The position numbers were made by a program, and so were the translations under genes. A stretch of 64,000 nucleotides of DNA, taken from NCBI RefSeq assembly GCF_016904885.1, contig NZ_JADWYI010000001.1:496001-560000 (forward strand), in the 5' to 3' direction. Source of the DNA: Archangium primigenium (lineage in GTDB: Bacteria; Myxococcota; Myxococcia; Myxococcales; Myxococcaceae). This document shows, in pieces, positions 1 to 64,000 of the stretch. Numbering within the stretch: the stretch's first letter is position 1; each line of letters begins with the position of its first letter. The notes under the pieces are model-generated. The model had not been told where the DNA came from and made no database searches. It was given only the letters and a program-made list of their open reading frames with translations.

Positions 1-155
1 AGCACGATCAGCCCCATCGTGTGCCACTGACCCCAGAGCGCGCTCAGCATCACGAGGACGTTGAGCCCCACCAGCGAGGCCATGAAGCCGTTCACCCGCT
101 GGTTGATGCGCCGGACCTCCTGCTCGGGATCCACCGCTGGCGCTGAAGAACGCAT
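1..155 (-). CDS. Small membrane protein, N-terminal part only (runs off window)
   Basis: The visible 51 codons begin MRSSAPAVDPEQEVRRINQR and lead into a hydrophobic segment (residues about 25-41) followed by another apolar stretch at the window edge. This suggests a short cytoplasmic N-terminus and two closely spaced membrane helices. The ATG at 153-155 has a good purine-rich ribosome site (GAGGGAG) seven bases upstream. The gene is divergent from the secreted-protein gene on its right. No family can be assigned from so little sequence. Confidence 0.55.
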   Translation of the reverse strand, partial: MRSSAPAVDPEQEVRRINQRVNGFMASLVGLNVLVMLSALWGQWHTMGLIV

Positions 156-507
156 GCCATCTCCCTCGGACGTCAAGCCCCATGCCCCCGTGCGGATCAC
201 CCCTGGCGCTCCTCTCCCCTGGCGCCGCCCGACCCGCTCCGCTCGACATGCGGACAGACCCCACCGTAGCAGAATCGTCTGATTGTACACCCGCCGCTTC
301 CACTCCCAGGCGAAAAATCCACACCCGCTGAAAAACGAGAGGGAGCGGGCGGTCTGTCCTCTGGAAATCCCCTGATTGCGCGGGTTGGTTGGCACCCAAC
401 GGGCCGAGCGGCTTTCCAGGGTTCTACCCTTCCCGGCGCGGGGGCGCATGGGGCATCCTCCCTCCCCCCGCGTGTCGCATGCGCGGCTTCTCCCTCAGGA
501 GCGCTTC
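156..507. other. 352-base divergent intergenic region
   Basis: This separates two divergently transcribed genes and must hold both promoters. The part around 295-370 is less GC-rich than the surroundings (runs of A near 313 and 330). I see no convincing paired -35/-10 and no long inverted repeat. A TGGCAC motif near 390 lacks the downstream GC element of a sigma-54 promoter. The forward gene's ribosome site (CAGGAG) is just before 508. Confidence 0.4.
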
Positions 508-1278
508 ATGATCCGCACGCTCACCCTGGTGAGTCTCCTGCTCACGTCCCTGCCCCTGCGGGCCCAGGACGGCGCCGCCGCGCCGTTGACGGCCGAGGAC
601 ATGGCGCGCCGACTGGGCGAGACGACCTGGGGCATGGAGGAGCTGCTCGCGGGCAAGGTGGAGGAGGTGACCGTCACCCTCCGGGTGGAGGAGCTGGACG
701 GGGACGGGCACGTCAAGCACATCCAGGAGCGGGTGGATCGCTTCCGGCTCAAGGACGGCCAGCAGCGCCGGGAAGTCCTCCAGGCCACCAAGGACGGCGA
801 GGACGCCACCGACGCCCTGCGCAAGGATCTGGAGGAGCGCCAGCGCCGGGGCGAGGGCCGCGCGGAGTTCAACTCCGTGAACCTGCCCTTCGCCGTGGCG
901 TCGCTGTCGCAGCACCGCTTCTGGCTGGCGGGGCCGGACTCGAAGGACCCCCAACGGCTTCGCCTGCGCTTCGAGCCGAGGGAGACCAAGGCGCCCTCCA
1001 TCCACAAGGGCGAGGCGCTGGTGGACGCGAGCACGGGCCAGCTGGTGCGGCTCACCTACAGCCCGTCGGTCCTCCCGGACCGGGCGTACCGGGTGGACGT
1101 GCGCATGGACTTCCGCGCCCAGCCGGGCATGGGCCAGGTGCTGGACACGCTGCGCGTGGACGCCGAGGGGGGCTTCCTCTTCTACAAGAAGCGCATGCGC
1201 ATCACCGCGCGCTACTCGCACCTGGTGCCCGCGAGCAGCGCGCCCAGCGCGTCGGCGATGCTGCCGGCAACGCCCTGA
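508..1278 (+). CDS. Secreted protein of unknown function
   Basis: 256 residues. The start was set at 508 because it has an upstream CAGGAG and opens a clean signal peptide (MIRTLTLVSLLLTSLPLRAQ, cleavage near residue 19). The mature part is hydrophilic with alternating charged and apolar strands, including a segment resembling outer-membrane-protein-sorting or carrier folds (VTVTLRVEELDGDG; residues about 50-62), and ends in a low-complexity Ser/Ala/Pro tail. I do not recognise the family. It lies only 13 bases before the first nuclease toxin gene, so it may share a transcript with it; whether it takes part in toxin delivery is not known. Confidence 0.6.
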   Translation: MIRTLTLVSLLLTSLPLRAQDGAAAPLTAEDMARRLGETTWGMEELLAGKVEEVTVTLRVEELDGDGHVKHIQERVDRFRLKDGQQRREVLQATKDGEDATDALRKDLEERQRRGEGRAEFNSVNLPFAVASLSQHRFWLAGPDSKDPQRLRLRFEPRETKAPSIHKGEALVDASTGQLVRLTYSPSVLPDRAYRVDVRMDFRAQPGMGQVLDTLRVDAEGGFLFYKKRMRITARYSHLVPASSAPSASAMLPATP

Positions 1279-1291
1279 GCTTTTCCGGCAC

Positions 1292-2596
1292 ATGAAGCGC
1301 GTGCTGCTGCTCCTGTGGCTCGTGGCGACGGGGGCCGGGGCCGCGCCCGAGAGTGCCCTGGAGCGGCTGCTCGCGCACGCGGCCCTGCCCGGCCTCGCCC
1401 CACCACCCGAGGCGCCGCTCACCGAGGCGCGAGCCCGACAGCTCGGGCGCGCCCTGCTCGACAGCGCGCCCACCGCACGCACCTTCGCGCCCCGCACCAC
1501 CCTGGCGCACCTGCTGCGCACCGGCGCCCCGGACTCCCTGCGCACCCGGGCCGAGCACGTCCGTCCCCTCGTCGTGGTGCGTCCGGACGGCTACGTCTGC
1601 GTCGCCCTCACCGGCGCGCCCCTCGCCTGGCTGGGTCCGCCCACCCTCGTCGACGGCCACCTGTCCGTGCACCGCCTGCGCGTGGGCGCCTTCTACTTCG
1701 ACCGGGCGGGCGTCTTCTTCGCCGTGGACGACACCCTGCGGCCCGTGGGGCCTCCCCTGGCCGAGCGCCCCCTGGGCCGCGACCCCGCCACCGCCGCCCT
1801 CCTGGGCTCCCAGGACGCCGTCGAGCAACTGGCCCTCGCCCTCGCCCACCTCCTCGTGCACCCCGTGCGCTCACTCGAAGGCCTGAGCCAGCTCCCCTCC
1901 GGCCTCGCCCACCTCCTCGCCACATCTCCCGAGTACTTCGCGCGCTACGGCGCCCTGCCCCTGGAAACCCAGGTCCGCGAGGCCTCGCGGCTGGCCACCC
2001 ACCTGCTCACGCTCCAAGGGGGCCTCGTCGCCCAGGGGCCTCGACTGGCCGGGGCCGCGCGTCTGCCCGTGCTCACCCTCTCCGCCCGGGGCGAACTGGT
2101 GCTGGGCAGCGTCGCCACGCCCGTGGCCGCTCCATCCCTCGTGGCCCACGCGGGCGCCGCCTCGCTCGTCTTCATGGCCCAGGGCATGCCCCCTCCCGGT
2201 GGCCCCGGTCAGTGGCTCCAGAAACCCGAGGGCATGTCCTCCGAGGCCCAGCGCTACCAATCCCAGGTGACGGGCGCCCCCGAGGGCTGGGTGTACCGCG
2301 TGCGCACCGGCCCCGGCCCCAAGGACTTCGTCGACTTCGATGGCTTTCGCGACGGGGTCCTCCTCGAGGCCAAGGGTCCCGGCTACCAGGACCTCCTGCG
2401 CAAGATGTATGGGAAGAAATGGTTCGACGGACTCAACGACATGGTCGCGCAAGCACAGCGGCAGTTCAACGCCACCCCCGCGGTTCCCTTGCATTGGCAC
2501 TTCGCTGAACTTGAAGTCGCGGAGCGCCTTCGCAGGATCTTCCGCGACCGCGGCTACGGCGCCATCAAGGTCATCCACACGCCGCCCATTCCTTGA
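1292..2596 (+). CDS. Polymorphic toxin with C-terminal Tox-REase-5 nuclease domain (copy 1)
   Basis: 434 residues. A signal peptide (residues 1-17, MKRVLLLLWLVATGAGA) precedes about 300 residues of Ala/Leu/Pro-rich sequence with no domain I recognise, presumably for delivery. From about residue 325 the sequence fits the restriction-endonuclease-fold toxin 5 family: YQSQVTG, then FVDFDGF, then LLEAKG with the nuclease E359-x-K361 pair, a glutamine/arginine helix (QAQRQF) and a closing WHFAE..IKVIHTP. The expected activity is DNA or RNA cleavage in a rival or non-immune sibling. It lacks the lipobox cysteine seen in Myxococcus SitA lipoprotein toxins. The Imm52-like gene follows after 12 bases. 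It is nearly identical to the gene at 3472 except for the last 60 or so residues. Confidence 0.8.
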   Translation: MKRVLLLLWLVATGAGAAPESALERLLAHAALPGLAPPPEAPLTEARARQLGRALLDSAPTARTFAPRTTLAHLLRTGAPDSLRTRAEHVRPLVVVRPDGYVCVALTGAPLAWLGPPTLVDGHLSVHRLRVGAFYFDRAGVFFAVDDTLRPVGPPLAERPLGRDPATAALLGSQDAVEQLALALAHLLVHPVRSLEGLSQLPSGLAHLLATSPEYFARYGALPLETQVREASRLATHLLTLQGGLVAQGPRLAGAARLPVLTLSARGELVLGSVATPVAAPSLVAHAGAASLVFMAQGMPPPGGPGQWLQKPEGMSSEAQRYQSQVTGAPEGWVYRVRTGPGPKDFVDFDGFRDGVLLEAKGPGYQDLLRKMYGKKWFDGLNDMVAQAQRQFNATPAVPLHWHFAELEVAERLRRIFRDRGYGAIKVIHTPPIP

Positions 2597-3326
2597 GAAG
2601 GCCATCCCATGCAGGAAACCTACTATGCCGCGACCTATTGGCCTGCCCGTCAGGGCTCGGTCCAGTCATGTGCGGTCCAATCCGAGCGACTCTTCCAGTC
2701 GCTGTCGCGGTGTGACACGTCCTTTTCCCACTGGTTTCGTCAGGGCAAGACGCGTGCGGCGGCCTTGAGCCAGGCGTTCCCGACGGACGTCGCGGGACTC
2801 GTTACCCTCTTCGACGAGCAAACCCGGGAAGAGGGCAGGAGGCAGACAGACGGATTCTCCGCCGATGTCTGGAATGGACAGTCCGACGAGGATTCCAGCA
2901 GCCTCTCGTTCCGCATGGGCGGCGCATCCTCCCGGCTTCCTGAATTCTGCCTGTTGTCTCCCCCCGAGCAAGGGCCCACGGCGGAACGGCTGCTGCGCGC
3001 CCCGACACTCGCCCAGGTGCTGCGCGCCATGGTGCGCGCCTTCGAGCCCGAGTGGGGCCTCGCCACCTCCCACGCGCACCGCGACCTCGTGTCCGACTCC
3101 GCCGCGCCGGGCACCTTCATCGGCTGGCTCACCTACTTCTCCCACCGTCGCGGCCCCCTTCCCGCCCTGCCCCCTTCCGTCCACCTCGAACCCGTGGACA
3201 CGCTCGGCACCCTGCTTGTCCTCACCCCGGAGCGCTTCACCGCCACCCGGCCCGACCATCTGGCGCTCGCCCAAGACGTCTCCTCGCGGCTGCAACAAGC
3301 CGGCCTGCTGTCACCCCTTCGCCCAT
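1310..3326 (+). repeat. Tandem toxin/immunity repeat, unit A
   Basis: First of two direct repeats; partner at 3490-5482. The conserved left arm (1310-2414) matches 3490-4582, and the conserved right arm (2960-3326) matches 5120-5482. Between the arms, 2415-2959 is divergent from its partner 4583-5119. The unit thus covers most of a toxin gene and all of its immunity gene. Confidence 0.85.
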
Positions 3327-3328
3327 AA
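2609..3328 (+). CDS. Imm52-like immunity protein for toxin copy 1
   Basis: 239 residues, cytoplasmic (no signal peptide). It opens METYY-like (MQETYYAATYWPAR), followed by a CA...RLFQSL helix and a WNG motif near residue 90. These fit the immunity protein 52 family found beside restriction-fold toxins. Residues from PPEQGPTAERLLR to the end match the second immunity protein almost exactly, while the first half differs substantially. The gene follows its toxin by 12 bases, as expected for co-translation of a protective partner. The family call rests on recalled motifs and on the gene pairing, not on a search. Confidence 0.7.
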   Translation: MQETYYAATYWPARQGSVQSCAVQSERLFQSLSRCDTSFSHWFRQGKTRAAALSQAFPTDVAGLVTLFDEQTREEGRRQTDGFSADVWNGQSDEDSSSLSFRMGGASSRLPEFCLLSPPEQGPTAERLLRAPTLAQVLRAMVRAFEPEWGLATSHAHRDLVSDSAAPGTFIGWLTYFSHRRGPLPALPPSVHLEPVDTLGTLLVLTPERFTATRPDHLALAQDVSSRLQQAGLLSPLRP

Positions 3329-3471
3329 CCGGGCTGGAAACCCCGCGTCGAAATGAACCCCTCGATCGCTCAACCCTGTAAATTCACCGTTCTCAAACAA
3401 CCAACCCCGTGGTTCCTCAGAAACAAGACGATGACCACCTTGCGTCCAGCGCGGCGGCGGTACCGCCGACC

Positions 3472-4761
3472 ATGAGGGGCGTGTGGGCGCTCCTGTGGCT
3501 CGTGGCGACGGGGGCCGGGGCCGCGCCCGAGCGCGCCCTGGAGCGGCTGCTCGCGCACGCGGCCCTGCCCGCGCACCTCGCGCCCCCACCCGACGAGCCC
3601 CTCACCGAGGCGCGGACCCAACAACTCTGGCGTGCCCTGCTCGACAGCGCGCCCACCGCACGCACCTTCGCGCCCCGCACCACCCTGGCGCACCTGCTGC
3701 GCACCGGCGCCCCGGACTCCCTGCGCGCCCGGGCCGAGCACTTCCGTCCCCTCGTCGTGGTGCGTCCGGACGGCTACGTCTGCGTCGCCCTCACCGGCGC
3801 GCCTCTCGCCTGGCTGGGTCCGCCCACCCTCCTCGACGGCCACCTGTCCGTGCACCGCCTGCGTGTGGGCGCCTTCTACTTCGACCGGGCGGGCGTCTTC
3901 TTCGCCGTGGACGACGCCTTGCGGCCCACGGGGCCCCCCCTGGGCCGCGACCCCGCCACCGCCGCCCTCCTGGGCTCCCAGGACGCCGTCGAGCAACTGG
4001 CCCTCGCCCTCGCCCACCTCCTCGTGCACCCCGTGCGCTCACTCGAAGGCCTGAGCCAACTGCCCTCCGGCCTCGCCCACCTCCTCGCCACATCTCCCGA
4101 GTACTTCGCGCGCTACGGCGCCCTGCCCCTGGAAACCCAGGTCCGCGAGGCCTCGCGGCTGGCCACCCACCTGCTCACGCTCCAAGGGGGCCTCGTCGCC
4201 CAGGGGCCCAGACTGGCCGGAGCCGCGCGACTGCCCGTGCTCACCCTCTCCGCCCGGGGCGAACTGGTGCTGGGCAGCATCGCCACGCCCGTGGCCGCTC
4301 CGGCCCTCGTGGCCCACGCGGGCGCCGCCTCCCTCGTCTTCATGGCCCAGGGCATGCCGCCTCCGGGTGGCCCCGGACAGTGGCTCCAGAAACCCGAGGG
4401 CATGTCCTCCGAGGCCCAGCGCTACCAGTCCCAGGTGACGGGCGCCCCCGAGGGCTGGGTGTACCGCGTGCGCACCGGCCCCGGTCCCAAGGACTTCGTC
4501 GACTTCGACGGCTTTCGCGACGGTGTCCTCCTCGAGGCCAAGGGTCCCGGCTACCAGGATCTCCTGCGCAAGATGTATGGGAAGGACTGGTTCAAGGGAT
4601 TCGACCAACTTTTCGGACAAGCCGAGCGTCAGATGAGAGTCCCCGGAAGCAACCCCATCCAGTGGCACATCGCGGAACAAGACGTCGCGCTTCGACTGCG
4701 GACGGCCTTTCGTGACGAGGGCCTGGGCCGGATCAAAGTCATTCACACTCCCATCAAATGA
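3472..4761 (+). CDS. Polymorphic toxin with C-terminal Tox-REase-5 nuclease domain (copy 2)
   Basis: 429 residues. I chose the ATG at 3472 over one 63 bases upstream because it directly opens the signal peptide (MRGVWALLWLVATGAGA) that matches copy 1. The delivery region and nuclease core, including the FVDFDGF and LLEAKG catalytic stretches, are almost identical to copy 1; one short deletion (copy 1 reads PPLAERPLGRD, this copy PPLGRD) is visible. After KMYGK the last 60 residues diverge clearly (WFKGFDQLFGQAERQ in place of WFDGLNDMVAQAQRQ), yet keep the Q..RQ, WH..E and IKVIHTP framework. The tip is therefore a variant of the same fold, plausibly with different immunity specificity. Confidence 0.8.
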   Translation: MRGVWALLWLVATGAGAAPERALERLLAHAALPAHLAPPPDEPLTEARTQQLWRALLDSAPTARTFAPRTTLAHLLRTGAPDSLRARAEHFRPLVVVRPDGYVCVALTGAPLAWLGPPTLLDGHLSVHRLRVGAFYFDRAGVFFAVDDALRPTGPPLGRDPATAALLGSQDAVEQLALALAHLLVHPVRSLEGLSQLPSGLAHLLATSPEYFARYGALPLETQVREASRLATHLLTLQGGLVAQGPRLAGAARLPVLTLSARGELVLGSIATPVAAPALVAHAGAASLVFMAQGMPPPGGPGQWLQKPEGMSSEAQRYQSQVTGAPEGWVYRVRTGPGPKDFVDFDGFRDGVLLEAKGPGYQDLLRKMYGKDWFKGFDQLFGQAERQMRVPGSNPIQWHIAEQDVALRLRTAFRDEGLGRIKVIHTPIK

Positions 4762-5482
4762 TGAGCCCATGAACGAGACCTATTATCTGGGCGTGTACTG
4801 GCCAGCGCGAGCGGACTCCGCGGAGCAGTGTGCCCAACACGTCTCTCGACTGTTTCAGTCACTCGCGGCGTGTGATCCCAAACTCACATCTTGGTACAAC
4901 AAGGGCTGGACCCTCGAAGAGGCCTTGTCCAAACGACTGGACACCCAAGCCTCGGTCCTTCACCGGCAATTCTCCAGGCGAGAAGCCTCCGCGGAGACCC
5001 CTCGAGCTGACGGCTATTCGTTGAGAATCTGGAACGGCGAGCCGGACGAAGGCAGCGCAAGCCTTTCCATCCGCTGTGGAGAAGGCTCTCCCTGGATTCC
5101 CAACAGCTGCGTGCTCACCCCCCCCGAGCAAGGGCCCACGGCGGAGCGACTGCTGCGCGTCCCGACGCTCGCCCAGGTGCTGCGCGCCATGGTGCACGCC
5201 TTCGAACCCGAGTGGGGCCTCGCCACCTCCCACGCGCACCGCGACCTCGTGTCCGACTCCGCCACGCCGGGCACCTTCATCGGCTGGCTCACCTACTTCT
5301 CCCACCGCCGCGGCCCCCTTCCCGCCCTGCCCCCTTCCGTCCACCTCGAACCCGTGGACCCCCTCGGCACCCTGCTCGTCCTCACCCCCGAGCGCTTCAC
5401 CGCCACCCGGCCCGACCATCTGGCGCTCGCTCGAGACGTCTCCGCGCGGCTGCGACAGGCCGGCCTGCTGTCACCCCTTCAC
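3490..5482 (+). repeat. Tandem toxin/immunity repeat, unit B
   Basis: Second direct copy of the unit starting at 1310. The arms are near-identical to unit A at base level, including synonymous positions, which points to recent duplication or gene conversion of the arms, while the central block 4583-5119 has drifted or been replaced. Confidence 0.85.
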
Positions 5483-5497
5483 CCCGAGTCCTGCTGA
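4769..5497 (+). CDS. Imm52-like immunity protein for toxin copy 2
   Basis: 242 residues, no signal peptide. It starts MNETYYLGVYWPAR and carries the same helix (RLFQSL) and WNG landmarks as the copy 1 immunity protein, but the residues before PPEQGPTAERLLR differ at many positions. The C-terminal 120 residues are nearly identical between the copies. Seven bases separate it from the toxin stop. If the pairing is specific, the divergent N-terminal half should be the toxin-reading face; this is inferred from the divergence pattern only. Confidence 0.7.
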   Translation: MNETYYLGVYWPARADSAEQCAQHVSRLFQSLAACDPKLTSWYNKGWTLEEALSKRLDTQASVLHRQFSRREASAETPRADGYSLRIWNGEPDEGSASLSIRCGEGSPWIPNSCVLTPPEQGPTAERLLRVPTLAQVLRAMVHAFEPEWGLATSHAHRDLVSDSATPGTFIGWLTYFSHRRGPLPALPPSVHLEPVDPLGTLLVLTPERFTATRPDHLALARDVSARLRQAGLLSPLHPESC

Positions 5498-5637
5498 CGC
5501 CTCGTCACCTCGCGGCCCGCTACGCCCGAGGTCGGTGCCGCTGGATGACGGATGCGCCGCCCTCTGCTAGGTAATGGGCCCCCCTTGGGCCTCCCTTGCC
5601 CCGCCCGTCCGCACCCCAGACGGGGCTCGTCCCGTCA

Positions 5638-8600
5638 ATGACATCCCACTCCAGGTCGCGTGCCCTCGCGGCCTTCCTGCCCGGCTCGCTCGTACGTGCC
5701 CTGCAGGAAGACGACACCCGGCCGCGCGAGGGGGCCTGGCACGAGCAACCCGGCGCGGTGCTCTTCGCCGACCTCACGGGCTTCACCGCGCTCGCCGAGA
5801 CGCTGGACCGGGGAGACCCCTCGGGCGCCGAGCAGCTCCGGGGCATCCTCGATGCCTGCTTCTCCCAGCTCATCGGCACCCTGCGGGCCCACGGCGGGGA
5901 CGTGCTGCGCTTCGCCGGGGATGCGCTGGTGGCGCTCTGGCCCGCGGAGTCCTGGGACGGCCTGCCGCGCGCGGTGGAGCGCGCGGCCCACTGCGCCCTG
6001 GAGGCCCAGGCCCTCCTGGAGGCCGCGCCGCCCCAGGGCGGGGTGCGCACGCGCCTCAAGGTGGGCATCGGCGCGGGCCGGGTGCGGCTGTCCGACGTGT
6101 GCGGCGAGCAGGGGCACTGGGACTTCCTCGCCTCGGGCGAGCCGCTGCTGGAGATGACCCAGGCGGAGCAGACCGCCCAGCCCGGGGAGATCATCCTCGG
6201 CCCGCAGGCCTCGCGGCACCTGCCCCACGCCCGGGGCGAGCCCCGCGGCCCGGTGGGCTTCCGGCTCACGGGCCTGCCGCCCCTCGCGCCCAGCCCGGTG
6301 CGCGCCGTGGAGCCCCCGCCCCACCTGGAGTCGGCGCTGCGCGCCTACCTGCCCCGCATCGTCTCGCTGCGGCTGGAGGCGGGCCATGGCCAGTGGCTGT
6401 CCGAGTTCCGCACCGTCACCGTGCTCTTCATCAACCTGGGCGGCCCGGCGCTCGCCGCGGGGCACCACCCCGCGGAGCTGCAACACACCTCGCGCATCCT
6501 CCAGGCCATCCTCTTCCGCCACGGGGGCAGTGCCCACCAGATGGTGGTGGACGACAAGGGCGTGGTGATGGTGGCGGCCTTCGGCCTGCCCCTGCTCTCG
6601 CACGAGGACGACGCGGTGCGCGCGGTGCTGGCCACGCTCGAGATGCGCGCGGCGCTGCGCGAGCGCGGCATGCCCTACCGGTTGGGCGTGGCCACCGGGC
6701 GCGTCTTCTGCGGCACCATCGGCTCGGACACCCGGCACGAGTACGTGATGGTGGGCCACACGGTGAACCTGGCGGCGCGGCTGATGCAGGCCGCCGTGGA
6801 CGACGTGCTCTGTGATGGCGCCACGCTGGCGCGCAGCTCCGAGCGGCTGCGCTTCGAGCTGCTGCCGCCACTCAAGATGAAGGGCATCACCCAGCCGGTG
6901 CCCATCTTCCGGCCCCACGAGAACGGGCTCGGTCCGGACAGCCGGCGCGGGCTGCCGGTGGTGGGCCGCGAGCCCGAGCGCGCCCAGCTCGCCGCGGCCG
7001 TGCGCGCGCTGGCCGACACGGGCACCGGCCGCACCCTGCTCATCGACGCGGAGGCCGGCATGGGCAAGTCCGTGCTGGTGGACGAGGCGCTCGAGGGCGC
7101 GCGCGCGCTGGGCGTGTCCACCGCCCAGGGCGAGGGCACGTCCGAGGAGCGGGCCCGGGCCTACCACGCCTGGCGTCCCGTGCTCGCGCGGCTGCTCGGC
7201 CTGGAGGCCGCGCCGGACCCTGGCGCCCGCGCCGCGATCCTGCTCGAGCGGCTGCGGCACCGGCCCGAGCACGTCGCCTGGGCCCCCCTGCTCAACGGGG
7301 TGCTGCCCGTGCAGCTGCCCGAGGGCGACGGCCTCCAGCACATGACGGCCGCGCTGCGCGGCAGCAACACGCGCGAGCTCCTGGTGCAGCTGCTCGACGA
7401 CGCCTGCCGCGAGCGGCCCCGCATGGTGGTGCTGGACGACGCGCACTGGATGGACTCGGCCTCGTGGGAGCTGGCGCTCGCGGCCCAGCGGCGCGTGCGG
7501 CGGCTCTTGCTCGTGCTCTGCGCGCGGCCCCCCACCGAGACGGCCGACACCGGGCACCGGCAGCTGCGCGAGGCGCCGGGCACGCGCCTGTTGACGCTCG
7601 GGCGCATGCCCGAGGAGGACGTCCTGGCGCTCGTGTGCCAGCGGCTCGGCGCGCGGCGGCTGCCCGGGCCGATGGTGACGCTCTTGCGCGAGCGCGCCGA
7701 GGGCCACCCCTTCTTCGGCGAGCAGCTGGCGTGTGCCCTGCGTGACGCGGGCCACCTCGTCGTGGAGCGCGGCGACTGCCGCTGGGCGCCGGGCCCGGGT
7801 GGGACGGCGCCCCCGGGCCTGCCCAGCACCATCCAGGGCCTGCTCATCAGCCGCATGGACCGGCTCACGCCCCAGCAGCAGCTCACCCTCAAGGTGGCCA
7901 GCGTGCTCGGCCGGGCTTTTCCCCTCGTGCTCCTGCGCGACATCCACCCGGTCGCCTCGGACCGGGAGTCGCTGGCCGAGCAGCTGGACGCGTTGCACCA
8001 CCTGGGGCTCGTGCAGCCCCAGAAGGCCTCGGCCCAGGGGCCCGAGTATGCCTTCCAGCACATCCTCATCCAGGAGGCCGCCTACCACCTCATGGCGTTC
8101 GCCCAGCGGCGCGAGCTGCACCGCGCCGTGGCCGAGCACCACGAGCGCGCCGAGCACAGCGAGGAGCGGCTGCCCCTGCTCGCCCACCACTGGCACCGCG
8201 CCGAGCAGCCCGAGCGCGCCCTGTCCTACCTGGAGCGCGCGGCCGAGACGGCCTCGGGGCGCGGCGCGCCCCGGGAGGCCATCGCCCTGCTCACCCAGGC
8301 CCTGGCGCTGGCCACGGGGGGCGCGCCGCCGCTCGGGCCCCTGCGCGCCACGCGCTGGAATGCCCGGCTCGCCCAGGCCCACCACGCGCTCGGGGACATG
8401 GACACCGCGCTCGCCCACGCCGACCGCGCCCTCGCGCTGCTCGGCGACACCCGGCCCACCACGCGCTGGGCCTGGGGACGGCGGCTCGTGCGCGAGGGCG
8501 GCCAGCACCTGGTGGGGCTCGCCCTGTCGCGCGGGTGCGCCGCGACCGGCCCGGACGAGCACCGCGAGCGCCTCACGCTCGCCGCGGGCCTCTTCTCCCT

Positions 8601-9711
8601 GCTCGCCGAGCAGAGCTTCTACGACGACCGGCTCCTGGAGAGCATGGCCTGCAACTTCGCCGCGGTGAACCGCGCGGAGGCCGTGCGCGCCTTCTCCACC
8701 GCGGCCGTGGCCTACAACGCCCTGGGCTACATGGCGGGCATGGGGCGCTCGCGCCCGCTCGCGCGGCACTACTTCCGCCGCGCGGCCACGCCCGGCCCGA
8801 GCCCCCACACCGACGTGGTGGAGGGCGCCTACCACCTCACCTTCGGCCGGTGGGAGGAGGGGCTCGGACAGGTGGAGCGCGGCATCGCCGCGGCCCGGCG
8901 CATCAACGACTGCTTCACCCAGTGCACGGGCCTGGAGGTGCTGGGCATGGGCCTGGAGCTGGCGCGCGCGCCGGGCGCCGCCCAGGCCGTGCGCGAGACG
9001 ATGTTGCAGGTGGCCACCGAGGCGGCGAGCGCGGTGAACACCATGTGGGCCCTGTCGGAGATGGCCACCACGCTGTTGCACCTGGCCCGGCCGCGCGAGG
9101 CCGCCGAGCGACTGCGCGAGGCCCAGGCCCTGCTGCCACGCTCGGATCCGCTCGCCGTGCTGCGCTACCACTGCAACGCGGCGCTCGTGGCCCACCGCAC
9201 CGGAGAAGACATCCAGGCGCGCGGCCACGCCCACGAGGCCCTGCGCATGCTGCGCGCCCGCCCCGTGGTGGTGTGGTCCGACGTCACCTCGCTCAGCGCC
9301 CTGGCCCAGGCTTGTCTGGAATTGTGGGAGGACGCCCAGGGCGCGAGCGCCGCCGTGTGCGGGGAATTCCGCGCCCTCACCCGTGACGCGCTGCGCGTCC
9401 TCGTCAAAGCGGGTCGGCTCTACCCCACCGCGCGCAGCCGCGCCGAGCGCCTGGCCGGCACGAGCGCCTGGCTGGAGGGCCGCCGCGAGCGGGCGGTGCG
9501 GCTGTGGCGGCGCGCGCTCGCGTCCGCGCGGGAGCACCGTCTGCCCACGGACGAGGCCCTGGCCCACCAGGCGCTCGCCCGCGCCGCGCCGCCCACGAGC
9601 GCCACCCGCGCGGTGCATCGACACCAGGCGCGCCGCCTGTTCGAGCACCTGGGTGCTCACGGCTTGATACAAGCACTGGACAGGTGGGAGTACCCTTCAA
9701 CACTCCCCTGA
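5638..9711 (+). CDS. Soluble-adenylyl-cyclase-like protein (two class III cyclase domains, NTPase, helical repeats)
   Basis: 1,357 residues from the ATG at 5638 (an in-frame TTG lies 42 bases upstream). Domain 1 (about 35-215) has both metal aspartates: D45 in FADLTGF and D95 in FAGDALVALW. It lacks the transition-state Asn/Arg. Domain 2 (about 255-425) lacks the first aspartate (VLFINLGG) but has K307 (DDKG) and N377/R381 in VGHTVNLAARL. The two halves are thus complementary, as in mammalian soluble adenylyl cyclase (ADCY10), whose C1-C2-NTPase-repeat layout it shares. A P-loop (AEAGMGKS, near 471) and Walker B (MVVLDDAHWMD) form a STAND-type NTPase, followed by roughly 500 residues of TPR-like helices. 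There is no membrane segment. It probably makes cAMP in the cytosol; the regulating input is unknown. Confidence 0.85.
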   Translation: MTSHSRSRALAAFLPGSLVRALQEDDTRPREGAWHEQPGAVLFADLTGFTALAETLDRGDPSGAEQLRGILDACFSQLIGTLRAHGGDVLRFAGDALVALWPAESWDGLPRAVERAAHCALEAQALLEAAPPQGGVRTRLKVGIGAGRVRLSDVCGEQGHWDFLASGEPLLEMTQAEQTAQPGEIILGPQASRHLPHARGEPRGPVGFRLTGLPPLAPSPVRAVEPPPHLESALRAYLPRIVSLRLEAGHGQWLSEFRTVTVLFINLGGPALAAGHHPAELQHTSRILQAILFRHGGSAHQMVVDDKGVVMVAAFGLPLLSHEDDAVRAVLATLEMRAALRERGMPYRLGVATGRVFCGTIGSDTRHEYVMVGHTVNLAARLMQAAVDDVLCDGATLARSSERLRFELLPPLKMKGITQPVPIFRPHENGLGPDSRRGLPVVGREPERAQLAAAVRALADTGTGRTLLIDAEAGMGKSVLVDEALEGARALGVSTAQGEGTSEERARAYHAWRPVLARLLGLEAAPDPGARAAILLERLRHRPEHVAWAPLLNGVLPVQLPEGDGLQHMTAALRGSNTRELLVQLLDDACRERPRMVVLDDAHWMDSASWELALAAQRRVRRLLLVLCARPPTETADTGHRQLREAPGTRLLTLGRMPEEDVLALVCQRLGARRLPGPMVTLLRERAEGHPFFGEQLACALRDAGHLVVERGDCRWAPGPGGTAPPGLPSTIQGLLISRMDRLTPQQQLTLKVASVLGRAFPLVLLRDIHPVASDRESLAEQLDALHHLGLVQPQKASAQGPEYAFQHILIQEAAYHLMAFAQRRELHRAVAEHHERAEHSEERLPLLAHHWHRAEQPERALSYLERAAETASGRGAPREAIALLTQALALATGGAPPLGPLRATRWNARLAQAHHALGDMDTALAHADRALALLGDTRPTTRWAWGRRLVREGGQHLVGLALSRGCAATGPDEHRERLTLAAGLFSLLAEQSFYDDRLLESMACNFAAVNRAEAVRAFSTAAVAYNALGYMAGMGRSRPLARHYFRRAATPGPSPHTDVVEGAYHLTFGRWEEGLGQVERGIAAARRINDCFTQCTGLEVLGMGLELARAPGAAQAVRETMLQVATEAASAVNTMWALSEMATTLLHLARPREAAERLREAQALLPRSDPLAVLRYHCNAALVAHRTGEDIQARGHAHEALRMLRARPVVVWSDVTSLSALAQACLELWEDAQGASAAVCGEFRALTRDALRVLVKAGRLYPTARSRAERLAGTSAWLEGRRERAVRLWRRALASAREHRLPTDEALAHQALARAAPPTSATRAVHRHQARRLFEHLGAHGLIQALDRWEYPSTLP

Positions 9712-9736
9712 GGGACATGTCCTGAAAACGTGACCC

Positions 9737-9754
9737 TGTGAAATGCTTCACAGC
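9737..9754. promoter_or_regulatory. CRP-type palindromic operator
   Basis: The sequence CTGTGAAATGCTTCACAG is a perfect inverted repeat with the exact CRP-family consensus TGTGA-N6-TCACA. It lies 84 bases before the oxygenase start and 26 bases after the stop of the cyclase gene. Its centre (9745.5) would sit at -41.5 if transcription starts near 9787, which is the classical class II activator position. Which CRP/FNR-family protein binds it is unknown. Confidence 0.6.
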
Positions 9755-9774
9755 AATACGGCCGCGGGAGGTTT

Positions 9775-9780
9775 ACGCTG
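9775..9780 (+). promoter_or_regulatory. Possible -10 element of the oxygenase/terpene-cyclase operon
   Basis: TACGCT within GGTTTACGCTGTCGG keeps the first two bases and the last base of the TATAAT consensus. No good -35 is present at 17 bases, which fits an activator-dependent promoter using the palindrome at 9737. The same core (TTTACGCTGTC) recurs before epsZ at 37045. Confidence 0.35.
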
Positions 9781-9837
9781 TCGGCCAGCGCGGGGGGGGG
9801 AGCGGTTTTCAAAAATCGCCCGCGAGGAGTCACATAC

Positions 9838-11049
9838 ATGCCGTCGAGCCTCTGGACTCACGACTTCATGGACGAGATGCGGCTGCAGGGAGATCCGCTC
9901 GCCGATGGAGTGATCGAGAAGCTGTTCGCGGATGGAAGCGTGGCGTCGGTCAACCAGCTCTTGCACACGCTGGTCGGCAATGACGACCTGCCGTCGAACA
10001 AACTGCCCGTGGACGTGCAGCAGTATCTGCTCCTCACCCGGCCGGTGCTCACGCGCACGGACGTGGAGAAGCTGCGGCGGGCCCAGGAAGTCTTCGAGCT
10101 GTTCGGCCCCGAGGTGATGATGATCCTCGGCTTCTATTCGCTGCCGGCGGCGTACGCGGCGCGCCGGGGCGTGCAGGTGCTCGCGCGCACGGGCAACCTG
10201 TCCATCAATCCGGTGCGGCGCGTCTTCGAGACGGCGCAGATGGTCGTGGATGTGATGAGCCGGGGCGGCCTGGAGCCCGCGGGCCGGGGCGTGCGCACCA
10301 CCCAGAAGGTGCGGCTGTTGCACGCGGCGGTGCGGCGGCTCATCCGCAAGGATCGGCGCGGCGCCTGGGCGGAGCAGGAGCTGGGCGTGCCCATCAACCA
10401 GGAGGACATGGCCGGCACGCTGATGACCTTCTCCTATGTGGTGCTCGAGGGCCTCAAGGCGCTGCGCATCGAGCTCACCCCGGAGCAGCAGGACGCCTGG
10501 CTGCACGCATGGAAGCTCGTGGGGCGCACGCTCGGGGTGCACGAGCGGCTGCTGCCCGACGGCCTGGACGAGGCGCGCATGCTCACGCGCTTCATCCGCG
10601 AGCGGCAGGTGGAGCCCAGCGCCGAGGGCGTGGCGCTCACGGCCGCGCTCATCGAGGGCATGAAGGCGATGGTGCCCGCGCCGCTCGAGGGGCTGCCGGC
10701 GAGCATGATCCACTTCTTCCTGGATCAGGACCAATGGCAGGGGCTCAACGTGGCGGACATGCTGTGCGTGCCCCAGCCGGACTGGACGACGAGCATCGCG
10801 CAGGCCATCACCTACGTGGGCGGCTTCACCGACTGGGTGGGCGACCACACCTTCCTGCCGGCGCGGCTCGTGCGGCTGGTGAGCAAGGACATCGTCGAGG
10901 CGATGCTCCGCACGGAGGTGGGCGGCAAGCGCGCCCTCTTCCAGATTCCCGAGGAGCTGCGCGGCGTGTGGAACCTCAAGGCCCGGGGGACGCGTCCCTC
11001 GGGGCGCCACCTCGCGGTCGGCCCGGACAGCGGGCTGAGGGTGGCGTGA
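9838..11049 (+). CDS. Oxygenase of the MpaB / latex-clearing-protein (DUF2236) family
   Basis: 403 residues, no signal peptide. The central part carries family landmarks: a LLHAAVRRLI helix with a conserved histidine (about 160-170), the MAGTLMTFSYVVLEGLKAL segment (about 197-215) and WKLVGRTLGVHERLLP (about 223-238). These match heme-b oxygenases such as rubber oxygenase Lcp and the fungal MpaB/MpaB' enzymes that cleave isoprenoid chains. It is cytoplasmic by sequence, unlike secreted Lcp. It is followed after 3 bases by a membrane terpene-cyclase-like gene, so the natural substrate may be an isoprenoid made or cyclised by its partner. The pairing and substrate are inferred. A perfect CRP-type site lies upstream. 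Confidence 0.75.
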   Translation: MPSSLWTHDFMDEMRLQGDPLADGVIEKLFADGSVASVNQLLHTLVGNDDLPSNKLPVDVQQYLLLTRPVLTRTDVEKLRRAQEVFELFGPEVMMILGFYSLPAAYAARRGVQVLARTGNLSINPVRRVFETAQMVVDVMSRGGLEPAGRGVRTTQKVRLLHAAVRRLIRKDRRGAWAEQELGVPINQEDMAGTLMTFSYVVLEGLKALRIELTPEQQDAWLHAWKLVGRTLGVHERLLPDGLDEARMLTRFIRERQVEPSAEGVALTAALIEGMKAMVPAPLEGLPASMIHFFLDQDQWQGLNVADMLCVPQPDWTTSIAQAITYVGGFTDWVGDHTFLPARLVRLVSKDIVEAMLRTEVGGKRALFQIPEELRGVWNLKARGTRPSGRHLAVGPDSGLRVA

Positions 11050-11052
11050 GTC

Positions 11053-11832
11053 ATGCACCCGTCCCTGATGGTGCACACGCTCCCCGGTGGAGCGTTTGAT
11101 CCCCTCGCGTGGTTCAACGTCGTGGGCGAGCTGGGGTGTGTGCTGTGGGTGGTGGCGTATGGCTTCATCATCCGCCAGTGCTTCCAGGACAAGTCCTATG
11201 GCCTGCCCCTCATCGCCATCTGCATGAACCTGGCCTGGGAGTTCCTGGCCTCGTGGGTGCTGCCCAACCCCGTGCCGCTGTGGCTGTTCTTCGATCGGGT
11301 GTGGTTCTTCGTGGACCTGGTCATCGTCTACCAGTTGGTGCGCTACGGCCCCGCCCTGCAGCTGGTGCCGGAGCTGCGCGAGCACTTCCACGCCATCGTG
11401 CTCGGCACGGTGATGCTGTCCGTGTTCGGCCTGTATGCCTTCCACGTGCAGTACCATGACCTGTTGGGCCTGATGGGCGCCTTCATGGTGAACCTGGTCA
11501 TGAGCGTCGCCTTCGTCTTCTTCTACTTCGCCCGGCGGCAGCAGGGCGGGCGCGGCCTGTCCGTGCCGGCCGCGTGGTGCAAGATGCTCGGCACGCTGGG
11601 CACGTCCATCGAGTGTCACTGGGTGATTGGCCAGACGCAGAGCTGGCTCGGAGGGCTGCACTTCCTCACCTTCCTGAGCCTGTCCATCCTGCTGTTCGAC
11701 GCGCTCTACCTGCGGCTGGTGATGAAGGAGGTGCTCGCGCGCGTCCCCGAGCGAGCTCACGCCGCGTGGGCGATCGGCGCCGTCCGGCCGCCCACGCACA
11801 CCGCCTCGTGGAAGGGGTCCACGGGCAGGTAG
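11053..11832 (+). CDS. Integral-membrane terpene cyclase-like protein (PaxB/Pyr4 family)
   Basis: 259 residues with about seven membrane helices. Two acidic positions that define the family are visible: the glutamate of MNLAWEF in the second helix (about residue 60) and the aspartate of LLFDALY in the last helix (about residue 218). Fungal Pyr4/PaxB and bacterial homologues use these to protonate a terpenoid epoxide or olefin and start cyclisation. WFFVDLVIVYQ in helix 3 also fits. The ATG lies 3 bases after the oxygenase stop, so the two form an operon. The 3' end overlaps the convergent PhoD-like gene by 76 bases. Function is inferred from topology and motifs only. Confidence 0.65.
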   Translation: MHPSLMVHTLPGGAFDPLAWFNVVGELGCVLWVVAYGFIIRQCFQDKSYGLPLIAICMNLAWEFLASWVLPNPVPLWLFFDRVWFFVDLVIVYQLVRYGPALQLVPELREHFHAIVLGTVMLSVFGLYAFHVQYHDLLGLMGAFMVNLVMSVAFVFFYFARRQQGGRGLSVPAAWCKMLGTLGTSIECHWVIGQTQSWLGGLHFLTFLSLSILLFDALYLRLVMKEVLARVPERAHAAWAIGAVRPPTHTASWKGSTGR

Positions 11833-12512
11833 TCACACAGGGCGCGCCACACCGCGCGCCACCGCTCGCACCGCGCCTCCTCCCACAGCACCAGCAGGGG
11901 CAGGGCCGAGTGCCAGCGCCGGGGCTCGGAGCGGGCGCGGTAGGCGCGGCACCACGCGCGGTAGCGCGACACCGAGGGCGCCGCCGAGGGCGCCGCCACC
12001 CCGGCCTCCCCCGCCTCGCGCAGGCTGTCCCCCAGGAAGAGGATGAACTCCGGCTCGTCCCCGTCCAGCCGGCTGGCGCGCGCGCCGAGCAAGTCCTGGT
12101 AGCGGGCCACCGTGAAGTGCAGGGGCCGCGTCAGGGGCGACACGGTGCCCGTGCGCGTGCGGCCACACGCCGAGCCGCGCCACTGCCCGTCCCGCTCCAC
12201 GAGGAAGCGGTAGTGGTAGCAGGTGCCGGGCTCCAGCCGCGTCACGCGGACCTTGAGGGTGTGGTCGCGCTCGGGCGAGGGCACCAGCCCCGTCACGTCC
12301 ACCACGCACCGCGTGAAGTCCGCGTCCTGGGCCACCTGGAGCGACACGGACAGCCGCGCGCCGGGCTCGAGCGGATCCACCACCCGCGTCCACAACACCA
12401 CCTCGTGGGCGCCCGGCTCCCCCGAGGCCACCGCCTGGGGGAAGTACGCCGGCCCCGCGTCCAGGGCACGCACGCGCGGGCAGACTCGGGCTGGGGACGG
12501 GACTGGGGGCAT
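11757..12512 (-). CDS. Short degenerate PhoD-like phosphatase remnant
   Basis: 251 residues. Residues 24-130 match the N-terminal fibronectin-like domain of alkaline phosphatase D proteins (AVASGEPGAHEVVLWTRV). Residues 131-230 follow the start of the metallophosphatase domain, but the metal-site motifs are altered: the usual GDYIYE reads GDSLRE at 161-166 and WDDHE reads WEEAR at 210-214. The protein ends shortly after LPVDPFHEAV, where full PhoD proteins have some 250 more residues including further metal ligands. There is no Tat or Sec signal. It is likely non-catalytic or a decaying gene. Its 3' end overlaps the opposite terpene-cyclase gene by 76 bases, and the truncation may reflect that collision. 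Confidence 0.55.
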   Translation of the reverse strand: MPPVPSPARVCPRVRALDAGPAYFPQAVASGEPGAHEVVLWTRVVDPLEPGARLSVSLQVAQDADFTRCVVDVTGLVPSPERDHTLKVRVTRLEPGTCYHYRFLVERDGQWRGSACGRTRTGTVSPLTRPLHFTVARYQDLLGARASRLDGDEPEFILFLGDSLREAGEAGVAAPSAAPSVSRYRAWCRAYRARSEPRRWHSALPLLVLWEEARCERWRAVWRALCDYLPVDPFHEAVCVGGRTAPIAHAA

Positions 12513-12656
12513 GGCGCTCCTCCACGGCGGCCCGGTCCTGGAGGGGACCGGGGAGAACCACCGTACGGGCGGGCGTCCCCTCGCTCCGATTGCCCCGCGG
12601 GGCAGGGTGTCCGCTGCCCACCACCGCCCGCGCGCGAGGCATCCACTACCGGGCGA

Positions 12657-13165
12657 TCAGCCGCCGTCGTCGGGCCGGGCCTCGCGCGTCATCTCCACCA
12701 TGGTGGGGCGCCAGCCCAGCCGCTCGAAGAGCCGCCGCGCGGAGCCGTTGCCCACCGCCGCCATCAACATGACCCGCGGCACGCCCCGCTCGCGCAGGCC
12801 GTGCATCAGCGCCTCGGCGAGCGCCGCGCCCACGCCCGTGCCCCGGGCCGCGGGCTGCACCCACAGGTCATGGAACTCGCCGTGGGGCTCGCGCAGGGCG
12901 TTCCAGTCCCGGCCCTCCACGGTGCCGTAGGCGTAGCCCAGCACGGCCCCGTCGCGCTCGGCCACCAGCACCACCGCGCCCGCGCGCTTGAGCTCCTTGG
13001 TGAGCCACCACCGGTAGCCGGACTCGGCGTCGTCGCCGGGCGCCATGAAGCGCCGCGAGTCCTGCGCGTGGTGCATCCGGATGAGCGCCGCGCCCATGGC
13101 CCCGAGCGCGGGGCCATCCTCGGGCCGGGCGGGACGCACGCGCCAGGCGGACGGAGCGGACAGGC

Positions 13166-13169
<4 letters not shown>
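12657..13169 (-). CDS. GNAT-family N-acetyltransferase
   Basis: 170 residues. The start is the GTG at 13167-13169, which overlaps the TGA of the upstream kinase (GTGA), so translation is probably coupled. The sequence has the GNAT core: VVLVAERDGAVLGYAYG (beta 2-4), LWVQPAARGTGVGAALAEAL with the acetyl-CoA loop R/Q-x-x-G-x-G/A, and the closing NGSARRLFERLGWRPT. The substrate is unknown. Coupling to two histidine kinases suggests it may act in or after that signalling step, but this is inference. Confidence 0.75.
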
Positions 13170-14496
<1,327 letters not shown>

Positions 14497-14500
<4 letters not shown>

Positions 14501-16416
14501 ACCCTGCTCTCCTCGCCCGAGACGGGCAGCTCAATGATGAAGGTAGCGCCCTGGCCGCGGCCCTCGCTCGCGCAGGAGAGGGACGCATCCATCTCCGCCG
14601 CCGCCAGCGCGCTGGTGTGGAGGCCAAAACCGTGGCCGTCCTTCTTCGTGGTGAAACCCTGGGTGAACAGGCGGGATGCATCCTCCGGTGCGATGCCTAT
14701 CCCATTATCCACCACCGCGATACGCAGCCGAGCGTCCGACACGCGCTGCACGCGGATGGTGATCAATTTGTCCGCCCTGCCGCTCTCCACGAGCGAGTGG
14801 CGCGCGTTGCTCAGGAAGTTGAGGAGGATTTGCAAGAGCTTGTGCCGGTCCACCCGCACGAAGTCCCCCTCGGTGTACTCGCGCCGCACGCCGATGCCCA
14901 CCCGCTCGAGCGCCACCGCCTGCAGGCGCAGGGCGTCATCCAGGAGCCCCGTCACGTCCAGGCGCTCCACCACGTCGTCGGAGAAGCGCGCGTGCTGCTG
15001 CTGCATGCTCACCACGGACTTGATGTGGTCCAGGCTCGTGAGCAGGGTGCGCACCTCATCCAGGAGCTCCGAGCGCTCGCGGCCCAGCTGCTCGGACAAG
15101 GCGCGCAGGTAGTCGGGCAGCTGCCGGCCCCGGGCGTCCTCGGCGAGGAAGGCGGACAGCTCGGCGGTGCTCGTGCCCAGGAGCGACGCGGCGCGCGCCA
15201 GCCCCGGCTGCACCCGCGAGTGCTTGAGCCGCTCGGACATCAGGTTCACCGACACGTTGACGCTGTTGAGCGCGTTGCCCACGTTGTGCAGCACCCCGGT
15301 GGCGATCTCCGCCATGCCCGCCTTGCGCGAGGCCTCCACCAGCGAGCGGTGCATCTCGCCCAATTGCGTCTCGGCCGCCTTGCGCTCGGTGATGTCGCGG
15401 CCGAAGATGGTCATGCCCACCACCTGACCGGACAGGTCCACCACCGGGTTGACCGAGATGTCCAGCACCCGGGGCCGCTTGAGCAGCGAGGGGGACGCCT
15501 CGAAGCGCACGCGCTTGCCCGCGAGCACCTGGTTGGCGCACACCTTCCAGGTGCGCAAGAGGCGCGCGGGGGTGCCCTCCGGGAAGAGCGGCTCGCCCGG
15601 CCGGGGCTCGCGGCCCAGCACCTCGCGGTACAGCGCCCCGAGCGCCGGGTTGGCCGCGATGAGCCGGCCCTGGGCGTCCACCGAGCACACCACGTCCTCG
15701 GTGTTCTCCAGGAGGCTCGTGAGCTTGCGCTCGTGCTCGCGCAGCGAGCGCAGGGCGCGCTCCAGGGCGAGGTTGGCGTTGTCACGCGCGAGGAAGAGCA
15801 GACACGTGAGCGCCCAGCCACTCAACAGGCAGAAGGCGGTGGAGAACTCGCGGCCCCAGGTGAGCGCTGGCTGGCCCAGCAGCAGGGGCCGCGCGAGCGC
15901 CGCGTCCACGCTCACCAGCAGCGTGAAGAACAGGCCCAGGCGCGGCCCCAGCAGGTACACCGACACCAGGGGGATGAGCATGCAGAAGACATGCGCCCCC
16001 ATCGCCGCGCTCCGGGTATTGAACCCGGTGGCCAGGTAGCCCCCCGTGAGCATCGCGCACAGCAGGATGGACGCCAGCCACGTCGAGCCCCGCCAGTGCA
16101 GCACCACGAACGCCAGCCCGTAGCCCAGCGCGCACACCGCGCCAATGCCGATGAAGGGCAGGGGCTGCTCGGTGTGCGGCACATAGGAGACGAGGAACAG
16201 CGCGTCGCACATGAGCAAAAGGCTCAGCGCCGCCACCAGCAGCCGGCCCCGGCTCAGCTCCTCGGTCGGCGCCGCGCGCACCCGCTCGGGGAGCAGCGCG
16301 TCCAACACGGGCAACAGCCGGGCCACCCGCCCCCCGGGCATGACCCCGCGGCGCCGAGGCACCTGGGCCTCGCCGCCTGCCACCGCTTCCATCCGGGTCG
16401 TGGACATGCTCGCCAT
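14497..16416 (-). CDS. Membrane-bound PAS sensor histidine kinase
   Basis: 639 residues from the ATG at 16416; a TTG 45 bases upstream is possible. About six membrane helices (roughly 55-215) form a sensor without a large periplasmic loop. A PAS domain follows (about 235-350; ENTEDVVCSVDAQGRLIAANP and ending GRDITERK), then an unusual phospho-acceptor helix ATGVLHNVGNALNSVNVSV, the HNVGN variant found in some deltaproteobacterial-type kinases. The ATPase domain has VVDNGIGIAPEDASRLFTQGF and HGFGLHTSAL. The signal is unknown. It is the first gene of an ATGA/GTGA-coupled three-gene set. Confidence 0.85.
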
Positions 16417-16535
16417 GGGCTCGCGGCGCACCCCCGCGCCAGGCGCGCGAGTATGCCCCAAACCCGTCTAGCCTCGCAGAGCCGAAGAACCAGCCCCCCC
16501 GGCCGCCTGAGTCCCGGCTCACCCCCCGGGGGGTA

Positions 16536-17084
16536 TCAGGCGTCCCACTGCACGTGGAAGCGGGCGGCGGGGCCCTCCTGGGCGAGCAGCCCGGCCCGGG
16601 CGGCCCGGCCGCCGGCCAGCGCGATGCTCGCCTCCAGGAGGCCCTGGTAGTAGGCCGGCTGCCCCATGACCTCGTTGATCCACACCGCGCAGCGCGTGGG
16701 GGCCTCTTCCTCCAGCCGCGCGTGCACGTAGTTGTCCGCGCTGCGCAGGGTGGTGTTGAAGCGGCGCAGGAAGCCCAGCGGCCCGAGCTGCCCGGCGGCG
16801 CTGCGCAAGGAGCGGCCCATGCACGTGTACAGGAGCCCCTCGAGCACCTCGTGGCCCAGCCGCCGCCAGGCCTCGTCGGCGGGCAGCCGCGGGTACACGT
16901 CCGCCACGGTGATCTCCAGGGCGCGCCACCACGTCTCCACGGGGTAGACGGGCAAGAGCGGCCGGGTGAGCTCGATGCCGGTGCGCTCCAGGGCCCGGGT
17001 GGCCGGCGGCGACAGCCGGCCATTGAGCGCGACCCGGAAGAGGCCCTCCACGGTGTGCTCGAACACCCATTGCCGCTGCTGCAT
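16536..17084 (-). CDS. DUF2378 family protein (copy 1)
   Basis: 182 residues. It matches the myxobacterial TIGR02265/DUF2378 family: an F..TVEGLF opening, a PLLPVYPVETWWRALE block (about 42-57), EAWRRLGHEVLEG, and a hydrophobic C-terminal half ending in a short beta strand (ARFHVQWDA). The function is unknown. There is a good ribosome site (AGGGAG) upstream. It is 119 bases before the membrane histidine kinase on the same strand. The second family member at 24524 also neighbours a kinase. Confidence 0.8.
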   Translation of the reverse strand: MQQRQWVFEHTVEGLFRVALNGRLSPPATRALERTGIELTRPLLPVYPVETWWRALEITVADVYPRLPADEAWRRLGHEVLEGLLYTCMGRSLRSAAGQLGPLGFLRRFNTTLRSADNYVHARLEEEAPTRCAVWINEVMGQPAYYQGLLEASIALAGGRAARAGLLAQEGPAARFHVQWDA

Positions 17085-17242
17085 CGCCCGCTCCCTGGGA
17101 AGAACCCGAAGGAGCCAGGACTAGGGCGCGCGGCGCGGGGATGCCAGGACGCGTCATCGGGCACGCGTCCCCAGGGGTGGATGTCGGACACTCGGCCCCA
17201 CCGGGAAGGGCCCCGGTGTTCACCACCCGATAGGCCGCGGAC

Positions 17243-18097
17243 TCAGGGCTCGGGCTGGACGGCCGCGGTGGAGGGGGCCGTCGCGGACGCCTCGGGCTCG
17301 GCGGGCGGCGGGTGCGCGTGGGCCCGGCGGTACTCCTCGTACCCCTTGGAGTAGGTGCCGCCGAAGAGCTTGTCCAGGTAGGCGAAGAAGCCCGCGTAGT
17401 TGCCGAAGAAGCGCCGGTGGTGGAAGTCGTGGTAGGCGGGCCCCTTGTAGAAGGGCACCAGCAGGCCCGGGTTCCACGGCACGTCGTAGCCCGAGTGACC
17501 GTCGGCCGCCTCGAACTGCCGGAAGACGATCCACAGCCACAGCGTCACCACGTGCGCGCCCACCAGCGACGGGCCGATGAGCACGAGCGTGGAGGTCAAC
17601 ACGAACTCCACCGAGTGCATGTAGTTGCCCGTGAGCGCGAAGGGCGTGGTGATGCGGTGGTGCACCGCGTGCACGTGCTTGTAGAGCCAGCGCGTGTGCA
17701 GGGTCCGGTGCATCCAGTAGTAGAGGAAATCGTCCAGGACGATGAAGAAGGCGATCTGCGCCACCATCACGTACCAGGGCGGCAGCACGCCCGCGTGGAT
17801 GCCCGGCAGGTCGCGGATGAGGGGCCAGACGAGCACGAGCGACAGGAACGACAGGGTGCCGTTGACGAGGAAGCGCCCGAGCGAGGGCCAGAACCAGCGC
17901 TGGATGGGGAAGTCACGGCCCTGCACCCGGTACTTCTTGAGCGACTCGGGATTCTTGTAGGCCACCCACGTCCAGGGCAGGGCGAACACGAGGAACGACG
18001 TCATGCTCAGCAGCGTCGAGGCGGCGCCGACGAGCAGGAATCGCTCCTCCCGGTAGATCTCCAAGCTGCTCACGAGTGCGTCGATGGCGCCTTGCAT
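17243..18097 (-). CDS. Sterol desaturase / C-4 methylsterol oxidase-like protein
   Basis: 284 residues from the ATG at 18097, which has GGGAGG seven bases upstream. It has at least four membrane helices and the three histidine clusters of di-iron membrane hydroxylases: HRTLH (about residue 150), HAVHH (about 162) and HDFHH near the C-terminus. Flanking blocks (TPFALTGNYMHSVE and DGHSGYDVPWNP) resemble the ERG25 methylsterol monooxygenase type more than carotenoid hydroxylases. Some myxobacteria make sterols, so C-4 demethylation is plausible, but no other sterol gene is in view. The Pro/Ala-rich C-terminal tail is probably disordered. Confidence 0.75.
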   Translation of the reverse strand: MQGAIDALVSSLEIYREERFLLVGAASTLLSMTSFLVFALPWTWVAYKNPESLKKYRVQGRDFPIQRWFWPSLGRFLVNGTLSFLSLVLVWPLIRDLPGIHAGVLPPWYVMVAQIAFFIVLDDFLYYWMHRTLHTRWLYKHVHAVHHRITTPFALTGNYMHSVEFVLTSTLVLIGPSLVGAHVVTLWLWIVFRQFEAADGHSGYDVPWNPGLLVPFYKGPAYHDFHHRRFFGNYAGFFAYLDKLFGGTYSKGYEEYRRAHAHPPPAEPEASATAPSTAAVQPEP

Positions 18098-18154
18098 TAC
18101 CGCCCTCCCGCGGAGCAGCGAATGCCAGGACCACCCCACCCCGCCATCGCGCTA

Positions 18155-18180
18155 TCCGGTTGGGCGACAGCTTAACCGGA
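18155..18180. promoter_or_regulatory. Inverted repeat upstream of the sterol-oxidase-like gene
   Basis: TCCGGTT at 18155-18161 and AACCGGA at 18174-18180 are perfect 7-base arms with a 12-base spacer, 58-83 bases upstream of the minus-strand start codon. The position suits a dimeric repressor or activator site, but no regulator is known. Confidence 0.35.
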
Positions 18181-18280
18181 CAAGCGGTCCGCCGCGAGCC
18201 ATCCACCAACTCTCCCGTGACGCGACTCGGCGAGCCGGCGTCCGCCGCACCGCTCCCCGAGCGACCAGGAGTTCACGGGA

Positions 18281-19534
18281 TTAGAGGTAGCTGCCAAAGA
18301 GCATCGTCACGCGCTCGCTCAGGCGCTTGATGAGCCCGCGGCGGCGCCACGAGTCCCAGCGCACCTCGGTGGAGTGCGCCAGGTCTTCCTCGAAGGCGTG
18401 CGCGAGCTGCGCGGCCATGTCGGGGTCGTCCACCACGAGCGAGCCCTCGTCGGCGCCGATGGCGAGCGCGTCCAGGTTCGTCGAGCCCACCATGGACAGG
18501 CGGTCATCCACGAGCATCGTCTTGGAGTGCATCATGGACACCTGGTACTCCCAGATGCGCACGCCGTTCTCCAGCAGCCGGTCGTAGGTGGCGCGCTGCC
18601 CGGTGTGCACCGGGGGGATGTCGTGGTGGCGCCCCGGCGTGAGCACGCGCACGTCCACGCCCGCCTTCGCCTTGGCGACGAGCATGTCCTGGATGGCGCG
18701 CGTGGGGATGAAGTACGAGTTGGCGATCCACAGCCGCTTCTTGGCCGAGGCGATGGCCAAGAGCGACATGCGCTCGGCGTTGGTGAGCACGGGCGCGCCC
18801 GTGTGGGTGACGAAGCCCGCGCGCGCCTCGCCCGGCGCGTCGATGACGTCCGGGAAGGCCTCGGGCGGCAGCATCTCGCCCCCCGCCTCCTGCCAGTTCT
18901 GCGCGAAGGCCAGTTGCATGCCGCGCACCGCGGGCCCGCGCACGTAGATGTTGGCGTCGCGCCACTCCTCGGGCTTGCGCCCGCCGCCCACCCAGCTCTT
19001 CCAGATGCCCCAGCCGCCCGTCATGCCGCGCACCCCGTCGAACACGGCGAGCTTGCGGTGCAGCCGCGCCTGGAAGCGCTCCAGGTTGAGCTGGGACATG
19101 GTGCCCTCCAGGGGCCGGAAGATGCGCACCTCGCACCCGGCCGCCACCAGGTGCGGCCCCACGTTGTCCGCGAAGCGCAGGCTGCCGAGCGGATCCACCA
19201 GCACGCGGCAGGTGACGCCCGGGGCGCGCTCGCGCAAGGCCTGGATGAGCCGGTCCGAGGGGTCTCCCGGGCGCCAGATATAGACGACGATGTGGATGCT
19301 GGAGCGCGCGGCGCGGATCTGCTCCTCCAGCTTGTCGAAGACATGGCCGTTGTGCACGAGCTCCACCGCGTTGCCCGGCTCGAGCGGCACGCCCACCGTC
19401 TGGTACCAGGCGAGCGACATGCCCTCGCGCGTCTCGGGGATGTCGTCGCGGATGCGCAGCGCGAGCCGATGGTTCGGCAGGGGGCACCCCGTGAGCAGCA
19501 GGGTGAGCAAGGGAAGGAGCCAGCGCGTCGTCAC
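18281..19534 (-). CDS. Phospholipase D / cardiolipin-synthase-like lipoprotein
   Basis: 417 residues. The N-terminus is a lipoprotein signal (LLLTLLLTGCP, Cys17). Two PLD-type HKD motifs are present: HRKLAVFDGVRGMTGG near the middle and HSKTMLVDDRLSMVGSTNLD in the C-terminal half, giving the usual bilobed active site for phosphatidyl transfer or hydrolysis. The size is close to the cardiolipin synthase/YwiE range, but those enzymes have transmembrane anchors rather than a lipobox, so a periplasmic or surface role is likely. In the first motif the conserved Asp sits six residues after the Lys as expected. Confidence 0.8.
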   Translation of the reverse strand: MTTRWLLPLLTLLLTGCPLPNHRLALRIRDDIPETREGMSLAWYQTVGVPLEPGNAVELVHNGHVFDKLEEQIRAARSSIHIVVYIWRPGDPSDRLIQALRERAPGVTCRVLVDPLGSLRFADNVGPHLVAAGCEVRIFRPLEGTMSQLNLERFQARLHRKLAVFDGVRGMTGGWGIWKSWVGGGRKPEEWRDANIYVRGPAVRGMQLAFAQNWQEAGGEMLPPEAFPDVIDAPGEARAGFVTHTGAPVLTNAERMSLLAIASAKKRLWIANSYFIPTRAIQDMLVAKAKAGVDVRVLTPGRHHDIPPVHTGQRATYDRLLENGVRIWEYQVSMMHSKTMLVDDRLSMVGSTNLDALAIGADEGSLVVDDPDMAAQLAHAFEEDLAHSTEVRWDSWRRRGLIKRLSERVTMLFGSYL

Positions 19535-19745
19535 CGGGGGAAGCTAGTCATGGCCAACCGGACTGGACCCCGAGCCGGAGGCGCACGTCGGCCAGGCGAC
19601 ACCCGTGCTGTCCCCGAGGACCCTCACTGTCCGTTGCTGGCCGCCGCCGCCGCCGGGGGACGCCCGATGGGTGGACGCGGGCCCCCCGCCTCCCCATCCC
19701 TGGGTCAGCATGTTCCGCGCCCCGCCACCGTCCGCCGCTCCCTCG

Positions 19746-20480
19746 ATGATCCGCATCACCCTCGCGGCGGCCCTCGTGGGCCTGCTCGCGCCCGCCGGGG
19801 CACGCGCCGAGACCGACGCGCCCACGCGCGAGCCCTCCCAGGTGGACCTGGGCCTGGGGGGAGGGGGCGCCGCCACCCAGCGGGTGGAGCCGGAGCGCAC
19901 CGCGCAGCGGCCCCGCGGTTGGCGGCCCCTCAACGAGTCGCCACCGACGCCTCAGAACGCGCCCGTGCCGCCGGGGGCATGGGCCGCCTATGGCGCGTTC
20001 ACCGCCCTGCCCCTGGGCGGCGTCTACGGCGCGAGCCGGCTGGGGGGCGAGCGGCTGTGGGTGACGACGGCCGAGACCGTCGCGGGGGGGGTGGTGGGCT
20101 CCCTGCCTGGCGCGCTGCTCTTCATACAACCGGCGGCGGCGGGGGGCCGGTGGACGGAGCCGGACGTGGCGGCGTTCGGGGCGGGCCTGGTGCTCACGCC
20201 CCCCGCGGCGGCCCTGGGCACCTGGGGGCTCGGGGAGCTGGCCTTCGGGGGCAGCGAGCACCGGGGGCGCGCCTTCCTCGGCGCCCTGGGCGGCGCGGCC
20301 GTGGGCACGCTGCTGGGCGTGGCCCTGCACGGGGTGATGGAGGAGGTCGTGGGCAACCGCGAGGCCCTGCAGGGGTTTCGCAAGTACGTGGCGCTGGGCG
20401 TCATCGGCTCGGGGGCCACCCTGGGGTATCAATGGGCGGGGGGAGGCCGCGCCGCTCCCCCCCTGCGTCCCCTGCCCTGA
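19746..20480 (+). CDS. Exported glycine/alanine-rich protein of unknown function
   Basis: 244 residues from the ATG at 19746 (a further in-frame ATG lies at 19710). The signal peptide MIRITLAAALVGLLAPAGARA is followed by a Gly-rich stretch and a Pro-rich linker. The rest has four or five weakly hydrophobic Gly/Ala segments (YGAFTALPLGGVYGASRLGG, FGAGLVLTPPAAALG, LGALGGAAVGTLLGVALHG) of the kind found in envelope proteins with small-residue packed helices or strands. It ends 12 bases before the FKBP lipoprotein gene, so the two probably form an operon. No family recognised. Confidence 0.55.
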   Translation: MIRITLAAALVGLLAPAGARAETDAPTREPSQVDLGLGGGGAATQRVEPERTAQRPRGWRPLNESPPTPQNAPVPPGAWAAYGAFTALPLGGVYGASRLGGERLWVTTAETVAGGVVGSLPGALLFIQPAAAGGRWTEPDVAAFGAGLVLTPPAAALGTWGLGELAFGGSEHRGRAFLGALGGAAVGTLLGVALHGVMEEVVGNREALQGFRKYVALGVIGSGATLGYQWAGGGRAAPPLRPLP

Positions 20481-20492
20481 GGAGTCCCGTCC

Positions 20493-20957
20493 ATGAGCCG
20501 TTTCGCGCCGCTGTCCTCCCTGTGTCTGCTGCTCGCCCTGGTGTCCGCCTGTGGCGGGGCGGACTCGGGAGACCCCACGAAGGTCACCTACGCCGACGCC
20601 CTGGGGGTGGACCTGGACGCCATGCGCCGCAGCGACTCGGGGCTCTACACGCTGGACCAGACGGTGGGCACCGGCGTCGAGGCCGTCGACGGCCGCTCCC
20701 TCGAGGTCCACTACTCGGGCTGGCTGCCCGACGGCACCCTCTTCGACAGCAGCCGCTCCCGGGGCCGCACCTACACCTTCATCCTGGGCCGCGGCAGCGT
20801 CATCAAGGGGTGGGACGAGGGCCTCGTGGGCATGCGCGTGGGCGGCAAGCGCCGGCTCATCCTCCCCTCGGACCTGGGCTACGGCTCCTCCGGCCAGGGC
20901 TCCATCCCCCCGGACGCCGTCCTCGTCTTCGACGTGGAACTCGTCTCCGCGCGATAG
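20493..20957 (+). CDS. FKBP-type peptidyl-prolyl isomerase lipoprotein
   Basis: 154 residues. A lipoprotein signal (LALVSACGG, Cys20) is followed by a linker and one complete FKBP domain (about 60-154): VHYSGWLPDGTLFDSS, FILGRGSVIKGWDEGL, GKRRLILPSDLGYG and IPPDAVLVFDVELV. The core aromatic and hydrophobic pocket residues are present, so it should be an active proline isomerase folding exported proteins on the periplasmic or outer face. It is preceded by the exported Gly-rich protein gene. Confidence 0.9.
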   Translation: MSRFAPLSSLCLLLALVSACGGADSGDPTKVTYADALGVDLDAMRRSDSGLYTLDQTVGTGVEAVDGRSLEVHYSGWLPDGTLFDSSRSRGRTYTFILGRGSVIKGWDEGLVGMRVGGKRRLILPSDLGYGSSGQGSIPPDAVLVFDVELVSAR

Positions 20958-20978
20958 AAGTTAGAACTCAAACTTCTA
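20955..20978. terminator. Hairpin overlapping the FKBP stop codon
   Basis: TAGAAGTT (20955-20962) and AACTTCTA (20971-20978) are perfect 8-base arms with an 8-base loop; the left arm begins with the TAG stop itself. It lacks a U tract, so it may be a Rho-assisted terminator, an mRNA 3' stabiliser or a regulator site for the protease gene downstream. Confidence 0.4.
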
Positions 20979-21118
20979 CCGCTCTCGCGGAGAACTTCGC
21001 GATTACCCAAATACTTTGTTTTCCAACTTGTAAGAACCTTCCAGGGCAAGGTATGTGTTCAAACGTTCGCGTCCCCGTGAACGTCGACACCCTGCGTCAT
21101 CACCTGGAAGGAAGCCCC

Positions 21119-22291
21119 ATGCGCGCTGTGCGGAATGCGTTGTTCCTCGGTTCGGTGCTGTCCCTGGCTGCTTGCGGTGGAAACGAGCTGGACTCGCGGG
21201 CGCAGGACGAGCTGGGCCAGAACCTGGCGCCGCTGCACCAGGCCGCGCCCGGCATGGGCATCCAGGGCGACTACATCGTCAAGGTGAAGGAGGGCGCCAC
21301 GGCCCAGGACGTGCTGGCCCGCGTCGGCGTGTCCCCCGGGCACATGTACGACCCGTCGGTGCTCAACGGCTTCTCGGTGACGCTCAACGAGGCCCAGCTG
21401 CTCCAGCTGCGCCAGACCCCGGGCGTGGAGTTCGTGGAGGAGGACCAGTTCGCCCTCCAGTCGGCCACCCAGTCCAACGCGACGTGGGGCCTGGACCGCA
21501 TCGACCAGACCTCCAACACCCTCAACAAGACCTACACGTACAACACCACGGCGGCCAACGTGCACGCCTACATCATCGACACGGGCATCCAGAGCAACCA
21601 CCCGGACTTCGGGGGGCGCGCCTCCATCGGCTATGACGCGACGGGCGGCAACGGCCAGGACTGCAACGGCCACGGCACGCACGTGGCGGGCACGGTGGGC
21701 GGCACCACCTACGGCGTGGCCAAGGCGGTGCGCCTGTACGGCGTGCGCGTGCTGGGCTGCGACGGCTCGGGCAGCAACTCGGGCGTCATCGCCGGCATCA
21801 ACTGGGTGCGCACCAACCACAAGAAGCCGGCCGTGGCCAACATGAGCCTCGGAGGCGGCTACTCCTCGACCATCAACACCGCGGTGACCAGCCTGGCCAA
21901 CGCCGGCGTGTTCGTCGCCGTGGCCGCGGGCAACGACAACGGCAACGCCTGCAACTACTCGCCCGCCAGCGCCCCCATCGTCACCACGGTGGGCGCCACC
22001 ACCAGCACCACCGCCCGCGCCAGCTACTCCAACTACGGCAGCTGCGTGGACATCTACGCCCCGGGCAGCAGCATCACCTCCGCCTGGATCGGCAGCCGCA
22101 CCAGCAGCATCAGCGGCACGTCCATGGCGTCCCCGCACGTGGCCGGCGTGGCCGCCCTCTACAAGGCGACCTACGGCGATGCGTCCCAGGCCACCATCGA
22201 CACGTGGCTCAAGAACAACGCCACCAACAACGTCGTGACGGGCAACCCCTCGGGCACCGTCAACAAGCTGCTCAACAAGAAGACCCTGTAG
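21119..22291 (+). CDS. S8 (subtilisin/proteinase K-like) protease lipoprotein, copy 1
   Basis: 390 residues. A signal with lipobox ([10 protein letters not shown], Cys19) is followed by an I9-type inhibitory propeptide (about 45-112; [10 protein letters not shown] to [11 protein letters not shown]) and the peptidase domain. The catalytic triad is D154 (YIIDTG), H185 ([10 protein letters not shown]) and S335 ([12 protein letters not shown]), with oxyanion N272 (AAGNDNG). Cysteines at 182, 214, 278 and 309 fit the disulfides of aqualysin/proteinase K-type enzymes. It probably degrades external protein during predation, tethered by lipid at least before maturation. It is in tandem with a close paralogue. 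Confidence 0.9.
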
Positions 22292-22302
22292 GCCGCCGCC
22301 CC

Positions 22303-22331
22303 GGCTCCCGGCGCCCCACCGGCCGGGAGCC
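22303..22331 (+). terminator. Hairpin after protease copy 1
   Basis: GGCTCCCGGC (22303-22312) pairs perfectly with GCCGGGAGCC (22322-22331) across a 9-base loop, followed by a C-rich then T-containing tract. It starts 12 bases after the stop codon, as expected for a terminator. Confidence 0.6.
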
Positions 22332-22351
22332 GCCCCCTCTATCCAGCCTAT

Positions 22352-22493
22352 CCGGGATTTTACAGACCAGCTCTAAATTCTTAGGAATCTATAAAAGCCC
22401 ATTGATTCTTCTTTCCGGGTTTTGCTATGTCAGGCGCCGTTCACTTCGGTGAGCGCTGTCTCCCTGCGTACTCTCCCCTGGAAGGAAGCCCCC
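22352..22493 (+). promoter_or_regulatory. AT-rich promoter region of protease copy 2
   Basis: About 80 bases of unusually low GC, holding a TATAAA at 22390-22395 as a candidate -10 but no clear -35 at the right distance. The leader just before the ATG (CTGGAAGGAAGCCCC) is repeated from the copy 1 leader, showing that the duplication includes the 5' untranslated region. Confidence 0.4.
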
Positions 22494-23660
<1,167 letters not shown>

Positions 23661-23671
23661 TCCCGCCCGCG

Positions 23672-23692
23672 CGCCCCCTTCTCGAGGGGGCG
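23672..23692 (+). repeat. GC-rich palindrome after protease copy 2
   Basis: CGCCCCCT and AGGGGGCG form 8-base arms around TTCTCG-like loop bases, 12 bases after the stop. It lies just before a stronger terminator and may be part of a double hairpin. Confidence 0.4.
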
Positions 23693-23701
23693 TGACGGAC
23701 A

Positions 23702-23757
23702 CCCCGGGCATCCTGGCCACCCGCGTGGCGCCAGGGCGCCCGGGGTTTCTTCGTTTG
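23702..23757 (+). terminator. Intrinsic terminator after protease copy 2
   Basis: CCCCGGGC at 23702 pairs with GCCCGGGG ending at 23745; inner bases (CCTGG/CCAGG and CAC/GTG) extend the stem. It is followed by TTTCTTCGTTT, giving a classical hairpin plus T-rich tail. It ends 22 bases before the next gene. Confidence 0.7.
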
Positions 23758-23779
23758 GGGGTACACTCCCCGCCCAGCC

Positions 23780-24487
23780 ATGACCGATTTCATCGACGTG
23801 CACGACGGCGCGCTGCCGCCCGCGCTGTGCCAGGAAGTGCTCCAGGTCTTCGCCAAGAGCCCCCACGTCACCCGGGGCCAGACCGGGGGCGGCGTGGACG
23901 TGAGCAAGAAGGACAGCCACGACCTGCTGCTCAACCCGCATGCCGAGTACCAGGACCTGGTGCGCCGGCTGCTCGACCATGCCTTCCCGCCGCTCAAGGC
24001 CTACCTGCGCCGCTACCTCTACCTCTTGGTGGGCGCGGTCTCCCTGTCGGTGAAGCACCCCAAGACGGGGCAGCTCGTGACGCTCACGCGGGAGAACTTC
24101 GATGAGCTGGGCGAGCCGAACTTCAACCAGCTCGTGGGCTTTCTCTACCGCTACGGCAACCTGCAGGTGCAGCGCTACGTGAAGGGCTCGGGGGGCTACC
24201 CGCACTGGCACTCGGAGGTGTTCCCCAAGGACGCGAGCTGCGAGCCCCTGCACCGCGTGCTCGCCTTCCAGTTCTACCTCAACGACGTGGCCGAGGGCGG
24301 CGAGACGGAGTTCTTCTACCAGGAGAAGAAGGTCGCCTCGAAGGCGGGCCGCATGGTCATCTTCCCCTCGGGCTTCACCCACACCCACCGGGGCAACGTG
24401 CCGCGCTCGGGGGACAAGTACATCATCACCTCCTGGGTGCTCTTCCAGCGCGCGGAGACGCTCTACGGCGGCCGGCCGCCCCCCTGA
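23780..24487 (+). CDS. 2-oxoglutarate/Fe(II) oxygenase, prolyl-4-hydroxylase type
   Basis: 235 residues, cytoplasmic. The double-stranded beta-helix core runs from about 125 to 225: a YPHWHSE segment holds the first iron ligands (H144 with E146, where most relatives have HxD), GGETEFFY follows, and the distal histidine lies in FPSGFTHTHRG (H203) with a basic residue in GDKYIITSWV to bind 2-oxoglutarate. The Asp-to-Glu change in the facial triad is tolerated in some members but may alter activity. The substrate is unknown. It stands alone after a terminator. Confidence 0.75.
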   Translation: MTDFIDVHDGALPPALCQEVLQVFAKSPHVTRGQTGGGVDVSKKDSHDLLLNPHAEYQDLVRRLLDHAFPPLKAYLRRYLYLLVGAVSLSVKHPKTGQLVTLTRENFDELGEPNFNQLVGFLYRYGNLQVQRYVKGSGGYPHWHSEVFPKDASCEPLHRVLAFQFYLNDVAEGGETEFFYQEKKVASKAGRMVIFPSGFTHTHRGNVPRSGDKYIITSWVLFQRAETLYGGRPPP

Positions 24488-24523
24488 GCGGGCGTGAAGG
24501 CCCGGGCGTGAGGCGCGGGCCGC

Positions 24524-25087
24524 TCAGGCCTTGGGGGACGAGGCCCAGGAGGCGCGGTAGGTGACGCCCCGCGCGTCCGTGCGCAGCACGTCCACGTGGG
24601 GCGCCTCGGCGCCGCCCACGCGCATGCCCGCGAGCACGATGCCGGCCACGAAGTGGCGCAACACCTCGTGCGTCTCGTTGAACCACAGGTCCATCTCCGT
24701 GGGCGACACGTCCGAGAGCACCACGTCCGTGTAGTTGTTGCCCGAGCGGAAGTTCTTCCGGCTGCGCTGGAGCATGCGTCGGGGCCCGAGCAGCTTGAGC
24801 GTGGCGAACATGGCGCGGCCGATCATCGTCTCCTGGTAGCCGTCGATCATCCGCTCGCCCAACCGGCGCCACGCCTCCTGGGGCATGTCGTCCGGGAAGG
24901 CGAAGGGCGCGCTCAGCTCGATGCACCGGCTCCACGTCTCCATCGGGTAGGCGGGCAGCAGGGGCTTGTCCAGGTCCACGCCCGCGGTGCGCAGCTGCGC
25001 CTTGAGCCCGGGGGGCACCCCGCCCGGAAAGGCGCGCGAGAAGAAGCCCTGGATGGTGTGGTGGAAGATGAGCGGCGTGTCCGACAT
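24524..25087 (-). CDS. DUF2378 family protein (copy 2)
   Basis: 187 residues. Same family as the protein at 16536: F.HTIQGFF opening, PLLPAYPMETWSRCIEL block, EAWRRLGERMIDG, then a C-terminal half with NETHEVLRHFVAGIVL and a final strand (GVTYRASW). Function unknown. Its ATG is 6 bases after the stop of the histidine kinase upstream, so the two are translated from one message. Confidence 0.8.
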   Translation of the reverse strand: MSDTPLIFHHTIQGFFSRAFPGGVPPGLKAQLRTAGVDLDKPLLPAYPMETWSRCIELSAPFAFPDDMPQEAWRRLGERMIDGYQETMIGRAMFATLKLLGPRRMLQRSRKNFRSGNNYTDVVLSDVSPTEMDLWFNETHEVLRHFVAGIVLAGMRVGGAEAPHVDVLRTDARGVTYRASWASSPKA

Positions 25088-25093
25088 GGAACA

Positions 25094-27229
25094 TCACCCT
25101 AGCGCGGCGACCTCGCGGGTGGGAAGTCGGACCAAGAAGGTGGTGCCGACCTCGCCGGTGCGCACCTCCACGTGCCCGCCGTGCCCGTCCACCACCTGGC
25201 GCACGATGTACAGCCCCAGCCCCAGGCTGCCCGCCGGGCGGAAGGAGGACACGCCCCGGCGGAACGGCTCGAAGAGCACGGGCAGGAGCGACTCGGGAAT
25301 GGGCTCGCCCTCGTTGTGCACCTCGAGCAGGGCCTCGCTCCCGGCGTGGGAGACGCGCACCCGGACGGCGGTGTCCACGCGCGCGTGCCGCAGGGCGTTG
25401 CCCACCAGGTTGCAGAGCACCTGACGCAGCCGCGGCCCGTCCCAGTCCCCCAGGCACGCGCCCGGCCCCTCCAGCACGACGCGGCCCCCGGGGTGCGTGA
25501 GGGAGAACTCCTCGAGCACCTCGCGCCCCAGGAGCACCAGGTCCACCGACGCGCGCGCCAGGGGCAGGCCCCCGCCGAGTCGGCCCCGGGTGAAGTCCAG
25601 GAGGTCCGACACCATGTTGCCCATGAGGTCCGCGCTGTGGGCGATGCGGCTCGTCATGCGCAGGAGCGTCGCGGGCGGCGGGTTCTCCATGCGCTGGAGC
25701 GTGCGCGCGCCCAGGGAGATGGCCTGCAGGGGGTTGCGCAGGTCGTGGCTCACCATGCCGAGGAAGCGCTGCTCCAGGGACTCCTGGTGCCGGGCCTCCT
25801 CCTTGGCCAGCCGCTCGTCCTCGAAGAGCCGCGCGCGCCCGAGCGCCTGGGTGCACAACTGACAGAGCGACTCCACCTGCGCCAGTTCCGCCACCGAGAA
25901 GCGGCGCGGCGTGGCGAAGCTCAGCCACAACAGGCCGACCACCTCGAGGCCCTCGCGCAGGGGGACGCCCAGCCAGGCCCGGCCGCGCGCGTCGCGCACC
26001 TCCCGGGTGAACGCGGGCCAGTCCCGCTCGATCGCCGCGTCGTCCACGAGCTGCACCGGGCGGCCCGTGCGCACCACCCGGGAGAAGGGCAGCGTCTCGA
26101 ACAGCGGGCAGGTGGGCTGGATGACGCCCTCCTGGTAGCCGTTGTGCATGAGCGGGCGCAGCACGTCCCCATCCACCAGCGCCACGATGCCCGCGAAGGC
26201 CCCCATCGACTGCAGGCCGTGCGTGAGCAGCGCCCCGCACACCTCCTCCGGGGTGAGCGCGTGCGCGAAGGCGGCCGTGGTGGCCAGGAAGTCCGTGGCG
26301 CGCCGCTCGGCTTGCGCGCGCTCGGTGATGTCCTGGCAGATGCCCGCCACGTCCTCCACCCGCCCGTCGGGCGTGAAGCGCATCCGCCCCCGCACGGACA
26401 CCCACCGCACCCGCCCATCCCCCGCGTCCACCGTGCGGCCCTCCACCTGGAACATGCCCCCGGACTCGCCCGCGAGGCAGCGCCGCGCCGCTTCCATCAT
26501 CTCCGCGCGGTCCTCGGGGTGCAGCCGCTCGCCCACGCGCGCCAGATCCACGGGCGCGCCCTCGGCGAGGCCGAACACCTCCCGCGCCCGCGCATCGCAG
26601 TGGTACACGTGGCTGCCCAGGTCGTAGTTCCACGTGCCCAGCTCCGCCGCGTCGAGCGCGAGCCGCAGCCGCCCCTCGCTCGATTCCAGCTCGCGGTAGA
26701 GCCGCTGCCGCTCCTCCCCGGCCTCGTCCCGCTCCCGCTCGCGCTGCAGCTCACCGCGGCGCATGCGCACCAGCGCCCACGTCTGGGCCACCAGGTGCTT
26801 GGGCTCGATGGGCTGGGGCACGTAGCCATCCGCCCCGTCCTCGAACAGCCGCGACTCCAGCTCCGCGTCCTCCATGAGCGCGGACACGTAGAGCACCGGA
26901 ATGGCGGCGGTGGCCGGCTGCGTCTTGAGCAGGTGGCACACCTCGAAGCCGCTCATGTCCGGCAGGCGCACGTCCAGGAGCACCACGTCTGGCTGTCCCA
27001 CCGCGGCCGCGAGCGCCCCGCGTCCGGTCTCCGCCTCCACCACCTCCATGCCCGCCAGCCGCAGCGTCTGGGCGATGAGGTAGCGCTTGCTGTCCGTATC
27101 ATCCACCACCAGCACGCGGCCGTGGATCCGGGGGCCGTTGGAGGCACACCCCTCGGACGGCGCGGAGGCGGAGGAAACACGACGACTCGACAAGGCGGTG
27201 ACTCCCTCGGCCAGGGGGGGTTGGCGCAT
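25094..27229 (-). CDS. REC-PAS-GAF sensor histidine kinase
   Basis: 711 residues from the ATG at 27229; a TTG 75 bases upstream is the alternative. It has an N-terminal receiver (about 35-155) with D86 (LLDVRLPDMSG), a PAS/PAC domain (about 185-305), a GAF domain (about 315-470), then HisKA with H495 (GMVSHDLRNPLQ) and an ATPase domain with LVGNALRHA and GSLGLGLYIV. The receiver has glutamine (YVPQPIEP, residue 139) where phosphorylated receivers carry an invariant lysine, so its switching may be altered. There is no membrane segment. It is followed by a DUF2378 gene after 6 bases. Confidence 0.85.
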   Translation of the reverse strand: MRQPPLAEGVTALSSRRVSSASAPSEGCASNGPRIHGRVLVVDDTDSKRYLIAQTLRLAGMEVVEAETGRGALAAAVGQPDVVLLDVRLPDMSGFEVCHLLKTQPATAAIPVLYVSALMEDAELESRLFEDGADGYVPQPIEPKHLVAQTWALVRMRRGELQRERERDEAGEERQRLYRELESSEGRLRLALDAAELGTWNYDLGSHVYHCDARAREVFGLAEGAPVDLARVGERLHPEDRAEMMEAARRCLAGESGGMFQVEGRTVDAGDGRVRWVSVRGRMRFTPDGRVEDVAGICQDITERAQAERRATDFLATTAAFAHALTPEEVCGALLTHGLQSMGAFAGIVALVDGDVLRPLMHNGYQEGVIQPTCPLFETLPFSRVVRTGRPVQLVDDAAIERDWPAFTREVRDARGRAWLGVPLREGLEVVGLLWLSFATPRRFSVAELAQVESLCQLCTQALGRARLFEDERLAKEEARHQESLEQRFLGMVSHDLRNPLQAISLGARTLQRMENPPPATLLRMTSRIAHSADLMGNMVSDLLDFTRGRLGGGLPLARASVDLVLLGREVLEEFSLTHPGGRVVLEGPGACLGDWDGPRLRQVLCNLVGNALRHARVDTAVRVRVSHAGSEALLEVHNEGEPIPESLLPVLFEPFRRGVSSFRPAGSLGLGLYIVRQVVDGHGGHVEVRTGEVGTTFLVRLPTREVAALG

Positions 27230-27325
27230 CCGGTTGTGCCACGGTCCGGGCGGCGATCCTGTCCGCACACACAACACCTGTCGACCACCATCCGTGTCCA
27301 ACAAAGGAAGGAGGGTCGGTCGCTC

Positions 27326-28642
27326 TCACCCGGAGTGACGGGACGCCTCGCTCTCCGCGTCCGACAGCCCGGGCAGCTCCATCTGCGCGCGGGGAGCGGC
27401 CTGGCGCCACCCCGCTCGGCTGGAGCGCCGCCGGGCAGGCCCATCCGTGGGCAACAACTCCTCCACGCCCGCCCAGCCCTCCTCGACGAGCGCCTCGAAG
27501 GATGGGCCCGTGGCCACGGCCTCGAGTCGCCGCGCCTGCCGGTCCAGCTCGCGCAGCGCCCCGAGCCGCTCGTCGTTGCCCAGCCGGGCCGCGTCCACCG
27601 CGCCGCGCAGCACCCGCAGCGTCTCGTCGTACACGTCCAGGCGCACGGGAAAGGGGTGCCGATCCTTGCCGCCCTGGGCGAGCGAGAAGCGCGCGGGATC
27701 CGTGAAGCGCGCGGGCGCGCCGTGCACCACCTCGGCCACGCTGGCCAGGGCCGCCACCGTGCGCGCGCCCACGCCCGGGGTGAGCAGGAGCTCGGCGAAG
27801 TCCCGAGGCCCCCGCTCGGCCGCCGCCGCGAGCGTGCCGTGCAACCGGCGCAGCAGCACGTCCTCGGGTCCCACGTGCGCATGGTGGGGCATCTGCAGGT
27901 GCGGCAGGGGCGGCGTGAAGGGCACGGGCCCCGCCTGGGCGGCCCGCACCTCGCGCAGCGCCCCGAGCACCACGTCCGGGCCCTCGGACACCAGCTGGAC
28001 CTGGGCGGCGCGGGCCCGGGCGGCCCGGCGATCCGTGAGGTTGAGGATGACGCCCTGCCCGGGGCCGGTGATGGCGGCGTGGGGCGCGTCCACGAAGGAC
28101 CCCAGGCCCTCGGACAACCAGTGGTAGCGCCGGGCCTGACCCCGCGTGGGGTTCATGCCCTGCTGCACCACGGCCCAGGCGTTGTCGTCGGAGAACACCA
28201 GGCTGTGCGCGTACAGCTCGAAGCCGTCCTGCACCGCGGCGCTGTCCACCCGGGCCGCGAGCCGGCTGGCGCGCAGCAACACGGGCACGTCGATGCCCAC
28301 CCGGTCACCGATGAAGCGCAGCTCCTCGGGGGCGCGGCGCGCCTGGAGCCCCTTGCCCCCGACGACGTAGAGCCCGAGCTGCCGCGCCCCGGGCCCCAGG
28401 CCCTTCTTGAGCGCGCCGAGCACCGTGGTGGTGACGCCCGAGGAGTGCCAGTCCATGCCCATGACGGCCCCGAGCGACTGGAACCAGAAGGGGTGGGCGA
28501 GCCGGCGCAGCACCTCGTGGCGGCCGTAGTGCAGCACGAGCGCCTCCACGAGCACGCGGCTCATGCGCGCCATGCGCTCGGCGAGCCAGTCCGGCACCCG
28601 GCCGGAGTGAAGGGGGAGATCCGCGCTGCCCGTCCTGTCCAT
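27326..28642 (-). CDS. DUF763 domain protein
   Basis: 438 residues. The opening MDRTGSADLPLHSGRVPDWL and the later MGMDWHSSGVTTTVLGALK and DDNAWAVVQQGMN blocks are typical of the DUF763 family, found sporadically in bacteria and archaea. A helix-hairpin-helix-like stretch (LLLTPGVGARTVAAL, about residue 290) suggests nucleic-acid contact. The C-terminal 40 residues are a basic, low-complexity tail. Biochemical function unknown. The ATG has a CTGGAG ribosome site. The gene is divergent from a glycosyltransferase with a palindrome between them. Confidence 0.8.
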   Translation of the reverse strand: MDRTGSADLPLHSGRVPDWLAERMARMSRVLVEALVLHYGRHEVLRRLAHPFWFQSLGAVMGMDWHSSGVTTTVLGALKKGLGPGARQLGLYVVGGKGLQARRAPEELRFIGDRVGIDVPVLLRASRLAARVDSAAVQDGFELYAHSLVFSDDNAWAVVQQGMNPTRGQARRYHWLSEGLGSFVDAPHAAITGPGQGVILNLTDRRAARARAAQVQLVSEGPDVVLGALREVRAAQAGPVPFTPPLPHLQMPHHAHVGPEDVLLRRLHGTLAAAAERGPRDFAELLLTPGVGARTVAALASVAEVVHGAPARFTDPARFSLAQGGKDRHPFPVRLDVYDETLRVLRGAVDAARLGNDERLGALRELDRQARRLEAVATGPSFEALVEEGWAGVEELLPTDGPARRRSSRAGWRQAAPRAQMELPGLSDAESEASRHSG

Positions 28643-28656
28643 GCGATGACTCCAGG

Positions 28657-28677
28657 AGGTGACGGCACAAGTCACCT
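28657..28677. promoter_or_regulatory. Palindrome between divergent genes
   Basis: AGGTGAC (28657-28663) and GTCACCT (28671-28677) are perfect 7-base arms with a 7-base spacer. It lies 14 bases upstream of the DUF763 start codon and about 120 bases before the glycosyltransferase. The location overlaps the DUF763 ribosome site, so it could act as an operator or an RNA hairpin. Confidence 0.35.
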
Positions 28678-28799
28678 TCCCGGGACAACCTCGGAGGCCG
28701 CCCCCGTCTTCGCTTCCCGGCCCAGGGTGTGGCTCGCCGGGACGCCGGGCATGGGGCCGACCAGCGGGCGCGGAGGGCGTGATAGAGACGCCCGTGCCC

Positions 28800-29807
28800 A
28801 TGCCGCTCGTCGTGCACCCCCACTTCCACCGGCGCCGCACCGGCGTCACGGCCCACACGGAGCTCATCGTCCCGGAGCTCGGACACCACCTGGAGACCTG
28901 GGCCGTGGGCGGCCACCTGGCGGCGAGCGTGCCGCGCCTGGCCTGGCGCGAGCTGTGGCGGCGCCTGCGCACCGAGCCGCTCGTGTGGCACGCGCACCGC
29001 AACAACGAGATGCTCGTCGGCCTGCTCTTGCGGCTGCTCGGGCGGCGGGTGCGGCTCGTCTACACGCGCCACGGCTCGGCCCGGCCCAGCGGCCTCACCC
29101 GGTGGCTGGCCGCGCGCGCCGAGCGGCTCGTCACCCTCAACGCCCAGGGCGCCGAGTGGATGGGCCTGCCCTCCACCATCGTCACCCACGGGGTGGACCT
29201 CACGCGCTTCACGCCCCCCGCGGACCGCGAGGCGGCGTGGCGGGCGCTGGGCGTGGGGGGCCAGAGGGGCGTGGGCGTGGTGGGCCGGGTGCGCCCCAAC
29301 AAGGGCCAGGGCGACTTCGTGGAGGCCATCGCCCCGCTGCTCGCGGACTTCCCCGAGTGGAAGCCGGTGCTGGTGGGACTGGCCAAGGGCCCGGACGCGG
29401 CGTGGGCCGAGCGCCTGCGCGCCTCCACGGGAGACGCCCTGGTGCTCGCGGGCGAACACGCGAACGTGGTGCCCTGGTACCAGGGGCTGAGCATCCTCGT
29501 GCACCCGTCCTACGCCGAGGCCTTCTCCATGGTGCTCGTGGAGGCCATGGCCGCGGGGTGCTGTCCGGTGGTGACCCGGCTGCCGCACGTGCCGGCCGTG
29601 GTCGAGCATGGCCGCACGGGCTTTCTCTTCGAGCCCGGGGACGTGGCCACGCTGCGCGAGCTGTTGCGCATGCTCCTGCGCGAGCCCGAGCGCGCCCTGG
29701 CCGTGGGCCGCAACGCCGCCGAGGAGGCCCGCGCGCGCTTCGGCGTGGGCCACGAGGCCCGTGCCCTGGCCCGGCTGTACGCCGAGGCCCTGGAGCTGCC
29801 GGACTAG
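28800..29807 (+). CDS. GT4-family glycosyltransferase
   Basis: 335 residues from the ATG at 28800, chosen because the GT-B N-terminal strand begins there (MPLVVHPHFHRRRTGVTAHT). The C-terminal domain has GVVGRVRPNKGQGDFVEA and the nucleotide-sugar site VHPSYAEAFSMVLVEAMAAG with the E-x7-E spacing of GT4 retaining enzymes. A TRHGS segment in the N-terminal domain suits acceptor binding. There is no membrane helix. The closest general type is a lipopolysaccharide or heptosyl/mannosyl transferase, but donor and acceptor are unknown. Its stop codon overlaps the stop of the convergent histone-like gene. Confidence 0.85.
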   Translation: MPLVVHPHFHRRRTGVTAHTELIVPELGHHLETWAVGGHLAASVPRLAWRELWRRLRTEPLVWHAHRNNEMLVGLLLRLLGRRVRLVYTRHGSARPSGLTRWLAARAERLVTLNAQGAEWMGLPSTIVTHGVDLTRFTPPADREAAWRALGVGGQRGVGVVGRVRPNKGQGDFVEAIAPLLADFPEWKPVLVGLAKGPDAAWAERLRASTGDALVLAGEHANVVPWYQGLSILVHPSYAEAFSMVLVEAMAAGCCPVVTRLPHVPAVVEHGRTGFLFEPGDVATLRELLRMLLREPERALAVGRNAAEEARARFGVGHEARALARLYAEALELPD

Positions 29808-30202
29808 GTCGTCGCGGCGGGCGTGGACGTCTCGGCCGCCGAGGACGCGGTGCTCGTCTTCTTCGCGCGCGAGGAGGTGCGCGGGCTCTTCTTGCGCGAC
29901 GTCGTCTTGCGCGCCGTGGCCGTCTTGCGGCCCGTCTTTCCGCTCGTGGAGGCGGCGCGGCGGGCCTTGCCACCCGTGGCGCGCTTGGCGCGGGCCGGCT
30001 GGGCGCGCTTGGCGCGGGTCGTCGTCTTGCTCGCCGTCTTCTTGGCGGCGGCCTTGGCCTGGCCCGCCTTGCGGCGCACGGTGGAGGCGGCCTTGGCCAC
30101 GCGCTTGCGGGCGCCCGTCACGGCGCGCTTGGCGCGCGTGCGCGCGGACGTCTGGGCCTTGGAGGACTTGCTGCGGGGACTGCCGGAAGCACGCGGGGCC
30201 AT
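29804..30202 (-). CDS. Histone-H1-like basic protein
   Basis: 132 residues from the ATG at 30202. The sequence is almost entirely Lys, Arg, Ala, Ser and Thr with irregular KRA/KKTA/RKT units (KAAAKKTASKTTTRAKRAQ), like the C-terminal tail of histone H1 and bacterial nucleoid proteins such as HctB/AlgP. It should be disordered and bind DNA or RNA by charge. Codons are drawn mostly from one or two choices, giving strong base repeats. The stop shares the CTAG at 29804-29807 with the opposite glycosyltransferase. Confidence 0.75.
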   Translation of the reverse strand: MAPRASGSPRSKSSKAQTSARTRAKRAVTGARKRVAKAASTVRRKAGQAKAAAKKTASKTTTRAKRAQPARAKRATGGKARRAASTSGKTGRKTATARKTTSRKKSPRTSSRAKKTSTASSAAETSTPAATT

Positions 30203-30383
30203 TCGTTCCACTCCTGGGGTTGGCTGACGGACTGGAAGCAACATGGGGATGGCGTTTTCCAGACGCTCGAAGCGTCGAGGATTCCAAGAGGACGACCGTT
30301 GAACAGTCGTCGCTCGCGAAGCCCTTGAACCGCACGAGCGTCCGTCCGCGGACACTCCTCTGACCCTGGACGCCCGGAAGGCG

Positions 30384-32084
30384 TCAAGCCGCGGACTGCG
30401 TGGAGTCCCCCGTGGAGCCCTCCGCCACGCGCAGGGTGATGAAGAAGCACGTGCCCTGGCCCGGCTCGCTCTCCACGCGGATGTCGCCGCCCAGCGCGGT
30501 GATGATGCGGTGGCACACCGACAGCCCCAGCCCCGTGCCCATGCCCACCGGCTTGGTGGTGAAGAACGGGTCGAAGATGCGCCGCAGGTGCTCGGCGGGG
30601 ATGCCGGCCCCGGTGTCGCGCACCGCCACCGTCACCTGGTCGGGCGCCGACAGCCGCGCGTCCACGCGGATTTCGTTCTCCTGCGCCCGGCCGGGCGGGA
30701 TGGCGTGCGCCGCGTTGATGAAGAGGTTGAGGAAGACCTGGCCCAGGCGCGCGGCGTTGGCGTGCACCGGCGGCACGCCCTCGCACGCCTCCACCACCCG
30801 CGCCCGATCCCTCGTCTCGTGCCGCGCCATCTTCGCCGAGGAGCGCACCACCGCCGCCACGTCCACCGGGCCCAGCGCCACGTCGTCCGGGCGCGAGAGC
30901 GTCTTCAAGTCCTGCACGATGAGGCGCACGCGCTCGGCGCCCTCGCTCGCCTCGGACAGCGCGGCGAGCATCTCCTGGCGCCCCTGCTCGTCCGCCACGC
31001 CCGTGAGCTCGGCGAGCTCCTGGTGCACGTAGCGCAGGTTGCTCAGGATGTAGGCCAGGGGGTTGTTGATTTCGTGGCCCACGCCCGCCGCGAGCCGCCC
31101 CACCGAGGCGAGCCGGTCCGCGGACAGGAGCTGCTCCTGGGTGGACTGGAGCTGTTGCAGGCTGTCGCGCAGCCGCAGGTTGGCCTCGCCGAGCTCCGCG
31201 GTGCGCTGGCGCACCGTGTCCTCCAGCAGCGCGTGGTAGCGCGCCGCCTCGCGCTCGCTGGCCTCGGCCTCCGCGCGGCTCAGCCGCTGCTTCTCCTCCA
31301 GGGACTCGCGCAGCTCGCGCGCCATGCGGTCCACCGCCGCGCCGAGCGTGCCCAGCTCGTCGCGCGACGCCACGTGGGTGTGCACGTCGAAGTCCCCGTG
31401 CCCGATGCGCTCGGCCGCGTGGATGAGCCCCTGCAGCGAGGAGCGCAAGGGGGTGAGGATGGCCATGGCCAGCAGCATCACCAGCCCCAGGCACAGCACC
31501 GGAAAGCACAGCGCCACCCACTCCACCACGTACACGGACACGTCCAGCAGCTGCTGCAGCGCCTCCAGCTCGAAGCGCTTCTCGTCCTGCACCTCCTGGA
31601 TGCGCTGGCCCACCGTCTGCTCGAACTCCGCGTACAAGAGCCACTCCACGTTGGGGGCGATGGACACGTGGGGGTGCAGCTCGTGCACCCGGCGCTCGGC
31701 CAGCGACGACCAGCGCAGGAGCGCGGCGCGGACCTCCCGGTGCTCGCGGCGCGTCTGCTCCTGGTTCTCGGTCTCCAGGGCACCGGCGCCCTCGCGCGCG
31801 AAGCTGTCGGCCAGCCGCGCCATCTCCGCGTCCACCTGACGCGCCAGCTCCTCGGGGACCCGCCGGGTGTCCGTCTGGGACTGGCGCGCCTGGGCGAGCT
31901 GGTTGAGGAAGGGCCAGGCGAGCGCGTGCAGGCGCTGGTAGCTGTCGATCTGCTCCTGCAGGGCCATGAGCTGCTGGCGCTGGCGCTGGCCGTGGTGGGC
32001 CAGACCGAAGAGGAGCAGCCCCATGACGCACACGAGCACGACGGCGACCGCCGCGAACCACAGCACCTTGGCGCGAATCGTCAT
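30384..32084 (-). CDS. HAMP-domain sensor histidine kinase
   Basis: 566 residues. Membrane helices at 7-29 and 185-210 flank a helical periplasmic sensor rich in Glu/Arg, followed by HAMP (about 210-262), a coiled coil (262-325), HisKA with H337 (LAAGVGHEINNPLAYIL) and an ATPase domain with FINAAHAIP, VRDTGAGIPAEHLRRIFDPF and GMGTGLGLSV. The sensor resembles the four-helix-bundle type of chemoreceptors. No response regulator gene is adjacent, so the partner is elsewhere. The signal is unknown. Confidence 0.85.
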   Translation of the reverse strand: MTIRAKVLWFAAVAVVLVCVMGLLLFGLAHHGQRQRQQLMALQEQIDSYQRLHALAWPFLNQLAQARQSQTDTRRVPEELARQVDAEMARLADSFAREGAGALETENQEQTRREHREVRAALLRWSSLAERRVHELHPHVSIAPNVEWLLYAEFEQTVGQRIQEVQDEKRFELEALQQLLDVSVYVVEWVALCFPVLCLGLVMLLAMAILTPLRSSLQGLIHAAERIGHGDFDVHTHVASRDELGTLGAAVDRMARELRESLEEKQRLSRAEAEASEREAARYHALLEDTVRQRTAELGEANLRLRDSLQQLQSTQEQLLSADRLASVGRLAAGVGHEINNPLAYILSNLRYVHQELAELTGVADEQGRQEMLAALSEASEGAERVRLIVQDLKTLSRPDDVALGPVDVAAVVRSSAKMARHETRDRARVVEACEGVPPVHANAARLGQVFLNLFINAAHAIPPGRAQENEIRVDARLSAPDQVTVAVRDTGAGIPAEHLRRIFDPFFTTKPVGMGTGLGLSVCHRIITALGGDIRVESEPGQGTCFFITLRVAEGSTGDSTQSAA

Positions 32085-32176
32085 GGGCCCGGACCTGGGA
32101 TGGCGACCTCCGACACGGCCGCCATGGTGGCATGGAGGGCACCGGGGGCGCGAGGGGGAGTCCCCCGCCGCCTGTC

Positions 32177-32893
32177 CTACCTCCGGGCGGCCACCACCCG
32201 CGCGCGCAGCCGCTCGTAGAGCGCCACCACCAACCGCAGCTCGGCCGCCGTGCGCCGCGCGATGGCCGCATGCTCGCCCCGCTCGTACAGCTCCCAGACG
32301 CTCTTGCTCGAGCCCTTGTGCTCACGCAAGCCCAGCCGCCCGGCCAGCTCCCGGGTCGTCTTGGGATAGAGGTGGGGCTCCTCGGGAAAGAGGAAGCCCG
32401 CCTCGTTGGACAGGTCGATGGGCCGGGCCTTGAAGTACAGCTCGAAGAGCTCCGCGGGGCTCGCCAGCGCGTGGTGCAGCGAGCGGCAGTAGAGCGCCGG
32501 CAGGTCGAAGCGGGCGATGCCCGCCCCGCACACCACCAGGTCCACCACGGGCTTTCCCAGGATCCGGGCGTTCTCCTCGCGCTGTCGGGTCCACTCCAGC
32601 TCGAAGCGCTCGCGGATGGCCTCCAGCAGGGCCCGCTCCGAGCCCAGGTCCCAGAGCCACAGCCCCTGCACCTCCAGGGCGTCCAGGGACTCCAGCGCCT
32701 CCCCCGGAGCCTCCCCCGGAGCTTCCCCCGGAGCCTCCAGCGCGGACCCGGACGGGGGCGCCGTGAAGCGCCGCGAGAGGAAGCACCCGCCCAGCAGCGG
32801 ATGCCCGGGCCGCGCCGGGTTGATGATGAGCGAGCCCCGGCTGGCGTCGCGCTCGTGGGGAGGCGCGTAGGCCTCCAGATCGAAGAAGAGCAT
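32177..32893 (-). CDS. Probable DEDD-type 3'-5' exonuclease-like protein
   Basis: 238 residues from the ATG at 32893 (AGGAGG upstream). The opening MLFFDLEAY gives the D-x-E pair of exonuclease motif I; VVCGAGIARFDLPAL around residue 135 fits motif II with the Asp; a C-terminal ARRTAAELRLVVALYERL helix resembles motif III, but Glu stands where Asp is expected. Activity is therefore uncertain. An APGE repeat (about 55-68) encoded by a 12-base tandem repeat sits between strands. It may alternatively be a non-catalytic RNase H-fold protein. Confidence 0.5.
   Translation of the reverse strand: MLFFDLEAYAPPHERDASRGSLIINPARPGHPLLGGCFLSRRFTAPPSGSALEAPGEAPGEAPGEALESLDALEVQGLWLWDLGSERALLEAIRERFELEWTRQREENARILGKPVVDLVVCGAGIARFDLPALYCRSLHHALASPAELFELYFKARPIDLSNEAGFLFPEEPHLYPKTTRELAGRLGLREHKGSSKSVWELYERGEHAAIARRTAAELRLVVALYERLRARVVAARR
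32698..32733 (-). repeat. 12-base tandem repeat inside the exonuclease-like gene
   Basis: Three units of CCTCCCCCGGAG (the third has CTT) encode APGE repeats in frame. Because the unit is a multiple of three, expansion or contraction would not shift the frame, so the linker length may vary among strains. Confidence 0.7.
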
Positions 32894-33057
32894 GGGGGGT
32901 GACACCTCCTGCCCCCAGCATCGCATGTGCCCGCTGATCAACGTTGGGTCCCCGGGCTGTGTTCATGAGTGGCCCCTGGCGCGCGAAGCCCGGCGCTCCG
33001 GGGGGCCTGGCCGGGCGAAACGTGCTCCTATCGGCGATCCGCCCAGGAGTGCCCCGC

Positions 33058-33921
33058 ATGCCCTCTCGTCCCCAGACATGGTGCGCCGCGCTGGCCGCCG
33101 CCCTGCTCCTCCTCGCCACGACCGCCGAGGCCCGCTTCGGCAAGGGCGGCTCCCGGGGCCGGAGCTCGAGCAGCCGTGGCTCGGGCGCCAAGCGGGGAAG
33201 CAGTCACGGCGCGTCGGCGGTGGGCTCCAAGCGGAGTGACTCCGGAAGCGACACCCCGCGCGCGAGGCCCTCGCGCGGGCCGGGACGCACGCGCTACTCG
33301 CCGGCGGCCTCCGTGGTGGTGGTGGCCGGAGGCGGCGGCGTCGCGGTGGCCTATCGGCCCTACAGCCCCTCGGAGTTCTTCGTCGAGGACCCGCCCGGGC
33401 CCGAGAAGCTGGTGCGCCTGGGGCTGGAGGCCCAGACGGCGCGGCGAGGCGGGGGCCTGGGCCTGCACTTCGCGCTGGAGGAGGAGCGCGTGGGTGTGTC
33501 CACGCGCCTGAACACGCTGTCGCTGCGCCCCCAGGAGGAGGACGGGAGCGAACGTGCCCGGCTGTTCTTGGGCGGGGCGAACCTGACGTTCGCCGCGGCG
33601 GTGAGCCACAAGGGGCGGCTGCGCCTGGAGACGGGCGTGGCGGTGACGCGTGTGCCGGGCGTCACCTTCGTGGGCCCCAGCCTGGGGATGAGCTTCGAGC
33701 GCTGCCTCTTGGGGGAGCTGGACCTGGAGGGCAGCGCGCAGTGGGTGCCCCTGCCCCACCTTCAGCTGGAGGGGCAGATGGGTCTGTCCCTGCACCTGGG
33801 GCCGCTCTTGCTGCGCGCGGGCTGGCGCGGGCTGCTGCTCGACGATCGCGGGCGCATGGAGGGAGTGACGCTCAAGCAGCGGGTGGGCGGACCCTACACC
33901 GGGGTGGGCCTGGCCTTCTGA
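33058..33921 (+). CDS. Probable outer-membrane protein with basic Ser/Gly-rich N-terminal region
   Basis: 287 residues from the ATG at 33058 (CAGGAG upstream). The signal peptide is cleaved near residue 25 (LLATTAEA). Residues 26-85 are a disordered Gly/Ser/Arg-rich segment (GRSSSSRGSGAKRGSSHG). From about 115 the sequence alternates polar and apolar residues in strands (GGGLGLHFAL, VGVSTRLNTLSL, GRLRLETGVAV, LQLEGQMGLSLHLG) and ends in GVGLAF, with the C-terminal phenylalanine typical of BAM-inserted barrels. No family recognised. Confidence 0.6.
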   Translation: MPSRPQTWCAALAAALLLLATTAEARFGKGGSRGRSSSSRGSGAKRGSSHGASAVGSKRSDSGSDTPRARPSRGPGRTRYSPAASVVVVAGGGGVAVAYRPYSPSEFFVEDPPGPEKLVRLGLEAQTARRGGGLGLHFALEEERVGVSTRLNTLSLRPQEEDGSERARLFLGGANLTFAAAVSHKGRLRLETGVAVTRVPGVTFVGPSLGMSFERCLLGELDLEGSAQWVPLPHLQLEGQMGLSLHLGPLLLRAGWRGLLLDDRGRMEGVTLKQRVGGPYTGVGLAF

Positions 33922-33930
33922 CGGCGCCCC

Positions 33931-34362
33931 TCAGGGCGTCTCGCGCGAGCGCCGGGACAGGCGCCGCGAGGGCCGGTGGGTGACGCGCGACAGGGCATGG
34001 GCCATGGAGCCCAGGAGCGAGAGCTGACGCGGCGAGAGCCGGCGGGTCACGCGCAGGAGCCGGCGCAGTCCGGGCGGCTCGGTCTCGCCCGCGGCCGGGT
34101 GGGGCACGAGCCCCAGGGCGGGCCGCGCGGAGGAGAAGCCCAGCAGCGCGTTGGCATCGAGTGCCAGGGCCTGACACAGGCGCATCAGGGTGGGGACGCT
34201 GGGCAGCATGTTGCCGCGCTCGACCCGGCCGTACACCTCGGTGGCGACGCCCACCCGCTCGGCGACCTCTTCCTGGGTGAGGCTCAGGCGGGTGCGCGCC
34301 TCACGGGCCACCCGTCCGAGGTACACGGCGAGCTGGGCTTGCGTTCGATGAACCTGGGGCAT
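33931..34362 (-). CDS. XRE-family helix-turn-helix regulator
   Basis: 143 residues. A Cro/CI-type DNA-binding domain spans about 10-70: LGRVAREARTRLSLTQEEVA, then ERVGVATEVYGRVERG as the recognition helix region, and LPSVPTLMRLCQALALDANALLGF. The remaining 70 residues are basic and probably helical or disordered, without a ligand domain. It is convergent with the outer-membrane-like gene (9 bases apart). Targets unknown. Confidence 0.85.
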   Translation of the reverse strand: MPQVHRTQAQLAVYLGRVAREARTRLSLTQEEVAERVGVATEVYGRVERGNMLPSVPTLMRLCQALALDANALLGFSSARPALGLVPHPAAGETEPPGLRRLLRVTRRLSPRQLSLLGSMAHALSRVTHRPSRRLSRRSRETP

Positions 34363-34483
34363 GGGTCCGGTCCCCGACGGGTAGCACAGGCCCCCTGGAA
34401 AGGAAAGCGGCACGCTACCGGGAAGGTCAACCGCCACGCGGGCCGGGCACCCGACGTTCGAGGTCGGGCCCGGCCGCGGGCCC

Positions 34484-36121
<1,638 letters not shown>

Positions 36122-36342
36122 CGGTGCGCCTCGCGGGAGGGGAGTCCGCTCCCGATGCTAGCGGGCGCGCCCCGCGGCGGTGGCCCCTCCTCGCATGACA
36201 CACCCGGTCATCCCGGCGCGCGGCGCGGCGGCGCCGTGCGGTTGCGGGCCGCAACGGCTCTCAATGCCTCTCACCCAAGAAGACAAGTGTGAAAGGAAGG
36301 GATTCCAGGCCGCTCCAAGGACAGACAGGCGAGCGAAAAGTG

Positions 36343-36870
36343 TCAGCCGTTGAAACGCAGCACGTAGGCCTCGAGGGACACCGTGGGCAGGACGAGGTCC
36401 CCGGCGGGCTCCCGCACGAAGCCGCGGCGCTCGTACATGCGCCCCACACCCACCACCCCCTGACGCACATGCAGGCAGATGGCGGGCACGCGCCACTCCT
36501 CGCGGGCGATCCGCTCGGCGGCCTCCAGGAGGGGCCGGGACAGGCCCTGGCCGTGGAATTCCACCGCCGTGGCGAGCTGCCGCAGATCCGCCGCGCCGGG
36601 AATCCACGCCTCGGAGCCCGGCGCGCCCGGGGGCCACAGGGACACCGTGCCCACCACGCGCCCGGCCCGCTCGGCCACCAGCACCCGGCCCACGGCGCGC
36701 CGGCGCGCCACGTCCCGCAGGTCGCGCCGGCGGGCCTCGTCGTAGCGCACCTCGGGCATCTTCTGGGCGTACTGGGCGAGGAAGGCCTCCACCAGCAGTT
36801 CGCCAATCGCGGCGTCGTCCTCGGCGCGCGCCTCCCGGACGACGACATCCTCCCACGCGGACATGCTCAT
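36343..36870 (-). CDS. GNAT-family N-acetyltransferase
   Basis: 175 residues from the ATG at 36870. It has the GNAT fold landmarks: an opening VVVREARAEDDAAIGELLVEA strand-helix, GRVLVAERAGRVVGTVSLW, then the acetyl-CoA region around FHGQGLSRPLLEAAERIA (a shortened Q/R-x-x-G-x-G/A loop) and GRMYERRGFVRE near the C-terminus. The long loop before the CoA site (PGAPGSEAWIPGAADLRQLA) is typical of relatives. The substrate is unknown. Confidence 0.75.
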   Translation of the reverse strand: MSMSAWEDVVVREARAEDDAAIGELLVEAFLAQYAQKMPEVRYDEARRRDLRDVARRRAVGRVLVAERAGRVVGTVSLWPPGAPGSEAWIPGAADLRQLATAVEFHGQGLSRPLLEAAERIAREEWRVPAICLHVRQGVVGVGRMYERRGFVREPAGDLVLPTVSLEAYVLRFNG

Positions 36871-37170
36871 GGCCGGGCCTCTAGCACGAACCCGCCCGCT
36901 CGCTCGCCGAGGACCCATGAGGTCCTGCGCCGAGGACACGCTCCCTACAGGCAGGTCCGATGTGGGCCTCGGGCCTTCTTCCCTCGGAGCACTTCAGTCG
37001 GGGGAGAGGAATCCAGGGATGGTTGACGGCTTTCAGCTCAACCCTTTACGCTGTCCGGCGCGGACTCCGGAGGCCGCAAGCTCTGAACAGTTGGGCGTCC
37101 GCGGCTTCTAGTCAGCGTCTGGGTCTCGTATCATCTGGACCCTCGGTACCAACTCCAAACAGGCTCTCGA
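36871..37170. other. 300-base intergenic region before the EPS locus
   Basis: Divergent region between the GNAT gene and epsZ. It holds a possible epsZ promoter (see 37023), a duplicated GCCGAGGAC near 36907 and 36931, and otherwise no recognisable site. The less GC-rich stretch at 37085-37165 would be the epsZ leader. Confidence 0.4.
37023..37052 (+). promoter_or_regulatory. Possible sigma-70-type promoter of epsZ
   Basis: TTGACG (37023-37028), an 18-base spacer and TACGCT (37047-37052) approximate a housekeeping promoter, placing the start about 110 bases upstream of epsZ. The -10 core TTTACGCTGTC matches the one proposed before the oxygenase operon at 9773. Confidence 0.35.
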
Positions 37171-38745
37171 ATGCGACCCGCATCTGAAATTGGCGCTCCT
37201 TCCCATGAGCCCCCTTCCACGCAGGATGCGGCGGTGGCGGAGTCCACCCCGAACCTGCTGGCCTCCGCCGCCGCGCCGCTCATCCAGCAGGCCGCGGTCA
37301 CCGGCGCCGAGGAGGCCCGGCCGCTCGTGGCCGTGCCGGGCCGGGCTGTCCAGGCCGAGCCCTCGCGCTTCGCGCCGGGCTTCGCCGCCAAGCTGAACCT
37401 GGTGGTGGACGTCGTGCTGGTGGTGGCCGCGCTGCTCATCGCCACGACCCTCATGGGCCACGACCTGCACCTGGAGCGCACCGACGTATGGGTGCTCCTG
37501 GTCGTGGGCGTGGTCTCCTGGCTCGTGGTGGGCACGGCGCTCTGCCTCTACGACGTGCACTTCGCCGATCGCGAGCGCCTGGATGACCTGGCGCTCATCT
37601 CCATCCAGGTGATGGTCGTCACGGTGGTGCTCTTCGTCACCCGCCTGGTGATGGGCACCGAGTCGTGGATCGTCGCGCTGAGCCTGTTTCCGCCGCTGCT
37701 CTGGCCGTCGGTGGCGCTCCTGCGGCTGTATGTCTTCCGGCGCCTGTCGGTGCAGGAGCAGCCGCTCGACGAGGTGCTCATCCTGGGCGTGGGCCCCATG
37801 GGCCGGCTCACGGGCGAGGACCTCAACAGCAAGCACCGCCGCAAGGTGACGGGCTACCTGAGCTTCGGCACCGAGACGGCCCCGGCGGAGATGCCCGCGC
37901 CCGTGCTCGGCCTGGCCAAGGATCTGGAGCAGGTGCTCAGCACGGTGCCGGTGGACGAGGTGTACATCGCCGGCAACCTCACCAAGCAGGCCACGGAGAT
38001 GCAGGCGGCGGTGAAGCTGTGCGAGAAGTTCGGCATCCCCTTCGCGCTGCCCGCCTACCACATGCGCTTCGATCGGGCGCGGCCGGTGGACGACCACGCC
38101 ATCTCGGATGGCTACCTGCACTTCGTCACGCACGCGTTCCTGCCGCACCAGATGGCGCTCAAGCGGCTGTTCGACATCGTGAGCTCCGCGGCGGCGCTCA
38201 CGGCGCTCTCGCCGCTCCTGCTCGGCGTGGCGCTGGCGGTGAAGTTCACCAGCCGCGGCCCCATCTTCTTCAAGCAGGAGCGCGTGGGGCTGCACGGCAA
38301 GACCTTCGGCATGCTCAAGTTCCGCTCCATGGTGGTCAACGCCGAGGAGCTCAAGGCCAAGCTGGAGGCGCTCAACGAGCAGTCGGGCCCCGTGTTCAAG
38401 ATGAAGAACGACCCGCGCATCACCCGCGTGGGCCGCTTCATCCGCAAGTACTCCATCGACGAGCTGCCCCAGCTCATCAACGTGCTGCGCGGCGAGATGA
38501 GCGTGGTCGGCCCCCGGCCGCCCATCCCCAAGGAGGTGGCCAAGTACTCCGCCTGGCAGCGCCGCCGCCTGTCCGTGCGCCCGGGCCTCACCTGCATCTG
38601 GCAGGTGTCGGGCCGCAATCAGATCTCGTTCGAACAGTGGATGTACCTGGACATGCAGTACATCGACCACTGGAGCCTCAAGAACGACATCAACCTCATC
38701 CTCAAGACGGTGCCCGTGGTCATCACCGGCAGCGGCGCGAGCTAG
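37171..38745 (+). CDS. epsZ: Polyisoprenyl-phosphate hexose-1-phosphate transferase EpsZ
   Basis: 524 residues. A disordered N-terminus is followed by four membrane helices (about 70-190), a Rossmann-like domain (about 200-320; VLILGVGPMGRL), a further re-entrant helix (about 335-355) and the WbaP/EpsZ-type catalytic domain: KRLFDIVSSA, GPIFFKQERVGLHGK, MLKFRSM, IRKYSIDELPQL, VVGPRPP and RPGLTCIWQVSGRN. It transfers a sugar phosphate from a UDP-sugar to undecaprenyl phosphate, the first step of EPS repeat-unit synthesis in the inner membrane. Identification as EpsZ rests on the downstream gene order matching the M. xanthus eps locus. Confidence 0.88.
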   Translation: MRPASEIGAPSHEPPSTQDAAVAESTPNLLASAAAPLIQQAAVTGAEEARPLVAVPGRAVQAEPSRFAPGFAAKLNLVVDVVLVVAALLIATTLMGHDLHLERTDVWVLLVVGVVSWLVVGTALCLYDVHFADRERLDDLALISIQVMVVTVVLFVTRLVMGTESWIVALSLFPPLLWPSVALLRLYVFRRLSVQEQPLDEVLILGVGPMGRLTGEDLNSKHRRKVTGYLSFGTETAPAEMPAPVLGLAKDLEQVLSTVPVDEVYIAGNLTKQATEMQAAVKLCEKFGIPFALPAYHMRFDRARPVDDHAISDGYLHFVTHAFLPHQMALKRLFDIVSSAAALTALSPLLLGVALAVKFTSRGPIFFKQERVGLHGKTFGMLKFRSMVVNAEELKAKLEALNEQSGPVFKMKNDPRITRVGRFIRKYSIDELPQLINVLRGEMSVVGPRPPIPKEVAKYSAWQRRRLSVRPGLTCIWQVSGRNQISFEQWMYLDMQYIDHWSLKNDINLILKTVPVVITGSGAS

Positions 38746-38779
38746 CTTCCCCGCGCCCGGCCGTACCGCCTGTCCCGCC

Positions 38780-39832
38780 TCAGGCCGACTTGCGCAGGCC
38801 GCCGTCCTCGGTGGCCGCGCTCGGGGAGGCGGGCAGGTGCTCCAGCTCCAGATCGATGTGCCGGGCCTCGGGGATGGCGGCGCGCACGTCCGCCTCGATG
38901 GCGTCGATCTCCTCGCTGAGCAACCGGATGAGGCTCTGCGCGGGGGGCAGGAGCGCCCGCTCGCGGCCCTCGCCCACGGGCAGCTCCCCCACCCCGCGCA
39001 GCGCCTGGGACAGCCAGCCCGCCACGAAGGCCTCGCTGAAGCGCACCTCGGCCTTGAAGAGGAACACCTCGGGGGTGAGCTGGCGCGTCTTCACGTCGTG
39101 GATGTCCGCGATGCTCGGCCGGGCCCGGACGATGGACTGGAAGCGCGCCTCCACGTCGTCGGGCACCGCGCGGCCAAGCAGGTGGGTGCGGTTCTCCAGC
39201 ACCAGGTACACGGCGATGAAGCCCAGCAGCACGCCCACCACCACGGAGGCGAGCGCGTCGAACACGGGGTTGCCCGTCACGTGGGCGAGCACGATGCCGC
39301 CCGTGGCGAGCCCGAGCCCCAGCACCGCCGCCCCGTCCTCCAGGAGGATGGCCACGGTGGCGGGGTCCGCCTTCTCGCGCACGTAGCGCCAGAAGCCCAG
39401 GGCGCGCGCCGGCGCCCACACGCCCTTCACCGCGAGCGCCAGCACCCCGCCCTCCACGAGGAAGGAGAAGCCCAGGACGCCGAAGGTGCTCGCCCCCACC
39501 TGCACCGGGTGCGGGTGCAGCAGCGAGGACACGCCGTGGTACACGGTGACGCCACAGCCGATGAAGAAGATGCCGGCGGCCGAGAGGATGCCGAAGACGA
39601 AGCGCTCGCCCCCGTAGCCGTAGTGGAAGTCCTCGTCGCGCTCGCGGCTGGCGCGCCGCAGGCCCAGGAAGAGCAGCACCTGGTTGCCCGTGTCGGCCAG
39701 CGAGTGGATGGCCTCGGAGAGCATGGCGCCCGAGCCGGACAGGGCGAAGGCGATGAACTTGGCCAGGGTGACCAGGGCGTTGCCCGACAGGGCGAGAAGA
39801 ACCGTTTTGATGGAAGAAGCGGGAGCGGACAT
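38780..39832 (-). CDS. Cation diffusion facilitator transporter (ZnT9-like)
   Basis: 350 residues from the ATG at 39832. Six membrane helices; helix 2 holds the metal motif HSLAD (EAIHSLADTGNQ), and the loop FHYGYGGERFVFG before helix 3 is typical of this CDF branch. Helix 5 has LLEDGAAVLGL in place of the usual HxxxD, a feature of ZnT9/SLC30A9-type members. A cytoplasmic regulatory domain follows (VKTRQLTPEVFLFKAEV) with a long C-terminal helix. It likely exports Zn or a related divalent cation. It is inserted on the opposite strand between epsZ and wzx, where M. xanthus has the two adjacent. Confidence 0.85.
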   Translation of the reverse strand: MSAPASSIKTVLLALSGNALVTLAKFIAFALSGSGAMLSEAIHSLADTGNQVLLFLGLRRASRERDEDFHYGYGGERFVFGILSAAGIFFIGCGVTVYHGVSSLLHPHPVQVGASTFGVLGFSFLVEGGVLALAVKGVWAPARALGFWRYVREKADPATVAILLEDGAAVLGLGLATGGIVLAHVTGNPVFDALASVVVGVLLGFIAVYLVLENRTHLLGRAVPDDVEARFQSIVRARPSIADIHDVKTRQLTPEVFLFKAEVRFSEAFVAGWLSQALRGVGELPVGEGRERALLPPAQSLIRLLSEEIDAIEADVRAAIPEARHIDLELEHLPASPSAATEDGGLRKSA

Positions 39833-39998
39833 GAACAGGGGAAAAGACGCGAGAAGGGCGAGGAAGGCGCTCACGCTAGCATGACGACGGGAGGGGGGCC
39901 GCCCCCCGGCCCTACAGGCCTGTAGGCGTTTGTTTGACGGGGGAGCACCGCTGGCGTTGACTGCGCGGGCCCTTCGTTTCGAGGTCATCGCCATCGAC

Positions 39999-41567
39999 AT
40001 GCCTCCCCCGAGCGCGGCCCCGGCCGAGCCCGCCCCTCCCGCCGCGGATGCCCACACGTCCCTGCGCAACGCCCTCAAGCTGGGCGGCTCGCTGCTGGTG
40101 ACGTACGGCATCGCGCTGGTCATGCGCATGGTGCTGCCGCGCTACCTCGGCCCCGAGGGCTTTGGCCGCTACAACTGGGCGGATGGCTTCTCCGGCGCCT
40201 TCTTCGTGCTCAGCGCGTTGGGCCTGGACGTCTACATCCGCAAGGAAGTGTCCGTCCGCCGCGAGCACGCGAGCGAGTTCTTCGGTGGCACGCTGCTGCT
40301 CCAGCTCGCGCTGGCGCTGGTGCTCACCGGCGGCATGCTGTGGGTGATGCGCGCGGGGGGCGAGCCGCCCGAGGTGCAGCGGCTGGCGCTGCTCATGGGC
40401 GCCTACCAGTTCTTCTTCCGGCTCAACGCCATCCTCGCCGCGGTGCTGCACGCGCGCGAGCAGGTGGACGGGCTGTCCGTGGCCCACGTGGTCATGAAGT
40501 GCATCTGGGGCGGGGGCCTGGTGCTGGTGCTCCTGCTCAAGCTGCCCCTGCCGTGGCTCGCCGCGCCCTTCATCGGCGCGGAGGTCGTCAAGGTGGCCTT
40601 CCTGCTGCACCTCACGCGCGCGCACGCCGGGCTGAAATTCCGGGTGGACGTGCGCGCCACGGCCACGGCGCTCCTGGCCGCCCTGCCCTTCTTCATCAAC
40701 GAGGCGGCGCTGGCCACCAACGGCCGCGTGGACGTGAGCATCCTGGGCCTCGTGGCCAACAAGACGGAGGTCGGCTACTACGGCGCCGTGTGGGGCATCG
40801 CCGGCATGACGATGCTGCTCTCGCCCATCCTCGGTTGGGTGCTGCTGCCGATGATGTCGCGCGCCGCGTCGAGCTCGCCCGAGGAGTTCACCCGCATCCT
40901 GCGCCGGGGCCTCGAGGGCGTCATCACCGTGTCCGTCCCGGTGACGCTCGCGCTGGCGCTGGGCGCCGAGACGTGGGTGCGGTTGATGATCGGCGAGGCC
41001 TACCTGCCCGCCGCCTCCGTGCTGCGGCTGCTCGCGCCCATCTTCGTGCTCACCTACGTGGCCACCGTGTGCGGCAGCTGGCTCATGGCCGCCAGCCGCA
41101 CCTGGACGGTGACGCGCACGTCGCTGCTCGCCGCCGGGCTCAACCCCGCGCTCAACCTGCTGCTCATCCCGCCCATGCTCGCGCGCCTGGGCCCCACCGG
41201 AGGCGCGAGCGCCACCGCCCTGTCGCTCGCCATCTGCGAGGTCATCGTCACCCTCATCCTCCTGTCCGCCATCGGGGAGCGGGCCCACGACGCCCGGAGC
41301 CTCGCCGTGCTGGCCAAGACGACGGCGGTGTGCGCCGTGGTCACCGCCGTGCACCTCGGGCTCGGGGCGATGGGCCTGGACGCGCGGGACCTCGTGCGAG
41401 GGCTCGCGCGGCTGGTGGTGGACGGGGCCGTCTATCTCACGCTCATCCTGGCCACCGGGGCGGTGCGCCGGGACGAGGTGCTCGCGCTGGTGCGCCGGGT
41501 GAAGGATCGCCGCCGGCCCGCCGCCAGCGCCCCATCGCCGTTTCCCGAGGAGGAGCGCGCCGCATGA
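39999..41567 (+). CDS. wzx: Wzx-type polysaccharide flippase
   Basis: 522 residues from the ATG at 39999. It has about 12-14 membrane helices with the polysaccharide-biosynthesis (PST/MATE-like) pattern: an N-terminal LGGSLLVTYGIALVMRMVLPRYLGPEGFGRYNW block and a central FINEAALATNGRVDVSILGLVANKTEVGYYGAV segment. It flips undecaprenyl-PP-linked EPS units to the periplasmic side for Wzy. Its TGA overlaps the epsY start (ATGA). The cytosolic C-terminal tail is short and basic. Confidence 0.88.
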   Translation: MPPPSAAPAEPAPPAADAHTSLRNALKLGGSLLVTYGIALVMRMVLPRYLGPEGFGRYNWADGFSGAFFVLSALGLDVYIRKEVSVRREHASEFFGGTLLLQLALALVLTGGMLWVMRAGGEPPEVQRLALLMGAYQFFFRLNAILAAVLHAREQVDGLSVAHVVMKCIWGGGLVLVLLLKLPLPWLAAPFIGAEVVKVAFLLHLTRAHAGLKFRVDVRATATALLAALPFFINEAALATNGRVDVSILGLVANKTEVGYYGAVWGIAGMTMLLSPILGWVLLPMMSRAASSSPEEFTRILRRGLEGVITVSVPVTLALALGAETWVRLMIGEAYLPAASVLRLLAPIFVLTYVATVCGSWLMAASRTWTVTRTSLLAAGLNPALNLLLIPPMLARLGPTGGASATALSLAICEVIVTLILLSAIGERAHDARSLAVLAKTTAVCAVVTAVHLGLGAMGLDARDLVRGLARLVVDGAVYLTLILATGAVRRDEVLALVRRVKDRRRPAASAPSPFPEEERAA

Positions 41568-42175
41568 AGTCCCCCGCCTTGTTGTGGATCCTCCTGACCG
41601 GGCTGGTGCTCGGGTCCGCGTGCTACCGGCCCGGCCGCTTCGTCTGGGTGGACGACTACCGCGAGCCCCAGGCGCAGCAGGACGACAACTACCTCATCCG
41701 CCGCGGGGACATCATCACCGTGAACGTGTGGAACCAGGGGCAGCTGTCCTCGCCGCGCCTGCGCGTGCGCGATGATGGCCGCATCAGCCTGCCCCTGCTC
41801 AACGACGTGGACGCCGCGGGCCAGACGCCCGCCGCGCTCGCCCGCGCCGTGGAGCAGCGGCTCAAGGACCTGGTGGCCAACCCCGTGGTCACCGTGGTGG
41901 TGGACGAGGCCCAGCCGGTGAAGGTGTCGGTGCTGGGCGAGGTGCGCAACCCCGGCAACAAGCAGCTCGTGCCGGGCGCGGGGCTCCTGCAGGCGGTGTC
42001 CGAGGCGGGCGGCTTCACGGACTACGCGCGCGACGACGGCCTCTTCGTGCTGCGCCGCGAGCCGGGCTACCAGGCCCCCGTGCGCATCCGCTTCAACTGG
42101 GAGCTCCTCAGCCGCAACGAGGGCAACGCGGCCACCTTCCGCCTCCGCACCGGGGACGTGGTGGTGGTGGAATAG
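41564..42175 (+). CDS. epsY: Short OPX polysaccharide export protein EpsY
   Basis: 203 residues with a probable lipoprotein signal (LTGLVLGSAC, Cys20). A Poly_export domain (about 40-115; YLIRRGDIITVNVWNQ, DDGRISLPLLNDVDAAGQTP) and one SLBB-like domain (about 118-195; VKVSVLGEVRNPG) follow, then it stops. The additional domains and the C-terminal amphipathic helix of E. coli Wza, which forms the outer-membrane pore, are absent. This fits the composite systems in which a short periplasmic OPX works with a beta-barrel such as EpsX, encoded 4 bases downstream. Translation is coupled to wzx. Confidence 0.88.
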   Translation: MKSPALLWILLTGLVLGSACYRPGRFVWVDDYREPQAQQDDNYLIRRGDIITVNVWNQGQLSSPRLRVRDDGRISLPLLNDVDAAGQTPAALARAVEQRLKDLVANPVVTVVVDEAQPVKVSVLGEVRNPGNKQLVPGAGLLQAVSEAGGFTDYARDDGLFVLRREPGYQAPVRIRFNWELLSRNEGNAATFRLRTGDVVVVE

Positions 42176-42179
42176 CCGC

Positions 42180-43400
42180 ATGGCGCTGCCCGCCCTCGCG
42201 CTCGGCGCGCTGCTCGTCACCGCGTCCGCGCCGGCCGTGAAGTACAAGGCCTCGGCGCGGATCGAGTCGGTCGTGCGCACGCCCCTCGTCACCGAGACGG
42301 CCGCCACCCGGGTGGTCTCCGACGTGATGATCGCGCCCCGGCTGGACAGCGTCCTCTACACGAGCCGCATGGAGCTCAAGTTCGTGTACGAGCCGCAGTT
42401 CTGGATGCGCCAGGTGGCGCTGCAGCAGACCTTCGAGTCGCTCCAGTCCGTCTTCACGCAGCTGGAGTACTCGCTGCGCCGCGACTTCAAGCTCCTGGCG
42501 GTGCACACCACCACCTTCGGCAGCTTCCCGCTCAACGACTTCGGGGGCGCGGCCCGCACGGCCCTGCCCGTCAGCCCGCCCAAGGACGGCTCCGGCAGCA
42601 GCGCCTACATCTACACGGAGACGGCGCTGGGCTTCGTGGGCTCGTTCGGCATCAAGCGGCTCAACGTGGCGGGCACGCTCGGCTGGGTGGTCAACGGCCT
42701 CTTGGACCCGCCGGTCCGGCCGACGCGCCGGGGCAATGCCTCCTACCCCCAGCAGCGCTACCCGGAACTGCGCATGCAGTCGTTCTACGGCGCCACGCGC
42801 CGGGACTACTTCACGCTCTACCTCTACGGCCGGGACGTGAGTTTTTCCACGGGCAACCGCGACGCGATGATCCAGTTCGCCCCGGGCCTCCAGCACCAGT
42901 TCAACAACCTGGTGGACCTGAGCGTGGACCCCGGCGTGGCCCTGGGGCGCATCTACCCCCGGCGGCCGGATCAACCCATCCGGACCTTCCGCATGCCCAC
43001 CCTGGACGTGGCGCTCAACACCCCGGTGCCCGTGGGCCTGCACTGGCCGGTGAAGGCCAAGGTGCGGCTGCGCTACCTGCCCTACATCGATCCGCTCACC
43101 ACCCAGCTTATTCCCCGCGCCGAGACGGGCGTGGAGTTCAAGTGGGAAGGCCGGCGGGAGGCCAAGGTACTGGGCAAGGCCTTCTACTCCCACGCGATCA
43201 CCTCGGGGCCGCACCGCTACGACAACGACGTGCGCCTGGAGGCGGAGAGCTTCCTGCCGCTGCCGCACACCCGCCTCCTCGTCCTGCAGACGAAGGGACA
43301 GTTCAGGTGGACACACCACGTCGTCCTGCCGCCGCAGGCAACCGTTCAATGGGCGCTGAGCGTTGGATTGGTCGTCCGATACGACCGTGGTAGGCTTTGA
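42180..43400 (+). CDS. epsX: Outer-membrane beta-barrel EpsX
   Basis: 406 residues. A signal peptide of about 18 residues is followed by an all-beta pattern of some 16-18 amphipathic strands (VVSDVMIAPRLDSVLYTSRMELKF split over two strands, TLYLYGRDVSFSTG, VKAKVRLRYLPY, AKVLGKAFYSHAIT, TVQWALSVGLVVRY), with aromatic residues at strand ends. In M. xanthus the partner of the short OPX EpsY is such a barrel. Together they would carry EPS over the outer membrane. The identification depends on position next to epsY and on the strand pattern. Confidence 0.75.
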   Translation: MALPALALGALLVTASAPAVKYKASARIESVVRTPLVTETAATRVVSDVMIAPRLDSVLYTSRMELKFVYEPQFWMRQVALQQTFESLQSVFTQLEYSLRRDFKLLAVHTTTFGSFPLNDFGGAARTALPVSPPKDGSGSSAYIYTETALGFVGSFGIKRLNVAGTLGWVVNGLLDPPVRPTRRGNASYPQQRYPELRMQSFYGATRRDYFTLYLYGRDVSFSTGNRDAMIQFAPGLQHQFNNLVDLSVDPGVALGRIYPRRPDQPIRTFRMPTLDVALNTPVPVGLHWPVKAKVRLRYLPYIDPLTTQLIPRAETGVEFKWEGRREAKVLGKAFYSHAITSGPHRYDNDVRLEAESFLPLPHTRLLVLQTKGQFRWTHHVVLPPQATVQWALSVGLVVRYDRGRL

Positions 43401-43412
43401 GGTCTTCCCGTC

Positions 43413-43586
43413 ATGAAGAAGTTCCTCCTCATGTCCGTCGTCTACGCGCTGCTGGTGCTGCCCAGTCTGGCGGCGCGTGAACAAAACGCGGTGCGGGGCG
43501 TAAAACGCGCCGTGGCGATGTTCGTGGCGTACAACTTTTTCTACATCTTCGTCGTCCTGGTCGTCTGGACGTCGATGGCGGACTGA
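43413..43586 (+). CDS. Small two-helix membrane protein in the EPS operon
   Basis: 57 residues, too short for routine ORF lists. MKKFLLMSVVYALLVLPSLA forms the first apolar helix, a short basic loop (AREQNAVRGVKR) follows, and AVAMFVAYNFFYIFVVLVVW forms the second. It fills the only space between epsX and epsW, 12 bases after the barrel stop, with the same strand and codon use, and M. xanthus has an unnamed small gene at the same place. The function is unknown; a helper or regulator of the export complex is possible. Confidence 0.65.
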   Translation: MKKFLLMSVVYALLVLPSLAAREQNAVRGVKRAVAMFVAYNFFYIFVVLVVWTSMAD

Positions 43587-43602
43587 GAACCTGAGAGATT
43601 CT

Positions 43603-44010
43603 ATGGCGCAGCAGCAAGGAAGCGTCCTCGTGGTGGAGGACCTGGAACTGTCCCGGAAGCTGCTCACCGGCCAGCTCCAGTCCCTGGGCTTCACGCACAT
43701 CGTGGAGGCAACCAGCGGGGCCGCGGCCCTGGAGTGCCTGGCCGAGCTGCGGCCGGTGCCGGTGTTGGTGTGTCTGGATCTCACCCTGCCCGACATCTCC
43801 GGCTACGATGTGTGCGAGATGATCCGCGCCACGCCGGTGCTGCAGGGCATTCCGGTGCTGATGGTCTCCGCGCGCACCCAGACCATGGACCGCGCCCAGG
43901 CGGAGGAGGTGGGCGCGAGCGGCTACCTCATGAAGCCCTTCACCGAGGAGGAGCTGCGCCACCAGTTGGAGCGGGTGCTCACGTACCACCCGTGGAAGAA
44001 GGAGGCGTAA
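43603..44010 (+). CDS. epsW: Single-domain response regulator EpsW
   Basis: 135 residues: one receiver domain with the acidic pocket (VVEDLELSRKL), phospho-acceptor Asp in VCLDLTLPDISGYD, Ser in MVSAR and Lys in GYLMKPFTEEEL. There is no output domain, so it acts by protein contact. It lies between the export genes and epsV, as EpsW does in M. xanthus, and may link a kinase to EPS assembly. The cognate kinase is not adjacent. Confidence 0.88.
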   Translation: MAQQQGSVLVVEDLELSRKLLTGQLQSLGFTHIVEATSGAAALECLAELRPVPVLVCLDLTLPDISGYDVCEMIRATPVLQGIPVLMVSARTQTMDRAQAEEVGASGYLMKPFTEEELRHQLERVLTYHPWKKEA

Positions 44011-44017
44011 GGTCCCC

Positions 44018-45520
44018 ATGCCCGCCCCTCACGACGACGCCCCGGAAGCCGAGCGCACCCAATCCCAGATCTTCGACTGGGAGGCGATGCGCGACTACTT
44101 CGGCTACGTGAAGAACGCCATCCTGCGCCACAAGCTGCTCGCCCTGGGCACCTTCGTGCTGACGGCGGCGCTCGGCCTGACGCTCGCCAAGTTCCTGCCG
44201 CGCACGTTCTACGCGGAGGCCACGCTCTTGCCCAAGCGCGCCTCCACCATCGCCGCGCTCGTCAACCCGGACCGCATCCCGGCCCTGGACGCGGATCCGC
44301 CCAACCCCCTGCGTCCGCCGGGGGAGATCGACTCGGTGACGCGCTCGGCCGCCCAGCTGGTGATGCGGCGCGAGAACCTGGTGTCGCTCATCAAGCGGGT
44401 GAACCTGCTGGACCGCTGGGACTCCACGCGCGCCCCGCTCCTGCGCTTCAAGGATCAGGTGATGCAGACGGTGTCCGGGCGCCCGAGCGAGGACATCAAG
44501 CTGGACGCCATGGTGGGCATGCTGGAGAAGGCGCTCACGGTGAACACCGAGGATGGCCGGGTGGCCATCTCCGTCATGTGGCCCGAGCCCCAGCTGGCCT
44601 ACGAGCTCGTGGAGGCCGCGCAGCAGGGCTTCCTCGAGGCGCGCCAGCGCGAGGACCTGTCGAGCATCGCGGACGCCCGGCAGATCCTCGAGGAGCACGA
44701 GAAGACGGCGCTGGAGGCCTACACCCAGGCGTTCACGAGCTTCGAGAAGATCTTCGCGGCCATCATGATCGAGCGGCGGCGCGCGGTGGGAGACCCGCGC
44801 GTGGGCGGCTTCAACACGAACCAGCAGATGGCGGAGATGCGCTTTCTCATCCGCGCCAAGCGCCGCGCCATCGACGACTCGGAGAACCTGTACAACCGGC
44901 GCCTGGAGGGCCTGCGCGCGGAGATGGTGGCCCAGCGAAAGCTCGTGGGCGAGAACCACCCGAACCTCGTGTCCCTGGAGCAGCAGGTGGCGGCGCTGCA
45001 GGCCGAGGGCTCGCTCAACACGAGCACGCTCAGGTCCGAGGAGAAGCAGATGACGCGCGACTACGAGCGCATCGGCGGCGGCTCGGTGCCCTTCCCGGAC
45101 GAGCCGGTGCCGGATCCGTACGGCCTGGAGCGCGTGCTCATGGGCATCCTGCCCGCGGTGTCGGAGAATCCCAAGGCGGCCACGGCGCTGGACGAGGTGC
45201 GCATCCGCAGCGCCAACCTGCAGCAGCTGCGCCGGCGCATCCAGACGGCCCAGTACGAGACGGACATCGTCAAGGCGACGTTCAAGTACCGCTACACGGT
45301 GCTCACCCCGGCGGAGTTCCCCCGGGCCCCCATGAAGCCCAACGCCAAGGTGATCGCCATCGGCGGCATCCTCGCGGGGCTGCTGCTGGGTGTGTTCGCG
45401 GCCATCGCGCGCGACGTGCTCAGTGGCCGGCTGTTGCAGTCCTGGCAGGTCAAGCGGGGGTTGGGACTGCCCGTGCTGGCCGAGATGGAAACACTGCCCC
45501 TGGAGCATCAGTCCCGCTAG
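44018..45520 (+). CDS. epsV: Chain-length determinant (PCP) protein EpsV without kinase domain
   Basis: 500 residues. An inner-membrane helix (about 38-57) is followed by a Wzz domain, a long coiled periplasmic arm (about 200-340, QILEEHEKTALEAYTQAF and later EEKQMTRDYER) and a second helix (about 447-467; AIGGILAGLLLGVFAAIA) preceded by the PCP proline motif (PRAPMKPNAK). The protein ends about 35 residues later, lacking the tyrosine-autokinase domain that Wzc proteins carry. It would form the periplasmic bridge between the Wzy step and EpsY and set chain length. A kinase-like partner may be the P-loop-lost protein at 48323. Confidence 0.88.
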   Translation: MPAPHDDAPEAERTQSQIFDWEAMRDYFGYVKNAILRHKLLALGTFVLTAALGLTLAKFLPRTFYAEATLLPKRASTIAALVNPDRIPALDADPPNPLRPPGEIDSVTRSAAQLVMRRENLVSLIKRVNLLDRWDSTRAPLLRFKDQVMQTVSGRPSEDIKLDAMVGMLEKALTVNTEDGRVAISVMWPEPQLAYELVEAAQQGFLEARQREDLSSIADARQILEEHEKTALEAYTQAFTSFEKIFAAIMIERRRAVGDPRVGGFNTNQQMAEMRFLIRAKRRAIDDSENLYNRRLEGLRAEMVAQRKLVGENHPNLVSLEQQVAALQAEGSLNTSTLRSEEKQMTRDYERIGGGSVPFPDEPVPDPYGLERVLMGILPAVSENPKAATALDEVRIRSANLQQLRRRIQTAQYETDIVKATFKYRYTVLTPAEFPRAPMKPNAKVIAIGGILAGLLLGVFAAIARDVLSGRLLQSWQVKRGLGLPVLAEMETLPLEHQSR

Positions 45521-45548
45521 CTGTCCCGACCGGAGTCTTCCCCCCGTG

Positions 45549-46739
45549 ATGCTGCTCGATCTGTTGCTCCTCGTCCTGGCCGTGCCGGTGCTCGCCGCCT
45601 CGGGCTACCTGCTGCTGCTCACGCTCTTGTCGGGCCTCAAGCCGGCGCCGCCCCCGGTGGCGCCGCGGCTCAAGTTCGACGTCATCATCCCCTCGCACAA
45701 CGAGGAGGCGGGCATCGCCACCACGGTGCGCAACCTCTCCGGGGTGGACTGGCCGACGGCGCTGCGGCGCATCGTGGTGGTGGCGGACAACTGCTCGGAC
45801 GCCACGGCGGAGCGGGCGCGCGAGGCGGGCGCCACGGTGCTCGTGCGCCACAACCAGGAGCTGCGGGGCAAGGGTTACGCGCTGCAGCTCGCGTTCGAGA
45901 CGAGCCTGAAGGACGGCTTCGCCGACGCGGTGGTGGTGGTGGACGCGGACACCCAGGTGACGCCCAACCTCCTGCACGCCTTCGCGCTCCGGCTGGAGGC
46001 GGGGGCCCACGCGGTGCAGGCGCACTACGGCGTGCTCAACCCCGAGGCCTCGTGGCGCACGCGGCTCATGGCGGTGGCCATGGCGCTGTTCCACAAGGTG
46101 CGCTCCATGGGCCGCGAGCGCCTGGGCGTGTCGTGTGGCCTGCGCGGCAATGGCATGTGCTTCACCCACGCCATCATCCGCCGGGTGCCTCACGAGGCGT
46201 TCTCCATCGTGGAGGACCTGGAGTACGGCATCCGCCTGGGGCAGGCGGGCGAGCGTGTGCACTACGCCTGGGAGGCCGAGGCGCTCGGGGAGATGGTGTC
46301 CGGCGAGAAGGCGTCGCGCTCGCAGCGCCGGCGCTGGGAGGGGGGCCGCCTGGCGATGATGCGCCAGCACGGTCTGCCGCTGCTCGCCGAGGGATTGCGC
46401 AAGCGGGACCGGGTGTTGGTGGACCTCGCGGCGGATCTCCTCGTGCCTCCGCTCAGTTGGGTGGTGCTCGGGGCCGGAGCGTTGACGGTGGCCTCTCTCG
46501 CGCTGTCCTGGGCGCAGGGGAGCGTGGCGGTGTCGGCATGGGTGGCGAGCGCGTGTGTGCTGTCGCTGGTGGCGTACGTGATGCGGGGCTGGTGGGTGTC
46601 GGGCCAGGGCGTGCAGGGCCTGTTCGCGCTCGCCCGGGCGCCGTTCTACGTGGCGTGGAAGTTGTGGTTGCTGGTGAGCCGCCCGGCGGAGAAGAAGGGC
46701 GAGTGGGTGCGGACGACGCGCGAGGGGCAGAAGCCCTGA
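45549..46739 (+). CDS. epsU: Processive-type GT2 glycosyltransferase EpsU
   Basis: 396 residues from the ATG at 45549 (a GTG lies one codon earlier). An N-terminal membrane helix is followed by the GT2 catalytic domain: FDVIIPSHNEEAGI, VVVADNCSDAT, the DAD metal motif (VVVDADTQVTP) and QRRRW (SQRRRWEGG), the QxxRW motif of cellulose/hyaluronan-synthase-like enzymes. Two or three C-terminal membrane helices anchor it. It adds a sugar to the lipid-linked unit at the inner membrane. Neighbours and order match epsU in M. xanthus. Confidence 0.85.
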   Translation: MLLDLLLLVLAVPVLAASGYLLLLTLLSGLKPAPPPVAPRLKFDVIIPSHNEEAGIATTVRNLSGVDWPTALRRIVVVADNCSDATAERAREAGATVLVRHNQELRGKGYALQLAFETSLKDGFADAVVVVDADTQVTPNLLHAFALRLEAGAHAVQAHYGVLNPEASWRTRLMAVAMALFHKVRSMGRERLGVSCGLRGNGMCFTHAIIRRVPHEAFSIVEDLEYGIRLGQAGERVHYAWEAEALGEMVSGEKASRSQRRRWEGGRLAMMRQHGLPLLAEGLRKRDRVLVDLAADLLVPPLSWVVLGAGALTVASLALSWAQGSVAVSAWVASACVLSLVAYVMRGWWVSGQGVQGLFALARAPFYVAWKLWLLVSRPAEKKGEWVRTTREGQKP

Positions 46740-46781
46740 GCGATTGACGGGCGGCCAGGACAGGCCGTCCCGGGGAGGACG

Positions 46782-48326
46782 ATGGAAGCATTTCTTTCAC
46801 GCACTCCCGTCTTCATGGCCCTCTTGGGCCTGCTCGTGGTGGTCACGCTCGGGCTCGTCATCCTGTTTCCCGCCGTGGCGCCCATGCCCATGGTGCTGGC
46901 GGCCTTCCTGTACTGGGTGTGCCAGCAGCCGGTGCGCAAGCTGACCCTGGCCCTGTTCGCCGCGGCCGTCACGGTGGACCTGGTGCCCGAGGTGCCCTAC
47001 GAGGGCCGTTGGCAGTCCCCGCTGTACTTCCCCGGCAAGCTGCTCTTCCTCAACCTGAGCAACGTGCTCGGCGTGCCCGGCCTGGGCTTTCCCCTGCTGG
47101 ACATCGGCATCCTCGGCTTCCTGGCGCTCTACATCTACCGGCGCGTCAACGGCATCAAGACGGACCCGCTCACCCCGAGCCTGCCCACGCCGCTGGTCAT
47201 CGGGCTGCTGGTGCTGCCGGCCACCATCGCGTGGCTGCAGGTGTTCGGCATCTTCATCAACGGGGGCAACTCGCGCGTGGCCCAGTGGCAGTGGCACCAG
47301 ATGGCGGTGCTGCCGCTCATGGTGGCGCTCTTCAACGTGGCCCTGAAAGGCCCGGAGGACCTGCGCGCGCTCGGGCGCATCATCGTCGTGGGCTGCTGCA
47401 CCAAGGCGTGCCTGGGCGCGTGGTTCATCGTGATGATCGCCCGGCCCCGGGGCTACTACTTCGAGTACGCCACCACGCACTCCGACTCCATCCTCTACGT
47501 GACGGGCCTCGCCTGCGTCATCTACTCGTGGCTGGAGGACCCCACCCCCCAGCACTTCAAACGCATGCTCTGGGTGTGCGCCATCATCTTCATGGGCATG
47601 CACTACAACGACCGGCGCATGGCCTACGTGAGCTTCATGTTCTCGGTCATGGCCGCCTTCATGCTGAGCGCCTGGAGCCCGCTCAAGCGCAGGCTCATGC
47701 AGGTCGTGCTGATCCTGATGCCCTTCTTCCCCTTCTACCTGGCCGTGGGCTGGCAGAACCCCACGGGCGTCTTCGGCCCGGTGGGCATCGTCAAGTCCGT
47801 GATCGAGGGCGAGAACCTCGCCAAGGGGCAGATGGACTACCGCGACATCGAGAACCTGGACGTCATCCACACCTGGGAGGCCAACCCCGTCATGGGCCGC
47901 GGCTGGGGTCACGAGTTCGACGAGGTCATCCCCCTGCCGGACATCTCCCACGCCTTCGCCGACTACCGCTACCACCCGCACAATTCGGTGCTGGGCATGC
48001 TCGCCTTCGGCGGGGTGGTGGGCTTCAGCGGTCTGTGGACCTGGCTGTCCATCTCCATCTTCCTCGCCGTGCGCGCCTACCGCCACGCACGGGAACCCAC
48101 CTGGCGCGCGTGCTGTTTAGTGGCCATGGCGGTGTTCATCGCTTATGCCAACCAGTGTTTCGGAGACATGGGCACCATCAGTTGGTTGGGCACCATCCTC
48201 ATCGCCATGGCCGCGACGTGCGCGGGCAAGATGGCGACCCTCACCGGCGCCTGGCCGAGTGCCGAGGCCCGGCGATTCGTTCCGGAAAATGGTAAAACCG
48301 GTACTCCGGTGGGAAATCCTGTATGA
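46782..48326 (+). CDS. wzy: Wzy-type polysaccharide polymerase
   Basis: 514 residues with some 11-12 membrane helices and one large periplasmic loop (about 300-400) carrying RDIENLDVIHTWEANPVMGRG followed by YHPHNSVLGMLAFGGVVG, the O-antigen polymerase/ligase-type signature with the conserved HN. This fits the enzyme joining EPS repeat units on the periplasmic face. In M. xanthus the EPS polymerase gene lies farther away; here it directly follows epsU, so the locus is more compact. Its stop overlaps the next start (ATGA). Confidence 0.8.
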   Translation: MEAFLSRTPVFMALLGLLVVVTLGLVILFPAVAPMPMVLAAFLYWVCQQPVRKLTLALFAAAVTVDLVPEVPYEGRWQSPLYFPGKLLFLNLSNVLGVPGLGFPLLDIGILGFLALYIYRRVNGIKTDPLTPSLPTPLVIGLLVLPATIAWLQVFGIFINGGNSRVAQWQWHQMAVLPLMVALFNVALKGPEDLRALGRIIVVGCCTKACLGAWFIVMIARPRGYYFEYATTHSDSILYVTGLACVIYSWLEDPTPQHFKRMLWVCAIIFMGMHYNDRRMAYVSFMFSVMAAFMLSAWSPLKRRLMQVVLILMPFFPFYLAVGWQNPTGVFGPVGIVKSVIEGENLAKGQMDYRDIENLDVIHTWEANPVMGRGWGHEFDEVIPLPDISHAFADYRYHPHNSVLGMLAFGGVVGFSGLWTWLSISIFLAVRAYRHAREPTWRACCLVAMAVFIAYANQCFGDMGTISWLGTILIAMAATCAGKMATLTGAWPSAEARRFVPENGKTGTPVGNPV

Positions 48327-49090
48327 TAGCGCACCGCAGGCCCAAGAGGCCACGCAAATACGACAGTCCGCGTCAGGACAGCGCCCCTTCTGAGGTGCCA
48401 AACCCCCCGCGACGCGGTAACATGGCCCCAGCCATGTTCGAGCCGAACGACAAGAAGAACAAGGGTGGCTCGCGCGGTGGTGGCTCACCCCCCACGCCGC
48501 CCGAGGGTCGCCGCGTGGTTCAGCCGCTGTCCGTGGTGCGTGGCAATCGGCCCGCGTCCAACCCGCTCGTGCCCGTGGAGCCCACGCTGGGCATGGACGG
48601 CGCCGCCGCGGAAGCCGCCGAGCCCGCGTACAAGCCCGCCGCGCCCCAGCCTCCCTCCAGCACGCTCCTGCACCTGTGGGCGATGCTCAACCAGCGCCAG
48701 CGCTGGTCCTCGCTCGTGGTGGTGCCCTCCCACGAGGGCGGCTCGGGCGTGCAGGCGGTGCAGGCCATCCTCGAGGTGGCCGCGCGCCAGAGCAGCGCGC
48801 CCCTGCACTTCCTGGACGCCGAGGGCCTGGAGCTGGGCGCTTCCCAGCACGTGGTGAGCGAGATGCAGGCCTACGTGGAGCAGGGGGACCGGGTGATCGT
48901 CCTCATCGACTCCATCGTCGCCAACCCGCTCGGCCTGGAAGTGGCGCTGGCCGCGGAGCGCGCGCTCTTGTGCGTGACGCTCGGCACCTCGGACTACACG
49001 TCCGCGCGGCGCACGCTGGAACTCATCGGGAAGGAGCGCTTCCTCGGGAGCGTTACCCTCCAGCCCCCGTCCGGAGCTCCGAAGAAATGA
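48323..49090 (+). CDS. Degenerate BY-kinase/MinD-like P-loop protein in the EPS operon
   Basis: 255 residues from the ATG overlapping the wzy stop; a start at 48422 (222 residues) is also possible. A disordered, basic and proline-rich N-terminus leads to a fold that tracks the bacterial tyrosine-kinase/ParA class: VVVPSHEGGSGVQAVQAILEVA where a Walker A loop would be, VIVLIDSIVANPLGLEVAL for Walker A' and ALLCVTLGTSDYTSARRTLELIG for the following strand. The P-loop lysine and GKT/S are gone and there is no Tyr-rich tail, so it should not be a kinase. It may replace the cytosolic half missing from EpsV. This is inference. Confidence 0.5.
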   Translation: MIAHRRPKRPRKYDSPRQDSAPSEVPNPPRRGNMAPAMFEPNDKKNKGGSRGGGSPPTPPEGRRVVQPLSVVRGNRPASNPLVPVEPTLGMDGAAAEAAEPAYKPAAPQPPSSTLLHLWAMLNQRQRWSSLVVVPSHEGGSGVQAVQAILEVAARQSSAPLHFLDAEGLELGASQHVVSEMQAYVEQGDRVIVLIDSIVANPLGLEVALAAERALLCVTLGTSDYTSARRTLELIGKERFLGSVTLQPPSGAPKK

Positions 49091-50688
49091 ACGCAGCGTC
49101 CGGCGCCCCTGGCGCCGTCGTCCCCCCTCGGCCCGTGGCCCCGCGCCCGAGGCTGAGTGTCGTCGTTGCCACGTACAACCGCGCGGACCTCATCCAGCGC
49201 CTGCTCGCGCAGTTCGCCCGGCAGACGCTCGCCCCCTCCCAGTTCGAGGTCGTGGTGGTGGATGACGGCTCCCAGGAGCCAGTGGCACCCCACCTGGAGA
49301 AGCTCTCGCTGCCCTACACGCTGCGCGTGCAGACGCAGGCCAACGCGGGCGCGGCCGCCGCGCGGCACCGGGGCGTGATCGCGGCCCAGGGGGACATCGT
49401 CCTCATCACCGACGACGACATGCAGGTGGCCGAGGACTTCCTCGCGCTGCACCTGGCGCGCCACCCCGTGGGCTCGCGCAACGTCGTCATCGGCGGCATC
49501 CGCCCGGACCCCGCCATCTCCGACATGCCCTTGTTCGAGCGCTGGTACGCCTGGCTCAACAACCGCATCGCCGCGAGCCTCAGCGGGCCCAAGCGCCGCG
49601 CCCATGGCTGGCAGCTCTTCACGGGCAACGTGTCCTTCCGCCGCGAGGACTACGTGGCCGCGGGCGGCTTCGACAAGACCCTGGGCCAGTCCGAGGACAT
49701 CGAGCTGGGCGTGCGCCTGGAGAAGGCCGGCTGCCGCTTCGAGTTCGCCGCCCAGGCGCACGTGCTGCACGGCTCGGATCACACGAGCTACGAGAAGTGG
49801 CTCAAGCGCGCGCACCGCTATGGCGTGTTCGACTCGCGCGTGGCGGACAAGCACCCGGACGTGCCCCAGGTGGACCCCTGGCGCTTCCTCTTCGAGATGA
49901 ACCCGCTGGCCCGGCCCCTGCTCGCCGCGGCGGTGATCGCGCCCGAGGCCAGCCGTCCGCTCACCGAGGCCGTCATGGCCGCGGCGCGCCGGGCGGACGC
50001 CGCGGGCCAGACGAAGCTCGCCTTCATGGGCACCTCGGTGACGTACGCCATGGAGTACCTCCGGGGCGCGCGGGCCGAGGCGGGCTCGTTGGGCCGGGCG
50101 CTCGGGCACGTGGGCCGCTACGCGCTCACCGGGGGCAAGCCCGGCCAGGTGCTCAAGCTCGCCCAGGCGCTCAAGGCGGACGCGCTGGAGGCGGCGCGCG
50201 CCGAGCACGGGCACACGGGCGTGAAGGCCGTGGCCTCCATGGTGCTCATGTCCGACGGCTTCCGGGTGCTCGCGCTGCAGCGGCTGCGCGAGGCGGCGCG
50301 GGGGCTCGGCGTGCCCTTGGGCAACCACGCGCTGCGCGTGGCGCAGACGGCGCTGCTCGGCGTGGAGATTGGCAAGGACGTGGAGCTGGGCGAGGGCGTG
50401 TACTTCGTGCACAGCCTGGGCACCGTGGTGGGCGGCGACGCCAAGGTGGGCGACCGCGTGCGCTTCTACGGCAACAACACCGTGGGCACCGCCAAGGATG
50501 ACGGCTACCCCGTCATCGAGGACGACGTGTGGGTGGGCGCGGGCGCGCGCATCCTCGGCCCCATCACCATCGGCGCCCGCTCGCGCATCGGCGCCAACGC
50601 GGTGGTGCTCCAGGACGTGCCCCCGGACAGCGTGGCCGTGGGCATCCCCGCGCGCATCATCGCCCGCCGCGACACGGACGACGAGTGA
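49087..50688 (+). CDS. GT2 glycosyltransferase fused to a hexapeptide acetyltransferase
   Basis: 533 residues. Residues about 22-330 are a GT2 enzyme: LSVVVATYNRADLIQRLL, VVVDDGSQEP, the metal site ITDDDMQ and QSEDIELGVRLEKAG. A helical linker (about 330-410) leads to a left-handed beta-helix acyltransferase (about 415-530; VELGEGVYFVHSLGTVVGG with the serine-acetyltransferase-type histidine, then GYPVIEDDVWVGAGARILG and IGANAVVLQDVPPDSVAVGIPAR). In M. xanthus the eps locus has separate glycosyltransferase and serine-acetyltransferase-like genes (EpsD/EpsC); here they are one chain, so sugar addition and O- or N-acetylation may be coupled. The start overlaps the previous stop. Confidence 0.85.
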   Translation: MNAASGAPGAVVPPRPVAPRPRLSVVVATYNRADLIQRLLAQFARQTLAPSQFEVVVVDDGSQEPVAPHLEKLSLPYTLRVQTQANAGAAAARHRGVIAAQGDIVLITDDDMQVAEDFLALHLARHPVGSRNVVIGGIRPDPAISDMPLFERWYAWLNNRIAASLSGPKRRAHGWQLFTGNVSFRREDYVAAGGFDKTLGQSEDIELGVRLEKAGCRFEFAAQAHVLHGSDHTSYEKWLKRAHRYGVFDSRVADKHPDVPQVDPWRFLFEMNPLARPLLAAAVIAPEASRPLTEAVMAAARRADAAGQTKLAFMGTSVTYAMEYLRGARAEAGSLGRALGHVGRYALTGGKPGQVLKLAQALKADALEAARAEHGHTGVKAVASMVLMSDGFRVLALQRLREAARGLGVPLGNHALRVAQTALLGVEIGKDVELGEGVYFVHSLGTVVGGDAKVGDRVRFYGNNTVGTAKDDGYPVIEDDVWVGAGARILGPITIGARSRIGANAVVLQDVPPDSVAVGIPARIIARRDTDDE

Positions 50689-50696
50689 GCCGGCGG

Positions 50697-53477
50697 ATGG
50701 GCAGGACGGGTCGCGGTCGGCGGGCCCTCGTGGCCCTGTCGGCCAGCGTGTGCCTGGGCGGCCTCTCCGGCTGCAAGGGCTGCAACCGCGGCGAGTCCCA
50801 GGCGGCCACGGCCTCCACGCCCATCCCGGGCGGCGTCTACGACATCCCCGCGCTCACCGAGACGGCCTTCGCCACCACGCTCCAGGCGGGCTGGACGGAC
50901 GAGGGCTGGAGCCCCCGGGAGACCAAGGAGCCCGGCCCCGCGAAGCTGCGCCTGTCCAACATGGGCGGCTGGATGTTGAGCAAGCCCGACCTCTCGGGTG
51001 ACTACGGCGGCCTCGCGCTGCGCTACCGCGCCCCCGAGGGCTATGGCGACTTCCTCGAGGTGCGGCTGGACTCCGAGGGCGAGGTGCTCTTTCCCCGGGT
51101 GCGCGTGGACGCGCGCCACGTGGCGCGCCGCGAGCAGGGCTGGACGCAGCTCTTCATCCCCTTCGAGCAGCTCAACCCCCAGAAGAAGCCCTTCACCAAG
51201 CTGGTGCTGCGCGCCTACAAGCCCGTGGGCGCGGACTGGGTGGAGGTGGATCAGCTCGGCCTCACCGGCCCGGGCGGCATGACGCTCGTGGAGGGCATTG
51301 GCGCCGCCGAGCCCGCCACCGCCCAGGCCGCGGGCGCGCCCGAGGCCCCCAAGCCCACCGTGGCGCCCCAGGAGCTCGCCTACGACAACGGCCTGGGCGA
51401 GGGCTGGGTGGATGGCGGCTGGGCCCCCCACGAGTTGCAGGCGCAGGGCCCGGCGAAGTTCAAGCTCGCGCGCATGGGCGGCTGGTCGCTCTCCAAGAAG
51501 GACCTCCCGGCGGCGGAGCTCGGCGGCCTCACCCTGCGCTACCGCGCGCCCGCGGGCTTCGGGGACTTCCTCGAGGTGCGGCTGGACTCCGACATGGAGG
51601 CCCTCTTCCCGCGCGTGAAGCTGTCGGACACGTACGTCACCCTGCGCGAGGACGGCTGGACGCAGGTGTTCGTCCCCATGGACGAGCTCAACCCGAAGAA
51701 GCTGCCCTTCACCAAGCTGGTGCTGCGCGCGCACAAGGACGTGGGCCCGGACGAGGTGGCGCTCAACCAGGTGGGCTTCGGCCGCCTGGTGACGCCCGAC
51801 GCGGCGCCCGTCGCCGCCGCGCCCATCGCCTCCGCGCCCCTGCCCGCCTCGCCCTCCCCCGCCTCGCTGCCGAGCGCCGCGAGCGTGGGCGGCGGCCGGC
51901 TGCCCGTGGGCAATGCCCGGCCGTCACGCGTGGTGGTGGACTGCACCGCGCCCGGCCACGCCATCAGCCCGCTCATCTACGGCATCGCCTTCAACAACCT
52001 GCGCGAGCTCAAGGACAAGCACCAGTGGGAGCTGGGCGCCACCGCGCGCCGCTGGGGCGGCAACCCCACCTCCCGCTACAATTGGAAGCTTGGCAACGTC
52101 TGGAATACGGCCAACGACTACTTCTTCCGCAACATCGTCCTCGGCACGAGCCCCCAGTACACCGCCGACACCTTCCTGGAGACGAACCTCAAGAACGGCG
52201 TCCAGTCCGCGCTCACCGTGCCCATGCTCGGCTGGGTGGCCAAGGACGCCACCTCCACCAGCTTCCCGCGCTCCCTCTTCGGCCCGCAGCAGAAGATGGA
52301 TCCGGACGTGCCCGAGGCCGGCAACGGCCTGGCCTCCGGCGGCGACGCGCTCGTGCCCCCCGTGCCCACGCTCACCAGCGTGGAGGCCCCGCCCGCCTTC
52401 ATCCACGAGTGGGTGCGCACCCTGCGCGAGAAGGACAAGAAGCGCGGGCGCAGCGTGCAGATGTACATCCTCGACAACGAGCCGATGCTCTGGAACACCA
52501 CGCACCGCGACGTGCACCCGGAGCCCGTCACCTATGACGAGCTGCTCGAGCGCACCATCGCCTACGGCACCGCCGTGCGGCAGGCGGACCCGGACGCGAT
52601 CATCGCGGGGCCGGCCGAGTGGGGCTGGACGAACTACTTCTCCTCGGCCGCGGACGTGGTGCCCGGCGGCAACAAGAAGGACCGCAAGGCGCACGGCAAC
52701 GTGCCGCTGGTGGCCTGGTACCTCAAGAAGCTGCGCGAGCACGAGAAGCAGACGGGCACGCGCATCCTCGACGTGTTCGACCTGCACTTCTACCCGCAGG
52801 GTGAGGGCATCGGCTTCGAGGAGCGGGGCGAGACGGACGCGGCCACCTCCGCGCGGCGCATCCGCTCGGTGCGCGCGCTGTGGGACCCCAAGTTCCGCGA
52901 CGAGTCGTGGATCGACGACACGGTGGAGCTCATCCCGCGCATGCGCCGCTGGGTGTCGGAGAACGCCCCGGGCCTGGGCCTGTCCCTGGGCGAGTACAAC
53001 TTCGGCGCCACCCAGCACATGAGCGGCGGGCTCGCCCAGGCCGAGGCGCTCGGGCGCTTCGCCGAGCAGGGCCTCACCTCGGCGTTCCTCTTCACGTACC
53101 CGCCGGCCTACAGCCCCACGTTCTGGGCCTTCCGCGCCTACCGCAACTTCGATGGCAAGGGCGGGCGCTTCCTGGACACCTACGTGCCCAGCCGCTTCGA
53201 CTCGGACGTGAACGAGCAGTCCCTGTTCGCCTCGCGCAGCGACGATGGCCGGCACATGGTGGCCGTGGCGCTCAACCTGTCGCCCAACACGGCGCGCAAC
53301 ACCCAGGTGGAGCTCAAGGGCTGCGGCAACGTGACCGGCGCCAGGCTCTACACCTACCGGGGTGACGCCACGGGCTTCGCCCCCAACCCGTCCCTGCTCC
53401 AGTCCGGCAGCACCGTGCAGACCGTGCTGTCCCCCTGGAGCATGGCGGTGCTGGACCTCACGCTCGCCCAGCCGTGA
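50697..53477 (+). CDS. epsB: GH44 glycoside hydrolase lipoprotein (EpsB-like)
   Basis: 926 residues. The lipoprotein signal (CLGGLSGCKGC, Cys about 23) is followed by two homologous beta-sandwich modules of about 140 residues each (starting near 40 and 220; both contain MGGW, RYRAP.G.GDFLEVRLDS and PFTKLVLRA), probably carbohydrate-binding. A low-complexity Ala/Pro linker precedes the GH44 domain (about 412-926): YGIAFNN, RRWGGNPTSRYNW, the acid/base E595 (LDNEPMLW) and nucleophile E766 (LGEYNFGA). GH44 enzymes cut beta-1,4-glucans or related chains. In the eps locus it may trim, release or recycle the polymer. The epsB name rests on position and on both being glycosidases. Confidence 0.8.
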   Translation: MGRTGRGRRALVALSASVCLGGLSGCKGCNRGESQAATASTPIPGGVYDIPALTETAFATTLQAGWTDEGWSPRETKEPGPAKLRLSNMGGWMLSKPDLSGDYGGLALRYRAPEGYGDFLEVRLDSEGEVLFPRVRVDARHVARREQGWTQLFIPFEQLNPQKKPFTKLVLRAYKPVGADWVEVDQLGLTGPGGMTLVEGIGAAEPATAQAAGAPEAPKPTVAPQELAYDNGLGEGWVDGGWAPHELQAQGPAKFKLARMGGWSLSKKDLPAAELGGLTLRYRAPAGFGDFLEVRLDSDMEALFPRVKLSDTYVTLREDGWTQVFVPMDELNPKKLPFTKLVLRAHKDVGPDEVALNQVGFGRLVTPDAAPVAAAPIASAPLPASPSPASLPSAASVGGGRLPVGNARPSRVVVDCTAPGHAISPLIYGIAFNNLRELKDKHQWELGATARRWGGNPTSRYNWKLGNVWNTANDYFFRNIVLGTSPQYTADTFLETNLKNGVQSALTVPMLGWVAKDATSTSFPRSLFGPQQKMDPDVPEAGNGLASGGDALVPPVPTLTSVEAPPAFIHEWVRTLREKDKKRGRSVQMYILDNEPMLWNTTHRDVHPEPVTYDELLERTIAYGTAVRQADPDAIIAGPAEWGWTNYFSSAADVVPGGNKKDRKAHGNVPLVAWYLKKLREHEKQTGTRILDVFDLHFYPQGEGIGFEERGETDAATSARRIRSVRALWDPKFRDESWIDDTVELIPRMRRWVSENAPGLGLSLGEYNFGATQHMSGGLAQAEALGRFAEQGLTSAFLFTYPPAYSPTFWAFRAYRNFDGKGGRFLDTYVPSRFDSDVNEQSLFASRSDDGRHMVAVALNLSPNTARNTQVELKGCGNVTGARLYTYRGDATGFAPNPSLLQSGSTVQTVLSPWSMAVLDLTLAQP

Positions 53478-53490
53478 GGTCCCGGGGCGC

Positions 53491-54381
53491 TCAGGCCGCC
53501 GCGCGCTTGGGCGCGGCCGCCGGCGCCGAGGCGGCGAGCGCCTCCACCTGCTCGGGCGTCAGCTCCAGCTTGGCCTCCGAGCCCATCCACACGAAGGGGA
53601 TGCCGGGCTCGCGGTAGAGGTTGGGCGGGATGTGACGCGCCAGCTGCGCGTGCAGCTCCGGCAGCTTCGACCAGTGCAGGCCATGCCGCGAGTGGTGCGC
53701 GGTGTGGTAGCCCAGGTTGCCCGTCATCAGGTTGTAGCCCTTGTGCAGAATGTTGTACGAGGCCTCGTTGTGGTCCTTCGTCTCCAGGCCCACATGGTGG
53801 AAGTACGTCGCCCACGCCGTCACGTAGAGCGACACCGCCATGGGCAGCAGGAAGACGAACAGCGCGTTGAACCAGTTGTGCCAGAAGAGCACGCCGAGCA
53901 GCGCCACGTGCAGGAGCGCCATGCTCACGAAGAGGCGCAGCGCCTTCTTCTGCTGCGGCTGCTCCCAGCCCACCTTGAAGGCGCGCGGGTAGGCGGTGAG
54001 CGACGTCTTGAGCGAGTACTCCAGCTCGCCCATGACCGTGCCGTCCGGCCGCTTCCACGTGGACTCGTCCTTCTCCTGGTCCAGGTAGTTGCGGTGGTGG
54101 CCCACCACGTGGTGCAGGAACCACGCGTGCGACGTGACGCCCGTCTGGAAGCCGAAGACGATCTCCAAGAGCCGGTTGGGCAGCGCGTGCTTGAACATGG
54201 TCAGGTGCTGGTGGTGGTGGTTCCAGGAGCTGATCCACCCCTTGGGGATGATCCCCAGGCCGAACCAGAGGACGGGCAACCACCAGGAGCTGGCCTGGAA
54301 GTACACCGTCAGGTCCAACGCGAACACGGTCGCGAACATCAGGACGGGGATGCGATCCTCGGGGTAGCGGAACAGGGACAT
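53491..54381 (-). CDS. Membrane fatty acid desaturase
   Basis: 296 residues with about four membrane helices and three histidine boxes: WNHHHQH (about 54-60), HHVVGHHRNY (about 90-99) and YHTAHHSRHGLHW (about 225-237). This arrangement is that of membrane di-iron desaturases or hydroxylases. The C-terminal 30 residues are Ala/Lys-rich. It is convergent with the GH44 gene and heads, with the ATP-grasp and acyltransferase genes, a minus-strand set inserted before epsA. The substrate (lipid or acyl chain) is unknown. Confidence 0.82.
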   Translation of the reverse strand: MSLFRYPEDRIPVLMFATVFALDLTVYFQASSWWLPVLWFGLGIIPKGWISSWNHHHQHLTMFKHALPNRLLEIVFGFQTGVTSHAWFLHHVVGHHRNYLDQEKDESTWKRPDGTVMGELEYSLKTSLTAYPRAFKVGWEQPQQKKALRLFVSMALLHVALLGVLFWHNWFNALFVFLLPMAVSLYVTAWATYFHHVGLETKDHNEASYNILHKGYNLMTGNLGYHTAHHSRHGLHWSKLPELHAQLARHIPPNLYREPGIPFVWMGSEAKLELTPEQVEALAASAPAAAPKRAAA

Positions 54382-54554
54382 GCGCCTTCCATGAAGAGCC
54401 GAGCCGGCGGTCCGCCGGGGGGCGGGGCCATCGGGAGCGGTGAGCAGGTGCCCGGCAGCATACAGGAAAGACCCGCGTAGCCGGAGGCCGGCGATGCATC
54501 CCCCTGGCCCCCTGGCTGCTTCCGTGACACGCCCATGACATCCGGGCGGGTACG

Positions 54555-54582
54555 GCCCTACCGGTCCAGCCCTACCGGTCCA
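54555..54582. repeat. 14-base tandem duplication at the ATP-grasp stop codon
   Basis: GCCCTACCGGTCCA occurs twice in a row (54555-54568, 54569-54582). On the minus strand it encodes the last three codons plus TAG and then repeats them, so a second in-register TAG follows the first. It looks like a slippage duplication. Confidence 0.7.
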
Positions 54583-55852
54583 GCACCATCGTCCGGATGA
54601 AGCCCTTGGGGTGGCGCGCGTAGGAGCGCAGGTGCATGGCCACGTCCACCATCCACGGCACCCAGTCGCCCGGGTCCATGACGGCGTCCACGGCGCGCTC
54701 GCGGTTGCGCGCGTACCACTCGCGCCAGTGCGTCACCTCGTTCGAGGACAGCCGACCCGAGAGCCCCTGCGCGCGCAGGAGCAGCTCGAAGATGCCCCGG
54801 TGGCAGTAGATGTACTGGCCCCCGCCCTTCCACGCGAGCGCCGCGCGCGCCACCTCGGCCAGCTGCGCTTCATGGCCACACGCCGCCTCGTACACGAAGA
54901 GCGGCAGCGGCATGCCCCGCGCGATGTCGAAGCCCATCTGGCTGTAGAAGCGCGGGTTGAAGTCGATGAGCAGCTGCCGGCCCCCGGCGCGGATGAACTC
55001 CACCTCGAAGGTGCCGAAGTAGCCGAGCTTCTTGCACAGCTGGCGCACCTTCTCCGCCAGCTCCACGTCCACCGGCACCTCCTCGAAGCACAGGCCGATG
55101 CCGAGCTTGCGCGGCCGCTGCAGCACCTTGAGCGCCCCGCGGGCCACGAACAGCTCGCCCGTGCGGTCCACGAAGCCGCTCAGGCTGAAGATGTTCTGCG
55201 CCGCCTCGGCGTGGAATGCCTGCACCATGGGCCGGTTGGCCCGCGCGTCGTACGCCAGGAGCTTGCGCCCGTAGCGGTTCTTCTCCAGGAACTCGCGGTG
55301 GCGCGGCAAGAGTTCGCTCGCGCGCTCCACCTGCGAGCCCTTCACGTGGCTCTCGAAGAGGATCTGCGTCTGGGGCTTGAGCAGCACGGGGAAGCGCGCC
55401 TCGGCCGCCACGCGCTCCAGGCCCGCCTCGTCCTCGGGGAACCACGTCTGCGGCGTGTCCAGGCCCACGTCCTTGCACAGGTCGTGCAGCCGCTGCTTGT
55501 TGAGCAGGCCGTAGATGGCGTCCACGGGCGGCTGGTACATGCGGAAGTGGGGCGCGAGCTCGTCGCGGTGCAGCGCGAAGAGCCAGGCCATGTCGTCGCT
55601 CGTGGGGTAGAGCACGTGGCCGGGGTTCTTCTGCCCGAAGCGCAGGAGCCACTCCAGGAACGCGTCCGAGTCCCCCACGTCCGGACACTCCACCCGGCGC
55701 GTCACGTAGCGGCTCCACCGGGCGGGCGCGAGCAGCTTGGACTCGGCGATGGTGATGGGGATGCCCAGCCGGCCCAGGCTGCGCGCCGCGGCCAGCGTGC
55801 CGTAGTAATCGGCCATCGTCAGCAGCATGGGGGCGCGCTCGGGGGTGGTCAT
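54572..55852 (-). CDS. ATP-grasp ligase-like protein
   Basis: 426 residues, soluble. An N-terminal Rossmann-like preATP-grasp part (about 10-120; YGTLAAARSLGRLGIPITIAES) is followed by the ATP-grasp core: FPVLLKPQTQ (lysine for ATP), the FSLSGFVDRTGELFVARGALK strand pair, FGTFEVEFI and the metal-binding LLIDFNPRFYSQMG (D-x-N). The C-terminal 90 residues are helical and family-specific. Such enzymes join a carboxylate to an amine or thiol. It sits between the desaturase and acyltransferase genes and may activate or attach an acyl or amino acid group to lipid or polysaccharide; this is inferred. Confidence 0.75.
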   Translation of the reverse strand: MTTPERAPMLLTMADYYGTLAAARSLGRLGIPITIAESKLLAPARWSRYVTRRVECPDVGDSDAFLEWLLRFGQKNPGHVLYPTSDDMAWLFALHRDELAPHFRMYQPPVDAIYGLLNKQRLHDLCKDVGLDTPQTWFPEDEAGLERVAAEARFPVLLKPQTQILFESHVKGSQVERASELLPRHREFLEKNRYGRKLLAYDARANRPMVQAFHAEAAQNIFSLSGFVDRTGELFVARGALKVLQRPRKLGIGLCFEEVPVDVELAEKVRQLCKKLGYFGTFEVEFIRAGGRQLLIDFNPRFYSQMGFDIARGMPLPLFVYEAACGHEAQLAEVARAALAWKGGGQYIYCHRGIFELLLRAQGLSGRLSSNEVTHWREWYARNRERAVDAVMDPGDWVPWMVDVAMHLRSYARHPKGFIRTMVLDR

Positions 55853-55880
55853 GACGGTCGGTCTCCTGTTGAGGGGCGCG

Positions 55881-57002
55881 CTAGCCGGGGTTGGCCGGGA
55901 CCACGGGCTGAGCCGCGGGCTGGGCCTTCTTCTGGTCGCGCCAGTCGAAGCGGTTCTTGAGCTTGAGGAAGGGCTTCTCGAAGTAGCGGAAGCTGAACGT
56001 GGCCATCACGACGCTCAGGGCGATGGTCAGCACGTAGTAGAGCCACAGGTTGTGGACGGGCACCACGCGGCGCACGATGTTGAGCGCGATCATGTGCAGC
56101 AGGTAGATGCCGTACGTGATGGAGCCCATGTAGCGCAGCCACTTGTGGTCCACGAACGGCGCGAACACGTGCTGGGGCCGGATGCACATGGCCACCACCG
56201 TGAGCGTGAGCAGGAGCGAGGACAGCCACAGCGGCGTGTCGTGGTTCCAGATGGCCGCGGTGACGACCGCCACCAGCACCGGCACGCTCCACACCTGGCC
56301 GAGCACCTTCCACGTCGCCGCGAAGGGCCGCTCGTAGTGCGTGAGGTACGCGGACAGGCAGCCCATGCAGATGGAGATGGAGATGCTGGACATGATGCGC
56401 ACCCAGAGCAGGCGCGCGTCGAGGAAGCCCGAGCTCACGCCCCAGCCGGCGAACAGGCCCAGCGCGAGCAGGCCCGACATGAACACCACCGGCCCCCAGG
56501 TGCTCTTGAAGTAGCGCACCACGAAGGGCCACAGCAGGTAGAACTGCTCCTCGGTGGCCATGCTCCAGGCGAAGTAGAAGATGATGCGGCCTTCGTCCAG
56601 CTTGACGAACCAGTTCGACGTGTACGTGAGGTAGTAGCGCACGTTGTCGAAGAAGGCCCCGCGCACCACGGGGTCGTGCTCCATGAAGAACACGAGCACG
56701 ATGTAGAGCGCGCACACCGCGTAGTAGAGCGGGAAGATGCGCAGCGAGCGCCGCGCGTAGAAGCCCCTCAGCGAGATGGTGCCCGTCTGATCCCGCTCGC
56801 GCAGCAAGAGCGTGGTGATGAGAAAGCCGCTGATGGCGAAGAACAGCGAGACGCTCAGGTAGAAGCGGCCCACCAGTCCCTCGCGCGCCTCAAGCACGTG
56901 GTAGAGCACCACGGCGAGGATCGCGAGCGCCCGGAGCCCGTCCAGGGCTCCAAAGGTCTTCGTCCGCAAAAAGGCTTGATGGGCGGCTTTGGCTGAATCC
57001 AT
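55881..57002 (-). CDS. OafA/YrhL-type membrane acyltransferase
   Basis: 373 residues with about ten membrane helices. The acyltransferase-3 signature is at the N-terminus: LDGLRALAILAVVLYHV with the catalytic-type H, then RFYLSVSLFFAISGFLITTLLLRE and RSLRIFPLYYAV. These enzymes O-acetylate or O-acylate polysaccharides from the cytoplasmic side. Its place beside epsA and the eps locus makes EPS or a related glycan the likely acceptor. The gene is on the minus strand, 28 bases upstream of the ATP-grasp gene, so co-transcription is plausible. Confidence 0.85.
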   Translation of the reverse strand: MDSAKAAHQAFLRTKTFGALDGLRALAILAVVLYHVLEAREGLVGRFYLSVSLFFAISGFLITTLLLRERDQTGTISLRGFYARRSLRIFPLYYAVCALYIVLVFFMEHDPVVRGAFFDNVRYYLTYTSNWFVKLDEGRIIFYFAWSMATEEQFYLLWPFVVRYFKSTWGPVVFMSGLLALGLFAGWGVSSGFLDARLLWVRIMSSISISICMGCLSAYLTHYERPFAATWKVLGQVWSVPVLVAVVTAAIWNHDTPLWLSSLLLTLTVVAMCIRPQHVFAPFVDHKWLRYMGSITYGIYLLHMIALNIVRRVVPVHNLWLYYVLTIALSVVMATFSFRYFEKPFLKLKNRFDWRDQKKAQPAAQPVVPANPG

Positions 57003-57071
57003 GTCCGCATTAGCAACGCAGAATTCCCGAGGGCCGACAAGAGCCCCACGCGCTCGCCCGGACAGCGAGCC

Positions 57072-57857
57072 TCAGGGCTCCGCCTGCCCGCTCGCCGCTC
57101 GGCCCTCGTGGCTCCAACGAACCTCCGCCACGTGAGCGAAGTAGACGGGAATTCCCACGACGTAGCGACCGAAGAGCCGCCGCGGCTCCACCGCCAGGCG
57201 GAACAACCACTCCAGGCCCGTCTGGCGCATCACCCGGGGCGCGCGGGGCACCTTGCCGCCGATGTAGTCGAGCACCGCGCCCCCGTTGACGATGAGCACC
57301 GGGTGCGTGAGGGCGTCGCGCAGCTTCACCGACACCTCCTCCTGCTTGGGCATGCCCATGGCCATGAGGATGAGGTCCGGCTTCGTCTCGGCGGCCAGCC
57401 GCAGGTAGGTCTCGGGCGGATCGAAGCCCTCGTGGCAGGCCACGATGGTGAGCCCCCAGCCCTCCAGCGCGCGCCGGGCGTTGTCGAGCCAGGGCGAGCG
57501 CGTGCCGAAGAGCGCCACGCGTCGGCCCGCGTACGCGCGCGCCAGCCGGGGGATGAAGTCCGTGCCGTTCATGTTCAGCCCGTAGCGGCGGTGGAAGGCG
57601 CGCAGGCCCAGCTTCACCCCGATGCCGTCGCGCAGCAGGATGTCCGAGCGCATCAACCCGTCCAGCATGCCCGGCTGCTTCCAGCCCAGGTTCACCGCGT
57701 GCGCGTTCACGAAGGACAGGATGAGCGGCGCGCCCGGCCGGGTCAGCTCATCGAGCAGCGCGTTCTCCGCCGCCTCGTCCTCGACGATGCGCAGCCGGTT
57801 CATCAGCGCCATGAAGTCACGCGCCCGCGCGTTGCGGCTGTCCTCCGGTGTGGCCAT
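57072..57857 (-). CDS. epsA: WecG/TagA/CpsF-family glycosyltransferase EpsA
   Basis: 261 residues. Family landmarks: SFVNAHAVNLGW, DGIGVKLGLRAFH, MNGTDFIPRLA, ALFGTRSPW and LILMAMGMPKQEE with GGAVLDYIGGKVPRAP near the C-terminus. GT26 enzymes add N-acetylmannosamine(uronic acid) to undecaprenyl-PP-linked GlcNAc on the inner membrane. In M. xanthus EpsA of this type ends the eps gene set. Here it lies on the minus strand, apart from the core cluster, behind the desaturase, ATP-grasp and acyltransferase genes. Confidence 0.8.
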   Translation of the reverse strand: MATPEDSRNARARDFMALMNRLRIVEDEAAENALLDELTRPGAPLILSFVNAHAVNLGWKQPGMLDGLMRSDILLRDGIGVKLGLRAFHRRYGLNMNGTDFIPRLARAYAGRRVALFGTRSPWLDNARRALEGWGLTIVACHEGFDPPETYLRLAAETKPDLILMAMGMPKQEEVSVKLRDALTHPVLIVNGGAVLDYIGGKVPRAPRVMRQTGLEWLFRLAVEPRRLFGRYVVGIPVYFAHVAEVRWSHEGRAASGQAEP

Positions 57858-57893
57858 GTGTTCTCCCCTCGGCCCCCGAGGATAGGCGGGACT

Positions 57894-58268
57894 TCAGTCC
57901 ACCTCCAGCCCTGGTTCACCCTCCTCCAGCGCCTCCAGCACCAGCGCCGCCGCCTTGCCGAGCGAATACCCGGGGGTGATCTCCTGCGCGGCCACCAGCA
58001 CCGGGTGCATCCGCTCGGCCACCTCGCGCGCGCCCAGCGTCTCGCCCCGCAGGACCTCCTCGCAGACGGTGAGCAAGAGGTCCACCAACACCAGGCGCCG
58101 CCGGTCCACCCAGCCCTGGGACAAGACGGGGCTCGACTCCTCGGGCCCCGAGGCGTGCACGTGCTCGCGCACCGCCTGGAAGGCCTGGAGCAGGGCCTCG
58201 CGCTGCTCGGGGGCGAGCCGGCCCTTGCGCGAGCCGCGCTGCTTCTCCAGCTCCGGATGATCGCTCAC
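57894..58268 (-). CDS. Small helical protein of unknown function
   Basis: 124 residues from the GTG at 58266-58268, which overlaps the stop of the M28 peptidase gene (GTGA). Mostly helical and acidic: REALLQAFQAVREHVHAS, then RRRLVLVDLLLTVCEEVL and a second helix pair ending in EALEEGEPGLEVD. No signal peptide or membrane segment. I do not recognise a family. Coupling to an exported peptidase and proximity to epsA are the only context. Confidence 0.55.
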   Translation of the reverse strand: MSDHPELEKQRGSRKGRLAPEQREALLQAFQAVREHVHASGPEESSPVLSQGWVDRRRLVLVDLLLTVCEEVLRGETLGAREVAERMHPVLVAAQEITPGYSLGKAAALVLEALEEGEPGLEVD

Positions 58269-59689
58269 GGCTTGGGGCTCGCGGGGGCCTCGGGACGGGC
58301 GAGCACGCCGGGCACCTCGGCCAGCACGTAGCTCAGCCACGCGAGCGCCGCGGTGCTGTGCGCCAGGTCCTTGGGGTCCACCTTGTCCAGGGTGTCCGCC
58401 TCCGAGTGGTGCACGTCGAAGTAGCGGCTCGCGTCCACGCGCAGGCCCACGAAGGGCACCCGCGCGGGAATCAGCGGGGAGATGTCCGCGCCGCTCGCAT
58501 CACCCGGGAGGAAGGTGTCGGCGCCCAGGGCCTCGAGCGGCTTCATCCAGGGGGTGAGCAGCTCGCGCGCGCCCGCCCCGGCGCGAAACACCACCCCCAG
58601 GGGCTTGCCGCCGCCGCCATCCATCTCCAGCGCCGCCACGTGCTCGCCCAGCTCCGCCGCGTGCGCCTCGGCGTAGGCCCGGCCGCCGCGCAGGCCGTTC
58701 TCCTCGTTCGCGTAGAGCACCACGCGCACCGTGCGCCGGGGCGCGCGCTCCAGCTTCGCGAGCAGCCGCGCCGTCTCCATCACCATGACCACGCCGGCCC
58801 CGTCGTCGTGCGCCCCGGTGCCCACGTCCCACGAGTCCAGGTGCGCGGCGAGCAGCACCACCTCGCGCGGCTTCTCGCGGCCCTTCACCTCGGCCACCAC
58901 GTTGAAGGAGTCCGCGTCCGGCAGCGTCTGGCACCCGAGCACGAGCTCCACCTTCACCGGGCCCCCGGCGAGCAGGCGGTGCAAGAGCTCCGCGTCCTCC
59001 ACGGACACGGCCGCGGCCGGGATGCGCGGGGCGCTCTCGTCGTACGACATGGCGCCGGTGTGGGGCGTGCGCAGGGACGCCGTGGAGAGCGAGCGGATGA
59101 GCATGCCCACCGCGCCCACCTTCGCCGCCGCCGACGCGCCCCGGGTGCGCAGGCCCGCCGCGCGCCCGTAGTCCTGCGGCTGCGCCATGTCGTGGTTGAA
59201 GAACACCACCTTGCCCTTGGCCTTGTCCCCCAGCGCCGCCACCTCCTCCAGCGAGCGCACCTCGATGACCTCGGCGGTGAGGCCGCCCTCGGGGGTGCCC
59301 ACGCTGCCCCCCAGGGCGAGCAGCGCCAGGGCGTGGCCCCGCGTGCGCTCGCTCGCCAGCACCCGCCCGCGCCCCTCGCCGCGCACCCAGTGCGGCACCT
59401 TCACCGGCTCCAGCCGCACCGTCACCCCGTCCGCCTCGAAGGCCTTCTTCGCCCAGGCCACCGCGGCCTCCCCGCCCTCGGAGCCCGACAGCCGCTGGCC
59501 CACGCCGTCGGTGAGCTCCGCCAGGCGCGTGTAGGCATGGCCCTCGGTGAGCGCGGCGCCGATGAGCCGCTCGGCCACCTGGAACGAGGGACCCGCGCTC
59601 GCCCGGGGCGCCTCCGCCCGGACCGGAGCCTTGGGCGTGGCGGTGAGCAGCGACAAGAGGGCGGCGGAGAGCGGAAGGGCTGCGGACAC
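58265..59689 (-). CDS. Exported M28-family aminopeptidase
   Basis: 474 residues from the GTG at 59687-59689, chosen because GGAG lies nine bases upstream and it opens a good signal peptide (residues 1-25); a GTG 99 bases upstream is less likely. A PA-like domain (about 140-270) precedes the M28 zinc peptidase core: HLDSWDVGTGAHDDGAG (first His and bridging Asp), YANEENGLRGG (catalytic Glu pair), EMDGGGGKP and HHSEADTLD (last His). It trims peptides outside the cytoplasm, as bacterial glutamate-carboxypeptidase-like enzymes do. Its stop overlaps the GTG start of the next gene. Confidence 0.82.
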   Translation of the reverse strand: MSAALPLSAALLSLLTATPKAPVRAEAPRASAGPSFQVAERLIGAALTEGHAYTRLAELTDGVGQRLSGSEGGEAAVAWAKKAFEADGVTVRLEPVKVPHWVRGEGRGRVLASERTRGHALALLALGGSVGTPEGGLTAEVIEVRSLEEVAALGDKAKGKVVFFNHDMAQPQDYGRAAGLRTRGASAAAKVGAVGMLIRSLSTASLRTPHTGAMSYDESAPRIPAAAVSVEDAELLHRLLAGGPVKVELVLGCQTLPDADSFNVVAEVKGREKPREVVLLAAHLDSWDVGTGAHDDGAGVVMVMETARLLAKLERAPRRTVRVVLYANEENGLRGGRAYAEAHAAELGEHVAALEMDGGGGKPLGVVFRAGAGARELLTPWMKPLEALGADTFLPGDASGADISPLIPARVPFVGLRVDASRYFDVHHSEADTLDKVDPKDLAHSTAALAWLSYVLAEVPGVLARPEAPASPKP

Positions 59690-59793
59690 GGCGACACTCC
59701 AGGAAGCAGGAAGGGGGCTACGGCGCGGGGCCCACTCTCGTCCCCGGCGCGCCGCCTCGCAAGCCCTGGTTCGGCCTGCGATACTCACCCCCC

Positions 59794-60945
59794 ATGCACC
59801 GACCTCCCCTCGCCTGGCTCGCCCTGGCGCTCGGACTCGTCCTGAGCAGCTGCGAGCCCTTCACCGCCTGGTACGACTACTCCGCGTACGAGCCGCAGCT
59901 GCAGTACAGCGGGCGCATGGACTTCACCCTCTCCGAGGAGGGCCCCGTCTGGGCGTTTCCCGGCACGTCCGTGCGCTTTCGCTGCAACTGCACCGGCGTG
60001 GACGTGGCCTTCGAGGACCAGGGCACGGGCGGCCCGGAGCACACCAACTGGGTCAACGTCATCGTCGACGGGGAGACGGAGGCCAAGGTCCAGCTCGTGC
60101 CGGGCAAGGCCCAGATGCTCCGGGGCGCGCGCAACCTCAAGGCGGGCGAGCACACCATCGAGATCGTCAAGCGCACCGAGGCCTACGTGGGCCCCGTGCG
60201 CTTCATCGGCGTGGGCCTCCAGGGCATCCTCCTGGACCCGCCGCCCCGCCCCGAGCGGCGCCTGGAGATCGTCGGGGACTCCATCTCGTGCGGCTACGGC
60301 AACGAGGCGAGCATCAACACCAGCAACAAGTACACCGAGCCCAACACGGGCTTCAATTCGAAGAACGAGGACATCTCCCAGGCGTATGGCGCGTTCCTGG
60401 GCCAGCGCTTCGACGCCGAGGTGATGCACTCGTGCATCTCCGGCACGGGCATGTACCGCAACAACACGGGCGCCACGGAAGGCACCTACCCGGACCGCTA
60501 CGGGCGCATCCTCCCGGACGACGAGGCGTCCGTGTGGGACTTCTCCCTCTTCGTGCCGGACATCGTCATCATCAACCTGGGCAACAACGACTTCAACGTC
60601 ATCAACCCGGAGGACGACCTGCCCACCACGCCCGAGCCCGGGCCCTTCAAGGAGACGTACGCGAAGTTCGTCCAGCGGCTGCGCGGCTACTACCCCTCGG
60701 CGCACATCATCTGCTCGGTGGGCCCGATGATGAACGACAACTACCCGAAGGACCGCCAGCACTGGACGAAGATGCAGAAGTACACCTCGGACATGGTGGC
60801 CTCGCTGGGCGACCCCCGGGTGCACTACTTCGCCTATACGCCCATCCCCACCGGGCCCTACGGGGAAGACTGGCACCCCACCGCCAACTCCCACCGGGCC
60901 ATGGCCGACGAGATCGGCAAGTTCATCCAGACCCTGGGCTGGTGA
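59794..60945 (+). CDS. SGNH-fold carbohydrate esterase lipoprotein (CE2-like)
   Basis: 383 residues. A lipoprotein signal (GLVLSSCEP, Cys20) is followed by an N-terminal jelly-roll domain (about 40-155) and the SGNH domain: S163 in VGDSISCGYG, the Gly/Asn blocks (ISGTGMYRN, NLGNNDF) and D359-W-H361. The two-domain layout with the accessory jelly roll at the N-terminus is that of CE2 acetylxylan esterases, so it probably removes acetyl groups from polysaccharide at the cell surface. The acetylated EPS made nearby could be a target; that link is inferred. Confidence 0.8.
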   Translation: MHRPPLAWLALALGLVLSSCEPFTAWYDYSAYEPQLQYSGRMDFTLSEEGPVWAFPGTSVRFRCNCTGVDVAFEDQGTGGPEHTNWVNVIVDGETEAKVQLVPGKAQMLRGARNLKAGEHTIEIVKRTEAYVGPVRFIGVGLQGILLDPPPRPERRLEIVGDSISCGYGNEASINTSNKYTEPNTGFNSKNEDISQAYGAFLGQRFDAEVMHSCISGTGMYRNNTGATEGTYPDRYGRILPDDEASVWDFSLFVPDIVIINLGNNDFNVINPEDDLPTTPEPGPFKETYAKFVQRLRGYYPSAHIICSVGPMMNDNYPKDRQHWTKMQKYTSDMVASLGDPRVHYFAYTPIPTGPYGEDWHPTANSHRAMADEIGKFIQTLGW

Positions 60946-61001
60946 GCCCCGGGGCCCGTGTATGCTCGCGGGCACGCCTTCACGCGACGGGAGCTGACGC
61001 C

Positions 61002-61505
61002 ATGAGCCGCTTCATCGTGCTGTTCGATGCCTCGCCCATCAACGCGCCCACGTCGTGGATGCGGCAGGCGGCCGCCCAGGCGGACCTGCACCTGGTGCTC
61101 CAGACGGACATCGCGCGCGTGATGTCCCAGGACCCCGAGGCCCGCGAGGCGCTGCTCAAGCTCAACAGCCCGGGTCCCGACCCCCGCATGGGGCCCTACT
61201 ACCAGGCGGCGCTCGACACGCTCGCCGCGGGCCACACGCGGCTGGCCCTGCACAGCGTCACGTGGACCGCCTACGGCATCCAGCCCGCGGCGCTCATCTA
61301 CGCCTTCGACCAGATGCAGAACGAGCGCGCCCGGGCCCTCAAGATGGGCATGCAGGACGCGGACTACGACGTCTTCGTCCAGCGGGCCCAGGACACGGTG
61401 CGCGCCTTCTTCCAGGGCGTGCCCGCCGACCGCCTGCTGGAGGTCAGCGGCACGGAGGCCCAGAAGACGGCGCGCGCCGTGGCCTTCATCCGCGGCCGGA
61501 AGTAG
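61002..61505 (+). CDS. Cytoplasmic protein of unknown function
   Basis: 167 residues. It starts MSRFIVLFDASPINAPTSWM and contains mixed helices and strands (LHLVLQTDIARVM, TRLALHSVTWTAYGIQPAAL, YDVFVQRAQDTVRAFFQG), without signal peptide, membrane segment or catalytic motif I can name. It follows the esterase gene by 56 bases on the same strand and is convergent with the repeat protein. Family not recognised. Confidence 0.55.
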   Translation: MSRFIVLFDASPINAPTSWMRQAAAQADLHLVLQTDIARVMSQDPEAREALLKLNSPGPDPRMGPYYQAALDTLAAGHTRLALHSVTWTAYGIQPAALIYAFDQMQNERARALKMGMQDADYDVFVQRAQDTVRAFFQGVPADRLLEVSGTEAQKTARAVAFIRGRK

Positions 61506-61519
61506 GGCCGGCCCCGCGG

Positions 61520-64000
61520 CTACGCCGGGGCGCCGAAGGCGAACTCGTTGCCGAAGCTGCTCGCGTCGCTGATCGTCGAGCCGATGTCGTGGATGGCGTC
61601 GATGGTGCCCACGATGGTGCGCAGGGGCGCCGTGATGCCGCCGAGCGCCGGGATGGTGCCCGCCAGGTCCAGCGCCACCTCGGCGCCCTTGAGCCCGATG
61701 GCCACCCAGTCCTTGTCGTCCTTGCCCAGCTCGTCCACCAGATCGATGCCGTCGCCGATGGCGCTGATGATGCTGCCGCCCGGAATGGCCGAGCCTCCCG
61801 CGCGCGCCACCGTCTCGGCGATCTTCGTCTGCAGCTCCTTCTTCACCGACTCGGGCAGGGCCTCCACGAACTGGGTGGCCATGCGGCCCACCATCTCCAT
61901 GCCCTCGGCGCCAAAGGGCAGCTCCACGTGCGGCTTGCCGAACACGGGCCCGTTGATCTCGAAGTTGTCGCCGTACTCCATCACCTTGCCCGCGCCCGCC
62001 ATCAGGTCGCCCAGCGCGCCCATGATGTCGCCGTCGGCCAACTTCTGCGTGGCCTGGAAGACCTCGGACACGGCGCCCGACTCCACCAGGGCCGCGTTGA
62101 GCTCCGGGTCGCCGAAGAAGCGGCCCACGCTGCCAGGCAGCTTGCCCATCATGTCCAGGAAGCCGGTGGCCAGCTCCTTGTGGTCGTCGGCCAGCTTCTG
62201 ACCCACGGCGCCCAGCTCCGAGACGAAGTCCTGCACGTTGCCCGCGGCGAAGGCCTGCACCGCGCCGCTCAGGTGCTCGCGCACCTCGGGATCCTGGATG
62301 GCCTCGGCGCTGTTGAGCACCATGTCCGACAGGCCCGGCGGCAGCTTGAGCTTGTCGGTGAGCGCGTCGCCGATGCGCTGCTTGAGCCCCTCGGGCAGGG
62401 CGTTGAGGATGTTCAGGCCCGCGTCGATGGCGCCCTTCACGTCCACGGGGTCCCCGGTGAGCGCGTCCTTGAGCGTCATCACGTCATCGAGCGCTCCGCC
62501 CGCGTCCGCCAGGTCCTGCGCCGAGGTGAAGCCCACGCGCTCCAGTTGCGTGCGCAGGCCCTCGTTCTTCCACAGCGAGTCGGCCACGGCCGTCATCGCG
62601 GGCTCGTTCGCGGAGATGCCGCGCAGGCCCTCCTGGAGGCCCTCGGGCGTGCCGCTGAGCAGCTGACCGATGGACGTGTGCAGGTCCTCGTTCGTCACGA
62701 GCTCCTTCACCAGCGCCTTGTCGGTGAGCACGTCCTTGAGCAGCCCGTCCGGCAGCTTCTCGCCCACCGTGCTGATCATCGTGGAGACGATCTCGGGCGA
62801 GCCCTTGAGCGCCTGGCCGATGGAGGCGAGCGCCGCCTGGAGATCGCCGTTGGCGAAGGACTGGGCCGCGTTGACCAGGTGGGGCAGCGCCGCGCCCGCT
62901 TCCTTGAGGTGCTCGGGGGTGATGCCCAGCTGGGAGAGCTTCTCCTTCATGGGCTCGGGCATCTTCTCGGCGATCTTCCCGCCCAGCTTCGCGAGCAGTT
63001 CCGGCGCCGCGTCGGCCGCCTGGCCCAGCTCGCTCAGCGCGGTCTCAATGTCCGGGCCGCCCTCGAGCAGCGCGCGCCCGGCCTCGAACAGGTGCGGCGC
63101 CGCGTCTCCGGCCTGCTTGAGGTCGTCGACCGAGAGGCCCACGGACGCGAGCTTCTCCTGGACGGCGGGCTCCTTGCCCACCACGTCGAGCACCGCGCCC
63201 CGCAGGCTGTCGTTGGCGAGCAGGCCGCTCACGCCCTCCAGCGTCTTGCCCTCGGTGAACAGGTCCTTGGCGGAGGCGAAGGCCTCATCGTTGTGGATGA
63301 GCTCGTTGATGACCGCCGGGTCCTGGAGCAGCCGCTTGCCCACGCCCATGGAGTCGGGGAGCTGATCGGCGAGCTTGCCGAGCATCTTCTCGCTCAGGGG
63401 GCCGCCCTGCTGGAGCGCCTCGCGCATGCTGTCGAGCGCGCCCGCGAAGTCCTTCTGGCCCACCTTCTGGGCGGCGTCGAGCACGGACGGGAGCGCGTCC
63501 TTGAGGGACAGCAGGTCCTTGGGCTCCAGGCCCACCTTGTCCAGCGCCGCCTTGAGCTCCTGGGACTTGCCGACGACGCCCGCCACCGCGCCGCGCAGCT
63601 TCTCGTTCTGCGCCAGGGACGCGAGGCCCTCGAGCGCCTGGCCCCCACCGAGCTTGCCCACGGCGTCGAGCGCCGCGGCGCCCCCGGCGAGCACCTGCTC
63701 GCGCACCTGGGGATTGGAGAGCAGCTCCTTGGCCATGTCCGGCAGCGTCTTGGCGGCCGAGTCGAGCAGCTTCTTGGCCACGTCCCCCTGGGCCAGGTCG
63801 GGGGCCGCCTCGAGCGCGTGGCTCAGCGACTCGAGCGCCTTCTGGGTGTCTCCGCCGGGCTGGAGCTCGCGCACGGCGTCGAGCACGTCCGCGGCGCCCT
63901 CGCCCAGCGTCTTCAGGTCCGCGCCCTTGAGGCCCACCTCGCGCAGCGTCTGCTGGAGAGAGGGATCCTTGCTCGCGGCATCGAGGGCCGTGTCGCGCAG
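61520..64000 (-). CDS. Long helical-repeat protein, C-terminal part (runs off window)
   Basis: 826 visible residues; the frame stays open to the window edge, so the start is outside. It is Ala/Leu/Gly/Asp-rich and built from diverged repeats. The motif xxLxxVGLxxxDLxxAGxALPxVLDAA recurs at about residues 22, 156, 287, 358 and 489 of the visible part, spaced 134, 131, 71 and 131 residues, so the basic unit is about 131-134 with one half unit. After the repeats (about residue 640 on) come a Gly-rich region (RAGGSAIPGGSIISAIGDGI) and an apolar stretch (GAEVALDLAGTIPALGGITA). No known domain. The tail could insert in membranes; the role is unknown, surface or structural roles being plausible. Confidence 0.6.
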   Translation of the reverse strand: MRDTALDAASKDPSLQQTLREVGLKGADLKTLGEGAADVLDAVRELQPGGDTQKALESLSHALEAAPDLAQGDVAKKLLDSAAKTLPDMAKELLSNPQVREQVLAGGAAALDAVGKLGGGQALEGLASLAQNEKLRGAVAGVVGKSQELKAALDKVGLEPKDLLSLKDALPSVLDAAQKVGQKDFAGALDSMREALQQGGPLSEKMLGKLADQLPDSMGVGKRLLQDPAVINELIHNDEAFASAKDLFTEGKTLEGVSGLLANDSLRGAVLDVVGKEPAVQEKLASVGLSVDDLKQAGDAAPHLFEAGRALLEGGPDIETALSELGQAADAAPELLAKLGGKIAEKMPEPMKEKLSQLGITPEHLKEAGAALPHLVNAAQSFANGDLQAALASIGQALKGSPEIVSTMISTVGEKLPDGLLKDVLTDKALVKELVTNEDLHTSIGQLLSGTPEGLQEGLRGISANEPAMTAVADSLWKNEGLRTQLERVGFTSAQDLADAGGALDDVMTLKDALTGDPVDVKGAIDAGLNILNALPEGLKQRIGDALTDKLKLPPGLSDMVLNSAEAIQDPEVREHLSGAVQAFAAGNVQDFVSELGAVGQKLADDHKELATGFLDMMGKLPGSVGRFFGDPELNAALVESGAVSEVFQATQKLADGDIMGALGDLMAGAGKVMEYGDNFEINGPVFGKPHVELPFGAEGMEMVGRMATQFVEALPESVKKELQTKIAETVARAGGSAIPGGSIISAIGDGIDLVDELGKDDKDWVAIGLKGAEVALDLAGTIPALGGITAPLRTIVGTIDAIHDIGSTISDASSFGNEFAFGAPA

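Follow-up and report, generated by a model that had tools for sequence, protein, structure and literature searches.

A CRP-type operator lies between the gene of an sAC-like class III nucleotidyl cyclase and two genes encoding a haem oxygenase and a terpene cyclase, in a 64-kb window (the whole stretch of myxobacterial DNA that was analysed). We consider it quite probable that a class II CRP-dependent promoter drives this terpenoid-tailoring operon. Because the operator is a textbook CRP site, and is kept solely in ordered trios of the three genes among the genomes examined, it is very probable that a cyclic nucleotide switches the operon. The adjacent cyclase is probably one source of that signal; a role as its dedicated source is possible, if somewhat doubtful.

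The operator and the operon downstream

The gap between the cyclase stop at 9711 and the oxygenase start at 9838 contains both TGTGAAATGCTTCACA and the −10-like hexamer TACGCT. The operator occupies 9737..9752 (with no strand assigned), is an exact match to TGTGA-N6-TCACA and lies 25 bp 3′ of the cyclase stop; the self-complementary run CTGTGAA-ATGC-TTCACAG makes it an 18-bp palindrome at 9736-9753. The earlier note on this DNA had correctly recognized the exact match, although its coordinates of 9737-9754 exceed the true span. It had also recognized the hexamer, which is indeed present, but at 9774..9779 (plus strand), one base to the left of the 9775-9780 given there. We place the predicted transcription start at 9786 on the plus strand, 7 nt past the −10. 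With the palindrome at 9737-9752 and the hexamer at 9774-9779, the palindrome centre at 9744.5 falls at −41.5 relative to this start, in agreement with the class II spacing proposed earlier. The −41.5 spacing fits a predicted −10 in the window and in three orthologues. The hexamer of the window is weak (3/6 match to TATAAT), the operon promoter has no recognisable −35, and no two-hexamer promoter of the sigma-70 type was found in 9600-9900.

The cAMP-dependent class II promoters of E. coli CRP, GlxR and CRPMt serve as the comparison. The likeness lies in the TGTGA-N6-TCACA sequence centred at −41.5 of the predicted start, and in the RE-x-x-N-K helix of the CRPs encoded in this genome. The difference is that here the predicted site precedes a terpenoid-tailoring operon in a myxobacterium.

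Could the palindrome have arisen by chance? A single exact copy is present in the window, and copies with two or fewer mismatches are not enriched (6 observed against 12.5 expected). Yet only 0.02 exact matches are expected in the window, where just two of 100 shuffled sequences contained one, and the site is conserved across genera (see below). In the complete genome (9.49 Mb) the exact motif occurs at 7 places against 0 for its reversed control, and in 15 relatives at 144 against 7. A chance origin is hardly credible, and we have rejected it. Judged by these counts, the motif is the signature of a genuine regulon of the CRP type.

It is also very improbable that the palindrome functions as an RNA hairpin, for example as the terminator of the cyclase gene. 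CTGTGAA-N4-TTCACAG is able to pair, but it is followed by no T run, no terminator was called in 9600-9900, and other copies of the motif, such as TGTGACAGCCCTCACA, cannot extend the stem. This reading has thus found no support.

The two genes downstream had been described as an oxygenase/terpene-cyclase operon, and profile searches uphold this. The first (9838..11049, plus strand) matches MPAB_Lcp_cat with 70.5 bits (cut-off 23), a sequence match from which haem binding is predicted. The second (11053..11832, plus strand) begins 3 bp after the oxygenase stop and matches PF25129 with 82.9 bits (cut-off 27), predicting the activity of a Pyr4-type transmembrane terpene cyclase. We propose that an activator of the CRP/FNR family, in its cyclic-nucleotide-bound form, would bind 9737-9752 and, at the class II spacing, would recruit RNA polymerase to a promoter that has only a weak −10. 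The oxygenase and terpene-cyclase genes would then be switched on, probably as one transcript, and their products would tailor a prenyl chain or a meroterpenoid.

Acidic residues have a role in Pyr4, and two residues of this kind, E63 and D216, are invariant in the terpene cyclase and all nine relatives aligned with it (53-74% identity). The enzyme thus resembles the Pyr4-type cyclases in its PF25129 score above cut-off and in these two residues; it differs in being bacterial and in standing beside an Lcp-type oxygenase. PF25129 matches were found in 10/195 genomes of the phylum. Among the papers listed on Pyr4-type cyclases in bacteria or myxobacteria, or on Pyr4 catalytic residues, none was on point.

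Apart from a third, weak match to MarR (E 0.24), the only solved sequence relatives of the oxygenase are structures of the rubber oxygenase LcpK30. In LcpK30, His198 is described as the haem ligand on the proximal side, with Arg164 and Thr168 in the active site (PMC5522427). All three have counterparts in our oxygenase, H162, R128 and T132, while the distal Lys167 is replaced by E131. Judged by these matches, the operon may carry out oxidative tailoring of a prenyl chain. The pairing of oxygenase and terpene cyclase recurs, since a second, distant pair is present in the same genome at G000:C1:1530947-1532792 (L097:7942-9844), with 32% identity for the oxygenase and 30% for the terpene cyclase. 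No exact CRP palindrome was found in the 18-kb stretch around this second pair.

A link between CRP and an Lcp-family process is not without parallel, because CRP-VH2 of Gordonia polyisoprenivorans provides one (PMC8235351). The passage on it mentions neither a cyclase nor a Pyr4-type partner, and the organism belongs to a different phylum; here, an MpaB/Lcp-like oxygenase is paired with a terpene cyclase. Compared with the known CRP-Lcp link, the adjacent cyclase gene and the terpene cyclase are the points of difference. Among the papers listed on Archangium or Cystobacter in connection with CRP and terpenes, none was on point.

Two other features of the window were noted. On the minus strand, a gene matching the PhoD N-terminal domain (11757-12512) shares 76 bp with the 3′ end of the terpene-cyclase gene; at 251 aa, against a profile of 574, it appears to be short for PhoD, and it scores 54 bits where the cut-off is 1000. 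Further upstream, 1292-5497 holds two similar toxin-immunity pairs in tandem, Tox-REase-5 with Imm52. The first (1292-2596 and 2609-3328) was matched to Pfam, and the second (3409-4761 and 4712-5497) was read from the list of open reading frames alone.

Presence and absence of the site at related loci

The upstream regions of orthologous operons were compared. A search with the oxygenase covered 96 genomes of the family, of which 58 gave a match, and larger stretches were examined at the eleven closest loci. Three further cyclase loci with more than 60% identity (G002, G003 and G005) and five terpene-cyclase loci were added. Gene content at each locus was taken from blast matches above 80 bits for the oxygenase loci and above 60 bits for the others.

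Cyclase, oxygenase and terpene cyclase occur in the order of the window in G006 (L059), G007 (L060) and G004 (L061), all of genus g3, to which G005 also belongs. The palindrome is kept where the same three genes stand in the same order, so that its absence from orthologous loci, which the earlier note would have counted against its reading, was not observed there. The gap of each contains TGTGAATCGCTTCACA, followed by TACAAT after 20, 22 and 20 nt, respectively, compared with TACGCT after 21 nt in the window. Over 20 columns comprising the site and its flank, the window is identical to each of the three at 18/20 positions. Over the rest of the gap the identities are 41/101 (G006), 49/101 (G007) and 48/101 (G004). 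The site is therefore kept across genera inside an otherwise diverged gap, in three loci whose independence is incomplete, since G004 and G007 are alike at 99/102 positions outside the site.

These loci also bear on a role for CRP as a repressor, or as a roadblock against read-through from the cyclase gene. The close approach of the site to the cyclase stop, with no terminator called in 9600-9900, would suit such a function. But a −10-like hexamer stands at the class II distance in 4/4 ordered trios, and a repressor or roadblock is decidedly unlikely.

The three orthologous loci carry a cytochrome P450 gene upstream of the cyclase (G007, L060:3457-5609; G004, L061:3171-5254; G006, L059:3632-5011), followed in G007 and G004 by a TetR gene. 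A CRP site precedes the P450 gene in G007 (exact) and in G004 (one mismatch); none was found before that of G006, where the best candidate has 4 mismatches. In congener G032, the same check gave a 2-mismatch match to the motif at another distance.

Including the window, the exact site is present in 4/4 ordered trios and in 0/11 of the other loci examined. The Fisher p of 0.0007 for this distribution ignores shared descent, and the real events number perhaps two or three; the counts lend indirect support to a link between cyclase and operon, with few independent events behind them.

In three congeners, G032, G033 and G034, the oxygenase stands at the locus without the cyclase or the terpene cyclase. 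Each has a relative of the cyclase elsewhere (41-47% identity) and has retained crp; a Pyr4-type match was absent genome-wide from all three. Before the oxygenase they preserve a 22-nt remnant resembling the 3′ end of the cyclase gene (21/22 identical), and the aligned place of the operator has 4, 5 and 5 mismatches of 10, with TAAGCT at the place of the −10-like hexamer. Given the remnant and the mismatched site, the cyclase has probably been lost from these loci and the site has probably decayed.

The remaining loci are likewise devoid of the site. In G041, G063 and G067 the oxygenase and terpene cyclase occur with the cyclase absent from the vicinity, and the 300 nt preceding the oxygenase contain no exact site; a second locus in G041, which has the oxygenase, is also without a site. 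In G002, G003 and G005 the cyclase (63-64% identity) stands beside the same PhoD-like neighbour, without oxygenase or terpene cyclase, and the site is absent to a distance of about 460 nt from the cyclase stop. In G021 (L066) all three genes are present and rearranged, with the oxygenase divergent from the cyclase and terpene cyclase, and neither gap has a site; gene linkage thus does not always accompany CRP. Five more terpene-cyclase loci and two distant cyclase loci (L095-L099, L103 and L104) gave no exact site in the stretches examined.

The CRP motif and the CRP paralogues of the genome

Is the class II arrangement general in this regulon? We searched for TANNNT at gaps of 20-23 from exact sites, excluding by design the site of the window and its three orthologues. 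The 47 sites comprised the other 6 of the own genome and 41 of the 144 in relatives (9/9 from G002, 16/17 from G006, 12/13 from G007, 2/10 from G003 and 2/10 from G004, with none from G005, G021, G032-G035, G041, G042, G063 or G067). The hexamer was present at 6/47, whereas its frequency at other positions predicts 0.65. The class II arrangement is thus over-represented without being general, and since 41/47 sites lack the hexamer we have rejected this arrangement as a rule for the whole regulon. Two exact sites of this genome (L002:5001 and L005:5001) have TAGACT or TACGGT 22 nt downstream, and by eye they precede frames with lipoprotein-like starts.

Profile searches of the genome gave 20 matches for cNMP-binding and 8 for HTH_Crp_2, seven of the latter above cut-off. 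Both domains score strongly in four proteins, whose recognition helices read SRESVNK (L008), TRESTNK (L006), SRQTTNQ (L020) and SRSFVST (L021, presumably MrpC-like). The pocket GE(L/M)ALLDGEPRS is kept in L008 and L006, including the Arg-Ser of the phosphate-binding cassette. The genome thus encodes, in these two full-length CRP paralogues, a cyclic-nucleotide pocket together with a matching helix, and judged by these features L008 and L006 are the candidate CRPs for the site. They score 92 and 93 bits, far below the 266-bit cut-off for E. coli-type CRP equivalogs. The best solved relatives of L008, ranked behind a multi-domain protein of Toxoplasma, are 3r6s and 3d0s, whose helix in the alignments is SRETVNK, compared with SRESVNK in L008; we take these structures to be GlxR and CRPMt.

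L008 (Crp) was matched in 14/14 genomes searched. The exact motif lies 238-375 bp past the crp stop in 10/10 genomes of the window's genus and of genus g3. G021 has an exact copy 86 bp upstream of where the crp alignment begins, and G063 has one with a single mismatch 19 bp past the crp stop; no copy was found within 700 bp downstream of crp in G041 and G067. Because copies of the motif adjoin crp, the motif is tied to this regulator better than by resemblance alone.

The copies past crp in the two genera are tandem sites 23 bp apart, located in the own genome between crp and a convergent gene (L001:4990-5390; G000:C1:218235-218635), with counterparts in L152-L160. One site of each pair is exact and the other is exact or has one mismatch, the second being read from the alignment in five genomes. 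Beyond them there is a TA-containing −10-like stretch and then about 75 nt that are partly conserved and have, by eye, no conserved reading frame. Towards the crp 3′ end, behind the tandem sites, most genomes have a GC-rich hairpin-like stretch. This arrangement makes the stretch a candidate for a CRP-driven small RNA running towards crp, although covariation is weak (2/12 pairs, 8 of the 10 sequences being used) and Rfam gave no match in three loci.

The second crp gene, L006 (G000:C1:3024145-3027180), is followed on the opposite strand by two class III cyclase matches. It is immediately preceded by AGTGAGCGACATCACA, with TATGCT 20 nt further, which looks like a site of self-regulation.

The cyclase and the source of the signal

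The upstream gene (5596..9711, plus strand) had been described as a class III cyclase with two half-sites, and both half-domains, C1 and C2, are matched by profile. They are followed by an AAA_16 ATPase and a TPR-like tail whose TPR match is below cut-off. Orthologues suggest that the true start is the ATG at 5638. The best solved relative by phmmer is human ADCY10 (4cm2), aligned over both halves with E 1.4e-42.

In sAC, Lys334 belongs to the adenine-recognition pair, Asn412 and Arg416 act in the transition state, and Lys451 also has an assigned role. Seven cyclases were aligned (the window, G002, G004 twice, G006, G007 and G021). The metal-binding D59 and D109 and the transition-state N391 and R395 are kept in 7/7, as are the residues corresponding to sAC Asn412, Arg416 and Lys451. 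Since the metal ligands and these three residues are retained, the cyclase looks active. By contrast, the canonical Lys/Thr (or Lys/Asp) adenine pair is absent: Lys334 is replaced by Q315 (Gln in 7/7), and Thr405 by V384 (Val or Met in 7/7). The bicarbonate site is also not kept, with Lys95 replaced by R105 and Arg176 by T188 (Thr or Ala in 7/7). According to PMC12250328, Lys95 and Arg176 form the bicarbonate site, Asp47 and Asp99 are ion ligands and Thr405 contacts adenine. With Lys95 and Arg176 replaced, bicarbonate control is unlikely, and we have rejected bicarbonate sensing by this cyclase. The enzyme accordingly resembles ADCY10 in its two half-domains, which an ATPase and TPR-like tail follow here, and in both metal Asp residues, Asn412, Arg416 and Lys451; it differs in Gln/Val at the adenine pair, and in Arg for Lys95 and Thr (Ala in relatives) for Arg176.

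With non-canonical adenine-recognition residues, cAMP is no more than the likely product. The same substitutions, present in the window and all six relatives, would suit an enzyme that made cGMP or used mainly another nucleotide, with a CRP-family protein reading that signal. We regard this as unlikely. The adenylyl cyclase Rv0386 has Gln at this place and tolerates a Gln-Asn pair. In addition, the phosphate-binding cassette of the CRP paralogues includes the Arg-Ser pair, and among solved structures the nearest full-length relatives of these proteins are CRP/FNR regulators of bacteria.

Does the adjacent cyclase then supply the cAMP? PF00211, the class III cyclase profile, matches 19 times in 18 open frames of the genome, with two of these matches next to the second crp gene, and the neighbour is therefore not the sole possible source. 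There is about an even chance that the operon simply belongs to a global CRP regulon as one of its ordinary members, responding to the whole-cell cAMP pool, with the cyclase its neighbour by accident or for another purpose; this account overlaps our preferred explanation and differs from it in the source of the signal only. The abundance of cyclases favours it, as do the second crp gene adjoining two other cyclase genes, the location of the other six exact sites at least 76 kb from this cyclase, and the orthologues in G002, G003 and G005 that have neither partner genes nor site. Against it, no examined locus that lacks either partner has the site, and the position of the G021 cyclase (43% identity) between oxygenase and terpene cyclase is unexpected for a random neighbourhood.

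The earlier note had pictured a compact cAMP sense-and-respond unit. The part of this that stands is a conserved CRP site at class II spacing, in a genome with two CRP paralogues. The cyclase as supplier of cAMP is the weaker part, given the 18 class III frames and the non-canonical adenine residues. Moreover, both CRP genes lie elsewhere, away from the operon of the window, and thus the compact unit is without its regulator. A closed loop from cyclase to operon is plausible nonetheless. More tentatively still, the locus could be a feed-forward module dedicated to secondary metabolism, in which a bicarbonate-blind relative of sAC, sensing a cue through its ATPase/TPR part, acts by way of its cyclic-nucleotide product and a CRP at the adjacent class II site to turn the operon on; selection for the site would end once the partner genes were lost. 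If this were true, the CRP site before the P450 gene of G007 (and of G004, with one mismatch) would make a CRP-switched cluster.

None of the literature matches listed dealt, by title or start of abstract, with CRP sites in myxobacteria, and among those listed on cAMP-CRP control only a study of MrpC had Myxococcus in its title. The locus is a concrete, conserved candidate for a CRP target in myxobacteria. It has a built-in natural control in the congeners that lack both the partner genes and the site, and it offers a handle on the timing of expression of a rare bacterial Pyr4-type cyclase.
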